Positions 1 through 64,000 of a stretch of DNA of 64,000 bases are shown here, piece by piece. The DNA lies in the NCBI GenBank assembly GCA_015058875.1, contig SVBN01000004.1, positions 1 to 64,000 of the forward strand, read 5' to 3'. The DNA comes from Erysipelotrichaceae bacterium (GTDB lineage: Bacteria > Bacillota_I > Bacilli_A > Erysipelotrichales > Erysipelotrichaceae). The notes under the pieces were generated by a model. It saw only the letters and a program-made list of their open reading frames with translations, made no database searches and was not told where the DNA came from. The translations under genes and the position numbers were made by a program. How positions within the stretch are numbered: position 1 is the stretch's first letter; each line of letters opens with the position of its first letter.

Positions 1-461
1 ACACCGTTTTCTTCCGTGGAAGCGACTGCCTCTGCACGGATCAGGTTCGTTCCTTCAAAGAAGTTGAGTGCGAATCCGCCGGAGAATTTGTGGCATGTGA
101 ATCCGTTGAATGTAACAGTCTGTCTGTTGCCGGACTTCTCATATGTGAATTCCGTTGTATTGAAGCTGCTGTTGCCTTCGGAAACTTCATTCTTGCGGCT
201 CATAGGATCATCGGAATATGTATCCCACTGATAATCCAGTTCTTCACCGGGAGCCAGACCCTTTTCTCTCTGAGGGTTGATCTTTGTACGAACGCCGGTA
301 ACGATCTTGAACTGAGGATGCAGCTTTTCAGCCAGTATTCTCTTTTCACCGTTTGTTTCGTAGCTGAGTTCGAAAATGCAGGGCTGTTCGTTGTCGATTC
401 CGACAACGGCTGTCCATTTCAGTCCGTCTTCACCCTTCCAGGTAATAACTTTGTTTTCCAT
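1..461 (-). CDS. Hypothetical protein, C-terminus cut off by the window edge
   Basis: Reverse-strand ORF open from ATG at 461 to the edge (MENKVITWKGEDGLKWTAVVGIDNEQPCIFELSYETNGEKR...); absent from the ORF track because it has no stop in the window; directly downstream of the SLC13-type permease on the same strand. Confidence 0.75.
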   Translation of the reverse strand, partial: MENKVITWKGEDGLKWTAVVGIDNEQPCIFELSYETNGEKRILAEKLHPQFKIVTGVRTKINPQREKGLAPGEELDYQWDTYSDDPMSRKNEVSEGNSSFNTTEFTYEKSGNRQTVTFNGFTCHKFSGGFALNFFEGTNLIRAEAVASTEENG

Positions 462-481
462 TTTGTAGTCCTTTCAGTAAA

Positions 482-1780
482 TTACTTGAATGCCGGGAAC
501 ATATAGGATGTCCAAAGGATCATCGTGATGAGCTTGAGAACTGCCGGAATGATGCCCTGTTTCATCAGGGATTTGACGTTGTATCCGCCGGATTCCATAA
601 CCAGCGGCATGATCGGAGTCGCTGTCGGGAAGAACCATGCGATCAGGGATGCATTCTGGATAGCGAGCATCAGACCCTTGGCGCTGCAGTGCAGTACTTC
701 GCAGGTCATGATAGCGATCGGGAAGAAGAGGTTTGCGGTTGCACCGTTGTTCATGAACTGTGTCAGGATGATAACGATGAAGCAGAACATGAAGTACAGA
801 ACGAATGTGCTCGGATGATCACCCAGCATAGCAGCAATCTTTTCGCCGATGAACATACCTGTTCCTGTGTGAACGAGAGCTTCACTCATGACATATGCGC
901 CTACCAGCAGCATCATCAGTGAGATCGGAATTGCATCATGTGATTCTTTGACGGTATTGACGCCTGTGAAGTACATCGCAACTGCACATGCGGTTGTGAT
1001 TTCCCACTGTGCAAGACCTGTCTTGTCAGCTGTAATCAGGAGCGCTGTCATGAGGATGAAGATCACGATTGCCATCTTATCCTGGAACGGAGTCAGTTCA
1101 CGGGAAGCCTTCTTCTGCTTCATGTTGAGACCCTTGATCTCGACCGGCGGCTCATCCGGTGCGAACTTCAGTCCGAAGAATACGAAGTACAGCAGCATGA
1201 TGACACAGATCGGTACACGGGCAATGAACGGATCCCAGACTCCGAATGTATCGCCGAATGTGTATCCTGCACTCTCGAGGAAGCCGTTCAGTCTGACATA
1301 CGCAACTGCGCCGGATCCGAGAGGAATCGATGTCTGGTCGCACAGCATCAGGGCAGCCAGAGGGAACATGACTTTGGAAGGGCTCTTTCCGAACTTCTCG
1401 CAGACTTCAAGAATGAGCGGGTAAACAATCGCGAGACGTGTCAGAGCTGCGCCGAGGATGAGGCCCATGAAGAACAGAATGACCATGAAGATCGCGATGC
1501 ACTTCTCGAAGCTTCCTCCGGAAACCTTATAAAGGACGTTGCCGATGTTTTTGATTAACTTGGTTTTGCTGAAGCCGGCCGCTACCATCATGAGGCCAGG
1601 CATCATTATGATATTCTGATCTGCGAATTTTGCGAGTGCTACCTTCGGTTCCACACATCCCGTCAGAACCAGCAGCAGTACGATGAACATTGCGATACCG
1701 CCGAAGCTGTACTTGGTAAAGCCAAGCATTCCCAGCATGATCAACCATATGATGATGTTGATCATAATTAAGTTTGTCAT
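482..1780 (-). CDS. SLC13/DASS-like anion permease
   Basis: Polytopic membrane protein; start at MTNLIMINII (1780) preceded by AGGGAGAT. Confidence 0.7.
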   Translation of the reverse strand: MTNLIMINIIIWLIMLGMLGFTKYSFGGIAMFIVLLLVLTGCVEPKVALAKFADQNIIMMPGLMMVAAGFSKTKLIKNIGNVLYKVSGGSFEKCIAIFMVILFFMGLILGAALTRLAIVYPLILEVCEKFGKSPSKVMFPLAALMLCDQTSIPLGSGAVAYVRLNGFLESAGYTFGDTFGVWDPFIARVPICVIMLLYFVFFGLKFAPDEPPVEIKGLNMKQKKASRELTPFQDKMAIVIFILMTALLITADKTGLAQWEITTACAVAMYFTGVNTVKESHDAIPISLMMLLVGAYVMSEALVHTGTGMFIGEKIAAMLGDHPSTFVLYFMFCFIVIILTQFMNNGATANLFFPIAIMTCEVLHCSAKGLMLAIQNASLIAWFFPTATPIMPLVMESGGYNVKSLMKQGIIPAVLKLITMILWTSYMFPAFK

Positions 1781-2019
1781 TAGATCTCCCTTCTTGTCCT
1801 GATAATGACATTGCCAACATGCATGTTTGTTTGCACACAAAACATAGCATCGGCTCCGGAAAACCCAAATCGCGTTTATTTATCACTCATAGTAAGCGCT
1901 TTCATAATTTTCATCGTTTTTACTGCCGTCCGGCCAGAAATCCGGAAGCTTCCGGTCCCCGGATACGGGACAATTTCCCCAAATCGTTCCAAAGCTTTAC
2001 CGGATTATTTATGAATCAT

Positions 2020-2050
2020 AAAAAAACACCCTGCTGTTTACAGCTGAGTG
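2020..2050 (-). terminator. Intrinsic terminator after LysR gene
   Basis: CACTCaGCTG-TAAA-CAGCaGGGTG followed by T7 on minus strand. Confidence 0.7.
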
Positions 2051-2946
2051 TCTGCACCTCTGACAAATGTCGAGGGATCCCGTTTGAATTGTTTTGCGAA
2101 TTCCGCAAAGACTTTTGTCAGCGGATTTTCGGAATCCGGCTTCCAGGCAAGTACAATATGATTCTGCACGCTGTTTTCCAGTTCCACGGAGATTGTGCTC
2201 AGCCCCCGGATGCTCTGGCGGAAATGGCGCATGGTATTGTATGCAACACCGACGGCGTTTGTATTCAGGATGATATTGATTTTGGCATTCGGTCCTTCAC
2301 AGAGATATGCCACCTTCGGATCCAGACCGTTTTCACGGCAGATATCATACACACGTTCAATCTTTCCGTCGCTTCCTGCCGCAAATACAAACCGTTCATT
2401 TTCCAGTTCCTTCAGGCTGACCGATTCCATGCCGGAATACTTCGATCCTTCCTTTGTGAGCAGGAACAGACCGGTCTGTCTGGCAAGATGCGCATATTCC
2501 ATGCCTGCGGCCATTGATTCCGGTACGGCAAACATGTCCATGTCCGTCATCATAAGATCATCCAGCAGGGATTTTTCATCATACAGCTCAACCCGGATAT
2601 CCGGATACTGATTCTGAAATTCGGTAAGCATGAAGTAAAGCGTATCGTTTTCGATCAGCACGCCGATTTTAATCACGCCGCTTTCCGTATTGGACAGCTT
2701 CAGGCGCTCCACAGTATTCTGATTCCATTTTCTGAGACGATGCGACCATTCCAGGAAATACTTCCCGTTCTCATTGAGATGAAGACGTTTGCCGTTCCTG
2801 TCAAACAGAGTGCATCCGACATCCTTTTCCAGCCGGGACAGTCCTGCACTGACGGCAGACTGGGACATATTCAGAAGATCGGCTGTTTCTGAGAGATTCT
2901 CCGTTTCCGCAAGTGCTGCGAATACATCCAGAAATTCAAGTTCCAT
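2038..2946 (-). CDS. LysR family transcriptional regulator
   Basis: N-terminal LysR HTH (LSETADLLNMSQSAVSAGLSRLEKDVGCTLFDRNGKRL). Confidence 0.9.
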   Translation of the reverse strand: MELEFLDVFAALAETENLSETADLLNMSQSAVSAGLSRLEKDVGCTLFDRNGKRLHLNENGKYFLEWSHRLRKWNQNTVERLKLSNTESGVIKIGVLIENDTLYFMLTEFQNQYPDIRVELYDEKSLLDDLMMTDMDMFAVPESMAAGMEYAHLARQTGLFLLTKEGSKYSGMESVSLKELENERFVFAAGSDGKIERVYDICRENGLDPKVAYLCEGPNAKINIILNTNAVGVAYNTMRHFRQSIRGLSTISVELENSVQNHIVLAWKPDSENPLTKVFAEFAKQFKRDPSTFVRGADTQL

Positions 2947-2952
2947 ACCGCA

Positions 2953-3816
2953 TCAGATCCTTTCCTGTATAAAGCGGGCGAATTCCCGTTCCGCTTCCGA
3001 TATTCTGTCATCTTTGTATGCCAGACAGACCAGCTTTCCGTTCAGCGCCTCATGCATCGGAATCACGGCAAGCTCCTTTACATGTCTGGCAAAGGACAGT
3101 TCATTATTGAACGCCAGACCGATCCATTCTCCCCTGCGGATCGCCGCATATTTTGTATATTTGGAATCCACCGTCAGGGTGACTCTCGGTATAACGCCGC
3201 TGATTACGCACTGGACATAGGAAGGTTCATATCCGGTCTTGCTGTCGGTACGCTGAAATACGAATTCCTCATTTCTGATTTCCGAGAAATGAATCTGTTC
3301 CTTTCGGGAAAGCGGATGTGATTTGTTCATGATCACATAGATCATATTCTGTACGTCCACCGGTATATATGTCTCGTTGCTTACAAACTGCCTCAGCTTC
3401 AGTGTCAGTCCGAAGCCTTCATCTGTTCCGATGTCCGTATCGGAGTAATCTCTCAGGATAAAACTCACATCCGGATGTTCCTGCAGATATTCATCCATCA
3501 GAGCATAGATCTTATCACTGGTTGCCCTGAGCTTCAGGACGATTTCCCGCCTGCACGGATTTCCGCGGGACAGACTGTTTTTTACATGATAATAATCCTG
3601 CATGATGCCGGACACATGATCATACAGCACCCTGCCCTGTTCATTCAGAATCAGAGACTTGTTTTTCCGGCTGAACAGCGGACATCCGACTTCATCTTCC
3701 AGACGCTTTAAAGCACTGCTTACCGCAGGCTGGGTCATCTCATACTCTTCAGCTACACGGGTAATGCTCTGATAATCCACAATCTTCAGAAATATATCCA
3801 ATGTCTTTGTGTCCAT
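2953..3816 (-). CDS. LysR family transcriptional regulator
   Basis: N-terminal LysR HTH (SITRVAEEYEMTQPAVSSALKRLEDEVGCPLFSRKNKSL). Confidence 0.9.
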   Translation of the reverse strand: MDTKTLDIFLKIVDYQSITRVAEEYEMTQPAVSSALKRLEDEVGCPLFSRKNKSLILNEQGRVLYDHVSGIMQDYYHVKNSLSRGNPCRREIVLKLRATSDKIYALMDEYLQEHPDVSFILRDYSDTDIGTDEGFGLTLKLRQFVSNETYIPVDVQNMIYVIMNKSHPLSRKEQIHFSEIRNEEFVFQRTDSKTGYEPSYVQCVISGVIPRVTLTVDSKYTKYAAIRRGEWIGLAFNNELSFARHVKELAVIPMHEALNGKLVCLAYKDDRISEAEREFARFIQERI

Positions 3817-4045
3817 GGAACCCTCCCGGTATTTATTTTCACTATTTTCTCATGATTTGTCATCCGGGAAAAGAATGTCTGACATGCTGAATTCAGATCA
3901 TGCCTGTATTCATCGGCTGTATGGTACAAAATTACAGGGGATATATCCCTGACTGCCGGATATCAGAAGTCTCCTTTTCCCAGGCTTCAAACACAGAAAA
4001 TCCCCCGGTGCTTTCTGATCCTGCCGGGAGATGATGCTCTGATAT

Positions 4046-5521
4046 TTATACTTTTATCTTTTTCCAGGTGCCCCTGCCGTAGAAGTACATGACAAGCGCG
4101 GTTCTGACCACCTGATCCAGGGCAATCGCAGCCCATGCACCGATCAGTCCCCATTTCAGAACGGAAATAAACAGTTCACCGGCAAGCGGTCTCAGGATCA
4201 ATACACAGACCAGCGTGATCACGGCAGTTGCCTTTGTTGCACCGGCGCCGCGCAGGGAACCGGAGAGAATGAACTGCGGCGTCTGTACCGGCTGGAGCAC
4301 GCCGAGGATGATCATCACCGGAATGGATGCCTGGATGACTGCCGGCGTATCGCTGTAGAAGCCGACGATTGTTGTTCCGAACAGACCGAACAGAAGACCG
4401 AGGAAAATCGAAATCACAAGGCCCAGGTAGGTACATCTTCTGGAATAATGCTCAGCCATATCGGTGCGCATCTTTCCTAGGCTCTGTCCGACCAGCGTTG
4501 TGGAAGATACCGCCATTGCCTGTCCCAGCATGAAGGATAGCGACTGGATATTCATGCAGATCTGATGGGTGGCATATCCGGGCTGGCCCAGGGTTGCGAC
4601 CTGGCGGGAGAACAGAATGATACCGACACGCAGGATGAACTGTTCAATCAGGGAAGGAATACCCACCTTGATAATTCTCCCGATTGTCCCGAAGTCCACT
4701 CTGAAGCCGTGCAGGAAATCCGTCAGCTTTGCATTGAAATAGTATTTACCGGTTCCGGCGGAAACCACCGCCATAACCAGAGCGACCGCCTGCCCGATGA
4801 CAGTTGCCAGGGATGCGCCGGCGACACCGAGTGCCGGGAAGCCGAAGTGACCGTTGATCAGCAGATAGTTCAGACAGATATTGATCAGATTGGCAGTTAC
4901 GTTATATACCATCGGCAGCTGGGAGTTTCCGGTACCGCGGAACGCTGCGGTATACGTAGCCGCAATGCCCATCGTCATGAAGCCGGCCATCTGAATCCGC
5001 AGATATGTCGTTGACATATGGACAATCTCTTCCGAGAGACTTCCGTTTGCCATGAACCGCACCAGCGGTTCCGCAAAGACATAGCCCATGATCGAACCGA
5101 AGATGCATACCATCAGTGACATGACCAGTCCCTGCATCAGAGTATTGTTCGCCTTTTCATGCTGTTCGGCACCGCGGTCTCTGGCAATTGCGGCAGTCAC
5201 ACCGACATTCAGGGCGATGATCATGGAGACAAAGATAAACTTCGGCTGATTTGCCAGACTGACGGCGGAAATCGCGTCATCTCCGTTCGGCATGGAACCG
5301 ACCATGATCATATCGGCCATGGAAACAAGACTGGTCAGAAGAAGTTCGATCAGTGAAGGCCAGGCAATCCGCATGATGTCCGCATATAACACAGAACTCT
5401 TACAGCCTTCCGGAAGCTTTCTTCTTTCCTTTGCGCTTTTCAGCTGTTCTTTTTCAATATCTTCTTCCGTACCCCAGGGTATTTCATCAAGATAAGTTTT
5501 TACCATCTTCTTTTCAGCCAT
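4046..5521 (-). CDS. MATE family efflux transporter
   Basis: MATE-like 12-TM protein; start at MAEKKMVKTY with GGGGGATCAC upstream. Confidence 0.85.
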   Translation of the reverse strand: MAEKKMVKTYLDEIPWGTEEDIEKEQLKSAKERRKLPEGCKSSVLYADIMRIAWPSLIELLLTSLVSMADMIMVGSMPNGDDAISAVSLANQPKFIFVSMIIALNVGVTAAIARDRGAEQHEKANNTLMQGLVMSLMVCIFGSIMGYVFAEPLVRFMANGSLSEEIVHMSTTYLRIQMAGFMTMGIAATYTAAFRGTGNSQLPMVYNVTANLINICLNYLLINGHFGFPALGVAGASLATVIGQAVALVMAVVSAGTGKYYFNAKLTDFLHGFRVDFGTIGRIIKVGIPSLIEQFILRVGIILFSRQVATLGQPGYATHQICMNIQSLSFMLGQAMAVSSTTLVGQSLGKMRTDMAEHYSRRCTYLGLVISIFLGLLFGLFGTTIVGFYSDTPAVIQASIPVMIILGVLQPVQTPQFILSGSLRGAGATKATAVITLVCVLILRPLAGELFISVLKWGLIGAWAAIALDQVVRTALVMYFYGRGTWKKIKV

Positions 5522-5603
5522 TGTGATCCCCCTTTCCGTAAAGAAAAACACGGAATACTGTTACCCGTGTTTATTGTATATGACAGGCAGTTGACTGTGG
5601 CAA

Positions 5604-6983
5604 CTATTTTGCTCTGCTTTCCGGAATTTCATCCTCCGGCAGATTCCGGAAAAAGGAAATCAGGTAGGGAATCGTAATGGCAGACGAAACCACATCCGAT
5701 ACCGCTCTTGAGATTTCCACGCCGAACAGTCCGAACATCCGGTTCAATATCAGAAGCACCGGAATCAGAACCACGCCGGAACGGAGTGCCGCCAGCCATA
5801 AAGCGGTCCCGGATTTGCCGATCGACTGAAACAGCATGTTTCCGTACAGCGTCACCGGCATCAGGAACAATGTCACCGACTGCCAATGCAGTGCAACCGT
5901 ACCGATCGTGATCACTTCCGGATCATCCCGGAAGAACGTGATGAAGGGCTCCGCATTCAGGAAAGCAAATGCCCCCAATATCATCATCAGAACCATGCCC
6001 AGACGGAAAGCAAACCAGAAGCCGTCGCGTACGCGGCTGTAGATCTTTGCGCCGTAGTTGAACGCACTGACCGGCTGGAATCCCTGCCCGATTCCGGTCG
6101 CAACACAGAACAGGAAGTTGATGATCTTGTTTACGATCGACATTGCCGCAACTGCCGCATCCCCATACGGGCCTGCCGTCGCATTCAGTACAATCGTCGA
6201 AACCGAGTTCAGTCCCTGTCTTGCAAGGGAAGGACTGCCGACCGTCAGGATATCCCTGAGCACCGCAAACTGCTTCGTAATATATTTCGGAGAGATCTTT
6301 GACTGTGTCTGTCCTCTCAGATACGGCATGATCAGAATGCATGCGCCGACATACTGGGAAATACACGTCGCAAGACCTGCTCCGCCGATACCCATATGCA
6401 GCACAGATACCATCAGGAAGTCCAGAAAGATATTCAAAATCCCTCCGGAAGTGAGACCGATCATGGCAAAGAACGCTTTTCCTTCATACCTCAGAATATT
6501 GTTCATAACGCAGGATGTGGTCATGGCCGGCCCGGCAATCAGAATCCAGAACGCATAGTCTTTCGCAAAGGGAAGAATGGTCTCCGTTGATCCCATCATC
6601 CTCAGCATGCCTTCCATAAACAGCATGCCCCCGCTCAGGATCAGCAGTCCGACAAGCAGCGCCCCGAAGAAACTGGTCGAAGCATATTCCCTGGCGCTGC
6701 CGACATCATGTGCCCCGAGCTTCCGGGAGATATTCGATCCGGCTCCATGCCCGAACATGAACCCGAATGCCTGCAGGATGGCGGAAAGGCCGAATACAAC
6801 ACCGGTGGCACCGGATGCACTTGTTCCGACCGTCCCGACAAAGTAGGTATCGGCCATGTTGTATATGTTTGTGACAAGCATGGAAATAATCGTCGGTATT
6901 CCCAGCTGAAGAATCAGATTCGGAATCGGTGTTTCCGTCATCTTTTTGTATTGTTCATCATTTGTCTGTACGATTCGCGGCAT
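5604..6983 (-). CDS. MATE family efflux transporter
   Basis: MATE signature-like N-terminus (PNLILQLGIPTIISMLVTNIYNMADTYFVG); start at MPRIVQ with GAGGA upstream. Confidence 0.9.
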   Translation of the reverse strand: MPRIVQTNDEQYKKMTETPIPNLILQLGIPTIISMLVTNIYNMADTYFVGTVGTSASGATGVVFGLSAILQAFGFMFGHGAGSNISRKLGAHDVGSAREYASTSFFGALLVGLLILSGGMLFMEGMLRMMGSTETILPFAKDYAFWILIAGPAMTTSCVMNNILRYEGKAFFAMIGLTSGGILNIFLDFLMVSVLHMGIGGAGLATCISQYVGACILIMPYLRGQTQSKISPKYITKQFAVLRDILTVGSPSLARQGLNSVSTIVLNATAGPYGDAAVAAMSIVNKIINFLFCVATGIGQGFQPVSAFNYGAKIYSRVRDGFWFAFRLGMVLMMILGAFAFLNAEPFITFFRDDPEVITIGTVALHWQSVTLFLMPVTLYGNMLFQSIGKSGTALWLAALRSGVVLIPVLLILNRMFGLFGVEISRAVSDVVSSAITIPYLISFFRNLPEDEIPESRAK

Positions 6984-7133
6984 AGTTGCATTCCTCAATA
7001 TAAGGTTACATGAACAGGTCCTGTTCTCAACTTACCATTTCACGGCAGAAATAACAGTAATTCTGCACAGGAGCCTGTCCCGCTCTTCCTTTCGTTTGTC
7101 ATCCTGTTATAAAATGACTTCAGAAAGCAATAA

Positions 7134-8621
<1,488 letters not shown>

Positions 8622-8635
8622 ACAGCTCTGAATTG

Positions 8636-8678
8636 AAAGAAGCACCCTGTTCCGGAAACGGCAGGATGCTTCTTTTTT
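8636..8678 (+). terminator. Intrinsic terminator after GH1 gene
   Basis: AAGAAGCAcCCTG...CAGGaTGCTTCTTTTTT hairpin. Confidence 0.75.
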
Positions 8679-8707
8679 GATGCTGTTTTTTATTACAGAG
8701 ACAAAAC

Positions 8708-9406
8708 TCAGTTAACTCTGGTAAGTCCTTCGAAGGAATATGTTGCTTCGAGGCCGATTTCTGCTGTGTCAACTGTGATATCCGCATACTTCGGATCTGT
8801 GAAGTTGCCCATGCCTGTGATGTTGTATACCTTGGACATATCATATCCCTTGGCTTTCAGAATGTTCATCATCTGAGCAACACGTCCGCCGGACTGGCAC
8901 ATCAGGAAGAGTGTCTTATCCTTCGGGAAGAATACTTCCAGAAGTTCATCACTTTCTTCATAAGTCGCAACAGGATCCGTTACGTCACCGCTGTAAAGCT
9001 GTGTGATTCCTTCTCCGCCTTCCTTGCTGTAAATCAGAGCAAAGTAAGGAATGCATTCGAAGTTTCTGAAATGCTTCTTCGCATAATCGCCGAAGTCACG
9101 CAGATCGATATAGTAAACATCGTCACGGTTCAGATAGTCGAGCAGGTTTTCATTGTTGATGGCGGCGCATCCCGGAAGGAATGTGTCTTCTGTGCAGTCA
9201 ACAGGATCGGATTTTTCATCCGGCTTGTACTGCTTTGTTGTGTCACGGGGTGCAGGCAGTTCTGCCTGTACAGCTGTTTCGACGGGTGCTGCTTCTTCAC
9301 AGACCGGGCATTCGGGGCAGGCTGTAGCTGCGGGTGCAGGTTCAGCTGCTGAGGAGCATCCTGCCAGCATCAGCATGGCAAGAGCCGCTGTCATAAACTT
9401 TTTCAT
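8708..9406 (-). CDS. Rhodanese-domain lipoprotein
   Basis: Lipobox LMLAGCSS; YYIDLRDFGDYAKKHF and active-site-like loop MCQSGGRV; AAGGAGGAAAG ribosome site. Confidence 0.8.
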   Translation of the reverse strand: MKKFMTAALAMLMLAGCSSAAEPAPAATACPECPVCEEAAPVETAVQAELPAPRDTTKQYKPDEKSDPVDCTEDTFLPGCAAINNENLLDYLNRDDVYYIDLRDFGDYAKKHFRNFECIPYFALIYSKEGGEGITQLYSGDVTDPVATYEESDELLEVFFPKDKTLFLMCQSGGRVAQMMNILKAKGYDMSKVYNITGMGNFTDPKYADITVDTAEIGLEATYSFEGLTRVN

Positions 9407-9425
9407 TTCTTTCCTCCTTGTTTAC

Positions 9426-10451
9426 TCAGCTTTGAAAATATGCATCCTCCGCATGATACTTAAACAGAGCGTTCAGCATGCGGATAATGTTATTGGTTGA
9501 AACACTGGAGCCGGACAGTGTGTCCAGTGTATAGCCTTCTCTGCCTTCGCCGGACGCATATTCTGCCGCATCAATATCTTCCACAAAGCTCAGAGTCTGG
9601 ATGTATCCGTAATTCTTATCGATGAAATACGGAATGTATTCTTCCTTGAACATTTCATAGGTAGCTCCTGCCGGAGTCGGATTGGAGTCGCCCCAGAAAC
9701 CTGCCGTATAGTGATCCTGTGAATCTCTGTCAAAGGAGAGGAACCGTACTTCCGCATCATTAATATCCTTGGACTTCGGAAGCGTCAGTTCAACATAGGC
9801 GGTCATCCAGTAATTGACATCTGCGCTTCTGCATGTGCAGGACAGATACGTCACCTGATATTTGATATAATTTCTTGCCTTATACTTGAAATTGACAAAT
9901 GCATAGAACAATGTTTCTTCTCTCGGACCGTTGACATGGTTAATCGGAATAACTGCAACGGCGTTGCCCATAGTTCCTTCACCGAGATCCGCTGAATTAT
10001 TCAGCCATTCATTGACAGAATTGACATCGAATACACATCCGCCTTCACCTGCAGCTGCGGCAGCTTTTCCGCCGAACTGCTCCGGATCAACCCCGGCTTC
10101 TTCCAGCGCTTTCTGCGCAGCTTTTTTCACTGCCGTTGAGGTGATCGTGGCTCCCGATACAGCATCCACATCAATGGAGCCCTTCTCGGTCATTGCCTGC
10201 GTCATGGTTTCAATTGCCTTGTCTCCAAGTCCTTCGGTTTCCTTTTCACCGACACCTGCCGCACCGGTCAGCTTGCCGTCCTGGAATGTCAGGGTAATTG
10301 TGACATCGCCGCCATTTCCTTTTGCTGTGCCGGAGAATTCGCCGGAGACCCCTCCGGAAGATGCAGACTGTCCGCCTGCGCCTGATCCGCCTGCTGAGCA
10401 TCCCGCAAGAAGCGCCGCAAGAAGACAGGTCATCATTTTCTTTTTGATCAT
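9426..10451 (-). CDS. FMN-binding-domain lipoprotein, predicted covalently flavinylated
   Basis: Lipobox LLAGCSAG; motif DAVSGATITSTAVKKA (ApbE-target [S/T]GAT-type); second related motif TLSGSSVSTNNI near the C-terminus. Confidence 0.8.
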   Translation of the reverse strand: MIKKKMMTCLLAALLAGCSAGGSGAGGQSASSGGVSGEFSGTAKGNGGDVTITLTFQDGKLTGAAGVGEKETEGLGDKAIETMTQAMTEKGSIDVDAVSGATITSTAVKKAAQKALEEAGVDPEQFGGKAAAAAGEGGCVFDVNSVNEWLNNSADLGEGTMGNAVAVIPINHVNGPREETLFYAFVNFKYKARNYIKYQVTYLSCTCRSADVNYWMTAYVELTLPKSKDINDAEVRFLSFDRDSQDHYTAGFWGDSNPTPAGATYEMFKEEYIPYFIDKNYGYIQTLSFVEDIDAAEYASGEGREGYTLDTLSGSSVSTNNIIRMLNALFKYHAEDAYFQS

Positions 10452-10498
10452 TTTATGAGTTCTCTCTTTCGGTACATTTATTATAATGCATAATGTAG

Positions 10499-10510
10499 AT
10501 TGTATACAAT
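10499..10510. promoter_or_regulatory. Perfect 12-bp palindrome ATTGTATACAAT, candidate GntR-type operator
   Basis: Lies in the divergent intergenic region; resembles operators of FadR/GntR-type regulators; a GntR gene lies at the end of the plus-strand arm. Confidence 0.6.
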
Positions 10511-10563
10511 TTAGTTTTATATTTCATTCCGTCTGTTTTCTGCAATGTAATACAATTGAGACT

Positions 10564-11748
10564 ATGAAAAGAACTGCTTATTTATTATCACTGATGCTGT
10601 GTCTGAGCGGATGCCGCACCGCAGAACCTGAGCCGAAACCTGTACCGGAAGATCCTCCCGTTTATGCTTCCGCGGAAGCCATACTGAGAGAGGATGAGGT
10701 CATTGTTCCTTTCAACACAACAATCAGGCTGGAAACACTGTCACAGGAAGATATGGATCTTCTGTTTCCTGTCTTTCAGGAACAGACCACCTATTACAGC
10801 AAGCTGTTTGACAGGTATCATTCCTTTGCGGAGGAAGGCATCACAGGAATATATGAAGTCAATCAGTCGAACGGCACACCGGTGCATGTATGCTCAGAGC
10901 TGTTCCATGTGATCCGTGAAGCCGTACGGCTGAGTGAGCTGACCGGCGGAAGATATAACCTGACAGTCGGAAGACTGTATGATGTCTGGTCGGACAGGTT
11001 CAGCCCTTTCCCGATGGAACAGGAAGATCCTCCGGAAGAAGAAATACAATCAGCGCTCGGCTGCGTTGTAAAACCGGAAGATCTTAACGATGTCATCGTA
11101 CTGGATGAAGAAAACAGTACCGTTGCAATCATGCCTTATTCTTCCTGCGATACATCCGTTGTTTTGGACGCAGGTGCATTGGCAAAAGGATATGCTTCGG
11201 AACAGATATCACTTGCACTTCAGGAATATGAAGTTCCGTTTCTGATCAATGCCGGCTCGAGTTCCATCAGTGCATATACACCTCCCGGAAGAAATAAAAA
11301 CTGGTATGTCGGCATCCGCAATCCGTATGCGCGTGTCTATACGCTTTACGATTACACCATTCCGGATACAGGTCTGTTTTCTACCAGCGGCGATGATTCC
11401 AGTTATTTTATTCTGAACACGGAAGACGGACCACTCATCCGGCATCATATATTGAATCCTTCGACAGGCTATCCGGAAAATTCCATCCGTATGGCATCTG
11501 TCAGCTCCGACCGGAACGGGATGCTGTGCGATGTTCTTACTACCGCTCTCTTCAATACAGAGAGCCGGGAAGAACGTCTTCAGCTGATCTCCGTATTATC
11601 CGATTACGGCAGTATGGACATTGAATGGTCGTGGTTTGAAGAAACCGGAGAGGAACAGGGAACCCTCTGCTCTTCACAGGCTTTCTTTGAACAGATTCCC
11701 GCTGAATCCATCTCTGAAAACATAGCAGAAACTGAGGTAATCCCATGA
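10564..11748 (+). CDS. apbE: FAD:protein FMN transferase (ApbE family) lipoprotein
   Basis: Lipobox CLSGC; ApbE motifs LDAGALAKGYASEQ, TSGDDSSYF, HHILNPSTGYP; first in-context ATG at 10564. Confidence 0.88.
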   Translation: MKRTAYLLSLMLCLSGCRTAEPEPKPVPEDPPVYASAEAILREDEVIVPFNTTIRLETLSQEDMDLLFPVFQEQTTYYSKLFDRYHSFAEEGITGIYEVNQSNGTPVHVCSELFHVIREAVRLSELTGGRYNLTVGRLYDVWSDRFSPFPMEQEDPPEEEIQSALGCVVKPEDLNDVIVLDEENSTVAIMPYSSCDTSVVLDAGALAKGYASEQISLALQEYEVPFLINAGSSSISAYTPPGRNKNWYVGIRNPYARVYTLYDYTIPDTGLFSTSGDDSSYFILNTEDGPLIRHHILNPSTGYPENSIRMASVSSDRNGMLCDVLTTALFNTESREERLQLISVLSDYGSMDIEWSWFEETGEEQGTLCSSQAFFEQIPAESISENIAETEVIP

Positions 11749-12416
11749 AAAAAACAATTCTGATTTCCGCTCTGCTGCTGAGCGCATGCAGCGCACCTCC
11801 GGCTGAAAAGGCCGAGGTACATACCGAAACTCCGGCCCCCGTGACTGAACCGCAGTCTCTGCCGGAAAAAAGCCTGCCCGAGTCAGAGCTTGCAGCGGAT
11901 TCACCGCTCAGCGCCGAAAACATTGATGACTATCTGTTTTTGCCGGGTGTGCGTTACGTTGACCTGCGTTCCTGTGAACAGATTTATTCCGAAGGCGGTA
12001 TTGCCGGGTTCGTAAATATTCCGTTTTATGATGTGATTGTTTCCTGGCAGCCTCAGGAAAATGTCCTGTTTACGATGGCCAAGTCCGCTTCTGACAAAGA
12101 TACCTATCTTGGAGGCGTCGGTACTTTTTCACCGAATTATGAAGAAAGCGAAGATATCCTGCATGAAATGTTTGAACAGGACTGCCCTATCGTCTTTATT
12201 TCCACGGCCGGCGTAGAGGCTGCCTATATGATCAATCTTCTCAAGCAGTACGGTTATGACCCTTCCCTGCTGTATAATGCCGGAACATTTACAAACGGAA
12301 TAGGAAGTACTGCAGCATACCGCGATCTGGAAAATCACCGGTACTATATCGCGCCGGTGCAGGCATTCCGTGCTTCTCTTTCTTTTGACTGGGGTGAATT
12401 GAACAGCGTACAATAA
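11745..12416 (+). CDS. Rhodanese-like lipoprotein lacking the catalytic Cys
   Basis: Lipobox LLLSACSA; VRYVDLRSCEQI...; loop position reads FISTAGVEA rather than CxxGxR; overlaps apbE by 4 nt (ATGA). Confidence 0.65.
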   Translation: MKKTILISALLLSACSAPPAEKAEVHTETPAPVTEPQSLPEKSLPESELAADSPLSAENIDDYLFLPGVRYVDLRSCEQIYSEGGIAGFVNIPFYDVIVSWQPQENVLFTMAKSASDKDTYLGGVGTFSPNYEESEDILHEMFEQDCPIVFISTAGVEAAYMINLLKQYGYDPSLLYNAGTFTNGIGSTAAYRDLENHRYYIAPVQAFRASLSFDWGELNSVQ

Positions 12417-12433
12417 ACTCAAAGGAGTTTATT

Positions 12434-13120
12434 ATGTCCGGAATCCGCATTCACGCTACTATCCGCCAGCAGATATTTGAAATACTGAGAGACAGGATCA
12501 TGGAAGGGTATTACCCTGCAGGTACACGTCTTTCCGAGCAGCAGATCTGTGATGAGTTCAATATCAGCCGTTCCCCGGTACGTGAAGCTTTCCGCAATCT
12601 GGAAAGCAGCGGTCTTCTGAAAGGAACCGCCAACAAGGGTGTACAGGTAAAATCCTTTACCGCTCACGATATAACAAATCTGTATCAGGCAGAAACTATG
12701 TTTCAGATCACCAGCATACAGAACGGCGTCAGTTCAATGACTGAGGAACAGGCCGCTTCATTTGAAAAATACAGAACACTGTTTACCGATGCATACAATT
12801 CGGAAAATCTGGAACAATATCTGTCTGTGTCCGAAAAGTTCCATAATGATATTACGGCGCTCGGACAGAATGAACTGATCATTCAGATGTACCGTCAGAT
12901 CGGAACACTGAATCACAGATTCCGTCTGACTGCCCTGAAAAATCCCGAGCGTCTGCGTGCATCCCAGGAAGAGCATCTGAAGATGATCGATGCGCTGAGA
13001 GCAAAAAATGCGGATGAACTTCAGAAACTCATGCAGATGCACATCTCAGAATCATCCAGGTATGCGCTCATGGCCATTCCCGCCGCATCTCAGATTGAAA
13101 CAGAGGATGAATCTGCGTAA
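12434..13120 (+). CDS. GntR family transcriptional regulator (FCD-type C-terminus)
   Basis: GntR wHTH (IFEILRDRIMEGYYPAGTRLSEQQICDEFNISRSPVREAFRNLESSGLL); AAAGGAG ribosome site. Confidence 0.9.
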   Translation: MSGIRIHATIRQQIFEILRDRIMEGYYPAGTRLSEQQICDEFNISRSPVREAFRNLESSGLLKGTANKGVQVKSFTAHDITNLYQAETMFQITSIQNGVSSMTEEQAASFEKYRTLFTDAYNSENLEQYLSVSEKFHNDITALGQNELIIQMYRQIGTLNHRFRLTALKNPERLRASQEEHLKMIDALRAKNADELQKLMQMHISESSRYALMAIPAASQIETEDESA

Positions 13121-13188
13121 TTATATACCGCATCAGAAAAGCAGAATTCTCAGATACAGCACACTGAAAATTCCGTCTTTCTTTTTTA

Positions 13189-14589
13189 TTATGCGGCAGC
13201 TGCAGGACTGTCCAGCTGCCTGTAAATATAAACGATTGCACAGACAGAGATCACAAATGTAATCAGATCTGCCAGCGGCATGGAATACAGGATGCCGTTC
13301 AGCCCGAAGAAGACAGGAAGAATAATCGGGAATGCAACGCCGAACACCACTTCACGGATCATGGATATCACTGTTGACAGCATTGCTTTACCCAGTGCCT
13401 GAAGGTAGATAAAGGACGCTTTGTTCACACAGGCCAGTACAATCATGGACAGATAAATGCGGAATGCCTTCATGGCAAATTCGGTGTAATAAACACTTTC
13501 ATTGCCTGCTCCGAAGAGACCGATCAGCTGTCCGGGAAGCAGTTCTGTCACAGCCAGTGCCGCAAGACCAATCAGTGTTTCTGTCTTCAGCAGAAGCGTA
13601 AACAGATCCCTTGCTCTGTCATTCCTGCCGGCACCGGTGTTATACGCCGCAATCGGAGCACATCCTGCGGCTGTTCCGACGACTGCAGAAATGACAATCT
13701 GAAAGAATTTCATAACGATTCCGATGACTGCCATCGGAATCTGAGTCAGTGAAGGATCGGAGAATACCGGATCCAGCTGACTGTATTTCGATACCATGGC
13801 GTTCACTGCGGCCATGCTTGCTACAACCGACACTTGGGAAAGCAGGCTGGTCATGCCGAGCGGTACATATCTTCTCATTGTTTCCGAATATACATGCAAT
13901 GCGTCACGGCTCAGCTGTATGGTCTTCATATGCATCAGATACCGGACGGTCAGTGCTGCAGTTACAATCTGGCCGATCACTGTAGCCACGGCCGCCCCCA
14001 TCATGCCCCAGTGCAGACCGTAGATCATGATCGGATCCAGGATAATATTCGTGAACGCACCGGCCAGGGTTGCAGCCATGGCATACTTCGGATTTCCGTC
14101 TGCGCGGATCACGGGATTCAGACCCTGTCCGAACATGTAGAACGGAATACCCACCGTAATCCAGAAGAAATATTCTTTTGCGAGTGCATAGGTCTGGTCA
14201 TTGACCCTGGCACCGAAGAATGTGATCAGCTGATCTGAGGCAATCAGATACAATGCTGTCAGGATAAGACTTGAAAGAATTGTTGTGACAACCGCAGACC
14301 CGACTGCTTTTTTTGCGTCTTTTGCCTTGCCGGCACCGAGCGAAATGGACATCAGCGTACTGCATCCGTCCCCCAGCATAACCGCGATTGCCAGGGCAAC
14401 CACCGTCAGCGGAAATACAACGGTATTTGCGGCGTTGCCGTATGATCCGAGATAAGATGCGTTGGCGATAAAGATCTGATCGACGATGTTGTAGAGTGCT
14501 CCGGTAAGCAGGGAAATCACACACGGAACCGAGTATTTTCTCATCAGTGTACTGAGAGATTCCGTTTCCAGAAAACTGTTCTGTTTCAT
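13189..14589 (-). CDS. MATE family efflux transporter
   Basis: MATE-like (VISLLTGALYNIVDQIFIAN); start at MKQNSFLE with GGAGGA upstream. Confidence 0.88.
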   Translation of the reverse strand: MKQNSFLETESLSTLMRKYSVPCVISLLTGALYNIVDQIFIANASYLGSYGNAANTVVFPLTVVALAIAVMLGDGCSTLMSISLGAGKAKDAKKAVGSAVVTTILSSLILTALYLIASDQLITFFGARVNDQTYALAKEYFFWITVGIPFYMFGQGLNPVIRADGNPKYAMAATLAGAFTNIILDPIMIYGLHWGMMGAAVATVIGQIVTAALTVRYLMHMKTIQLSRDALHVYSETMRRYVPLGMTSLLSQVSVVASMAAVNAMVSKYSQLDPVFSDPSLTQIPMAVIGIVMKFFQIVISAVVGTAAGCAPIAAYNTGAGRNDRARDLFTLLLKTETLIGLAALAVTELLPGQLIGLFGAGNESVYYTEFAMKAFRIYLSMIVLACVNKASFIYLQALGKAMLSTVISMIREVVFGVAFPIILPVFFGLNGILYSMPLADLITFVISVCAIVYIYRQLDSPAAAA

Positions 14590-14772
14590 CAAATTCATCC
14601 TCCATTGATATCGGAGATTTCTGCCAAAGCTGAACAAAAAGAAAAATGCGCAGGTCCTGCCCGGACTTACGCACTTGACTTGCTGCTCAGCGATTTGGAT
14701 TTTACATCAGAAATGAATCTGCAGTCAAAACTTTTTTGCGTCAGAAATGATGCAGAACATGAATAACCTTTC

Positions 14773-16164
14773 CTATGATCTCTGCTCCGTTTTCCCGGAA
14801 GCATTCACAAAAGCTTCTTCGAGCCTTCCGTTTTTCTTCAGCCAGAAATAGTACCCGTAAACACAGAGCGCCTGGAAAAACCAGCCGACCGGGAAGCCGT
14901 AGAATACATTCCGGATATTCCAGTCGATATGCATGGATACGTACAGGAATATCTGACGGATGCCGATCATGCCGATCAGTGATAACAGCATGACCTGTCT
15001 GGAAAAGCCGAATCCTCTGAGTGATCCGGACATCACCTGATTCAGACACATCAGGAAGTAAAACGGAACCATGATATGAATCATCTGCGAGCCGACCCGC
15101 ATGACCTCCGCATCGCGGTTGAACAGACCGATGAAGAAGTTCGAGTTCAGCATCAGCGGGATGCCCATGACGGCAATCGAAATCATGCCCATGACAAAGG
15201 TTGTGACCATGCCGCTGCGGATGCGCTCCCGCTTTCCGGCACCGACATTCTGGGATACAAAAGTGGTTACGGCAAGACCGAGAGCCTGACACGGCATCGA
15301 AACAAACCGGTCCAGACGCTGGGCAACACCGACACCGGCGGTTGCCGTAGAGCCGAAGCTGTTGATATATCTGTGCACAAACAGATTGGAAATGGAAATC
15401 AGAGACGACTGGATGCCGGCTGGCAGACCGAGATCAATCACTTCCATCAGAAGATCTTTTTCGATTTTCAGTTCGCTGACGCTGAACCGGTAGCGCTCAT
15501 CCAGCCGCATCATATTCCGCAGCACCATGCATACCGATACAAACTGGGAGACGATCGTGGCGATAGCAACACCGATGACGCCAAGTCCGGCATAGCGGAC
15601 CAGAATAATGTCCAGAACAATATTCAGACAGCTGGCAGTGACCAGCGCATAGAACGGACTGCGGGAATCACCGACCGCACGCATGACACCGGATTCCACA
15701 TTATAGATGGAAGTAAACAGGATTCCCATGATATAGATTTTCAGATATGCATCTGCCTGGGTAAAAATATCTTCCGGACATCCGACGATCCCGAGCAGGA
15801 ATTTCGAGAATACGGCACCGAACACAGCCATCGTGACACCGACGATCAATGCAAACATGACCGTCGTATGAATCGACCGCTTCAGCCGGTCATAATCTCT
15901 CTTTCCGAAATTCCGGGCAAACAGAACCGAAGCCCCCGCCGACATTCCGGTAAAGAATCCGATGAGCAGATTTGAAATCGGAGCACAGGTATTCACCGCT
16001 GCCAGTGCGCCTTTTCCGACAAAGTTTCCGACCACCAGCGAGTCAACGCTGTTATACAGATTCTGAAAGAGATTGCCCAGAAAAATCGGGGCAGAAAACA
16101 ACAGGATCTGTTTATAGATATTGCCTTCCGTCAGATCCATGGTTCGCCGGTTTGTGCCTGCCAT
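14773..16164 (-). CDS. MATE family efflux transporter
   Basis: MATE-like (QILLFSAPIFLGNLFQNLYNSVDSLVVGNFVG); start at MAGTNRRT with GGGAGG upstream. Confidence 0.9.
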   Translation of the reverse strand: MAGTNRRTMDLTEGNIYKQILLFSAPIFLGNLFQNLYNSVDSLVVGNFVGKGALAAVNTCAPISNLLIGFFTGMSAGASVLFARNFGKRDYDRLKRSIHTTVMFALIVGVTMAVFGAVFSKFLLGIVGCPEDIFTQADAYLKIYIMGILFTSIYNVESGVMRAVGDSRSPFYALVTASCLNIVLDIILVRYAGLGVIGVAIATIVSQFVSVCMVLRNMMRLDERYRFSVSELKIEKDLLMEVIDLGLPAGIQSSLISISNLFVHRYINSFGSTATAGVGVAQRLDRFVSMPCQALGLAVTTFVSQNVGAGKRERIRSGMVTTFVMGMISIAVMGIPLMLNSNFFIGLFNRDAEVMRVGSQMIHIMVPFYFLMCLNQVMSGSLRGFGFSRQVMLLSLIGMIGIRQIFLYVSMHIDWNIRNVFYGFPVGWFFQALCVYGYYFWLKKNGRLEEAFVNASGKTEQRS

Positions 16165-16268
16165 ACTACGCCTCCCGTTATCAGCCCTGTCATTATAAAC
16201 TGATTGCATGATGCAACTCAATTGCAGATTTCACAGGAATATGACCGGTTTCCGGATGCCGGGTATTC

Positions 16269-16297
16269 TTGACACAGATTTCCGGCAGTCTGATAAT
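16269..16297 (+). promoter_or_regulatory. Sigma-A-like promoter for the YitT-like gene
   Basis: TTGACA (16269-16274), 17-bp spacer, GATAAT (16292-16297). Confidence 0.7.
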
Positions 16298-16325
16298 AAA
16301 CGGGTATTGGGCGAAAGCTCTGATC

Positions 16326-16360
16326 CACGTCTGTCAGGGAAAATGACAGACGTGTTTTGT
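16326..16360 (+). promoter_or_regulatory. Leader hairpin with T-rich 3' flank just upstream of the YitT-like ribosome site
   Basis: CACGTCTGTCA-GGGAAAA-TGACAGACGTG, 11-bp perfect stem, then TTTTGTTT. Confidence 0.6.
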
Positions 16361-16371
16361 TTGGAGGGATT

Positions 16372-17223
16372 ATGCGGAATTCGTATGTATCTGTTCTGAT
16401 CATCATTCTCGGGAATGTGCTCTACGCACTGACCGTCCGTCTGTTTCTGATCCCGGCGGGTCTGATTACCGGCGGATCCACAGGCATTGCGCTGTTTGTG
16501 CATCATCTGACCGGCATGTCCACCGCCGGATTTGTATTTGCATTCAACCTTCTCATGCTGGGGGCGGGATATCTCGTGCTCGGCAGGAAGTTTGCCATGA
16601 CGACTGTCCTGAGCACATTTGTCTATCCGGCCGCACTGCATGTATTTGAACTGCTGTTTCATGATCTTGTTCTGACGGAAGATCCGATGATCTGCACGAT
16701 CTTTTCTGGTCTCGGCATCGGAATTTCCCTTGCCATGGTTATCCGGGAAGGCGCTTCCACCGGCGGAATGGATATTCCTCCGCTGATTCTGAACCGCCTG
16801 TTCCATTTCAATGTTTCGGTTATGCTGTATCTCTTCGACTGCATTATCCTTGTCATGCAGGCATTCCATACCGCTCCGGAAAATATTCTCTACGGCATCC
16901 TGCTGGTTCTGATCTATTCCCTTACGCTGGACAGGTTTATCCTGATCGGAACATCCAGAACCGAGGTAAAGATCATCAGCCGGAAATCCGATGAAATCCG
17001 GAAGGCAATCCTATCCGATCTGGACCGCGGCGTCACGGTGCTGCACGGGGAAGGCGGATACAGCAATGAACAGGAGATGATCCTGTTAACAGTCATTTCC
17101 AACCGCCAGCTTCCGGCAGTTGAAACACTGGTCCGAAGACTGGATGAAGAAGCGTTCCTGATAGTCAGCCGTGTAACCGAAGTGCGCGGCAGAGGATTCA
17201 CATTGAAAAAAGAGTATCTGTAA
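16372..17223 (+). CDS. YitT family membrane protein (DUF161/DUF2179)
   Basis: YitT-like architecture (LYALTVRLFLIPAGLITGGSTGIALFVHHLTG; C-terminal VSRVTEVRGRGFTLKKEYL); GGAGGG ribosome site; start 16372 preferred over TTG at 16357. Confidence 0.85.
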   Translation: MRNSYVSVLIIILGNVLYALTVRLFLIPAGLITGGSTGIALFVHHLTGMSTAGFVFAFNLLMLGAGYLVLGRKFAMTTVLSTFVYPAALHVFELLFHDLVLTEDPMICTIFSGLGIGISLAMVIREGASTGGMDIPPLILNRLFHFNVSVMLYLFDCIILVMQAFHTAPENILYGILLVLIYSLTLDRFILIGTSRTEVKIISRKSDEIRKAILSDLDRGVTVLHGEGGYSNEQEMILLTVISNRQLPAVETLVRRLDEEAFLIVSRVTEVRGRGFTLKKEYL

Positions 17224-17224
17224 A

Positions 17225-17259
17225 GAAAACATCCTCCGCATTTCGCAGAGGATGTTTTC
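17225..17259. terminator. Bidirectional-type terminator between convergent genes
   Basis: GAAAACATCCTC ... GAGGATGTTTTC inverted repeat. Confidence 0.65.
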
Positions 17260-17271
17260 CGGTACATGTCG

Positions 17272-18183
17272 TTACAGTATGACAATACTGTCTTTATTGA
17301 TGTGCTTCAGATCAGCGGAACCGGTCGCGGCCATTGCGCCTTTCAGTTCCGCAGTCATTTCATTGATCTTTGCGGTAAGACCTTCCGGTCCGCCCTGCAT
17401 ATAGGCGCCCAGCAGTCCTCTTGCACAGAGAACGCCGTCGGCACCGAGTGCCAGCGCCTTGAATGCGTCATATCCTGTCAGGATGCCGCCGTCAACGAAG
17501 ATCTTCATCTCATCTCCGACCGCTTTGCGGATTTCCGGCAGAATCATAAGCGGGGGCACCGCACTCGGGAACCGGTTGTTGTGGCCTGAAAGAATCAGTC
17601 CGGCAATGCCGATCTCTTTTGCGATCAGTGCATCTCTGACACACTGGACATCCTTCAGGAAGAACGGAAGCGGGGATGCATCATTCAGCATCTTCAGTTC
17701 TTCTTTTGTCTTTGATTTGAATGCTTTTCCCTTCTGCCCGTCATCGACGCCGTATACCGTCATGCCGTGGGAAATATCCATCGCATATGCCACGGCACCG
17801 TGTTCCGTATCATATCTGATATCTTCCAGCAGCTGCTCATTATCCGCCAGCGGTTTCAGCACGCGGGCTGCCGCAAGACCTTCTTCCAGGAACTGTTTCC
17901 AGATATCCGGATTATGATAATCACTGAAATAAACCGAACCGGCTTCATTGATCGCTCTGGCATATCCGATAATGCCGCTTTCATGATGATGCTGACCGCC
18001 GATCGGTCCTGCCAGAATCGGAGTTTTAAACGATCTTCCAAAGAAGTCAAAGGAAACATCCGCTTCGCTGTCACCGATAAACTGATAGGAAATCATGATG
18101 GAATCTCTGTATTTGTCGGAAAGCAGGTTGGAACTCATGGACCGGATCTGTACCGGTCCGCCTTTTTTCTTTTCTTCTGCCAT
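17272..18183 (-). CDS. FMN-dependent alpha-hydroxy-acid oxidizing protein-like (LldD superfamily)
   Basis: TIM-barrel FMN motifs ILAGPIGGQ, GLILSGHNNR, IFVDGGILTGYDAFKALALGADGVLCAR. Confidence 0.75.
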   Translation of the reverse strand: MAEEKKKGGPVQIRSMSSNLLSDKYRDSIMISYQFIGDSEADVSFDFFGRSFKTPILAGPIGGQHHHESGIIGYARAINEAGSVYFSDYHNPDIWKQFLEEGLAAARVLKPLADNEQLLEDIRYDTEHGAVAYAMDISHGMTVYGVDDGQKGKAFKSKTKEELKMLNDASPLPFFLKDVQCVRDALIAKEIGIAGLILSGHNNRFPSAVPPLMILPEIRKAVGDEMKIFVDGGILTGYDAFKALALGADGVLCARGLLGAYMQGGPEGLTAKINEMTAELKGAMAATGSADLKHINKDSIVIL

Positions 18184-18300
18184 ACGTATTCACCTCGTCT
18201 GCGTACATTATAAAAACCGGAAAATATAGCTGACTCTCAGAAATGTACGAACATCTGCTCTTATTTCTGACAGAAAGACATATTTCCCGGGAAATGATTA

Positions 18301-19725
18301 TTATTGTTCTGAAATCTGTTCCAGATCCAGCAGAAGGATGCCTGCCGCCAGCATATCCGCAGCGCCTCCGGGACTGATATTCCTGCGGACAAACTCTTCG
18401 TTCATTCCCTGCAGTGCCTGCATGGTCATGCCTTTTTCCAGAAGTTCTCCGGACGCCTGCCGGACATATTTCATATCCTCCATTGTACCGCGTGAAAGAA
18501 TGTTGGTATCATCCAGGTTCTTCATCACCGACAGCAGGATATGCAGGTTGCGGGTGTTTCTGTCCGGGTATTCCCTTCTTCCGCAGGCCAATGCTTCTTT
18601 CAGTTCGGGGAAGCCGTCCATTGCCTGTCCCCGGACTCCGCGGATGCCGTATTTCCGGTACAGTTTTTCCCCATGGCTTTCCGGCTCTTTTTGATCCATC
18701 CGGAGAAAATCCTGTTCCATGATGGGTTTGGATATTTCCGAGGCAAAGGAAAGAATTTCTTCCGGTACATACCTGCCGGTCTGCTCATACAGATATCCCG
18801 CGCAGGCCAGAATGATTCCCATGGAAAAGATCATCCCCTTATGCGTATTCACATGGTCCGTGCGCTCCAGCATCGCTTTCTCGGCGTCGATGCCGATCCT
18901 GCGGATCACCGGAAAAATATCTTCTTTCGAATATCTTCTTCCTGCCTGGAACATTGCGGTCAGATACGGTGCCACCGCATAGGTGCTCTGATAGAATGTC
19001 TGAACATTCATATCCTGATGCGATCCGTTGTCATGCAGGTCCACAAGACCGGGCTTAGGAGTGGTATTGACTTCTTCCCTGAGTGCCTTTGCACAGAGAC
19101 GGTACATCCGTTTCGTCTCTTCGTCACCTCCCAGATATGCGCTCAGCAGTTCCGCATGAATCAGATCGGAGATTTCCTGCCGGTATTCCGGGGACTTTTC
19201 CTTATCCTGTATGAAGTAATCCGGGATCTCTTCCGCATCCTTATTGTAGAAAGAGTGATCTGCTTCAAATGCATGCACGGCTTCCGGGAAAGAGTATTCC
19301 TCTGATTCCACCCGGATACCTGCCAGGGTCTTTTCAAACTGTTTCCGGTTTTCCAGAAATATGATATGGTCCGTGCTGCATACGGGGTTCAGTCCTTCGT
19401 GGGAAAAGATGCCGAGATTCTTCGGCTTGGTAAATCCGCCGAACTGCATGCGTCCGTGCTCATACATATATTCAAACAGCTTTCCCATGATCATGCCGGA
19501 GATGCCCTGCCCGCGGTACTGTTCCGCAACCGCAACGCATTTCAGCAGATGACCGGAAAGCGCTCCGGTACCTGCCGGTTCGGATGTGCTTTCTTCCCTG
19601 ACCAGCACGGTATACTCCCGCAGAGGATCATATGAAAGACCTGCAGCTTCCAGCAGACGCTGAACTTCCTGCAGTTCCTTTCCCTGATTACCGTATATTT
19701 CCTCAATATAGAATCCATTCTCCAT
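18301..19725 (-). CDS. citG: GNAT-domain / triphosphoribosyl-dephospho-CoA synthase (CitG) fusion
   Basis: N-terminus CitC-like acetyltransferase (CVAVAEQYRGQGISGMIMGKLFEYM); C-terminus CitG (EVNTTPKPGLVDLHDNGSHQDM, TDHVNTHKGMIFSMG, DTNILSRG). Confidence 0.85.
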   Translation of the reverse strand: MENGFYIEEIYGNQGKELQEVQRLLEAAGLSYDPLREYTVLVREESTSEPAGTGALSGHLLKCVAVAEQYRGQGISGMIMGKLFEYMYEHGRMQFGGFTKPKNLGIFSHEGLNPVCSTDHIIFLENRKQFEKTLAGIRVESEEYSFPEAVHAFEADHSFYNKDAEEIPDYFIQDKEKSPEYRQEISDLIHAELLSAYLGGDEETKRMYRLCAKALREEVNTTPKPGLVDLHDNGSHQDMNVQTFYQSTYAVAPYLTAMFQAGRRYSKEDIFPVIRRIGIDAEKAMLERTDHVNTHKGMIFSMGIILACAGYLYEQTGRYVPEEILSFASEISKPIMEQDFLRMDQKEPESHGEKLYRKYGIRGVRGQAMDGFPELKEALACGRREYPDRNTRNLHILLSVMKNLDDTNILSRGTMEDMKYVRQASGELLEKGMTMQALQGMNEEFVRRNISPGGAADMLAAGILLLDLEQISEQ

Positions 19726-19728
19726 TGA

Positions 19729-20247
19729 TTACTCCCGTCTGAGCAGCAGTCTTGTTTCTTCTGTTTCTGTCAGAATCATCCGGACCATGCGGCAGTCTGT
19801 TTCAAATCCGCAGGACTGATAAAAGCCGATTGCATTCCGGTTGGCAGACAGCGCCTTTACGGCAATTGTTTTCTGCGGCAGAAGTTCCAGGCATGCCCGG
19901 ATCAGTTTCCTGCCGATTCCCCTGTGCCGGTATTCTTTCAGTATATAAAGCGCATATACCTCTCCGGCGTTTTCCAGATCTTCATCCCTGCACTCGCCGT
20001 ACACTGCCGTTCCCACTACTTTACCATCCTGTTGGGCAACGATACAGTTCCCGAGATTGCGGTGTGCAGACGCAATGCATCTCTCCAATGTCAGTCTCTT
20101 CAGAAATTCCGGATCTATCATGCCGGGATATGTATCATGCCAGCTGCTGTAAATCACATAAGCCTGTGCTTCACAGTCTTCTTCCTTCATTTCACGGATG
20201 ACGGTTTCCTGATCCGGGGCACAACGTTCCCTGTTTCTCTCATCCAT
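19729..20247 (-). CDS. GNAT family N-acetyltransferase
   Basis: GNAT motif (LYILKEYRHRGIGRKLIRACLE); overlaps the RraA-like gene; alternative ATGA start at 20190. Confidence 0.8.
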   Translation of the reverse strand: MDERNRERCAPDQETVIREMKEEDCEAQAYVIYSSWHDTYPGMIDPEFLKRLTLERCIASAHRNLGNCIVAQQDGKVVGTAVYGECRDEDLENAGEVYALYILKEYRHRGIGRKLIRACLELLPQKTIAVKALSANRNAIGFYQSCGFETDCRMVRMILTETEETRLLLRRE

Positions 20248-20804
20248 TGTTCCAGTTCCTCCTGCAGATCTCTTTTAGCCTGTGCCTTTGCCATGATTTC
20301 CTCCGCATCTTCCGGATGAATGACAATCACGCCGTTCTGATCCGCGCAGATAATATCTCCCGGATTTACCGCTGCGCCGGCGCATTCCACCGGTACATTG
20401 ATCTGTCCTTCCTGTTTCTGAAGGGAAGAACGTGCACATAAGCCCAATGCAAACACGGGCAGTCCCGCTGCTTCACACCCTTCCTTGTCACGGTACAGAC
20501 CGTCGATAATCACGCCTTCCGCCCCGAGCATCTTCGCACATACGGAACGGTGATCTCCCCAGTATGCGCTTTTCTGCCAGCCTTTTCCGGCAATCACCAG
20601 AATATCCCCTTCCTTCAGTTCCATAATCGCATCCGGCACCATTCCGGCGATACCTTCCGGAATATCCAGCGTGACTGCTCTGCCGCAGATATGCGGTGTG
20701 CCGAATGCCGGCTTGATCCGGTAATCCATGACGTCCGGTTCCGCACATCCGTCACACAGCTCCGGTACGGTAAATGTTCTCAGTTTTTCAATCAGTTCTT
20801 TCAT
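20187..20804 (-). CDS. RraA-like / HMG-CHA aldolase family protein
   Basis: RraA-fold motifs GDILVIAGKGWQKSAYWGDHRSVCAKMLGAEGVIIDGLYRD. Confidence 0.8.
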   Translation of the reverse strand: MKELIEKLRTFTVPELCDGCAEPDVMDYRIKPAFGTPHICGRAVTLDIPEGIAGMVPDAIMELKEGDILVIAGKGWQKSAYWGDHRSVCAKMLGAEGVIIDGLYRDKEGCEAAGLPVFALGLCARSSLQKQEGQINVPVECAGAAVNPGDIICADQNGVIVIHPEDAEEIMAKAQAKRDLQEELEQWMRETGNVVPRIRKPSSVK

Positions 20805-21346
20805 CAGTCCGGTCTCCGTTTCAGAAGAACATCCAGTTCTTCAATCGTATCCGCAAAGCTGATTCTCTCTTTCATTGCCGGATTTACAAATCCTTCTTCC
20901 GCCATATGTCTCAGCATTGCCTTCATCGGTTCATAGAACCCATTGATATTCAGAAAGATGCAGGGACATTTTGTATGATTCAGATTATGCATGGTCATGA
21001 TCTCGGAAATCTCATCCAATGTTCCGATGCCGCCGGGGAACGCGATAAATGCATCGCCGAGCTCGATCATCTTCGCTTTTCTTTCCTGCATGTCTTTTGT
21101 GACAATCAGTTCGGTTATTTGATCATGCTGGGCTTCCGCTTCAATGAAGAACACCGGTTCCACGCCGATGACTTTCCCGCCATGTTCCAGCACCGCATCC
21201 GCCAGTGCACCCATCAGCCCCATGCTGGAGCCGCCGTATACAAGCGTGTGCCCGTGATCTCCGATGTAGGCACCGAGCTCTTTCACTGTCTCCTTATATA
21301 TTTCCCTGTTTCCCGAACGGGATCCCAGATATACCGTTATATTCAT
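20804..21346 (-). CDS. LOG family (TIGR00730-like) Rossmann protein
   Basis: Motifs LVYGGSSMGLMGALADA and AFPGGIGTLDEISEIMT; start at MNITVYLGSR. Confidence 0.88.
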   Translation of the reverse strand: MNITVYLGSRSGNREIYKETVKELGAYIGDHGHTLVYGGSSMGLMGALADAVLEHGGKVIGVEPVFFIEAEAQHDQITELIVTKDMQERKAKMIELGDAFIAFPGGIGTLDEISEIMTMHNLNHTKCPCIFLNINGFYEPMKAMLRHMAEEGFVNPAMKERISFADTIEELDVLLKRRPD

Positions 21347-21415
21347 ATCAACCTCCGCGCTATGCTTATGATACACGAAACAGTTGTGTTATTGTTATTG
21401 AGGAGGACTCCGTTT

Positions 21416-22456
21416 ATGTCAGAATATACAATTTCAGAAGTATACCGCAGTGACAAAAGAGCATATGCCCAGATTGACCGGCTGCTGGATCAGGAAGGCA
21501 TCCGCAGGGATCCGAACCTGGACTATACATGCGCCATGTACGATGAGGATATGCATATCATTGCGACCGGAAGCTGCTTCGGGAATACGCTCCGCTGCAT
21601 GGCAGTGGACCATACCCATCAGGGAGAAGGATTGATGAATGAAATTGTATCCCATCTGATCGATGTTCAGTCCAATCGGGGCAACATCCATCTGTTTCTG
21701 TATACCAAGTGCAGTTCCGAGAAGTTTTTTGCGAGTCTCGGCTTCCATGAAATTGCCAGAATTGAAGATCAGATCGTATTCATGGAGAACCGGAGAACCG
21801 GATTCGACAGCTGGCTGAATTCCCTGGAGACAAAAGACGGAAAGACAATCGGAGCTGTTGTCATGAACGCCAATCCGTTTACGCTCGGTCATCAGTATCT
21901 GGCAGAATATGCTTCCGCGCATTGTGATGTGCTGCATCTGTTTATGGTCAGTGAAGACGCAAGCATCTTCCCGTTTCATGCAAGAAAAAAGATGGTCATG
22001 GACGGAACCGCCCATCTGAAGAACATTATCTATCATGACAGCGGTCCGTATATCATCTCTGCCGCAACGTTCCCGAGCTATTTCCAGAAGGATGAACGGG
22101 CAGTCATTGAAAGCCATGCGATGCTGGATCTGACCGTATTCACCAAAATCGCAAAGCGGCTCGGCATCAATGTCCGCTTTGTCGCGGAAGAACCGACCAG
22201 TCTTGTGACCGGCATCTACAACGACATCATGTCTTCCCTGCTGGAAGAAAACGGGATCCGCTGTGAAATCATTGAGCGTAAAAAAAGCGGAGATATGGTG
22301 ATCAGTGCCTCCACCGTCCGTCAGGCAATCCATGACGGAAACCGTGAACTGCTGGAACAGCTTGTGCCTGAAACCACTCTGAACTGGCTGGACAGTGAAG
22401 AAGCGGTACCGGTCATCAATAAAATCAGAAAATCAACCGATCTGATTCACTACTAG
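21416..22456 (+). CDS. citC: [Citrate (pro-3S)-lyase] ligase
   Basis: N-terminal GNAT-like plus nucleotidyltransferase (IGAVVMNANPFTLGHQYLAEYA); AGGAGG ribosome site; the ORF-track start 20774 is an upstream extension. Confidence 0.88.
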   Translation: MSEYTISEVYRSDKRAYAQIDRLLDQEGIRRDPNLDYTCAMYDEDMHIIATGSCFGNTLRCMAVDHTHQGEGLMNEIVSHLIDVQSNRGNIHLFLYTKCSSEKFFASLGFHEIARIEDQIVFMENRRTGFDSWLNSLETKDGKTIGAVVMNANPFTLGHQYLAEYASAHCDVLHLFMVSEDASIFPFHARKKMVMDGTAHLKNIIYHDSGPYIISAATFPSYFQKDERAVIESHAMLDLTVFTKIAKRLGINVRFVAEEPTSLVTGIYNDIMSSLLEENGIRCEIIERKKSGDMVISASTVRQAIHDGNRELLEQLVPETTLNWLDSEEAVPVINKIRKSTDLIHY

Positions 22457-22464
22457 GAGGGTGT

Positions 22465-22989
22465 ATGGAAGGAAAAGAAATCGTACTGGAGGAAATGCTG
22501 GCATTCCGGGAGAAACGTGCGGATTTCCAGCAGAAGCTGATGCAGGATACAAAAGCACCGGTCATATCCTTCTCCATGAATATTCCCGGTCCCATCAAAA
22601 CAAATGAGCGGATCAGAAAGGTGTTTGATCTCGGAAAACAGGAACTGATGAAACAGCTGCAGGAACAGCACATTCCCTGCGGTCATATGATAGAAATCCA
22701 TGAAGCCTGCGGGGATGAACTGCTGTTCTCCGTACAGGCAGATCCGGAAGTCATCAAGGATATTACGGTCGGAATCGAAGAACAGCATCCGCTGGGAAGG
22801 CTGTTTGATATGGATGTCATTGATACGGACGGCAAAAAGCTTTCCCGGCAGGTATACCGCAAGTGTCTGATCTGCGACAGACAGGCACAGGAATGTGCGC
22901 GTTCCAGAGCCCATTCCGTAAAGGAAATGCAGGACGCAATTGACGCTCTGATCAATGCTCATCTTCCTGCAGGAGGTCAGTCACGCTGA
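22465..22989 (+). CDS. citX: Holo-ACP synthase CitX-like (citrate lyase prosthetic-group transferase)
   Basis: CitX-like DKKxLSRQ..RKCLICDRQAQECARSRAHS; adjacent to citC. Confidence 0.82.
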   Translation: MEGKEIVLEEMLAFREKRADFQQKLMQDTKAPVISFSMNIPGPIKTNERIRKVFDLGKQELMKQLQEQHIPCGHMIEIHEACGDELLFSVQADPEVIKDITVGIEEQHPLGRLFDMDVIDTDGKKLSRQVYRKCLICDRQAQECARSRAHSVKEMQDAIDALINAHLPAGGQSR

Positions 22990-23831
22990 TGAAAAACATA
23001 ACAATGAAAAAGATCATTGCACTGGTAAAAAAGGTTCTGAAGATCTCTTCGGACCATGATCTGGCGGTCTATGCAGGATATTCCACGCTGTATATCCTGA
23101 CAGCAGCGATTCCGCTTCTGATGGTGATTGTTGCGGCGGTTTACCTGATGCCCGGATTCTCGATTGACGATTTCCAGGCATTCCTCTTCCAGTTCATTCC
23201 CGAAGTACCGGAAATACAGAACCTGCTCGCCAATATTATCCGGAACCTGAGTTCTCAGACATCATCCTTTGTGGCATCTGTTTCCGCAGTCACTTCCATC
23301 TGGTCCGCAAGTGCCGGCATCTCCGCCATTCAGAAAGGACTGGACAAGCTGTACGGAACTTCCAGCAAGGGTCTGATGGCCAAGGTCAAGGCGCTGCTGT
23401 ATACAGTACTGTTTACCTTTCAGATTCTGGCCATGCTGGTATTCCAGGTGCTCGGTTCCTCCATCAAGGGGATTCTGAGATCACTGGCTTCCAGCTTTGT
23501 GATCCTGAAGGGAATAGAGAAGTTCGCGTCCGTGATCAATGCCAGCAGTATCATCGTCGGTCTGATTACCGTTGTAGTCATCCTGTTAACCTATACCTAT
23601 CTTCCCGGAGGAAAACGGGTATTGAAAAAACAGGTGCCGGGTGCGGTATTCACCGCAGTGATCTGGGTGATCTTCTCAATCGTTTTCTCCGTATTTATCC
23701 CCCGCTTCTGGAAGGCGTCTTCCCTGTACGGATCACTGGCGTCGATCTTCCTGATGACAATGTGGCTGAGGATAATGATCACAATCCTGTTCTACGGTGC
23801 CTGCCTGAATGAAGGTCTGAAATCAGAATAA
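22989..23831 (+). CDS. YihY/BrkB-family membrane protein
   Basis: YihY-like (YAGYSTLYILTAAIPLLMVIVAAVYL; LYGSLASIFLMTMWLRIMITILFYGACLNEGL). Confidence 0.85.
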   Translation: MKNITMKKIIALVKKVLKISSDHDLAVYAGYSTLYILTAAIPLLMVIVAAVYLMPGFSIDDFQAFLFQFIPEVPEIQNLLANIIRNLSSQTSSFVASVSAVTSIWSASAGISAIQKGLDKLYGTSSKGLMAKVKALLYTVLFTFQILAMLVFQVLGSSIKGILRSLASSFVILKGIEKFASVINASSIIVGLITVVVILLTYTYLPGGKRVLKKQVPGAVFTAVIWVIFSIVFSVFIPRFWKASSLYGSLASIFLMTMWLRIMITILFYGACLNEGLKSE

Positions 23832-23866
23832 TCTGCATAACAATAAAAATCCGATATACTGTATCC

Positions 23867-25648
23867 ATGCACAAAGATTACAGTTCCATCGGATTTTCTG
23901 TTTTTCTGGTATTTATATCGCTGATTCTTACGGCTGTTCTGGAGCTGAACAGAAATACCGTTCCCGGTTTTGTTCTGCTTATTCTCCTGGCAGTTCTGTT
24001 CGGACGCATCCGGGCGAGGTATCCTTTCCGTGGCTTTCTGAAGAAACTGCTGAGCTGGATCTGCTTTTTCCTGCTGTATGCCGGCATACTGTTTCTAACC
24101 TGGCCGCCGGTAAAAAGCGTTCCGGCAGTCTCTTATCCCAATCCGGAATATACGGATATCATCTCCGTGGAACAGGGAGAACTTCGGGGCGTGCTGAGTG
24201 AAGACGGATCGGTGGAAATCTATGCCGGAATCCCTTACGCAAAACCTCCGGTCAATGATCTTCGGTGGAAGGAACCGCAGGATCCGGAACCCTGGGACGG
24301 CGTGCTTGATGCGGTTACGTTTGCGCCGATGTCCATGCAGGTAACGAATCTTCCGATCTACTCTTCCCTTGCTCAGATCATCGGATATCATGACTATCAG
24401 ATTTCACTGCAGGACAATTACCGGGAACCGGTCAGCGAAGATTCGCTGTATCTGAATATCTGGAAGCCGGCGGGAGATGTGTCAGACCTTCCGGTTGTTG
24501 TATATATCCACGGCGGATCCCTGCAGACAGGACAGCCCTGGTATGCGGACTATGCCGGAACAGGACTGGCGAAGCAGGATGTGATTGTTGTCAATATGGG
24601 ATACCGTCTCGGCGTCTTCGGCTTTTATGCGGATGAGGACCTTGCGGAAGAATCAGAGCATCATACCACCGGAAACTACGGACTTCTGGATCAGATCAAA
24701 GCATTGGAATGGGTCAGGGATAATATCGCCTCTTTCGGAGGAGATCCCGATAATGTCACGCTTGCAGGAGAATCCGCCGGGTCTGCATGCGTCAGTGCGT
24801 TATGCACGTCGCTTCTGGCAGAAGGACTGTTTGTCCGGGCGGTCGGAGAAAGCTCTTCCGTTGCATCAGTATCTCCGCCGCATTCCTTCCGCCTCTTGGA
24901 TGAAGCATTGAAATCCGGAAATGAGCTGAAACAGCGGCATAATGTTACCTCCGTACAGGAATTAAGAGCGCTTCCCGCAGAGGAGCTTGTCTCTGAAGCA
25001 GCCTCCCAGCATCACATTACGGTTGACGGATATGTGCTGACGGAAACTCCTTATGAATCGTATCAAAAAGGAATTCATAATGAACAGCAGCTCCTGCATG
25101 GATACAACAGTGAAGAATCCGCTCCGTTCCTGCTGTTTGACAAAACAAATCTGAAGAACTGGCAGGAAAAGGTACAGACCTGGCTCGGGGAATATGCGGA
25201 TGAAGTGATCTCTCTTTATCCGTGTGAAACCGATGAGGATGCGGCAGAAGCATGGGCCGATATCTACGGCTCGCTGTTCTTCGGTTATCCCCATTACTGC
25301 TGGAACCGGATGGCCGGTGAAAATGATATTCCCGTATACGAATATCTGTTCTCGAAAACAAACGGAAGACTCGGCCCGTGGCATTCCGGTGAAGAAGTAT
25401 ATCTGTACGGCAATATTCCTGAGAATTCCGATCTGTATACTACTGATGACAGACAGCTCTCAAAGATGATGTCCGGTTATTTTGCCTCATTCGCTAAGGA
25501 CGGTGATCCGAACGGACCCGGACTGCCGGAATGGCGGGAGACCTCCGGCTCACGGGAACTGATGGAATTCGGCGATCATATCGGCATGATTGAAGAGAAA
25601 CATCTGGCACTGTATGAAATTCTGGACCGGATGTACGGCTGGAAATGA
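23867..25648 (+). CDS. Membrane-anchored type-B carboxylesterase/lipase
   Basis: N-terminal TM segments; IPYAKPPVNDLRWKEPQ, EDSLYLNIW, catalytic GESAGSACV. Confidence 0.88.
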   Translation: MHKDYSSIGFSVFLVFISLILTAVLELNRNTVPGFVLLILLAVLFGRIRARYPFRGFLKKLLSWICFFLLYAGILFLTWPPVKSVPAVSYPNPEYTDIISVEQGELRGVLSEDGSVEIYAGIPYAKPPVNDLRWKEPQDPEPWDGVLDAVTFAPMSMQVTNLPIYSSLAQIIGYHDYQISLQDNYREPVSEDSLYLNIWKPAGDVSDLPVVVYIHGGSLQTGQPWYADYAGTGLAKQDVIVVNMGYRLGVFGFYADEDLAEESEHHTTGNYGLLDQIKALEWVRDNIASFGGDPDNVTLAGESAGSACVSALCTSLLAEGLFVRAVGESSSVASVSPPHSFRLLDEALKSGNELKQRHNVTSVQELRALPAEELVSEAASQHHITVDGYVLTETPYESYQKGIHNEQQLLHGYNSEESAPFLLFDKTNLKNWQEKVQTWLGEYADEVISLYPCETDEDAAEAWADIYGSLFFGYPHYCWNRMAGENDIPVYEYLFSKTNGRLGPWHSGEEVYLYGNIPENSDLYTTDDRQLSKMMSGYFASFAKDGDPNGPGLPEWRETSGSRELMEFGDHIGMIEEKHLALYEILDRMYGWK

Positions 25649-25681
25649 AATGTACCTGCGGATCTGCAGGTACATTTTTTT
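25648..25681. terminator. Bidirectional-type intrinsic terminator between convergent genes
   Basis: AAATGTACCTGC-GGATCT-GCAGGTACATTT plus T-run (12-bp perfect stem). Confidence 0.8.
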
Positions 25682-27078
25682 CAGTCTTTCGGATGATTGA
25701 CGATCCCTTCGAACAGGATACTGCCGTCGTAGGAAGTCAGTGCAAAATAGAACGGGCGGTCCAGCGAAAACGGAATGATTTCTTCCGGCGGCATACCTGC
25801 CCCGGCTGCCGCAAGAACGGTGAACGCAGCCGCAAATACCCCTTCTTCGTCAGTTGTCAGTCTCGCGGCATGCACTGCCTGATCCAGGGTGATTCCTTTT
25901 TCATCACTCAGCGGAGTGAAGTCGGATACGTTCCGGTCAAACACATCGGTGATGCCCAATGTCTTCAGATCTTCTCTCAGATCCCTGTCGCTGAGAATGT
26001 CCAGTTTCGGAATGCTCATATCAATTTTGCTGTAAGCGGTATGTCCGGCAATGTCATATTCTGTCAGTACCTGACTGACTGTTTTCTCATTCAGCAGTTC
26101 CCTGACATCCACGTCTTCATCCGGCAGGAAGAAATACATAGCGCCGCTGTTTTCCAAAGGGAGGCTGATTGCGGAATAACTGTCAAAATAATAATACGTT
26201 CCGAGTCTGAGCGCATGCATCATCTCACACGGAACATCACCCTGCGGTGCATGGAAAATACCTTCATCCGTATTCAGCGGATCAAATTCATCCATCCATT
26301 TTGCTTTATACAGGATCGCGGATGCCAGAGCCAGTCTTGTCAGTTCTGAAAGTTCAATCTGTTCCGCCTGATCTTTGAGCAGACCGCCGGTCGCCTCATT
26401 CAGCCATGCCTGCAGTGCCGCATTCATTTCAGCCGATCCTGCTTCTCCGTAATAGGAATCCGCATAATAATATTCCGCCAGGTTCTTCAGCAGCTCTTCA
26501 CGGACCGGATAACCCTGATCGATCCATACGGAATCCGACAGAATGCTGGTCAGTCCCTTTCCCGTACTGTAATTTGTTTTCCACAATGCAGGTATCGCTG
26601 TCCGCAGCTCCTGTACGGAACCGACCCCGAGCAGATCCATAATCTGCTTTTCTGTATTTCCGCCGGTGCATTCCGCCAGCATGCTCAGGGCAATGTACAG
26701 ATTCAGCGGTGCGTACAGACTGTTTTCTGTTTCGTCTGCATTCAGCAGTACCGGACGTACTTTTTCACTGAAGCCGCCGATCAGTGAAACGTATGGCTGC
26801 GATTGTTCTTTCGATTCGAATCTGTTCTGATACCATTCCGACTGGGCATCAAACCATTCATTATCAGACGCAAAGTCTTCCCGTATCGGATATTCTCTGA
26901 TCTCCGGATATTCCGCTTTCACAGCTTCTGCCATGGCTGCCGGTGCAGGAGCTGCAGAGGCCGGCGTCTCCGTCTCTGCCGTAACGGACGGATCCGGAAC
27001 CGGAGCCGGTTCCTTTTCCGCGGGAGCGCATCCTGCCAGCAGGAATAATGCAAGCAGGATCTGTATCTTCTTTTTCAT
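25681..27078 (-). CDS. Serpin-family lipoprotein
   Basis: Lipobox LFLLAGCA; serpin motifs LNLYIALSMLAECTGGNTEKQI, hinge/RCL DEEGVFAAAFTVLAAAGAGMPPEEI, FSLDRPFYFALTS. Confidence 0.88.
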   Translation of the reverse strand: MKKKIQILLALFLLAGCAPAEKEPAPVPDPSVTAETETPASAAPAPAAMAEAVKAEYPEIREYPIREDFASDNEWFDAQSEWYQNRFESKEQSQPYVSLIGGFSEKVRPVLLNADETENSLYAPLNLYIALSMLAECTGGNTEKQIMDLLGVGSVQELRTAIPALWKTNYSTGKGLTSILSDSVWIDQGYPVREELLKNLAEYYYADSYYGEAGSAEMNAALQAWLNEATGGLLKDQAEQIELSELTRLALASAILYKAKWMDEFDPLNTDEGIFHAPQGDVPCEMMHALRLGTYYYFDSYSAISLPLENSGAMYFFLPDEDVDVRELLNEKTVSQVLTEYDIAGHTAYSKIDMSIPKLDILSDRDLREDLKTLGITDVFDRNVSDFTPLSDEKGITLDQAVHAARLTTDEEGVFAAAFTVLAAAGAGMPPEEIIPFSLDRPFYFALTSYDGSILFEGIVNHPKD

Positions 27079-27746
27079 CAGTGGATCTCCTCAATCAGCT
27101 TCTGCATTTCTTCTTCCGTCACTTCATCATAGACGGTGATATGGTAGGTAAATCCGTCTTCCGTCCATTCAGCTTCTGTCGTTCCGTCTTCAGCTTCTTT
27201 GTATTCACCATAGATCATCGGCGGATCAGAGGACCTGTATTCCTCTTCCGAAGCCGGACGGCGTGTGATCACCAGACCGGTTTCGCTGTTCTCATTTCTG
27301 TAAACTGCTTCCGCTCCGGATTCATTGTATGTGACTTCCGCCAGTACATATGCTCCGTATTCCTGCGGACACATCAGCTGTACAGAAGCGGCGGCAACTG
27401 ATTCCGCAGCTGCATTCTGCGGCGCTTCGTCAGCTTCCTCGATGCTTTCCGGTGCACCGGCACCTGCGGCCGGAATTTCGTCCGGCATACCGCCTTCATC
27501 ATTTACCGCAAGGCTCTGCTGCAGCATCGGTGCACTTCCTCCGGAAGCACCTTTGCCCATTCCGATCCTTCCGGTAATGAATGTAAAGGACAGCAGCAGT
27601 ACCGCCATCACAGCCGCTCCTCTCAGCCATTGCTTAGCCTGCGGCAGGATCAGGCGTCTTTTCTCCTGCTTTTCCGCAGGGGCGGCTTCTTCAATGAACT
27701 GTTCATCGATATCGGTCATTGCCCGCATCAGATCCATCTCTTTCAT
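27078..27746 (-). CDS. Single-TM anti-sigma-like membrane protein
   Basis: Cytoplasmic N-terminus, one TM (GAAVMAVLLLSFTFITG), extracytoplasmic C-terminus; overlaps the ECF sigma gene by 4 nt and the serpin gene by 1 nt. Confidence 0.65.
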   Translation of the reverse strand: MKEMDLMRAMTDIDEQFIEEAAPAEKQEKRRLILPQAKQWLRGAAVMAVLLLSFTFITGRIGMGKGASGGSAPMLQQSLAVNDEGGMPDEIPAAGAGAPESIEEADEAPQNAAAESVAAASVQLMCPQEYGAYVLAEVTYNESGAEAVYRNENSETGLVITRRPASEEEYRSSDPPMIYGEYKEAEDGTTEAEWTEDGFTYHITVYDEVTEEEMQKLIEEIH

Positions 27747-28303
27747 ACCGCGTAGCCCTCCTTCTGCAGGTAATCCCGCAGTTTTTCTCTTGTTCTCAGG
27801 AGCGACATTTTGACCTTGGATTCACTCATTCCGTATTCATCCGCAATTTCCTTTACCGGACTCATATACCAGTATCTGCGGACAAAGATCTTTCTTGTTT
27901 CGCTGTTCAGCCCCTTCAGAAATTCATTGATCAGATCCGAAAGCAGATAGGCGTCGACCGTCGCTTCAACACTCTCTCCGCTTCCGATAATCTCGCTCAG
28001 TTCATCCAGCGCTGCCGGCATCTCCCCGGCTCCCCGTTTTTCCGCTGTCATACGTTCATACATATTCAGTGCAATATTTCTGGTAATCTTTCCGAGAAAC
28101 GGACCGAGCTTCTCCGGTTTATGCGGCGGCATAGCTGTCCAGGCATTCCGGTATGTATCATTGACGCATTCTTCCGAATCGGCGTCATTAAAGAGAATCC
28201 GGTAAGCGATGGATTTCAGATACCTTCCGTATTTATTCATGGTTTCCAGAATGGCCTGTTCTGCCCGTTTCCAGTAAAGGGCAACAATCTCACTGTCTTC
28301 CAT
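27743..28303 (-). CDS. RNA polymerase sigma factor, ECF/sigma-70 family
   Basis: Sigma2-like (AYRILFNDADSEECVNDTYRNAWTAMPP) and sigma4-like (EIADEYGMSESKVKMSLLRTREKLRDYL); start at MEDSEIV with GGAGGA upstream. Confidence 0.88.
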   Translation of the reverse strand: MEDSEIVALYWKRAEQAILETMNKYGRYLKSIAYRILFNDADSEECVNDTYRNAWTAMPPHKPEKLGPFLGKITRNIALNMYERMTAEKRGAGEMPAALDELSEIIGSGESVEATVDAYLLSDLINEFLKGLNSETRKIFVRRYWYMSPVKEIADEYGMSESKVKMSLLRTREKLRDYLQKEGYAV

Positions 28304-28353
28304 GCACTCCTCCTTCAACCTGATACACAGGAAATATGCCTGATGCGTCACAG

Positions 28354-29643
28354 TTATTCTTCTTTTAATACAACTTCTATCACTGTATCTGTCTGATCCG
28401 GGAGTACCGGATCCTCCCTGGTATCCGCAAATACAAGTTCCGGATAGTTTGAGGTAATCCAGCTGTCGGAGATTCTGACCGGATTCCCGCACAGCATCCG
28501 GATGGAAGCGATCTGTTCTTTCCTGATACCGGGCAGCGGTATCCCTCCGAACTGGTTTTCAAACACATGATAATAGATTCTGTTTCCGTTCCGGGTGATC
28601 CTGCCGTATTCCGGTTTCTCAATTCCGCTGTATCCGCAGGAATGAATGGATTCCCGATTGACGGACATCCAGTCACCGATTTCTTTCAATATGGAAATCT
28701 GTTCTTCCGGCAATGCACCTTCTTCATCCGGCGAGATATTCAGAAGAAGATTTCCTCCCTTGGATACGCATTCGACAAGTTTCTGTATGATCATGCATGC
28801 AGGTTTGTAGTAATGGTCGTCCCGGCAGTATCCCCAATGATTATTCATGGTCACGCACGCCTCCCACATCACCGGATCTCCCTGGTAATTGCGGATGCCA
28901 TTCGGCGGAATGATCTGTTCCGGAGTAACAAAGTCCCCGGAAGTGATCTCCGGACGTTCCTCAATCAGTGAACCGAAGCCCTCGCCGCTGGCTTCCATAC
29001 GGTTGTTCAGAATGATATCCGGCTGCAGGGAGCGGATCATCCGGACCAGTTCTTCCCCGTGCCAGGTATCCGCCCGCATCTCATCATAGGAAAAATCCGT
29101 CCAAAGCAGGTCGATTTTACCGTAATTTGAGCATAATTCTTTGATCTGGCCATGCATATACTCCAGATACCGGCTGAAATCATACCGGTAATCCTGATAT
29201 TCCGGATTGTCCCGTTCCGGATGGTGCCGGTCCCCGTAATGCGGATAATCCGGGTGATGCCAGTCCAGAAGCGAATAATAAAGACCGACTTTCAGGCCTT
29301 CCTTCCGGAATGCTTCGATAAACTCCCGGATAAAATCGTATCCGCAATCATGCATTGAACTGTAATCCGTCAGAGCCGAATCATACATACAGTAACCGTC
29401 ATGATGCTTTGCGGTCATCACCGCATATTCCATGCCTGCATGTTTTGCCAGACGGGCCATTTCAGCCGCATCAAACCGTTCCGGATGAAATGCATCGACA
29501 TACGGCTGATAATCCTGAATACTCAGACGTTCATCCGAGCGTACCCATTCTCCTCTTGCCGGTACGGCATATACGCCCCAGTGGATAAACATGCCGAAGC
29601 GCGCTTCTTTATACCACTTTATTCTTTCATCATATGATTTCAT
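28354..29643 (-). CDS. Alpha-L-fucosidase (GH29)
   Basis: GH29 motifs WYKEARFGMFIHWGVYAVPARGEW, TAKHHDGYCMYDS, IDLLWTDFSYDEM. Confidence 0.9.
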   Translation of the reverse strand: MKSYDERIKWYKEARFGMFIHWGVYAVPARGEWVRSDERLSIQDYQPYVDAFHPERFDAAEMARLAKHAGMEYAVMTAKHHDGYCMYDSALTDYSSMHDCGYDFIREFIEAFRKEGLKVGLYYSLLDWHHPDYPHYGDRHHPERDNPEYQDYRYDFSRYLEYMHGQIKELCSNYGKIDLLWTDFSYDEMRADTWHGEELVRMIRSLQPDIILNNRMEASGEGFGSLIEERPEITSGDFVTPEQIIPPNGIRNYQGDPVMWEACVTMNNHWGYCRDDHYYKPACMIIQKLVECVSKGGNLLLNISPDEEGALPEEQISILKEIGDWMSVNRESIHSCGYSGIEKPEYGRITRNGNRIYYHVFENQFGGIPLPGIRKEQIASIRMLCGNPVRISDSWITSNYPELVFADTREDPVLPDQTDTVIEVVLKEE

Positions 29644-29694
29644 ATTCCGGATCTCCTGTTACCATCATATCCGATCCTCTGCATAATGCCCATA

Positions 29695-29720
29695 CAAAAA
29701 GCTGTGCCGGCACACAGCTT
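29695..29720 (-). terminator. Intrinsic terminator after MBL-fold gene
   Basis: AAGCTGTG ... CACAGCTTTTTG on minus strand. Confidence 0.65.
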
Positions 29721-29725
29721 CATGA

Positions 29726-30544
29726 TTATTCTGCATTCTCCGGAATGTAATAAATATTTCCCGTTTTCCCGTCTAGACGCTTTTCATATTTATCAGTCAG
29801 ATCCACAGCCTTTGCGGCAAAGCATTTGCGGCCGTGTCTCAGCACCTCAAAATGATCATCTGTCCCGTTCAGAATCTCCCTGCAGCACTCAATATCATCA
29901 TCCAGCACATCGAGCGGACATTCCAGTTCGTTGTGGCTCCGCCAGATCAGATCATAGGTTCCGTCATATTCCTTCAGGTGTTCCAGCGCCTTCAGATAAT
30001 CCGATACATAGTGACCCGGAGAAAGCAGACCGAGTCTTCTGCCGCAGGCATCGCCATATATGATGATCCTCTCTTCCTTCAGCAGGAACATGACCGATCC
30101 GAAGCTGTGACCGGGTACTTCGATGACTTTCAGCGTGATGCCTCCCAGATCAAATTCATCTCTTTCCGATAATTCCTGCAGTGCACCCTGAAACTGCGGC
30201 GCATAATCCTCTTTGGGTATATCCGCAAAATCCTTTTTCCGGGACAGACGCTCATATCTTTTTTCAATACTTTGGCATCCGAAGCAGCCTTCCCAGTCCT
30301 TCCGGTTCAGATAAACATGTTCAAACCATCCGATTCCGCCGGAATGGTCGCTGTGATTGTGAGTCAGCAGCACGGTCACTTTCCTGTCTGTAAGTGTCCG
30401 TACATATTCCCTGATATTTCCGATGCCGTAGCCTGTATCGATCAATACCGATTTCTCTGTTCCTTCAATCAGGAACATGTACACATCGTGGTCAATAATC
30501 TGAATAACGGACGGATGAATTCTGCGGTGTGTAAAGCTGTTCAT
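29726..30544 (-). CDS. MBL-fold metallo-hydrolase
   Basis: LLTHNHSDHSGGIGWF and PGHSFGSVMFL motifs; start at MNSFTHRR with AGAGG upstream. Confidence 0.88.
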   Translation of the reverse strand: MNSFTHRRIHPSVIQIIDHDVYMFLIEGTEKSVLIDTGYGIGNIREYVRTLTDRKVTVLLTHNHSDHSGGIGWFEHVYLNRKDWEGCFGCQSIEKRYERLSRKKDFADIPKEDYAPQFQGALQELSERDEFDLGGITLKVIEVPGHSFGSVMFLLKEERIIIYGDACGRRLGLLSPGHYVSDYLKALEHLKEYDGTYDLIWRSHNELECPLDVLDDDIECCREILNGTDDHFEVLRHGRKCFAAKAVDLTDKYEKRLDGKTGNIYYIPENAE

Positions 30545-30652
30545 ATAGTTAAATACCTCTTCTGATCTGAACATACACCCGTAAATCCGTCATCTCGCTG
30601 TCTGAAAACAGCGGATGATGAGATCAGATTTCTGATTATCCTCCGAGGCATA

Positions 30653-30690
30653 TAAAAAGACTGAAGGTTTTCAGTTCCTTCAGTCTCTGC
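30653..30690 (-). terminator. Intrinsic terminator after metG
   Basis: AGACTGAAGG-AACTGAAAA-CCTTCAGTCTTTTT on minus strand. Confidence 0.75.
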
Positions 30691-30703
30691 AATTGTGATA
30701 TGT

Positions 30704-32668
30704 TCAGCTGATCTTTGTGCCGGGCAGCAGTCCGTTGACTTCCGCGATTGCGACTCTGCCGTCGTTCTTTCCCGCCAGCAGCATGCCCTGGCTTTCAACG
30801 CCGCGGATCTTTGCTGGCTTCAGGTTGGCAATGACAACAATCAGCTTGCCGATCATCTGCCCGCAGGTATAGCTGTGGGAGATGCCGGAAACAATCTGAC
30901 GGACATCACCGTTTCCGAGATCCACCTTCATGACCAGAAGGCTGTCCGCATCCGGATGCTTTTCCGCACTCAGTACCTTGCCGACTCTGAGATCGAGCTT
31001 TGCGAAGTCATCCAGCGTGACTTCCGGAAGCTTTTCTTCTTTCTGTTCAGCTGCTTTCTTTGCGGCTTCGAATTCCTTCTTCTGCTTTTCCTGCAGAACA
31101 GCTACCTTTTCGGCAACTTCCTTTTCATCCAGTCTCTTGAACAGAATTTCCGGCTTCTGCACGACATGCGTATCTGTTTCCAGCATGCCGAACTGCGCCA
31201 GGGAATCATAATCCCTGTGCTGTGTACCGATCTGATCGAAGATCTTTTCTGCAGTGACAGGCAGGTATGCACTCAGCAGCACTGCCGCAAAGCGGATGCC
31301 TTCCAGCAGGTTGTAGAGGACGGTAGCCAGTCTGCCGCTCTGTTCGGGATCCTTCGCAAGTGCCCACGGAGCGTTTTCATCGATGTACTTGTTGCATCTG
31401 GAGACGAGATCCATGATGTCGTCGATTGAGTCCGCGACTCTGAGCTCCGCCATCTTTTCTTCCACATCCGCAACTGTCTTCAGTGCCAGTTCCTTCAGCG
31501 GTGCATCGAGTTCCTCATTGTCCGCGCCCGGATTTGTGACTGCGCCGTTGAAATACTTGTTGACCATGGATACGGTACGGTTGACCAGGTTGCCGAGGTT
31601 GTTGGCCAGATCGCTGTTGATCCGCTCCACCATCAGCTCATATGTGACGTGGCCGTCCTGGGCATACGGCATTTCATGCAGCATGATGTATCTGACCGCA
31701 TCCTGTCCGAACAGGGATACCAGATCATCCGCATAGATGACATTTCCCTTGGACTTGGACATCTTGGAATCCCCTGTGAGCAGCCACGGGTGACCGAACA
31801 CCTGCTTCGGCAGAGGGATATCCAGCGCCATTAACATAATCGGCCAGTAAATGGTATGGAAACGGATGATATCCTTGCCGATCAGATGCAGATCAGCCGG
31901 CCAGTATTTCTTATAGAGCTCGTCATGATTCCCGTCACAGTCATATCCCAGTCCGGTGATATAGTTGCTGAGGGCGTCAATCCAGACATATACGACATGA
32001 TCCGGATCAAAATCAACCGGGATACCCCATTTGAATGATGTACGGGATACGCACAGATCCTGCAGACCGGGTCTCAGGAAGTTGTTGAGCATTTCGTTCT
32101 TTCTGCTCTCCGGCTGGATGAAATGCGGATGTGTTTCGATATAGTCGATCAGTCTATCCGCATATTTGCTCATACGGAAGAAGTAAGCTTCTTCCTGCAT
32201 CGGCCTGACTTCACCGCCGCATACCGGGCACTTTCCTTCTTCAGTCAGCTGGCTCTTCGTATAGAATGCTTCGCATTCCTGACAGTACATGCCTTCGTAA
32301 TGACCCTTGTAGATATCTCCCTGATCATAGAGCTTCTTAAAGATTTTCTGTACCTGTTTCTCATGATAGTCATCGGTTGTCCGGATGAACTTGTCATAGG
32401 AACAGTTCATGCAGTCAAACTGCTCTTTAATCACTGCCGCCACTTTGTCAACGAACTCTTTCGGTGTAATGCCCTGTGCCAGCGCCTTCTCTTCCACCTT
32501 CTGACCGTGCTCATCGGTACCGGTCTGGAATCTGACGTCATATCCGGTCATGCGCTTGTAGCGGGCAATGGAATCTGCCAGAACAATTTCGTAGACATTG
32601 CCGATATGCGGCTTTCCGGATGTGTAAGCGATTGCGGTTGTAATGTAATACGGACCCTTGTTTTCCAT
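30704..32668 (-). CDS. metG: Methionyl-tRNA synthetase with C-terminal tRNA-binding domain
   Basis: TSGKPHIGNVYE (HIGH), KMSKSKGN (KMSKS), C-terminal EMAP-like domain LRVGKVLSAEKHPDADSLLVMKVDLG. Confidence 0.95.
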   Translation of the reverse strand: MENKGPYYITTAIAYTSGKPHIGNVYEIVLADSIARYKRMTGYDVRFQTGTDEHGQKVEEKALAQGITPKEFVDKVAAVIKEQFDCMNCSYDKFIRTTDDYHEKQVQKIFKKLYDQGDIYKGHYEGMYCQECEAFYTKSQLTEEGKCPVCGGEVRPMQEEAYFFRMSKYADRLIDYIETHPHFIQPESRKNEMLNNFLRPGLQDLCVSRTSFKWGIPVDFDPDHVVYVWIDALSNYITGLGYDCDGNHDELYKKYWPADLHLIGKDIIRFHTIYWPIMLMALDIPLPKQVFGHPWLLTGDSKMSKSKGNVIYADDLVSLFGQDAVRYIMLHEMPYAQDGHVTYELMVERINSDLANNLGNLVNRTVSMVNKYFNGAVTNPGADNEELDAPLKELALKTVADVEEKMAELRVADSIDDIMDLVSRCNKYIDENAPWALAKDPEQSGRLATVLYNLLEGIRFAAVLLSAYLPVTAEKIFDQIGTQHRDYDSLAQFGMLETDTHVVQKPEILFKRLDEKEVAEKVAVLQEKQKKEFEAAKKAAEQKEEKLPEVTLDDFAKLDLRVGKVLSAEKHPDADSLLVMKVDLGNGDVRQIVSGISHSYTCGQMIGKLIVVIANLKPAKIRGVESQGMLLAGKNDGRVAIAEVNGLLPGTKIS

Positions 32669-32683
32669 ACTCTGCCTCCCTGC

Positions 32684-32905
32684 TGTGAAAAGAAAAACGC
32701 CCGGAAAGGACGTCTTGCACGCGGTACCACCTTTGTCTTGCCTCTGCAGGCCACTCGATGCGCGTTACCGGACGCCTCCGGATTCCGCTCAATCTTCACG
32801 GAACCGGCTCCGAGACCATCTTCATTTATACCTTCCTGCAGATTTTCACCGCCCATCTGCTCTCTGATTTTCCGGTATAAATTACTCTTCTCTTCCCAGC
32901 TTTTC
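32684..32905 (-). ncRNA. T-box leader (Met specifier) upstream of metG
   Basis: Minus-strand AAGGTGGTACCGCG T-box, downstream GACGTCC..GGGCGTTTTT terminator, AGTA motif in stem I, specifier ATG at 32825-32823 followed by A; TTTCCA-17-TATAAT promoter upstream. Confidence 0.9.
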
Positions 32906-33166
32906 CACAACATTATATATAATTCACCACTGTTTGGAAAGTATGAACAGACAATTCATGTTTCCGGCAGTCACCTGTTCCTGCCCTTGTCCCGGCGTCC
33001 GCAGAATACTCAGTTCATAAGCTGTTCCGGTCACAATTCATACAGCCGGTTCTTCCTGTATTGTCATTTCCCGGTTGTTTGTGAGAACTACGGCACCACA
33101 CGAAAGCGCGTACCTTCCCAAAAATAAATATAATCATGATTTTCCCTTTTATTCAGTCTCTTTCTC

Positions 33167-33195
33167 TTGTAAGAACCCTCTGAAAATGGTAAATT
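33167..33195 (+). promoter_or_regulatory. Candidate promoter of the cold-shock gene
   Basis: TTGTAA, 17-bp spacer, TAAATT; would give a leader of about 60 nt. Confidence 0.45.
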
Positions 33196-33261
33196 ATTCC
33201 TAGTGTTCATTGTCTTTGTCAGGGGCAGGTGAATACGTAGAATAGGAGATTCTTTAGAAAG

Positions 33262-33462
33262 ATGGCAACAGGCAAGGTAAAGTGGTTCAATGCGGAGAAA
33301 GGATATGGATTCATCACAGCTGATGATGGAACAGATATCTTTGTTCATTACTCTGCAATCCAGAGCGAAGGATTCAAGACACTTGATGAGGGACAGGCTG
33401 TAACATTCGATGTAACTCAGAGTGACCGTGGTCCTCAGGCTTCCAACGTAGTTAAGCTCTGA
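33262..33462 (+). CDS. Cold-shock protein (CspA family)
   Basis: [33 protein letters not shown] motif. Confidence 0.95.
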
Positions 33463-33512
33463 TCAGATTTGAACACCAGAGAACTGCTGTACAGCACTAT
33501 TTGGATAAACCG

Positions 33513-33546
33513 AAAAGAGGCTGTTCAGCAGTCTCTTTTTCTTTTT
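33513..33546 (+). terminator. Intrinsic terminator after cold-shock gene
   Basis: AAAGAGgCTG-TTCAG-CAGtCTCTTTTTCTTTTT. Confidence 0.7.
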
Positions 33547-33578
33547 CCCATTCAAAAACCGTATCACCCGATACGGTT

Positions 33579-34940
33579 TCATGCAAATATTGCGGTGCAT
33601 CTGGAGCGCTTTTCGTCCGGCGTAACGCCGAAGGCAATCAGTGTACCGATCCGGTCCGAAGTCTTTTCGTTAATCACTTCTTCCGATACCGACCAGTCCA
33701 CAAACAACGCCGGTGCCAGGAACAGTACCGTCTCCAGCACGCCTTCCGGAATTTCATCCGTATCCGCAAGCTTTGTGATCTGTTTCAGATTATCTCGGAA
33801 GATTTCTGACGAGACGAGGAACGCCATCAGCACTCTTCTTGCGGTAAGAAGGCAGTCCCCTCTGGCTGCTTTGTTTTTTTCTTCCAGCTGGCGGACACTT
33901 TCATCCAGCGCGTTCATCTTGCGTCTTGTTTCCTTGATTCTGTCCTGACTGATCGCAAAGCGCTTTTCACCGTCGGTATATTCCTGTCTGGCCTTGATCA
34001 GCCGGTCTCTTGCGACAGCGAACGCACTGTCCATCTTTGCGGCTTCGCTTTTGTGCGTGCGGACATTCTCTTCCAGACGTTCAATCTCCAGCTGAAGTTT
34101 CTGTGTTCCTTCCAGAGATTCTTCCTTCTTCTTCCGGACCTCTTCCAGCTCCTGTTTCTTTCCAGCAAGGTCTTCCCTGATCTGGTTCCTGTCTCTGCGG
34201 AACAATCCGCCGATAAATGTATTCTTCTTTTCCAGTGCCGCGATCTCGGTTTCCAGCTGTGCGGCATATTTTTCCGCTTCTTCCGCCTGGGCGATGCCGA
34301 GCGGCAGCTTTTCATTTGCGTCGGTCAGCTGGTCTCCCAGCGTATTGATCGTTTCCTCGGCTCTGCGCTTCGCTTCCTGATGTGCCAGCGCCTGCTTTTC
34401 CGCTTCCTGGATCTTGGTAACACGCATCTTGTTTTCACGGTTCAGCCAGGAATCCTCTTCCTTCAGACTGCGCATTGCGGCCGAGCAGCGCTTCCATTCG
34501 CCCATCCGGACGGAAAGCTCGGCTTCCGTCTCCTGGGATCTGGTATATGCCTCGCGGAAATGGGAAAGCGCATCCTCATACAGCTCCAGCGAGTTATGCG
34601 CACGGTAGGTATTCAGGGTTCTGGCTATACTGTTTTTCAGAGCGGCGCGCGTCTCTGCCAGCACCGGCTCATAGCCGGCAGCCGACAGCGCTACTTCCAC
34701 GGACATCTTATCCATATCATCCTTGGACGGGAATGCCGCAATCACGCCGAAACCGGTTTTTATGAATCTCTGAATCTCTCCGTAGGACTCTCCGAATGCA
34801 TCATCCGGGTTATCATACTGGGCGAGGAATGCCGCTTTTGCGATCGTATCATCACGCACCCGGTCGGAAAGATAACTGATCAGTTCATCTCTTGACAGCT
34901 TTCCGGATGCGTCTTTGTTTTTGCTCTGTGTTTCGCTCAT
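33579..34940 (-). CDS. Coiled-coil protein of unknown function
   Basis: Long ORF with central heptad-rich coiled coil and non-coiled N- and C-terminal regions; no family recognised. Confidence 0.75.
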   Translation of the reverse strand: MSETQSKNKDASGKLSRDELISYLSDRVRDDTIAKAAFLAQYDNPDDAFGESYGEIQRFIKTGFGVIAAFPSKDDMDKMSVEVALSAAGYEPVLAETRAALKNSIARTLNTYRAHNSLELYEDALSHFREAYTRSQETEAELSVRMGEWKRCSAAMRSLKEEDSWLNRENKMRVTKIQEAEKQALAHQEAKRRAEETINTLGDQLTDANEKLPLGIAQAEEAEKYAAQLETEIAALEKKNTFIGGLFRRDRNQIREDLAGKKQELEEVRKKKEESLEGTQKLQLEIERLEENVRTHKSEAAKMDSAFAVARDRLIKARQEYTDGEKRFAISQDRIKETRRKMNALDESVRQLEEKNKAARGDCLLTARRVLMAFLVSSEIFRDNLKQITKLADTDEIPEGVLETVLFLAPALFVDWSVSEEVINEKTSDRIGTLIAFGVTPDEKRSRCTAIFA

Positions 34941-35084
34941 AACTAATTATCATTCTACCACAGCACAGCATTTTGCATTAACCGAAACCTTGAATTTCCA
35001 ACCAAATCTTTTCTGTCAAATCAATTTCACTGTTTTTGTATTCATCTGCCGGTATTTTCACGGCCGGAATGACCTGTTTCCGGA

Positions 35085-35124
35085 TAAAAAAAGTATTACC
35101 GTACTGTCATTTCCGGTAATACTG
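35085..35124 (-). terminator. Intrinsic terminator after prs
   Basis: CAGTATTACCGG ... CGGTAATACTTTTTTT on minus strand. Confidence 0.7.
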
Positions 35125-35137
35125 TATGTGTTCTGCT

Positions 35138-36112
35138 TCAGTCTCCTGTGCGGCCCTCGTATCTGTCATAGACACGGGATACAGATGTGTGGTTCATGAT
35201 CGCATCGATTGTTTCCGCCAGCATATCTGCGATGGAAAGCTGTGTGATCTTTGTGGTCTTTGCCTTCTTTTCTTCGCTCAGAGGAATTGTATCGGAAATA
35301 ACCATTTCCTTGATCACGGAGTTTTCAATCTTATCGATTGCATCTCTGGAGAAGACGCCGTGCGTCACAGCGACATTGACTTCCTTTGCGCCGTGATCCA
35401 TCAGGATCTTGGCAGCTGCGCAAAGTGTTCCGCATGTATCGGCGATGTCATCGATAATGATGCAGACTTTTCCTTCCACATCACCGATGACATTCTGGGC
35501 TTCCACCTCATTGGGTTTCGGACGTCTCTTGTCAACGATTGCGATCGGTGCATCGAGCAGTTCGGCAATTCTTCTTGCCCTGACAACTCCGCCGTGGTCA
35601 GGAGAAACAACAACGACTTCTCCCGGCTTGAAACCTTTCTCTGCATAATAATGTCCAAGCATCGGACCTGCGGCCAGATCATCGATCGGAATATCGAAGA
35701 ATCCCTGGATCTGTGTGGCATGAAGATCACAGACGACAATGCGGTCGGCTCCGGCTACCTGCAGAAGATTTGCGACCAGCTTGGATGTGATCGGCTGGTG
35801 CGCGGCTGCCTTGCGGTCCTGACGCGCATATCCGTAATAAGGAATTACAACGTTGATTTCCTTGGCACTGGCACGCTTGCATGCATCGATGCATACGAGA
35901 ACTTCCATCAGATGTTCCGTAACAGGTGTGCATGTGGACTGGATGATGAAGACGGATCTTCCTCTGACAGTCTCCTGCGGCGTAACCAGAATCTCTCCGT
36001 CCGCAAAATGCTCTACCTTGATTCTCCCCAAAGGCAGGCCGAGCTTTTCCGCTACGGATCTTGCAAGATCGGTGCTTGAAGTTAATGCAAATACGACAGT
36101 TTCCTTTAACAT
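35138..36112 (-). CDS. prs: Ribose-phosphate pyrophosphokinase
   Basis: Motifs RSVFIIQSTCTPVTEHLMEVLVCIDACKRASA and CIIIDDIADTCGTLCAAA; start 36112 with GGGGGAAGGA upstream. Confidence 0.93.
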   Translation of the reverse strand: MLKETVVFALTSSTDLARSVAEKLGLPLGRIKVEHFADGEILVTPQETVRGRSVFIIQSTCTPVTEHLMEVLVCIDACKRASAKEINVVIPYYGYARQDRKAAAHQPITSKLVANLLQVAGADRIVVCDLHATQIQGFFDIPIDDLAAGPMLGHYYAEKGFKPGEVVVVSPDHGGVVRARRIAELLDAPIAIVDKRRPKPNEVEAQNVIGDVEGKVCIIIDDIADTCGTLCAAAKILMDHGAKEVNVAVTHGVFSRDAIDKIENSVIKEMVISDTIPLSEEKKAKTTKITQLSIADMLAETIDAIMNHTSVSRVYDRYEGRTGD

Positions 36113-36160
36113 AGATGTCCTTCCCCCTATATATAGCACAACAGACCGGAGGTCTGTCGC

Positions 36161-37117
36161 TTACCTCTGTCCGTCGGACGGAACACTGTAAACATTCGGT
36201 CCGACAACTTCACCTGCTTCTATCACAGCATCTCTGAGATAGCTTCCCGGCAGGATGACGGCACCGTCATGAATTTCAGTTTTTCCATACAGATATACAT
36301 TCGGATGAATAATTACATCATGACCGGCAGTTACCTGCGGGCCGATATATGCCGTCCGGGGATCCATAATTGTCACACCGGACTTCATCAGATCCGTGTT
36401 GATTCTCTCCTGCAGATAAGCGGATGCTCTTGCAAGTTCAAGGTTGTCATTGACGCCCTGCACTTCCATGCAGTCTTCCACCTGCACTGCCGCGACACGG
36501 TAGCCGTGACGGATGAAAATCTCCACCAGATCGGTAATATAATATTCCTTCTGCGCATTGTCGTTCTTCAGCTCTTTCAGGCCTTCAAACAGCAGCTCAT
36601 TGCGGAATGCATAGAAACCCATATTGGTTTCCTTCACTGCCCGTTCTTCATCCGTGCAGTCTTTGTATTCGACAATTTTCTGCACGCTGCCGTCCGCATT
36701 GCGGATGACTCTGCCGAATTTATTGTCATAATCCGGAACAGCTGTCATGATTGCCATCTCCGCTGTTTCCAGAGCTTCATATAATCTCGCATAGGTTTCG
36801 GGTCTGACGCACGGGCCGTCGCCGTTGACGACTACGGTCAGTCCTTTATCGCCTTCCAGCTGGCGCGCCTGCATGACCGCATGTCCTGTACCGAGCTGCG
36901 GTTCCTGAACAGCGAATTCACAGGTTCCTTTCAGAGCCGCTTCCACAAGTTCATGCCCGTATCCGACAATGGATACGATCCGATCCGCACCGGCTTTCCT
37001 CAGGTTCTCCACAATCAATCCTGCCATGGGTTCATCAAGAATCTTATGCAGCACTTTCGGAAGGTCCGAATGCATTCTTGTACCCTTGCCGGCTGCCATT
37101 ACTACAGCATTTTTCAT
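36161..37117 (-). CDS. glmU: GlmU-like UDP-GlcNAc pyrophosphorylase lacking most of the LbH acetyltransferase domain
   Basis: AVVMAAGKGTRMHSDLPKVLHKI uridyltransferase motif; ends after the first left-handed beta-helix repeats; AAGGAGG ribosome site. Confidence 0.82.
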   Translation of the reverse strand: MKNAVVMAAGKGTRMHSDLPKVLHKILDEPMAGLIVENLRKAGADRIVSIVGYGHELVEAALKGTCEFAVQEPQLGTGHAVMQARQLEGDKGLTVVVNGDGPCVRPETYARLYEALETAEMAIMTAVPDYDNKFGRVIRNADGSVQKIVEYKDCTDEERAVKETNMGFYAFRNELLFEGLKELKNDNAQKEYYITDLVEIFIRHGYRVAAVQVEDCMEVQGVNDNLELARASAYLQERINTDLMKSGVTIMDPRTAYIGPQVTAGHDVIIHPNVYLYGKTEIHDGAVILPGSYLRDAVIEAGEVVGPNVYSVPSDGQR

Positions 37118-37212
37118 GAGTCTGCGCCTCCTTGCCATAATCTTATACGAGAATCTTTATTTTTCAATCATTTCTTGATTTGTAACAGATGTAAATACAA
37201 ACGTAAACGCTT

Positions 37213-38052
37213 TCATTTCAGGATTTTTGTGATTCTGACAAAATAGCCCTTATACTTCATCAGATCGGCTGTTTTCTTCAGCAGCCGCGGGCTTCTGGTA
37301 ATCCCGAATACCGTCGAACCGGAGCCTGACATCAGTGCTCCGTCAAATCCGAGCTCCAGCAGATCTTCCCGGATTTCCCGGATTTCCTTTACCAGATTCA
37401 GGCTGACGGCCTCCAGTGAGTTTCCGAGTGAGGATACAACGCCGTCATAGTCATCATTGATCAGTGCCGTACGCATCGCATCACAGTCCGGATGCACCGG
37501 CTCATACCGGTTCATCTCCGCAAAAGCGGTCCTGGTGGAAACGCCTCTTCTCGGCTTGACCAGCAGGATTTCAAAATCCGTATTGCATGCAAACGGCTCC
37601 AGCTGATCCCCGATTCCGCCGACATAGGCGCACTGATTGAAAATGCAGAACGGCACATCCGCACCGACTTTCTTACCGACCTCAATCAGTTCCTCCCGGC
37701 TCATGGTGATGCCGAGCATCCTGCACATCAGCCGGATTGCGGCAGCCGCATCGGCGCTGCCTCCGGCCAGACCCGCCTGGGTCGGAATGTGCTTCTGAAG
37801 CCGGCAGGCAAACTCTTCTGTAAATCCGTATTTTTCCCGCATCACCCGGATTGCCTTTACGACGGTATTGCGGTCATCCACCGGAAGGAAGGAACGGTTC
37901 ACTTCAAAGGTTGTCTCTTCCGCCGGCGTCATGTCCAGCACATCATAGAAGTCTACCGGAGCCATAATCATTTTCAGTTCGTGATATCCGTCTTCCCGTT
38001 CTCCGACAACATCCAGGCAGAGATTGATTTTCGCATACGCCCGCTCTTTCAT
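37213..38052 (-). CDS. ispE: 4-diphosphocytidyl-2-C-methyl-D-erythritol kinase
   Basis: AYAKINLCLDVVGEREDGYHEL and PTQAGLAGGSADAAA GHMP motif. Confidence 0.93.
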   Translation of the reverse strand: MKERAYAKINLCLDVVGEREDGYHELKMIMAPVDFYDVLDMTPAEETTFEVNRSFLPVDDRNTVVKAIRVMREKYGFTEEFACRLQKHIPTQAGLAGGSADAAAAIRLMCRMLGITMSREELIEVGKKVGADVPFCIFNQCAYVGGIGDQLEPFACNTDFEILLVKPRRGVSTRTAFAEMNRYEPVHPDCDAMRTALINDDYDGVVSSLGNSLEAVSLNLVKEIREIREDLLELGFDGALMSGSGSTVFGITRSPRLLKKTADLMKYKGYFVRITKILK

Positions 38053-38900
38053 TTCTGTTTCCTCCAGACTTCATATAAAGCAATGAACTGCTGTGCATCC
38101 ATATTCTGCGCCCGCACACCCGGATCAATACCCGCTTCCTCCAGGATTGCCGCAATATCTTCATTCTCCGTAAAGTATGATTTCAGATTGTTGTACAGCG
38201 TCTTCCTTCTCTGCACAAAGCATCCCCGCACAAACGCAAAGAATTCTGATGTCTGTGCCGCGGGGATCAGTTCCCTGCGGTGAAACTGTATCACCGCACT
38301 GTCCACATTGGGAGCCGGTGAGAAACAGGTCCTCGGCACATTGAACAGCTTTTTCACTTCATACAGCAGGGAAGCTTCCACGCTCAGCGCACCGTATTCT
38401 TTGTTTCCCGGTCCTGCCGCAAACCGTTCGGCCACTTCCTTCTGCACCATGACGGTGATCCACTCAATTGTTTCCGGACATTCAAACAGCCGGAACAATA
38501 CCGGCGTTGTGATATAGTACGGCAGGTTTGCACACAGGCTGACAGTTCCGTATTTCTCCTTCAGTTCTTTTACAGACGCCGCAAGATCGGCCTCAAGGAT
38601 ATCCTGCAGGATGATTTCAACATTGTCATATGCAGAAAGCGTATCCGCCAGCACCGGCAGAAGACGTTCATCCACCTCATAGCTTCTGACATGGCGCGAG
38701 CGGAGTGCCAGCTGCTCGCTCAGACTTCCGATGCCCGGACCGACTTCGATCACCGCGCCTTCGCAGTGTGCGTTCTCCGCAATTCTCGATACAACGGAAA
38801 CATCAATCAGAAAATTCTGCCCGAAACCTTTTTTGGCGCGCAGTCCGTACTGATTCAGGATTTCACCGGTTCTGGACGGTGCCGCAATCGGTTTGTTCAT
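38049..38900 (-). CDS. rsmA: 16S rRNA (adenine1518/1519-N6)-dimethyltransferase
   Basis: KKGFGQNFLIDVSVVSRI, VIEVGPGIGSLSEQL, LCANLPYYITTPVLF. Confidence 0.95.
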   Translation of the reverse strand: MNKPIAAPSRTGEILNQYGLRAKKGFGQNFLIDVSVVSRIAENAHCEGAVIEVGPGIGSLSEQLALRSRHVRSYEVDERLLPVLADTLSAYDNVEIILQDILEADLAASVKELKEKYGTVSLCANLPYYITTPVLFRLFECPETIEWITVMVQKEVAERFAAGPGNKEYGALSVEASLLYEVKKLFNVPRTCFSPAPNVDSAVIQFHRRELIPAAQTSEFFAFVRGCFVQRRKTLYNNLKSYFTENEDIAAILEEAGIDPGVRAQNMDAQQFIALYEVWRKQK

Positions 38901-39427
38901 TCCAATTCCTTTCTGATCTGTTCCTTAGTTATGCCGAGATGGTTCAGTCTCTGCCGCATGGTCTTGGCGCTGCCGTATCCGAGATGAAAGATTCTTCCGA
39001 TCTTTTCCCGGTTGGCCTGCGCCTGATCGCAGCCGGAAAGACCGAGTTCCACCATATCCGATGAAGTCAGTCCTCCTTCCGGTTCTTCCCTGTATGTCAC
39101 AAGGTGCCGAAGTGCTTCCTCCAGCACGGCTTTTGAAGCGTGTTCCACGCCGACCTTTTTTGCGGTGCGGGCATCATGCTTATCGACAAAAGCATTCCTG
39201 CATCCCGGAACCGCCTGATTGACGGCATTGCGGATCATGTTTCCCGGCGCATCCGGATCGGTGAACACAATGACGCCGGTCTGCTGTGCCGCCGCCCTGA
39301 TCTGTGCAATCACTTCTTCCCCGAGGGATGTCCCCCCGGTTTCTATCGTCCGGCAGTCAAAATACTTCTTCAGATTCTCAGTATCATGTCTGCCTTCCAC
39401 GACGATCACTTCCGTAATCCGCTTCAT
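38897..39427 (-). CDS. rnmV: Ribonuclease M5
   Basis: TOPRIM motifs VVEGRHDTENLKKYFDCRTIETGG and VIVFTDPDAPGNMIRNAV; next to rsmA. Confidence 0.92.
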   Translation of the reverse strand: MKRITEVIVVEGRHDTENLKKYFDCRTIETGGTSLGEEVIAQIRAAAQQTGVIVFTDPDAPGNMIRNAVNQAVPGCRNAFVDKHDARTAKKVGVEHASKAVLEEALRHLVTYREEPEGGLTSSDMVELGLSGCDQAQANREKIGRIFHLGYGSAKTMRQRLNHLGITKEQIRKELE

Positions 39428-40194
39428 TTTACTTCCTCATGAAGAAGACGGTCATAGTTCTCTGCTATGATATCCGCCATTTCCTCTTTGCTTTTTCCGC
39501 ATACATCCGCAATGACCTTCACGATATGCGGTATGTTGGACGGCTCATTCCTTCTTCCCCTGACCGGCTCCGGAGACATATACGGACAGTCGGTTTCGGA
39601 AAGCAGATATTTTGTATCAACTGCCGCGGCTGCCTCTTTGGAATGCCGGGAATTCTTAAAGGTGATTGCCCCGCCGAAGGCCAGGTAATATCCGAGCTTT
39701 GTAAACTCCTGCGCCATTTCCGCGCTGCCCGCAAAGCAGTGCATGACGCCGGGGATCCGGTGTTCCTTCATAATGTCATAGGTGTCCTGCATCGCATCAC
39801 GGGAGTGGACAAGAATCTGCTTGCGCACCTGTCTTGCGGCTTCGATCTGCCGGATGAACAGTTCCTGCTGGACTTCCTTATTGTCTTTGACCCAGTGATA
39901 ATCCAGTCCGATCTCACCGACGCAGCTGATCAGCGGATCCTGTATGATTTCAAGAAACCTGTCCCATCTGCTTTCCCACCGGTCTGCGTCCTCGGGATGA
40001 ATCCCGTAGGCGCACTGAAAGCGGAACGGATCCCTGCGGACCAGTTCCAGTGCCGGTTCAATTTCCTTTTCTTCGGTGCACATGATCATGATGCGCTTTA
40101 CATCCGCCTGATCCGCCCTTTCGAGCACAGCGTCAAAGTCCTCTCCGAATTCTTCCGAAATGATATGTGCATGTGAATCAAGATAATATGTCAT
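39424..40194 (-). CDS. TatD family hydrolase
   Basis: YLDSHAHI, GEIGLDYHW, LVHSRDAMQDT, ETDCPYMSPEPVRGRRNEP. Confidence 0.93.
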   Translation of the reverse strand: MTYYLDSHAHIISEEFGEDFDAVLERADQADVKRIMIMCTEEKEIEPALELVRRDPFRFQCAYGIHPEDADRWESRWDRFLEIIQDPLISCVGEIGLDYHWVKDNKEVQQELFIRQIEAARQVRKQILVHSRDAMQDTYDIMKEHRIPGVMHCFAGSAEMAQEFTKLGYYLAFGGAITFKNSRHSKEAAAAVDTKYLLSETDCPYMSPEPVRGRRNEPSNIPHIVKVIADVCGKSKEEMADIIAENYDRLLHEEVK

Positions 40195-40198
40195 AGTC

Positions 40199-41518
40199 TC
40201 ACTTTCCCAGACAGAAGCGGCTGAATATCTCATCCAGCAGGCCGTCCCTTGTCGCTTCTCCGGTAATTTCCTTTAATGCATCCCATGATGCCTGCAGGTC
40301 GATCGTTACAAGATCCGTTTCCATTCCGGCTTCCATCGCCTGCACTGCATCTTTCATATGCTGTCTTGCCTGCATTGCAAGACCGATCTGTCTTTCGTTG
40401 TTCAGCGTATCCTGATACGCCGCCTGAATCCCGTTCGCATATTTTTCCTGCAGTGCCTGCTTCAGAGCATCCAGATCATTTTCACGTGCGGATACAGCGA
40501 TTGTATCCGGTATTTCCGCACGGTCCTTCTTATTATATATAACAATGCGTTCCCTGTTTTCCGTCATGGCCAGCAGCTGCCGGTCTTCCTCATCCAGTTC
40601 CCTTGAAGCATCCAGCACAACAATCACCAGCTCCGCTTTTTCCAGCGCCTTCAGCGACCGTTCAATTCCCATCTGTTCGATCCGGTCATCGGAATCACGG
40701 ATGCCGGCCGTATCAATCAGATTCAATGTCAGATCACCGATCCTTACAGTTCCTTCCACCAGATCCCTTGTAGTTCCGGCGATCTCCGTCACAATCGCCT
40801 TGTCTTCTTCCAGCAATGCATTCAGAAGAGAGGATTTTCCGACATTCGGTTTTCCGACAATGACCGTATCAATGCCGGTCCGCACGGATACTGCTTTCGA
40901 GGCTGTATCGATCAGCTCATCCATCTGTGAGATCCACCTCTTTGCGAGCGGCAGGATCTGCTCATCCCTGAGCACCTCGACATCGTCGTATTCCGGATAA
41001 TCAATATTCACTTCGATCTGGGCAATGATCTGGACCAGTTCTTCAATCAGCGGATCCAGAATCTTTTTCACACTGCCGCCGAGAGAATGTACGGCGCTTC
41101 TGGCGTTCATGTCATCCCGGGCATGGATCAGATCCGCCACGCCTTCCGCCTGGGCAAGGTCCATCTTGCCGTTCAGGAAGGCACGCTCGGTGAATTCTCC
41201 CCTTCTTGCCATGCGGGCTCCCGCACCGAGCACAAGACTGAGGATCTTCCGGGTGATATAGATACCGCCGTGGCAGCTGATTTCAATGCTGTCTTCGCCG
41301 GTATAGGAATGCGGGGCACGGAACATACTGATGAGGACCTCATCCACAATGCCCTTTTCATCCATGACATAGGCATGCCGGATCCGGTATCCCTTCATGT
41401 CATTGATCTTCCGGTCCAGGATCTTTTCCGTGACCGGTATGGCTTCATCACCGCTGATGCGGATAATGGAGATCGCACCCTCTCCCTGTACTGTTGAAAT
41501 CGCCGCTATTGTGTCCAT
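40199..41518 (-). CDS. mnmE: tRNA modification GTPase MnmE
   Basis: MDTIAAISTVQGEGAISIIRISG, G-domain GKPNVGKSSLLNALL, DTAGIRDSDD, C-terminal FSRFCLGK. Confidence 0.95.
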   Translation of the reverse strand: MDTIAAISTVQGEGAISIIRISGDEAIPVTEKILDRKINDMKGYRIRHAYVMDEKGIVDEVLISMFRAPHSYTGEDSIEISCHGGIYITRKILSLVLGAGARMARRGEFTERAFLNGKMDLAQAEGVADLIHARDDMNARSAVHSLGGSVKKILDPLIEELVQIIAQIEVNIDYPEYDDVEVLRDEQILPLAKRWISQMDELIDTASKAVSVRTGIDTVIVGKPNVGKSSLLNALLEEDKAIVTEIAGTTRDLVEGTVRIGDLTLNLIDTAGIRDSDDRIEQMGIERSLKALEKAELVIVVLDASRELDEEDRQLLAMTENRERIVIYNKKDRAEIPDTIAVSARENDLDALKQALQEKYANGIQAAYQDTLNNERQIGLAMQARQHMKDAVQAMEAGMETDLVTIDLQASWDALKEITGEATRDGLLDEIFSRFCLGK

Positions 41519-41586
41519 ACACTGCCTCCGGCAACATCTTATCATATTCATTTCCGGTTTTTCAGAATTCGGGATATACTTCTTGT

Positions 41587-42930
41587 ATGTTTGCAAATCT
41601 CAGAAAATCACTGCAGGCGATCCTGGAAGTCAGCGGTTTTTCCGAACCGACGGAGGTGCAGCAGAAAACCGTTCCTCTGTTTCTTGCCGGAAACGATCTG
41701 TATGTACAGGCATCCACCGGCGCCGGGAAAACCCTTTCTTACCTGATCCCGCTGCTCAATATGATCGAACCGATGGAGCACAGAACAAGAGCCCTGATTA
41801 TTGCGCCGACCAGGGAACTGGCGGTACAGATTGAAAAGACCGCATCGGAGTTTGCCGGTTACATGAAGCTGCATACGGTGTGTCTTGTCGGCGGACTTCT
41901 GCCCGAGCGGCAGATCAGTCTTCTGAAGCATCATCCGGAGATTGTCATCGGTACTGCCGGCAGGATACTCGATATGATTGCACAGGGTTATCTGAAAACG
42001 GAAGGTCTTCAGTATCTGGTGCTGGATGAAGCGGATATGTTACTGGGACTGGGACAGCGAAAGGAACTCATGCAGATCATGGATCAGCTGCCTCCGGTAC
42101 AGACCGCAATGTTCTCTGCCACAATGAATGACTCGCTGACCGCTTTATTTCCCGGGAAATATGAGACTGTCATTATCAATGATGCTGCCGTGCAGATTCA
42201 TACCAGACAGTTTTATCTCATCACCGATGACCCGTTCCGTACATTCCGTGAACAGTTCATCAGTGATCTGCCCTGCAGCACCATGGTATTTGTGCCACAT
42301 ATCTCCGAATGCAGGAATTATGTCGCCGCAATCCACCGGGAAGGCTGTTCCGCGGAAGCTGTCCACAGCAATCTTCAGCAGAAGAAGAGAATGCAGATCA
42401 TCCGCAGATTCAATGACGGTGAAATCAGTTACCTTGTTACGACCGACGCCTGTGCCAGAGGCCTGGACATCGAAGGCGTCGGAACCGTGATTCATGTCGG
42501 ACTTCCGTATGACGAAGAGACTTATATCCACCGCTGCGGCCGGGCTGCCCATCAGGGCGGAAACGGAAATTCCTGCCTGATCATTTCCCAATCGGAAGCG
42601 GAGACGGAACTGGGGAAAAAGCTGATTTCCGGCTGCACGGAACTGACGGAAGATACCGATGTTCCGGATGTAATCCTGGAACCGATGGTTCGGCCGGATA
42701 TCCGGTTATACCGTACCTGGCGGATTCAGTGCGGGACCGATCAGAAGATCCGGAAAAAGGATGTGGCCGGCGCGCTGAGTGCACTGATGCCGTTTGAGAC
42801 AATCGGAACGATTACGATACTGGATCACTATACCGAAGTGACCGTCAATTCTTTGGACACACTGCCTCCTCAGATCAAAATCAAGGGAAAACTCCGCACT
42901 GTCAGAGAATATGATGATCTGCCTTTCTAA
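41587..42930 (+). CDS. DEAD-box RNA helicase
   Basis: ASTGAGKTLSYLIPLL, VLDEADMLL, SATMN, HRCGRAAHQGG; start at MFANLRKSL. Confidence 0.92.
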   Translation: MFANLRKSLQAILEVSGFSEPTEVQQKTVPLFLAGNDLYVQASTGAGKTLSYLIPLLNMIEPMEHRTRALIIAPTRELAVQIEKTASEFAGYMKLHTVCLVGGLLPERQISLLKHHPEIVIGTAGRILDMIAQGYLKTEGLQYLVLDEADMLLGLGQRKELMQIMDQLPPVQTAMFSATMNDSLTALFPGKYETVIINDAAVQIHTRQFYLITDDPFRTFREQFISDLPCSTMVFVPHISECRNYVAAIHREGCSAEAVHSNLQQKKRMQIIRRFNDGEISYLVTTDACARGLDIEGVGTVIHVGLPYDEETYIHRCGRAAHQGGNGNSCLIISQSEAETELGKKLISGCTELTEDTDVPDVILEPMVRPDIRLYRTWRIQCGTDQKIRKKDVAGALSALMPFETIGTITILDHYTEVTVNSLDTLPPQIKIKGKLRTVREYDDLPF

Positions 42931-42996
42931 TCAGAGAAAAAATAGTGTAATATTGTTAAGGATAGAATTAACCTATCCGGGAAAAGAGGAAATCAT

Positions 42997-44187
42997 ATGG
43001 AACGTTTAACCGGTACAGTCTCAAGAGGAATCCGCTGCCCGATCATCAGAGAAGGTGATAATCTTCCGAAAATCGTATGTGACAGCGTTCTGGCTGCTGC
43101 ACAGAATGACGGATTTGAACTCCGTGACAGAGATGTCGTCGCAATTACCGAATCCGTAGTTGCAAGAGCTCAGGGCAATTATGCCGATATTACCGCAATC
43201 GCAGATGATGTACGTGCAAAGACAGGCGGTGAAACCGTCGGCGTCATCTTCCCGATTCTTTCCCGCAACCGTTTCGCCATCTGCCTCAGAGGCATCGCTC
43301 TGGGCGTGAAGAAGGTTGTGCTCATGCTGTCGTATCCGTCTGACGAAGTAGGAAATGAACTTGTTTCCCTCGACCAGCTGGATGAAGCCGGTATCGATCC
43401 GTATACAGATGTTCTCTCACTGGAACAGTATCGTGAAAAGTTCGGAGAAAACAGACATCCGTTCACCGGTGTCGACTATGTCTCCTATTATGAATACCTG
43501 ATCAAGGACGCCGGTGCGGATGTTGAAATCATCTTCGCAAACCGTCCTCAGGCAATTCTGGATTACACGGATACAGTAATCACCTGTGACATTCATACAC
43601 GCAGAAGATCCAAGAGACTGCTTAAGGAAGCAGGCGCAAGAATCGTACTCGGAATGGATGACATTCTGAACACACCGGTCAACGGCAGCGGATACAATGA
43701 GAACTACGGTCTGCTGGGATCCAACAAGGCAACCGAAGACAAGGTCAAGCTCTTCCCGAGAAACGGCCAGACATTCGTTGAGCGTACACAGAAACTGCTT
43801 GAAGAAGCAACCGGAAAGCACATTGAAGTCATGATCTACGGTGACGGTGCATTCAAGGATCCTCAGGGAAAGATCTGGGAACTCGCAGATCCGGTCGTCT
43901 CCCCTGCACATACCGAAGGTCTCAGGGGAACACCGAACGAACTGAAGCTGAAGTACCTGGCGGACAATGACTACAGCAATCTGTCCGGAGAAGAACTCAA
44001 AGCTGCTATTTCCGAACGTATCCGTGAAAAGGATGCAAACCTGAAAGGCAAGATGGCTTCCGAAGGCACGACCCCGAGACAGCTGACCGACCTGATCGGA
44101 TCCCTCTGCGATCTGACCAGCGGCTCCGGCGACAAGGGAACACCGGTTGTACTTGTTCAGGGATATTTCGACAACTATACCAACTGA
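42997..44187 (+). CDS. Coenzyme F420-0:L-glutamate ligase (CofE)-like protein
   Basis: CofE-like DVVAITESVVARAQG..., with C-terminal extension; AGAGGAAATC ribosome site. Confidence 0.75.
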   Translation: MERLTGTVSRGIRCPIIREGDNLPKIVCDSVLAAAQNDGFELRDRDVVAITESVVARAQGNYADITAIADDVRAKTGGETVGVIFPILSRNRFAICLRGIALGVKKVVLMLSYPSDEVGNELVSLDQLDEAGIDPYTDVLSLEQYREKFGENRHPFTGVDYVSYYEYLIKDAGADVEIIFANRPQAILDYTDTVITCDIHTRRRSKRLLKEAGARIVLGMDDILNTPVNGSGYNENYGLLGSNKATEDKVKLFPRNGQTFVERTQKLLEEATGKHIEVMIYGDGAFKDPQGKIWELADPVVSPAHTEGLRGTPNELKLKYLADNDYSNLSGEELKAAISERIREKDANLKGKMASEGTTPRQLTDLIGSLCDLTSGSGDKGTPVVLVQGYFDNYTN

Positions 44188-44241
44188 TATGACTGCGCAG
44201 ATCCGGAAGGGTCTGCTTTTTTTTGTCTCCTCCGGATTCAT

Positions 44242-44286
44242 GTCGGATTCGCTGAAGTCGGAATTGCTGAAGTCGGATTGACTGAA
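44242..44286. repeat. Three tandem 15-bp repeats (GTCGGATTCGCTGAA consensus)
   Basis: GTCGGATTCGCTGAA / GTCGGAATTGCTGAA / GTCGGATTGACTGAA then GTTG. Confidence 0.8.
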
Positions 44287-44403
44287 GTTGAAAAAAGACT
44301 GCAGTTACATATGAACTGATATCCGTAAAGAGAGCCCAAGTCCGACAACTCAGGAACCCTTTTGCGGAATCATTTTATATCATTGACTGCAGTCCTGCCT
44401 GTT

Positions 44404-45858
44404 TTACAGTTTTGTACAATGGGATGAAAGAATTTCAGGAAGATCCAGGTAATCCTGCGGTACCTCTTCAGAGAACAGTGCATCCATATAAGGAACACCT
44501 GCGGCAGATTCATATGCTTTCCAGAGCTGATAGTTCTGCTTGTGATACTGATCCATTCGGATTGCCTGTTCATCCTTCCGGTATCTTCCGGCAAGTATCC
44601 GCATATGTTCTGCTATTTCCGGCTGCCTGTATATCAGATTATGCCGCTCTTCCGGATCGTTTACGGTGTCATACAGCAGTTCGGTATCTTCCGCTGAGAA
44701 GCACAGATACTTGTACTGCTTTTCTTTCAGCATGAAACTGTATTTTTCATCCTTATCATAATTGTTGATGTACTCACCGTATACCGCATGTTCATTGAAC
44801 GGTCTGTTCTGCAGGGAGGAACATACCGATACCCCGTCCACCTCACGCATCGGTTCGGCACCGATATAATCCAGGATGGTCGGTCCGAGATCCATTACGG
44901 ATACTGCCTCTTTGATCCGTGCGTTCATTTCCACGCCGGTACCTGAGAAGATCAGCGGAATCTTTGCGGACTTCTCAAAGAAATTGTTCTTTCCGAGCGT
45001 ACGGTGATCACCGATATTGTCCCCGTGGTCGGAGGTATAGATAAACAGATGGTCATGATTCAGCGTGCGGCAGTATTCCTGAAATGCGGAATGCACCATA
45101 CCCATACGGAAGTCCATTTCCTCGATCATCGCGCAGTAGGCAGCCTGAATATCCAGTGCAAGTTCCGGACTGACATGGCTTCTCTTCTGGTTCTTCCATG
45201 TCTCAGCCGCCATCTCATCTTCAAAGGATTCCGGAAGACGCACTCTGTTTCTGTATTTCTCAAACAGTTCCGCCGGTCCGACATACGGATGATGCGGAGA
45301 ATAAATGCTGACACAGATAAACTGCGGCTTCTCATGCGGTATGGAAAGATACTCCAGCGCCGTTTCAATCACCCTCAGATCATAATAGGAAGATGAAGAT
45401 TTTCCGCCGCCGACCACATTGGTATTTTTATATCCGCCGTACGCACTTTCATACACACCGCGCTGGCTCGCCATATCCTGACGGTTCCAGGTAATGGTAG
45501 TGCAGTCCGGGAATATCCGCTTTGTGAATCCATGTCTCTGATCAGCACCGACAAAATGCATTCTTCCGACCAGTACGGTTTCATAGCCTTCCTTAACCAG
45601 ATGATGCAGGAACGTCGGTGTCATATCCGGAATCGCATCGGTCAGTGTAAAGATACCGGTATCGGCAGGACGCTTTGCGGTAAGCATGGCTGCGCGAGAA
45701 GGCACGCACAGCGGGCATACCGTATAGGCTTCATCAAATGCAGTTCCGTTCTTTACCAGCCGGTCCAGATTCGGTGTATCGACATTATTTCCATACCATC
45801 CGGAATAATACGGGGTATGCTGGTCCGTCATAAACATCAGAATATCAGGTTTATTCAT
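44404..45858 (-). CDS. Sulfatase (Cys-type formylglycine motif)
   Basis: MTDQHTPYYSGWYGNNVDTPNLDRL, CVPSRAAMLTAKRP, YTSDHGDNIGDHRTLGKNNFFEKS. Confidence 0.9.
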   Translation of the reverse strand: MNKPDILMFMTDQHTPYYSGWYGNNVDTPNLDRLVKNGTAFDEAYTVCPLCVPSRAAMLTAKRPADTGIFTLTDAIPDMTPTFLHHLVKEGYETVLVGRMHFVGADQRHGFTKRIFPDCTTITWNRQDMASQRGVYESAYGGYKNTNVVGGGKSSSSYYDLRVIETALEYLSIPHEKPQFICVSIYSPHHPYVGPAELFEKYRNRVRLPESFEDEMAAETWKNQKRSHVSPELALDIQAAYCAMIEEMDFRMGMVHSAFQEYCRTLNHDHLFIYTSDHGDNIGDHRTLGKNNFFEKSAKIPLIFSGTGVEMNARIKEAVSVMDLGPTILDYIGAEPMREVDGVSVCSSLQNRPFNEHAVYGEYINNYDKDEKYSFMLKEKQYKYLCFSAEDTELLYDTVNDPEERHNLIYRQPEIAEHMRILAGRYRKDEQAIRMDQYHKQNYQLWKAYESAAGVPYMDALFSEEVPQDYLDLPEILSSHCTKL

Positions 45859-45919
45859 CTGCAGCTCCTTTCAGAAACAGCCCGGAATGTTCCGGGCTGC
45901 TGTTTTCCAATAGTTTTAA

Positions 45920-47203
45920 TCAGTCCTGTTCTGCCTGTTCCTGTTCAAGCAGCTGTCTGTCATAAGCCCTGACAAACGGGATCATGATGACGATATCCAC
46001 GGCCAGCAGAATGAAGTACAGAAGTACTGCCTTGATATCCATTGTTGTAAGGAAAGCCTGCAGGAAGTGCGGCAGTGTCCACGGCACACTGACGAAGGAT
46101 CTTCCGATAAAGCCGATTGCTGTGGCAGCATATGCCGCAACACCGTTGATGATGAAGATCAGGAAATACGGTATTGCAAGCTGGAAGTTCAGAACCAGCG
46201 GAATACCGAAGGTCAGCGGTTCGCCGATGCAGAACAGAGCGGGTACAACACCTACACGGCCGATTGCCTTGAGCTGTTCGGACTTTGCGAACAGAAGAAG
46301 TGTAATTGCGATCGGCAGCATGCCCATGGTTGTCCAGAGGCTGGAGAATGAACCGGTGAAGATATGAGGGAGTGCCTGTCCTGCCGCATATGCTTCGGAA
46401 TTGGCAAGCAGATTCGCTGTCAGGAAAGGTGACATAACGGAACCGGCAATATTTCCGCCGTGAAGACCGCAGAACCAGAAGAAGCGGACCAGCAGAACAT
46501 AGAGCAGTACAGCCCAGACACTGTCGGAAGCGGAGAACAGCGGAGCGAACAGACCGTTGATCAGAACCGGCAGAAGCTTTCCGGTTGTATTCATCAGTAC
46601 GACACGCAGTACGATGACAATCGCTGCGATAAGCATTGCATTGAACAGAGCACCGATGGAGTCTGCGATATTGGGTGGAACGGAATCGGGAAGCTTGATC
46701 TTGAGTTTGGAATCATCCAGTTTATTCAGCACATCCGTCACAAAGTAACCGGTAAGGATTGCTGTGAACAGACCTGTGGAACCAAAGTGGTTGATCATGA
46801 CTCCGCCGGCTTCATCGGACGCAACCGCCAGAATCATGAAGGACATCATAGCTACAACCAGCGGTGTTGTCGGACGTTTTTTGTTAAGACCGGATGTTGC
46901 GATGGAAACACCTGCCAGTGTATAGAGTGCAACGCTGTTCAGTGTCAGCTGATACACCAGCATCAGCCAGCCGGCATTTGCGGCAGACCATGCACGCCAT
47001 GCATCAATGAATCAGCCAGTTGCTGTGGGAGGGAACGGAGGTGTCATCAGTACTGCGATAACGGAACCGATGATTGTTGCGCAGACAGGTGCCGTAATAC
47101 CTGTTGTCATTGCTTTGATAAATTTGTAGTTTGAGAACTTGGTTACTGCAGGGAGTACTTTTTCCTGCATCGTGTCCATAAAGGATCTCTTTTCTGTAGA
47201 CAT
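45920..47203 (-). pseudogene. PTS lactose/cellobiose-type EIIC interrupted by one in-frame TGA (47012-47014)
   Basis: N-fragment MSTEKRSFMDTMQEKVLPAVTKFSNYKFIKAM...MTPPFPPTATG, stop, then same frame FIDAWRAWSAANAGWLMLVYQLTLNSVALY... IKLPDSVPPNI ... WFCGLHGGN ... GEPLTFGIPLVLN. Confidence 0.85.
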
Positions 47204-47294
47204 CTTTGATTACCCCTTTCATTTGACACCCTCATTTTTGCAGAAGAAAAGGGGGTATTCAATTCAGTTAATTTCCATCCCCCTATGAAGTCTT

Positions 47295-49190
47295 TCAGAG
47301 CTTTTCCATGGTATCCATGAAGTCCTCAAAGTTCTTTGTCTTCTTTATTTTCTGAAGCAGATTCCGGTCATCCATGATCCGGATCAGTTTGTCATAGAAT
47401 ATCCGGTACCGATTGATATCCTCGCTGCGCAGTGCCATCAGGAATACCACACTGAATTCCGTGCAGTCAGGACAGATACAGACGGAGAACACAGACCTGT
47501 TAGACATGCTTTTCATCGGATGCGGCAGCCAGATTCCGTCATACAATGTGGAGTGCACTTCTTCTCTTTCCCATACAGAATCCGCAAATATACGTTCATC
47601 TTCTATGATGCCTGTATGTTTCAGATTTTCCGCCATATCCGCAATCAGCTGTTTTTTCCCGATTGTTCCTTTCCGGATTTCAAACAGATCAGAGCGGAAC
47701 AGATCCCGTACGGATTTTCCCTCTTCCATCCTGCCGGAAGCGGATCTGTGTGAATTGAGGAACTGGCTCAGTTTGTCGATATCGGCTTTTTCAAACAGCG
47801 GTGAAACCAATACGGACGGAACGGTACAGGATCTCGGAACAGGAACTGTCGTGATGATCAGTTTTGTATCGGGATTAATGCGGAGCGCCTGATTGAGCTG
47901 ATACACGGAATATGTTCCCGCTACATTCAGCTTTGTACCGAAATTATTCTCTACTCTTCTGCGTATCAGCTGGGCAAGCCCCATACCGGACCCGCACAGT
48001 ATGATCACGTCCTGTTTTTCTGATGCCGCATCCAGAATCATGGCAATATATACAGCGATATAAGCTACCTCTTCCTCCGAAATCACAAGACCGAGGTGTT
48101 TCTGAATGATCGGAAGGATGCTTGTGGAACATTCAAATGCATACGGATAATTTTTTCTGATTCGTTCCGTGACCTCACGGTCTCCGACCGCATTATTCCG
48201 TGCTCTCTGTATCATTGCACTGAGATGGGAAGTCAGTCCTTCAACGGCTGTATTCAGAATACCGACATCAATGCTGTACTGGCTCTGCAGTACATCATAG
48301 AATTCGGAAATAATCTCATGGATCTCGGCATCCTGTACAGGCTCTGTACCGAAACGGGTTACCCTTCTGCGTGAAAGCAGATCCGACATATATCTGCGTT
48401 CCGCATCATTCAGCTCCATCTCGTACAGCTGTTCGATCCTGTCATAATCAAACACCGGAGATATCTCTGACGCTGACCCTTCTGCCGTGTATCCCTGGGC
48501 AATGCGGAAATAATCCACCGCATTCATCAGTGTGAAAATCTGGATGCCCCGGTCGGTCAGCGACATCCCGGCTTCCGCAAAGCAGTCAATCAGAATCTGG
48601 TATAAATGCATCATCCTGTCCTGATCCAGGATTCCCATTCTGGCAAGCAGTCCGCGCACAAACTGGAAACTGTTCTGTTTGTAAGCGGACAGAAAGATAT
48701 TTTCCAGCAGTTCTCTCTTTTCCTCTTCACTCCCGTCAAGATACATGCCCTTCGGTGTGATCTTCAGAGAAACCTGCATCGGTTCCAGAAACTGTTCGAT
48801 ATTCCGGATATCATAGCTGATGGTTGTCTTGGAAAAGAACATCGCGTCCGCCAGCTGTTCCATCGTGACATAATCATCGAGAAACAGAAACTGGAAAAGA
48901 ATATAGTACATCCTGCGGCTCGGCGTATCCGGGAATTCCCCGTCGCTTTCACTCTCCGGTTCATTCAGCAGACCGTAAAAATAGGAGATCTGGTCCTCGG
49001 GAATGAAGTGACCGTTTCCACCGGTTTCGATCATATGACCGCTGATGGATACCTCCTGGTTAATCACGGAAATATCATTGCTTACCGTACGAGCAGAAAC
49101 ATCCACAATTCTGGAAATTTCCCGGTTCGACATTGGTTTTCCCGCTTTGATCAGCAGAGATATAATATTTGTCTGCCGTTTGTTTATCAT
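47295..49190 (-). CDS. BglG/MtlR-type PRD transcriptional regulator with PTS EIIB/EIIA-like domains
   Basis: Two N-terminal HTH regions, PRD region, IILCGSGMGLAQLIRRRVE EIIB-like segment, C-terminal EIIA-like segment. Confidence 0.85.
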   Translation of the reverse strand: MINKRQTNIISLLIKAGKPMSNREISRIVDVSARTVSNDISVINQEVSISGHMIETGGNGHFIPEDQISYFYGLLNEPESESDGEFPDTPSRRMYYILFQFLFLDDYVTMEQLADAMFFSKTTISYDIRNIEQFLEPMQVSLKITPKGMYLDGSEEEKRELLENIFLSAYKQNSFQFVRGLLARMGILDQDRMMHLYQILIDCFAEAGMSLTDRGIQIFTLMNAVDYFRIAQGYTAEGSASEISPVFDYDRIEQLYEMELNDAERRYMSDLLSRRRVTRFGTEPVQDAEIHEIISEFYDVLQSQYSIDVGILNTAVEGLTSHLSAMIQRARNNAVGDREVTERIRKNYPYAFECSTSILPIIQKHLGLVISEEEVAYIAVYIAMILDAASEKQDVIILCGSGMGLAQLIRRRVENNFGTKLNVAGTYSVYQLNQALRINPDTKLIITTVPVPRSCTVPSVLVSPLFEKADIDKLSQFLNSHRSASGRMEEGKSVRDLFRSDLFEIRKGTIGKKQLIADMAENLKHTGIIEDERIFADSVWEREEVHSTLYDGIWLPHPMKSMSNRSVFSVCICPDCTEFSVVFLMALRSEDINRYRIFYDKLIRIMDDRNLLQKIKKTKNFEDFMDTMEKL

Positions 49191-49320
49191 GCTTTTATTT
49201 TAAGATGATCCTTCTTTTCCGATCAATCAGATGACTTTCATTTCCCCATGGAAATTTATTGAACGGAATCATCTTTTTCATCATGCTATGATGTATTTGC
49301 TTAAGCAGGGAGATCTCATC

Positions 49321-49956
49321 ATGAAAGTGCTGATCATATGCGCTTCAGGCATGTCTACCAGCCTGATCAGAAGCAGAATGAACAAATATGCCTCAGAAAA
49401 CGGTCTGGATGTCCGGGTTGACTCCGATTCCTACGACAACCTCCCCTATGTCATACAGGATTACGATATGATCCTGTTCGCTCCGCAGGTTGCGATGCAC
49501 TTTGAAGAAAGCAGACAGGAATTCAAGGGAAGCGGAAAAATCTTCTGCCTCCTGACCGTCCGGGAATTCGGCAGTATGGACGGAAAGATGCTGACAGGGA
49601 AATGCATTGAGCTGTATGAGGAAAAGTACAGGAACGGAAAAATGAACCTGGAAGAGGAAATGCTGGAAATCATTTCTTCCGCTTCCGAAGCACAGCGTCT
49701 GGCATATGAAGCATTCGACTGGCTGGAGAAAAAGAATTACGGCAGAGCCAGACAGTGCATTAAGGAAGGCCGGAAGGCAATCCTGCCGGCACATCAGATT
49801 CAGAGTCAGCTGATTGCCATGGAAATGGAGCCGGAGAATGCCGATAAGATCCGGGTATCGCTTCTGATGGTGCATGCCCAGAATCATCTCATGTCTGCCA
49901 TTCAGACACTTGACCTTACCGAGCGCATGATCGCGCTGTATATGAAAAAGGATTAA
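49321..49956 (+). CDS. PTS EIIB (cellobiose-type) - EIIA (lactose-type) fusion
   Basis: N-terminal VLIICASGMSTSLIRSRM (EIIB Cys) and C-terminal LEEEMLEIISSASEAQRLAYEAF...LLMVHAQNHLMSA (EIIA-Lac His). Confidence 0.85.
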   Translation: MKVLIICASGMSTSLIRSRMNKYASENGLDVRVDSDSYDNLPYVIQDYDMILFAPQVAMHFEESRQEFKGSGKIFCLLTVREFGSMDGKMLTGKCIELYEEKYRNGKMNLEEEMLEIISSASEAQRLAYEAFDWLEKKNYGRARQCIKEGRKAILPAHQIQSQLIAMEMEPENADKIRVSLLMVHAQNHLMSAIQTLDLTERMIALYMKKD

Positions 49957-49971
49957 CAGGAGAAGTACGCT

Positions 49972-51450
49972 ATGAGAACCGTTAATGTCATGTTCGATAC
50001 CTTATGCCGCAGATTTCTTTCCAATTACGGAAATGACTGGATTCAGACCCCGAACTTTCAGAGGCTGGAACAGTACTGCACCAGATTTGAAAACTTCTAC
50101 GGCGGATCCATGCCCTGCATGCCGGCAAGAAGGGAACTCCATACCGGCAGGTACAACTTCCTGCACAGAAGCTGGTCTCCGCTGGAACCGTTTGATTTCA
50201 GCGTTCAGGAAGAACTGAGGAAACACGGCGTTTATACCCATCTGGTGACCGATCATTCCCATTACTGGGAAGACGGCGGCGCTACCTATCATGAGCGTTA
50301 CTCCTCATGGGAAGGCTTCCGCGGTCAGGAAGGAGACAGATGGCAGCCGCAGGACTACGGTATTGTTCCGGAAGGCAGAAGCGTGATGGATAAGACCGAA
50401 AACAATGTATCTGTTGTCCAGCACTATGCAAACCGGACAAAGATGCGGGATGAAAGTGAAATGCCCTGCGTCAGGACATTTACCGCCGGTACCGATTTCA
50501 TCAGGAATCATGTGAATCAGGATAACTGGTTCCTGCAGATCGAAAGCTTTGATCCGCATGAGCCCTTCTATGTTCCTCAGAAATACAGGGATATGTATGA
50601 TCTGAAAGATATGCCGAGGCTTGACTGGCCGGCATACGGACCGGTGAAAAAAGACATGCCGGAAGATCAGCTGAAGGAAGAACTGCATGAAATGCGCCTG
50701 GAATATGCGGCACTGGTTACGATGTGCGACCATTATCTCGGAACCGTATTGGATCTGTTTGATGAATACGATCTCTGGAAGGATACGGCACTGATCGTCA
50801 ATACGGACCACGGCTTCCTGCTGGGAGAACATGAGCTGCTCGGAAAGAATTTCCCGCCGATGTATGATGAACTGATTCACCTGCCCTTCTTCATGCATGT
50901 TCCGGAAGGAAACAATGAAGGCGTAAGACAATCTTTGTGTTCCACGATCGACATCGCACCGACCCTGCTGGAACTGTACGGCATTGACAGTCAGGAAGAC
51001 TTTGACGGCGCATCCCTTATTTCCGTGCAGAAGGAAGATAAGACAAACCATGATCATGTAATCTTCGGTGTGCATGGAGGCTCTGTCGGTATCACCGACG
51101 GAAGATATGTCTATTTCAGGGCAAATGAAAGAGAGGACAACCAGCCCGTGGTGGAATGCACATTAATGCCGACCAATATGAGAGGGTTCATGAATCAGGC
51201 ACAGCTGAATGAAGCGGTGCTGATGGACGGAAACCGGTTCACCCATGGAATGAAATATCTGAAGGTACCTGCAAAGTCCTATATGAATCCGAAGGTATGG
51301 GGAGATCTGCTGTTTGATCTGAAGACAGATCCCGAACAGAAAAACAATCTGCTGCCCCATGCAAAAGAATCCGAACTGAAATCCGCCATGATTGAAATCA
51401 TGAAAAAGACCGAAGCACCGGAAGAGGAATTCCTGCGCCTCGGACTGTAA
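49972..51450 (+). CDS. Sulfatase (Cys-type CxPxR motif)
   Basis: MPCMPARRELHTGRYNF, NTDHGFLLGEHELLGKNFPPMYDE. Confidence 0.9.
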   Translation: MRTVNVMFDTLCRRFLSNYGNDWIQTPNFQRLEQYCTRFENFYGGSMPCMPARRELHTGRYNFLHRSWSPLEPFDFSVQEELRKHGVYTHLVTDHSHYWEDGGATYHERYSSWEGFRGQEGDRWQPQDYGIVPEGRSVMDKTENNVSVVQHYANRTKMRDESEMPCVRTFTAGTDFIRNHVNQDNWFLQIESFDPHEPFYVPQKYRDMYDLKDMPRLDWPAYGPVKKDMPEDQLKEELHEMRLEYAALVTMCDHYLGTVLDLFDEYDLWKDTALIVNTDHGFLLGEHELLGKNFPPMYDELIHLPFFMHVPEGNNEGVRQSLCSTIDIAPTLLELYGIDSQEDFDGASLISVQKEDKTNHDHVIFGVHGGSVGITDGRYVYFRANEREDNQPVVECTLMPTNMRGFMNQAQLNEAVLMDGNRFTHGMKYLKVPAKSYMNPKVWGDLLFDLKTDPEQKNNLLPHAKESELKSAMIEIMKKTEAPEEEFLRLGL

Positions 51451-51467
51451 CCGATCAGACTATGCAG

Positions 51468-51495
51468 CCGCTGAATCATATCAGCGGTTTTTTTA
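51468..51495 (+). terminator. Intrinsic terminator after sulfatase
   Basis: CCGCTGA-ATCATA-TCAGCGG-TTTTTTT. Confidence 0.75.
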
Positions 51496-51774
51496 TTCAA
51501 CTTCAAATTCAAAGCTGGAAAGATCCTGTGTCTGATACGCGGCATTGCCCATGACAAGGAAGAGAAACATGTCGCCTTTCAGGGTATATCCTTCTTTTTC
51601 CAGTTCATGTATCATCGGAAGAATCAGTTCCGGCGTGATCTGTGTTCCCGGAGACACCCGGCGGACAAAACGCAGAAATTTTCCTTCCGCTGCCGGATCT
51701 TCTTTCTGCTCTGCGGAGCTTCCGCATGCCAGAGCCAGAACCATACACAGAAGTGCTGTACTGAGCTTTTTCAT
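51493..51774 (-). CDS. Small putative lipoprotein
   Basis: Signal peptide with lipobox-like LALACGSS; GAGGAGGAAAGGA ribosome site. Confidence 0.65.
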   Translation of the reverse strand: MKKLSTALLCMVLALACGSSAEQKEDPAAEGKFLRFVRRVSPGTQITPELILPMIHELEKEGYTLKGDMFLFLVMGNAAYQTQDLSSFEFEVE

Positions 51775-51943
51775 TCCTTTCCTCCTCTTTGTGAATGATT
51801 TCGTAATTCAACAATAAACGTTGGAACAGTTCCAAGGCCAAGCGGTACATGATAAAAAAACACCATATGCTTTTTCAGGTCAGAATCAGATTTCATCAGT
51901 TCATCACCCGCATGATTTATACTGAACTCAGAGGAGTATTGAT

Positions 51944-53047
51944 ATGGAAAACAAACTGAAACTCGGATTCGGTCTGATGCGTCTGCCGAAGCTGGAAGAC
52001 GGATCCATCGATGTCGAACAGGTCAAAACAATGGTTGATCTGTTCCTTGAAGCCGGCGGAACATACTTCGATACCGCATTTGTGTATGAAGGCAGCGAAG
52101 AAGCAATCCGCAAAGCTCTGATCGAGCGCCATCCCCGTGACACATTCACTCTTGCGACAAAACTGAACGGCTGGCGTGCATCGACAAAAGAAGAAGCCGA
52201 GCAGCAGTTCTACACGTCTCTTGAGCGGACTCAGGCAGGATATTTTGACTATTATCTGCTGCATTCGATCCGTGATACAAACTATCCGATTTATGAAAAA
52301 TTCGGACTCTGGGATTTTGTCCGCGAGCAGAAAGAAAAAGGCCTGATCCGGCATTACGGGTTCTCATTCCATGATACGCCGGATCTGCTGGACAGAATCC
52401 TGACGGAACATCCGGATGTCGATTTCGTTCAGCTTCAGATCAATTATGCCGACTGGGAAAATCCGGCGATCGCTTCAAGAGGAAACTGGGAAGTCTGCCG
52501 GAAGCACGGCAAGCAGGTTGTCGTCATGGAACCGGTCAAGGGCGGTATTCTTGCGGATCTTCCGAATCAGATCGGCGACCGTCTCAGAGCATATGCGCCT
52601 GATGCATCCCTGCCCTCCTGGGGAATCCGCTTTGCGGCATCTCTGGATGGTATCCTTGCAGTACTCAGCGGCATGAGCAATGTTGCCCAGATGCAGGACA
52701 ACCTTTCCTATATGAAGGACTTCCGGCCGCTGAATGAGGAAGAGCAGGAACTGATCCGTCTTGTACAGCATGATCTGAATTCCCTGGACAGAATTCTCTG
52801 CACCAGCTGCCATTACTGTGAACCTGGCTGCCCGATGAATATTCCGATGCCGAAGATCTTCGGCGCATGGAATCTGTATAAGCAGTTCAATGAGAAAGAA
52901 CGTGCAGTTTCAAATTACAATCTGAACTGCCGGCTGCGCAATAAAGCCAGCGCATGCATTAAATGCGGTCAGTGCGAAGGCGCATGTCCCCAGCATCTGC
53001 CGGTCATTTCCCTGCTGGAAACCGTTGCGCAGGAATTTGAAAACTGA
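51944..53047 (+). CDS. Aldo/keto reductase with C-terminal 2x[4Fe-4S] domain
   Basis: LGFGLMRLPKLEDGSIDVEQV, C-terminal CTSCHYCEPGCPMNIP and CIKCGQCEGACPQHLP. Confidence 0.9.
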   Translation: MENKLKLGFGLMRLPKLEDGSIDVEQVKTMVDLFLEAGGTYFDTAFVYEGSEEAIRKALIERHPRDTFTLATKLNGWRASTKEEAEQQFYTSLERTQAGYFDYYLLHSIRDTNYPIYEKFGLWDFVREQKEKGLIRHYGFSFHDTPDLLDRILTEHPDVDFVQLQINYADWENPAIASRGNWEVCRKHGKQVVVMEPVKGGILADLPNQIGDRLRAYAPDASLPSWGIRFAASLDGILAVLSGMSNVAQMQDNLSYMKDFRPLNEEEQELIRLVQHDLNSLDRILCTSCHYCEPGCPMNIPMPKIFGAWNLYKQFNEKERAVSNYNLNCRLRNKASACIKCGQCEGACPQHLPVISLLETVAQEFEN

Positions 53048-53138
53048 TCTTCCATACTGCGGACTGCTCAATCACCGCGCAGTCTGCTTTTTATTTCCTG
53101 CAAAAGAAAAAGACGCATGATTTCATACGCCTTCGATT

Positions 53139-53690
53139 TCAGATGACGGGCTGATCCCTGCCGCTTTCAATATGGGACAGTATTGCATCCCCTTCCGGTT
53201 CGATCCCTGTGATCTTCAGATCCGGATTCTTTGATTTCAGAAATGCTGCAAGTCTGGCTGTCTGCTTTTCGGAACTTGTCTCATTTCCGGCATTCTGTGC
53301 ATCGGAGATATATTCCACATTCCAGTTATCACGTCTGCCCGGAGAGGCTTTCAGTTCCCTGAGATCTTTGTAATAGAATTCCAGAATCTTATGTCTGTCG
53401 TAGACCAGCATTCTGTCTTCCAGCATGAATGTCTTCCCGATAATATAGCTGTCATTATATTCACTGACATTCCTGAATTTTCTCAGCCTGGATGAAATGG
53501 ATCCGCGCTCCCAGTAAAACAGAATCATCAGCGCCGCAAGGATAACTGCCAGCACCATGACGCAGATCCGCAGTGCCGGGATCCGGGTTTTAAAATAGAA
53601 TGCTGCGAGGATAAAAATCATAAATGCCGGAATCGGAAGCACCGGAACATAATCCATGGATATAAAGGCATGTAAATAGGCTTTGAGCAT
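53139..53690 (-). CDS. Hypothetical membrane protein
   Basis: Two N-terminal TM segments and soluble C-terminus; start at MLKAYLHA with GGAGG upstream. Confidence 0.65.
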   Translation of the reverse strand: MLKAYLHAFISMDYVPVLPIPAFMIFILAAFYFKTRIPALRICVMVLAVILAALMILFYWERGSISSRLRKFRNVSEYNDSYIIGKTFMLEDRMLVYDRHKILEFYYKDLRELKASPGRRDNWNVEYISDAQNAGNETSSEKQTARLAAFLKSKNPDLKITGIEPEGDAILSHIESGRDQPVI

Positions 53691-53829
53691 AAATCCTCCG
53701 TCTTTCAATATTATACGTGCACAGAAGGAAAAAAGATATTCACATCCTCCGTACTGACCGAAGGTCAGTACATACCTGGAATTCCTTCCGGTTGTCTGCT
53801 ACAATAGTTCCGTCCGGAGGTAAGTTCCT

Positions 53830-54360
53830 ATGTATTATCTGACATCACTGCTCAGAGCTCCTGTGACACTGACAGTTCTGATTGTCTGTATCGCAGTATA
53901 TATTATGCAGAATAATAACCCGCTGATTACCCAGAAGTACAGCTTCCACTTCTTCTCTGTCAGGGAAGGACAGTACTATCGTCTGTTTACCGGCGGTTTC
54001 CTGCACGGAAGCGTCATGCATCTGTTCATGAACATGTACTCCCTGTACAATCTCGGTACCTGGATGGAATCCATGCTCGGTCCGTTTAAGTTTGCTGTTG
54101 TTCTGTTCGGCGGCGTCTTAGTCGGAAATCTGTTCTGCTATATGATGAATGTCCGTTCCTCGATCGGTCTTTCCGGCGGACTGTATGCATTGATGTTCTT
54201 CTACTTTGTACTGGTAATGAGATATACGGATGTATCCGTTGTCAGTCTGGTCAGAAACAACATCGCAAATATTCTGATCAACTTCATGCCCGGGGTAGCC
54301 TGGCAGGCACATCTCGGCGGTGCAGCCGTAGGCATCCTGACCGCGGTGCTCTTTCATTAA
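53830..54360 (+). CDS. Rhomboid family intramembrane serine protease
   Basis: HGSVMHLFMNMYSLYNLG, catalytic SIGLSGGLYALM, AHLGGAAVG. Confidence 0.9.
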   Translation: MYYLTSLLRAPVTLTVLIVCIAVYIMQNNNPLITQKYSFHFFSVREGQYYRLFTGGFLHGSVMHLFMNMYSLYNLGTWMESMLGPFKFAVVLFGGVLVGNLFCYMMNVRSSIGLSGGLYALMFFYFVLVMRYTDVSVVSLVRNNIANILINFMPGVAWQAHLGGAAVGILTAVLFH

Positions 54361-54384
54361 TCCATACCGTACAGATTGCATATC

Positions 54385-54409
54385 CCGCCGGTGATCCGGC
54401 GGTTTTTTT
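54385..54409 (+). terminator. Intrinsic terminator after rhomboid gene
   Basis: CCGCCGG-TGAT-CCGGCGG-TTTTTTT. Confidence 0.8.
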
Positions 54410-54505
54410 GTCTCCGCAATATATGCTCAGGTTACGTTCAGACAGCATCTGCCTGTGTATTCCTGACGGACTGACATATAATACAAACGAAGGAGATTTA
54501 GTGAT

Positions 54506-55624
54506 ATGAGTGTATTCACAGGAAAAGAAAAGCTCAAACTCGGCTTCGGCCTGATGCGTCTGCCGAGAAATGAAGACGGATCCATCGATATCGATCAGAC
54601 TGCCCGGATGGTAGATATGTTTATTGAGGCCGGCGGTACCTACTTTGATACGGCTTTTGCCTATGAAGGCAGTGAAGAAGCTGCACGCAAAGCGCTTGTT
54701 GAAAGATATCCGCGCGACTCCTATACACTTGCCAGCAAACTGTTTATCCAGCCCGGTTCCGCAATTACCGAAGAAGAAGCGAAACAGGAGCTGAAAACCA
54801 GTCTTGAACGCAGCGGTGCCGGATATTTTGATTATTATCTGGTACATGCCATTCAGAGAAGCAATTACCGGAAATATGAAGAATACGGTATCTGGGATTA
54901 TGTAAAGCAGCTGAAAGAACAGGGCCTGATCAGACATTACGGGTTCTCTTTCCACGGTGATCCGGAACTTCTTGAAGAACTTCTGACAAAGCATCCCGAT
55001 GCGGAATTTGTTCAGCTTCAGATCAACTATGCCGACTGGGAGAATCCCGGCGTCGCCGCCCGCAGGAACTGGGAGATCTGCAGAGAATACGGAAAACCGG
55101 TTACGGTCATGGAACCGGTGAAAGGCGGCATCCTGGCAGATCCGATCGATTCCGTCAAAGCAGTTTTTGATGCGGAAAACAGCGGAATGTCCTATGCGTC
55201 ATGGGCTCTGCGCTATGTTGCCTCCAAGGAAAACATTCTGGCTGTATTAAGCGGGATGAGTTCTGTCGGACAGATGGAAGACAATCTCAGTTTTATGAGA
55301 GATTTCAGGCCGCTTAACGAACATGAAGAAGAAGTCATCCGGAAAGCACAGGCGGCACTGAATGCCGACCAGTCCATCCCCTGCACAGCCTGTCATTACT
55401 GCACAAAAGGATGCCCGATGAATATTCCGATCCCTGAAATCTTCACTGTTCAGAACCGGAAAAAAGGAAGTCCCGAATTCCGTACCAGAAGAGAATATAC
55501 CATTGTTACCGAAGGAAAAGGAAAAGCAAGCGATTGCATCCAATGCGGTCAGTGTGAAAACGCCTGCCCCCAGCATCTTCCGATCATATCCCTTCTGGAA
55601 GAATGCAGACAGCTGGAAGGCTGA
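54506..55624 (+). CDS. Aldo/keto reductase with C-terminal 2x[4Fe-4S] domain (paralogue of 51944-53047)
   Basis: LGFGLMRLPRNEDGSIDIDQT; CTACHYCTKGCPMNIP and CIQCGQCENACPQHLP. Confidence 0.9.
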   Translation: MSVFTGKEKLKLGFGLMRLPRNEDGSIDIDQTARMVDMFIEAGGTYFDTAFAYEGSEEAARKALVERYPRDSYTLASKLFIQPGSAITEEEAKQELKTSLERSGAGYFDYYLVHAIQRSNYRKYEEYGIWDYVKQLKEQGLIRHYGFSFHGDPELLEELLTKHPDAEFVQLQINYADWENPGVAARRNWEICREYGKPVTVMEPVKGGILADPIDSVKAVFDAENSGMSYASWALRYVASKENILAVLSGMSSVGQMEDNLSFMRDFRPLNEHEEEVIRKAQAALNADQSIPCTACHYCTKGCPMNIPIPEIFTVQNRKKGSPEFRTRREYTIVTEGKGKASDCIQCGQCENACPQHLPIISLLEECRQLEG

Positions 55625-55643
55625 TCCTTCCGCAGCCGGATAA

Positions 55644-55697
55644 CAAAAAAACTGTGATTCTGTCTCTTGCATGAGGGACAGTATTCACAGTTTTTAT
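55644..55697. terminator. Bidirectional-type terminator between the aldo/keto reductase and the atp operon
   Basis: AAAAACTGTGATTCTGTCTC ... GAGGGACAGTATTCACAGTTTTT. Confidence 0.75.
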
Positions 55698-55705
55698 TGT
55701 TATGA

Positions 55706-57498
<1,793 letters not shown>

Positions 57499-57510
57499 CT
57501 ACCTTCTTTC

Positions 57511-58365
57511 TTATACAGCCGCTGAACCGCCGACAATTTCGGTGATTTCCTGTGTAATTGCGGCCTGTCTTGCCTTGTTGTATTCCAGAAGCAGATCGTG
57601 GCTGAGTTCATCAGCGTTGTCTGTTGCTGTTTTCATTGCGACTCTTCTGCTTCCCTGTTCTGCAGTCGTGGATTCCATCCAGTCCGCATAAACGACATCA
57701 TGAATCATCATCGGAATCAGCTGGTCAAGAATCGTTTTCGCATCAGGTTCGAACAGTGTTTCAACATGATCCGTTGTTTTCTGCACCGGTTCTTTAACTG
57801 TCAGACTTGTCGGAAGCAGCTGATCTACTTCCGGCTGGAAGCTCATGGTATTGACGAATCTGGTATAGAGCAGTTCGACAACACCGACTTCATTTGCACG
57901 GTACATTTCAATCCCGCGGTCAACCAGTTCCTTCAGTTCAAGGAATGTAATCCTGTCCGAGCTGACCGGCTCTTCATTGATGACATTGAAACCTTCTTCC
58001 TTCATCTGACGGTACAGAGAAGTGCCGACAAGAATCATGGGATCTGATTTTCTCAGTTCCTCACGCGCTTTCTTGACGACGTTCTGGTTATACCCTCCGC
58101 ATAATCCCAGATCCGAGCAGAATACAATCGTGACTTTTCTGTCCGATGTCTTCACTTCCAGATATTCACTTTCCACACCGGGATTGTTTGCGGCAATTTC
58201 ATCAACTGTATCCTGGAGCTTCTGTGCATATTCACGGTTGGCTTCCATTCTCGCACGCTGTTTGACCAGTTTGGCATTGGCAATCATTTCCATTGCCTTG
58301 GTGATCTTGCGGGTACTGTTGACCGACTTGATTCTTGTACGAAGTGCCTGCTTCGACTGTGCCAT
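57511..58365 (-). CDS. atpG: ATP synthase F1 subunit gamma
   Basis: LRTRIKSVNSTRKITKAMEMIANAKLVK; C-terminal LLLEYNKARQAAITQEITEIVGGSAA. Confidence 0.95.
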   Translation of the reverse strand: MAQSKQALRTRIKSVNSTRKITKAMEMIANAKLVKQRARMEANREYAQKLQDTVDEIAANNPGVESEYLEVKTSDRKVTIVFCSDLGLCGGYNQNVVKKAREELRKSDPMILVGTSLYRQMKEEGFNVINEEPVSSDRITFLELKELVDRGIEMYRANEVGVVELLYTRFVNTMSFQPEVDQLLPTSLTVKEPVQKTTDHVETLFEPDAKTILDQLIPMMIHDVVYADWMESTTAEQGSRRVAMKTATDNADELSHDLLLEYNKARQAAITQEITEIVGGSAAV

Positions 58366-58366
58366 A

Positions 58367-60424
<2,058 letters not shown>

Positions 60425-60435
<11 letters not shown>

Positions 60436-60940
60436 TGCCGGCTGTTTCCTTTACAAAAGCATCAACAGCTTCACGGTCAAGATCAGCACCGTCCGTACCG
60501 GAAATCAGTTTTCCGGCTGCGGCCAGAGCAACTTCGACCATTTCCTGACGCATGGAACTGTACATTTCCGCACGTTCGGCTTCGATCTGGGCATGTGCCT
60601 TCTTGCGTTCGGCATCCGCTTCTCTGGAAGCCTGTGCAAGAATGCTTGCTTTTTCGTCTTTTGCCTGACGTACAGCTGCACTGACAATTTCATCCGCTCT
60701 GCCGGAAGCTTCATTCAGCTGTTCCATGGCTTTTCTGCGGTCTGTCAGCGCTTCCTGCTTTGCCTTTTCACTTTCTTCGAGATCCGACTGCATCTGCTGT
60801 GCGCGTTTGTCAAGGAAGTCCTTGACCGAAGCCCACAGGAAATACTTCATCAGAGCAAACAGAATCAGCGTACTGCAAAGCTGTACGATCATCGTCAGAG
60901 GATTTGGCAGCAGCTGTCCTACAATGTCAACATCTATCAT
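60425..60940 (-). CDS. atpF: ATP synthase F0 subunit b
   Basis: N-terminal TM then charged helix; position in operon. Confidence 0.92.
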
Positions 60941-60955
60941 TGCAGAACACCTGTA

Positions 60956-61186
60956 TTAATAAACGAACATCAGAAGAATGGAAACCAGCAGTCCGTAGAT
61001 TGCACATGTCTCGGAAAGGGCAATACCAAGAATCATCGTGGAACGGATCTTGGATTCAGCTTCCGGATTCTTACCGATAGCATCACATGCGTGAGCCGCT
61101 ACTTCACCTTCGCCTCGGCCGGTCATCATACCGGTCATGACAGCAAGTCCGGCGCCGATTGCAATTAAACCTTTATTGATATCCAT
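60956..61186 (-). CDS. atpE: ATP synthase F0 subunit c
   Basis: 76 aa double-hairpin proteolipid with GKNPEA loop and GIALSETCAIYGLL ion-binding helix. Confidence 0.95.
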   Translation of the reverse strand: MDINKGLIAIGAGLAVMTGMMTGRGEGEVAAHACDAIGKNPEAESKIRSTMILGIALSETCAIYGLLVSILLMFVY

Positions 61187-61201
61187 TTTGAGCTCCTCCT
61201 T

Positions 61202-61912
61202 TTAAGCTTCTTTTTTTATTTCTTCAGGAATATCATTTCCTACAAGAACCACAGTCAGTGTGATAAACACCAGCGTCTGAATAAATCCTGAGAACAGATC
61301 GAAATATGCATGCAGGATCGGTGTCAGTACGGGTGCGATGAAGTTAAATACGGATCCGCCTGCTCCGAACCATCCGGCGATGGTATCTGACAGGAACTGG
61401 CAGAAGGAATAAATCAGCTGCATCATGATTCCGCCGCAGAGAATGTTTCCGAACAGACGGAGCGACATGGAAACCATTGTAGAGAATTTGCCGAAGATAT
61501 TCATCGGCAGCATGATTGCGATCGGTTCGATAAAGCTGTGCAGGTATCCGCCGATTCCGCCGTATTTCAGTTCCACATACTGGATCAGCACCCAGGTGAT
61601 CACTGACAGCAGCAGCGTCACGCTGAGATTTGAAGTCGGGGATGAAAAACCGAACAGACTGATAATATTGCACAGAAAGATATAAACCGCAATCACAAGC
61701 ACATACGGTGTAAAGGGTTCGGCAAACTTCTTTCCGCAGTTATCCTTAACCATATTGTAGATTGTTTCCACGCCCCAGATCACCGGCACGATAATCCCTT
61801 TCGGTTCAGCCAGCGGATCAGCGGCGGATATCTTCTTCGACAGAACCACAATAGCAATTCCGATCAGCAGCGTTACAAGGATAATGCTGTATACATCTGT
61901 CTGAATTTCCAT
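61202..61912 (-). CDS. atpB: ATP synthase F0 subunit a
   Basis: SMSLRLFGNILCGGIM and C-terminal FDLFSGFIQTLVFITLTVVLV. Confidence 0.95.
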   Translation of the reverse strand: MEIQTDVYSIILVTLLIGIAIVVLSKKISAADPLAEPKGIIVPVIWGVETIYNMVKDNCGKKFAEPFTPYVLVIAVYIFLCNIISLFGFSSPTSNLSVTLLLSVITWVLIQYVELKYGGIGGYLHSFIEPIAIMLPMNIFGKFSTMVSMSLRLFGNILCGGIMMQLIYSFCQFLSDTIAGWFGAGGSVFNFIAPVLTPILHAYFDLFSGFIQTLVFITLTVVLVGNDIPEEIKKEA

Positions 61913-61914
61913 GC

Positions 61915-62271
61915 TTACTGTTCACTCTCCTTTCGCGGCAGAAGGGATTCTGCGATCACTGTAAATTTAATGATCATCATCCCTGCTGCGCAGGTAAATA
62001 TATTGAAATATGAAGGAATTCTGACTGCCAGAATCATAACCCCGGCCATCAATAGATAGTTTATCAGAAAATGGAATATTCCTGTACCTTTTCCGGCGTT
62101 TCCTGTGTCAACAACTCCGTTCCAGAACCTGTCATTGCGCAGATACAGCACAATTCCGACGATTGCCCCGATCAGAAACCCTGCCGCATACCGCAGATGG
62201 ATCAGTCCGCTCAGCAGACCGATAACCATCAGCACCATGCATATCTTCCATGAGCGCCGGGTCATCAGCAT
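61915..62271 (-). CDS. atpI: ATP synthase subunit I-like membrane protein
   Basis: Small 4-TM protein immediately upstream of atpB. Confidence 0.7.
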   Translation of the reverse strand: MLMTRRSWKICMVLMVIGLLSGLIHLRYAAGFLIGAIVGIVLYLRNDRFWNGVVDTGNAGKGTGIFHFLINYLLMAGVMILAVRIPSYFNIFTCAAGMMIIKFTVIAESLLPRKESEQ

Positions 62272-62359
62272 TTTCCTTTCACAAATATCATTTTTATAAT
62301 CATGTATAATTGACTGCTTTTTTCAGATTCAGAACATCCGGGTAACCGGGTCCGGTCTG

Positions 62360-63253
62360 TCAGTCTTCTTCCTCCAGACATCCCAGAATTTCAAGAATTC
62401 TGTTCAGATCTGCGGTATCGGTGAAATGTATTGTCATGGACTTTCCGCTCAGTCCGACCTTCGTCCCGAGTTTTCCGGACAGCCTGGTTTCCAGATCGAC
62501 AATCATCGGATCCCTCGGCTTTTCCGCTTTCTTTCTGTGGGGCGCATCATTCAGTTCCTTAACATACTGCTCCACTTCACGTACGGACATCTTCCTGTCC
62601 ATGACTCTCCGTGCAGCCTCGTACATCTGGTCTTCATCCTTCAGGGACAGCAGCGGTCTGACATGTCCCATCGTCAGTTTCTTTTCCGTAACAAGCTTCT
62701 GCACATTCTGAGGCAGCTTGAGCAGTCTCAGCATATTGGCGCAGTATTCACGGCTCTTGCCGACACGCTTGGCTAGCATTTCCTGGGTATAGCCGAGTCT
62801 CTTTACCAGGCTTTCATATGCGGCAGCTTCTTCTATCGGATTCAGGTTTTCTCTCTGGATATTTTCCAGCAGGGAAATTTCCATCATCTCCTCATCCGTA
62901 AAGTCAACCGATATTGCCGGTACGGTTTCCAGTCCGGCAATCTTTGCGGCTCTCAATCTGCGCTCGCCGGTAATCAGTTCATATCCCGAAATACTGGAGC
63001 GTCTGACAAGGAGCGGTGTAAAGATTCCGTGCTGTGCAATGGAATCCGCCAGTTCATTCAGTGACTGGGGATCAAATTCCTTACGCGGCTGATACGGATT
63101 CGGCCGGATCTCTCCGATCGGAATTTCCACTTCCTTTTTCCCCGGAGCATCCTGCGCATTGTTCTGAATATCGTCCAGGAATTTTTCAACATCCACATCG
63201 AAGATGTTGTTCAGTCCCTTTCCGCCCAGTCCGCCTGTATTCTTCTTTGCCAT
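62360..63253 (-). CDS. parB: ParB/Spo0J chromosome partitioning protein
   Basis: IGEIRPNPYQPRKEFD, GERRLRAAKIAGLETVPAI, HTH MLAKRVGKSREYCANMLRLLKLP. Confidence 0.95.
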   Translation of the reverse strand: MAKKNTGGLGGKGLNNIFDVDVEKFLDDIQNNAQDAPGKKEVEIPIGEIRPNPYQPRKEFDPQSLNELADSIAQHGIFTPLLVRRSSISGYELITGERRLRAAKIAGLETVPAISVDFTDEEMMEISLLENIQRENLNPIEEAAAYESLVKRLGYTQEMLAKRVGKSREYCANMLRLLKLPQNVQKLVTEKKLTMGHVRPLLSLKDEDQMYEAARRVMDRKMSVREVEQYVKELNDAPHRKKAEKPRDPMIVDLETRLSGKLGTKVGLSGKSMTIHFTDTADLNRILEILGCLEEED

Positions 63254-64000
63254 CAGCGTCCTCCTTTTTCATTATGCGATATTACTTCCCTCACAAGTGC
63301 CGCATATGCCTTGGCACCTTCCGATCTCGTATCATATTCGAAAATCGATACTTCCCGGCTCGGTGCTTCCGACAGTCTGACATTGCGGGGAATATAGCAG
63401 CGGTAAACCTTTTCCTTAAAGTATTTTCTGACTTCCTGCTGCACTTCTACGGACAGCTTTGTTCTGACGTCAAACATTGTCAGCAGTACGCCTTCAATCG
63501 ATAATCTCGGATTCCACAGTTTCTGTACCAGACGGATGGTTCCGAGCAGCTGGGTCAGTCCTTCCAGCGCAAAGTATTCGCACTGGACCGGAATCATTAC
63601 CGTATCTGCAGCAGTCAGCGCATTTGTATTCAGAAGTCCCAGTGACGGAGGACAGTCGATGATTATGTAATCATACTCATCCCTGACAGCGTCCAGCTTC
63701 ATCTTCAGAAGATTTTCCCTGCCGACTTCATAGCTGGAAGACGCCATTTCAACATCCGCACCGGACAGGTCGATTGTGGCAGGAAGCACGTCCAGCGGCG
63801 GCATATCCAGACGGACTGCGTCCTGGCGGACTGTATCCTGTCCCACCAGTACATTGTAAACCGTATGATTTCTGTCAAAACCGATCCGGTTTGCGCCGAT
63901 TCCGTGTGTTGCATTTCCCTGCGGATCAAAATCAACCAGCAGTACCCGCCGTTCTGCATATGCGAGTCCTGCCGCCAGATTAATACTGGTTGTTGTTTTT
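63253..64000 (-). CDS. parA: ParA/Soj ATPase, N-terminus beyond the window
   Basis: Reading frame continues from the listed ORF to the edge: KTTTSINLAAGLAYAERRVLLVDFDPQGNATHGIG...; YIIIDCPPSLGLLNTNAL. Confidence 0.95.
   Translation of the reverse strand, partial: KTTTSINLAAGLAYAERRVLLVDFDPQGNATHGIGANRIGFDRNHTVYNVLVGQDTVRQDAVRLDMPPLDVLPATIDLSGADVEMASSSYEVGRENLLKMKLDAVRDEYDYIIIDCPPSLGLLNTNALTAADTVMIPVQCEYFALEGLTQLLGTIRLVQKLWNPRLSIEGVLLTMFDVRTKLSVEVQQEVRKYFKEKVYRCYIPRNVRLSEAPSREVSIFEYDTRSEGAKAYAALVREVISHNEKGGR

Follow-up and report, generated by a model that had tools for sequence, protein, structure and literature searches.

A divergent FMN_bind-like lipoprotein domain conserved with a lipid-anchored rhodanese: a possible extracytosolic flavin-thiol-rhodanese relay

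The window analysed here is a 64,000-nucleotide stretch of an Erysipelotrichaceae genome (contig SVBN01000004.1, positions 1 to 64,000). The initial annotation described five open reading frames at this locus, namely four lipoprotein genes in two divergent pairs followed by a GntR regulator, and all five were found at the positions given in Table 1. A lipobox was read in each of the four presumed lipoproteins, supporting that designation. The ApbE reading frame was listed from position 10486, while an internal ATG at 10564 gives the LSGC lipobox its proper signal-peptide position; the RHO2 start overlaps the end of ApbE by the sequence ATGA. Next to the module are genes for a GH1 enzyme and for MATE transporters, besides the GntR gene. 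A 200-aa C-terminal domain of the FMN lipoprotein, in which CTCR and another flavinylation-like sequence (DTLSGSSVST) occur, had been overlooked in the initial annotation; it is termed FMNL_C below.

Table 1. Genes and sequence features of the locus, with positions in the window
Feature	Positions	Strand	Basis
RHO1, catalytic-type rhodanese lipoprotein	8708-9406	-	Pfam Rhodanese above cut-off; lipobox LAGC
RHO1 active-site loop C170-Q-S-G-G-R175	8882-8899	-	CQ[SGA]G[GA]R kept across RHO1 subfamily
FMNL lipoprotein: N-terminal FMN_bind and C-terminal FMNL_C	9426-10451	-	lipobox LAGC
N-terminal Pfam FMN_bind domain, aa 45-117 of FMNL	10101-10319	-	68.8 bits
Canonical flavinylation motif D96AVSGATITS105, predicted FMN acceptor T102	10137-10166	-	sequence and [S/T]GA[S/T] rule (PMC11334425)
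FMNL_C domain, aa 138-341	9429-10040	-	68-sequence alignment; AF2 model; sub-threshold FMN_bind
CTCR motif C205-T-C207-R208 in FMNL_C	9828-9839	-	conservation among homologues; C207 = UGA (Sec) in G053
Second, divergent flavinylation motif D310TLSGSSVST319, predicted acceptor S316	9495-9524	-	alignment of 68
Palindrome ATTGTATACAAT, divergent promoter region, candidate GntR operator	10499-10510	.	
ApbE lipoprotein, separate 'module' paralogue	10564-11748	+	Pfam; active-site motifs; own clade
RHO2, rhodanese-like lipoprotein without catalytic Cys	11745-12416	+	lipobox LSAC; RHO1 paralogue
RHO2 loop S153TAGVE158, conserved substitute for catalytic loop	12201-12218	+	[SA]TAGVE in homologues
GntR/FCD regulator	12434-13120	+	Pfam GntR and FCD

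Pfam analysis, using cut-offs of 22 bits for FMN_bind, 25.6 for ApbE and 22.2 for Rhodanese, places the N-terminal domain of FMNL in the FMN_bind family (68.8 bits, with the DAVSGATITS motif) and the window's ApbE in PF02424 (136.3 bits), the active-site motifs GALAKGYA, HHILNPSTGYP and DVLTTALF being retained in alignments to 1vrm and 7esa. Of the two rhodanese calls made previously, that of RHO1 is borne out by the profile (27.5 bits) and by its CxxxxR loop, CQSGGR. RHO2, at 15.4 bits, falls below the cut-off and lacks the catalytic cysteine (STAGVE), yet its 31% identity to RHO1 (E 1e-17) marks it as a paralogue. The [SA]TAGVE loop occurs in nearly all RHO2 homologues, in both Erysipelotrichia and Treponema (four loci read ATAGVE), and since it is kept across genera and phyla we rejected the notion that RHO2 is a decayed pseudogene; it is likely a non-catalytic partner, serving as a scaffold or substrate binder.

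The palindrome between the two arms is the sole exact TTGTATACAA within the 64 kb, where 0.03 would be expected. It is also present in loci L109, L110 and L111, and its core in L112, all of which carry the GntR gene, while it was not found in 11 divergent loci without that gene. The same GntR gene adjoins the module in L109-L112. The GntR/FCD protein is thus likely a local regulator in Solobacterium-like loci, and the palindrome, judged by its sequence and distribution, is a candidate operator for it.

In order to establish what is conserved, 81 named loci were surveyed from Erysipelotrichia, Clostridia/Tissierellia, Izemoplasma-like Bacilli and spirochaetes, three of which are interrupted by contig ends. 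In all 78 evaluable loci FMNL_C has a rhodanese partner, to which it is fused in 7 (L138 and L153, for example) and which it adjoins on the same strand in the remaining 71; independent whole-genome searches of the class recovered the same pairing. The conserved core is therefore RHO1 together with FMNL_C, the C-terminal half of the FMN lipoprotein, which is unannotated in Pfam and occurs as one copy per protein. The N-terminal FMN_bind domain, present in just 18 of the 81 named homologues, is an accessory, and Pfam FMN_bind was rejected as the conserved partner of the rhodanese because most homologues lack it. Hence, the flavin-rhodanese unit proposed in the initial annotation holds with regard to linkage, by gene order and repeated fusion, although its essential partner is FMNL_C rather than FMN_bind. 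The neighbourhood is indeed conserved well beyond close strains, recurring in other genera and phyla far above chance, while ApbE and RHO2, previously regarded as integral parts of one set, proved to be lineage-specific additions. The suggestion that no named system has this composition agrees with the literature searched, in which we found no paper describing the FMNL_C-rhodanese pairing.

The module ApbE proteins of Erysipelotrichia and Treponema form a clade separate from the other ApbE proteins of the same genomes, and the second ApbE of the present genome is located away from the module. Loci with a module-clade ApbE in these two groups also carry RHO2, making up the four-lipoprotein set. 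An adjacent ApbE is absent at many clostridial FMNL_C loci, and in 7 of 50 FMNL_C genomes no ApbE was found, though ordinary FMN_bind is present and missing sequence is possible.

By its sequence, FMNL_C resembles a divergent member of the FMN_bind/RnfG-type domains. Pfam FMN_bind scores 14.7 bits on the window's FMNL_C, and no Pfam family reaches its cut-off there; sub-threshold FMN_bind matches occur in 45 of 68 members, the best at 2.8e-5. In hhalign comparisons, three FMN_bind-bearing families rank first to third of 21 (47, 25 and 22%, against 1.3% or less), and an independent FMN_bind HMM exceeds 8 bits in 36 of 68 real domains, compared with 3 of 1360 shuffled and no reversed sequences. 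Furthermore, the FMNL_C profile matches a true RnfG at 6e-5 via the SGATVSS motif of the latter. Position 316 is S or T in 68 of 68 domains, with D310 (-6) and V317 (+1) invariant. The published acceptor rule is [S/T]GA[S/T] (PMC11334425), and this canonical form is present in 15 of 86 FMNL_C homologues, most reading GSSV rather than GAT. FMNL_C probably carries covalent FMN on S316, as far as the motif and its conservation indicate.

The AF2 model of FMNL_C (pLDDT 93.1, pTM 0.91) has an order of strands and helices that appears compatible with the FMN_bind fold. A Foldseek search with it returned no FMN_bind structure among the 50 PDB matches listed, none of which fell below 1e-3. The genuine N-terminal FMN_bind domain itself gave only a weak Foldseek match, in a poorer model of the full FMNL protein (23 sequences, pLDDT 69) on whose Foldseek result we did not rely. 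A PDB profile search yielded no matches other than dehaloperoxidase (E 0.18) and an FMN4 domain (0.65), both of which were taken to be chance.

CTCR is present in every FMNL_C homologue save one paralogue, which also lacks a nearby rhodanese, and one variant, found in a single genome (G053), in which the codon of the second cysteine (C207) is an in-frame UGA, the motif reading SCT-UGA-R. The tRNA-Sec gene lies approximately 100 bp past this FMNL_C gene and is followed by selD, selA and selB, selD itself having an in-frame UGA. With an in-frame UGA at a conserved cysteine alongside Sec machinery, the G053 protein is a predicted selenoprotein with a cysteine-selenocysteine pair. The hairpin following the UGA is small and no better than shuffles (z -0.9). 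A change of genetic code is not favored, since neighbouring long genes have no internal stops and the UGA falls exactly on the invariant cysteine beside selC and selDAB. The placement of UGA/Sec at the C207 codon, beside tRNA-Sec and Sel genes, argues for a redox role of this residue.

With regard to electron supply, the FMNL_C-rhodanese core of Izemoplasma-like genomes has Rnf with a multi-FMN RnfG and an [FeFe] hydrogenase as neighbours, and in two Erysipelotrichaceae the core likewise lies next to Rnf. No Rnf lies beside the module in the window, the RnfD of this genome being on another contig. RHO-FMNL_C-ApbE is also carried by G085, putatively Xianfuyuplasma coldseepsis zrk13, a strain whose growth is promoted by thiosulfate and for which no reductase was identified (PMC8397711).

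FMNL_C shares with the FMN_bind domain of RnfG/NqrC a similar C-terminal motif and the helix that follows; it differs in being a lipoprotein domain with large insertions and CTCR, paired with a rhodanese, below the Pfam cut-off and negative by Foldseek. The Listeria-type flavin-based extracellular electron transfer locus comprises FmnB, PplA, EetAB and Ndh2. An ApbE-type enzyme and an FMN-binding lipoprotein are common to both, but Ndh2, EetA and EetB were not found beside the module, where rhodaneses stand instead. CoA-disulfide reductase-rhodanese fusions and NAD(P)H persulfide reductases are cytosolic FAD/NAD(P) enzymes that bring a flavin, redox cysteines and a rhodanese to bear on persulfide; the likeness is one of working parts, Pfam finding no FAD/NAD(P) domain in this module. 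ApbE-flavinylated extracytosolic systems (Meheust et al. 2021, PMC8238504; Huang et al. 2024, PMC11334425) have in common with it ApbE, an FMN_bind lipoprotein, an envelope location and links to Rnf and multi-FMN proteins. In the present module, by contrast, FMNL_C fails to reach the Pfam cut-off and has a CTC/CTU pair in addition, and its ApbE clade is separate; the word 'rhodanese' is absent from both papers. A review of prokaryotic selenoproteins lists CxU motifs and rhodanese selenoproteins (PMC13188914), and flavin, FMN and lipoprotein do not occur in its main text; in G053 the predicted Sec sits in the flavoprotein-like partner instead.

On balance, we lean towards reading the locus as an extracytosolic flavin-thiol-rhodanese redox relay, a reading in which we have somewhat more confidence than doubt, and if so the relay most likely reduces sulfane sulfur. 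Flavinylation of FMNL_C, sulfur transfer, its direction and its substrate are what we infer here, as follows. RHO1 and FMNL_C would both reside on membrane-anchored lipoproteins, with CTC(R) as a redox-active cysteine pair and with FMN attached to S316 of FMNL_C by the dedicated ApbE in this lineage. Cys170 of RHO1 would accept sulfane sulfur from extracytosolic polysulfide, thiosulfate or an organic persulfide and pass it to the CTC pair, whereupon sulfide would be released and the pair become a disulfide, to be re-reduced by the FMNL_C flavin. Upstream carriers would then refill the flavin: here the N-terminal FMN_bind domain, elsewhere separate FMN_bind lipoproteins or a multi-FMN RnfG, with Rnf as the ultimate source.

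The flux might run in the opposite direction, the module oxidising extracellular sulfide or thiols and electrons passing from the CTC pair to FMN and on to extracellular acceptors or Rnf. Flavin-cysteine chemistry is reversible, and the window's genome encodes, next to RnfD, a multi-FMN protein of a type associated with extracellular electron transfer; the Rnf and [FeFe] hydrogenase neighbours, however, suggest the electron outlet of a fermenter, and it is thiosulfate, not sulfide, that promotes zrk13 growth, so we deem this direction quite unlikely. Alternatively, there may be no sulfur respiration at all, FMNL_C reducing disulfides or persulfides of surface proteins with the rhodanese as a thiol-exchange partner. 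In keeping with such an envelope thiol-quality role, related rhodanese lipoproteins without FMNL_C adjoin thioredoxin-like proteins, the C-terminus of one rhodanese paralogue in this genome (L072) gives a weak match of thioredoxin-like type, and a thioredoxin-like protein of ~400 aa (cluster c16) occurs in some Izemoplasma-like loci. Yet the linkage to Rnf and hydrogenase, like the dedicated flavin machinery, points to an energy-linked flux, which makes that role unlikely in our view.

FMNL_C could, furthermore, be unflavinylated, its motif an ancestral remnant or its FMN non-covalent, with ApbE acting solely on RnfG, RnfD or the FMN_bind domain at the N-terminus, and with CTC being metal-binding or structural. 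The prevalence of GSSV over GAT, the Foldseek result and the presence of other FMN_bind proteins in 49 of the 50 FMNL_C genomes would all suit this idea. It has to be set against the acceptor S/T in every aligned domain, against module-type ApbE at loci where the FMNL_C protein lacks FMN_bind (e.g. L125, L126 and L130), and against a small draft genome (G453) in which two ApbE proteins and FMNL_C occur but FMN_bind gave no match; a structural CTC would not readily explain Sec at C207. We consider it rather improbable. Finally, FMNL_C might be the FMN-bind2 subtype of Huang et al., in which case the domain is known and the rhodanese partnership alone new. FMN-bind2 is approximately 160 aa long, occurs in Erysipelotrichaceae and has insertions at beta1/beta2 and beta3/alpha1 (PMC11334425), with which, compared by description, the CTCR and GDSxPxP loops of FMNL_C are roughly compatible in place. 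It often occurs, however, in two or four copies per protein, as opposed to the one FMNL_C, and the paper mentions no rhodanese; the identity thus seems very unlikely.

The relay reading may be extended: FMNL_C would then be a new class of extracytosolic flavoenzyme with covalent FMN and a CTC/CTU centre, acting with a lipid-anchored rhodanese as an Rnf-driven sulfane-sulfur reductase. Anaerobes of gut and sediment would thereby respire sulfur or thiosulfate by a route free of molybdenum and haem, and in some of the lineages that carry FMNL_C a dedicated ApbE would serve it. We offer this as a tentative possibility, more doubtful than not. Flavinylated envelope proteins are known carriers, most of whose terminal reactions are unassigned; the constant rhodanese company of FMNL_C and, in one genome, Sec at a fixed site beside tRNA-Sec and Sel genes suggest that this pair performs a definite chemistry. 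If this is true, energy conservation by Rnf would be linked to extracellular sulfur compounds in Erysipelotrichia of the rumen and gut, in Treponema of the mouth and rumen and in sediment bacteria that lack a cell wall, which could help to account for the thiosulfate-stimulated growth of Xianfuyuplasma, and a class of flavinylation substrates that family libraries overlook at their cut-offs would be added to those known.

All five genes that the initial annotation had described, four for lipoproteins and one for a GntR regulator, were found where it had placed them. Pfam identifies the third as ApbE; with 10564 as its start, this protein has a normal signal peptide for a lipoprotein, and an ATGA overlap joins its gene to that of RHO2. 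The rhodanese calls stood in part: RHO1 scores over the Pfam Rhodanese cut-off, while RHO2 falls under it, yet the two are paralogues. The RHO1 linker carries a CPECPVC cluster, possibly a metal or thiol site, and related Cys-rich linkers occur in loci L064 and L160. A perfect palindrome, ATTGTATACAAT, between the divergent arms recurs in the same position in L109, L110 and L111, and its core in L112, all with the same GntR gene; none of 11 divergent loci that lack this gene has it. Two pairs of MATE-family transporter genes lie on either side of the region.

Coordinates of the features discussed (window positions unless a locus is named)
Feature	Position	Strand	Remark
MATE-family gene pair	4046-6998		By sequence only
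RHO1	8708-9406	-	Catalytic-type rhodanese lipoprotein
CPECPVC cluster of RHO1	9299-9319		Residues 30-36, after the lipobox
FMNL	9426-10451	-	FMN-binding lipoprotein; FMNL_C, residues 138-341
Palindrome ATTGTATACAAT	10499-10510		Perfect; divergent promoter region, between the arms
Module ApbE	10564-11748	+	Listed from 10486
RHO2	11745-12416	+	Cys-less rhodanese-like lipoprotein
GntR/FCD regulator	12434-13120	+	
MATE-family gene pair	13189-16221		By Pfam MatE
Another rhodanese lipoprotein, window genome	L072 5705-6841		
Second flavinylation locus, window genome	G000:C107:55-5677 (L221)		
Cluster c16 protein	L185 365-1594; L175 9069-10271		About 400 aa
In-frame UGA, FMNL_C gene of G053	L105 1637-1639; L242 8186-8188		
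Second FMNL_C copy of G085	L241 6873-7865		

The core of the system is the unannotated C-terminal half of FMNL, here termed FMNL_C. Searching relatives with the whole protein returned mostly ordinary FMN_bind proteins, with an end-to-end match in only one same-genus genome (79%); RHO1 as query recovered the same module in further genera of the family. Conservation of the module holds across genera, and FMNL_C is part of what is constant: the Pfam FMN_bind domain (residues 45-117 of 341 in FMNL) is missing from three of five genomes compared, which keep the C-terminal 200 residues, RHO1, ApbE and RHO2. A search of 395 genomes of the class turned up FMNL_C in 26, and a collection of named genomes, in which single MAG labels may be wrong, yielded 80 reported loci in Solobacterium, Holdemania, Dielma, Treponema, Proteiniclasticum, Alkalibaculum, Tissierellia, Izemoplasma-like bacteria and others. 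The module's presence in records of Treponema and other Spirochaetaceae (L117, L119-L122, L127, L154, L155), at 54-72% identity to the window protein, suggests that it has moved between phyla.

Invariant positions in a 68-sequence alignment include H172, G175, Y198, Q199, C205, T206, C207, R208, G254, D255, D310, V317 and H333, the invariance of the YQ...CT stretch being biased because it also served as the scan pattern. The class search, which is free of this bias, likewise shows CTCR in every homologue except one selenocysteine variant and one paralogue. The C-terminal motif D-x3-G-[SA]-[ST]-V-[ST] fits the published flavinylation rule, an [S/T]GA[S/T]-like motif (PMC11334425); its acceptor position is S/T in 68/68 sequences, and the canonical [ST]GA[ST] occurs in 15 of 86. 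Kinship with FMN_bind is supported by sub-threshold Pfam matches (45/68 members), by hhalign ranking, by HMM scores compared with those of shuffled and reversed sequences, and by a direct profile match to an RnfG protein (6e-5) through its end, SGATVSS...YHNENY. Foldseek, however, queried with a confident AF2 model (pLDDT 93.1), gave no FMN_bind structure among its 50 listed PDB hits. FMNL_C is therefore probably a divergent relative of FMN_bind, outside the family by Pfam's rule, with a possible relation to the published FMN-bind2 subtype.

Linkage to rhodaneses is tight. Among 81 non-redundant loci, 71 have a rhodanese within 300 bp of FMNL_C, always on the same strand, and seven encode an FMNL_C-rhodanese fusion; the remaining three are truncated by contig ends. 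An additional fusion, in L215, has two rhodanese domains, and the independent class search found rhodaneses near FMNL_C in nearly every genome. RHO1-type proteins keep the catalytic loop CQ[SGA]G[GA]R and RHO2-type proteins [SA]TAGVE; Izemoplasma-like loops read DGC[IMV]R or CA[SAG]G[TV]R. By a simple pattern, lipoboxes are present in FMNL_C (70/76), RHO1 (59/63), counted RHO2 (26/26) and ApbE (33/35). The L072 rhodanese lipoprotein ends in a weak thioredoxin-like match, and similar rhodaneses in other families adjoin thioredoxin-like lipoproteins.

The module also has an ApbE of its own. In several genomes ApbE is encoded twice, with about 100-137 bits for the module copy and about 180-310 bits for the other; in the window genome the module copy reaches 137 bits and the other, on contig C107 close to RnfD and multi-FMN genes, 241 bits. 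The second flavinylation locus there encodes an ApbE, an RnfD-like protein and several FMN_bind domains. In a maximum-likelihood tree, module ApbEs of Erysipelotrichia and Treponema form one supported clade (97/87) and those of Izemoplasma another (100/100), with the remaining ApbEs of these genomes outside both. RHO2 accompanies clade-A ApbE in all 23 loci counted (19 by pattern, four by ATAGVE loops). FMNL_C also occurs without an adjacent ApbE, and 43 of 50 FMNL_C genomes tested have one somewhere. The cluster c16 protein, which has a weak thioredoxin/glutaredoxin-like match, adjoins ApbE-less loci and is a possible alternative electron source.

A candidate new selenoprotein comes from one genome, G053, which belongs to the same class as the window genome (one contig, 2,165,257 bases). 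Its FMNL_C gene reads SCT-UGA-R, with UGA at C207, the second Cys of CTCR. Some 100 bp beyond this gene there is a tRNA-Sec (over the Rfam gathering score, and found by ARAGORN), followed by SelD, itself with an in-frame UGA (CGG-UGA-AGK), SelA and SelB; the hairpin 3' of the UGA is unremarkable. The gene ahead of FMNL_C encodes a two-domain rhodanese; upstream there are Rnf genes, among them one for a multi-FMN RnfG, and [FeFe] hydrogenase genes stand on both sides. In the main text of a 2026 review of prokaryotic selenoproteins (PMC13188914), neither flavin nor FMN nor lipoprotein occurs. The only CTCR-less paralogue is the second copy in G085, a genome that is probably that of Xianfuyuplasma coldseepsis zrk13; this copy has a long N-terminal extension and retains DTFAGSSVSTNN, a flavinylation-like motif, and the 15 kb fetched around it contain neither rhodanese nor ApbE.

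In about a dozen Izemoplasma-like loci the rhodanese-FMNL_C-ApbE unit adjoins RnfC, RnfD, a multi-FMN RnfG and an RnfA/E-type subunit, as well as an [FeFe] hydrogenase and a NuoF-like protein; an Rnf operon also adjoins the four-gene module in two Erysipelotrichaceae loci (L064/L157 and L160). Thiosulfate promotes growth of zrk13, in which known sulfur genes were not induced (PMC8397711). These neighbours and this growth effect favour, short of proof, a reductive role on sulfur; that flavin is attached, that the proteins form a complex, which sulfur compound is the substrate and which way the reaction runs are what we infer. The initial annotation knew no named system of this kind, and the pairing of flavinylation, ApbE, FMN-binding or Rnf with rhodaneses is indeed undescribed in the literature searched, which left preprints and many subscription papers outside. 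We rate the system as belonging to ApbE-flavinylated envelope electron transfer, as a variant not described before, and there is a fair chance that its chemistry is new.
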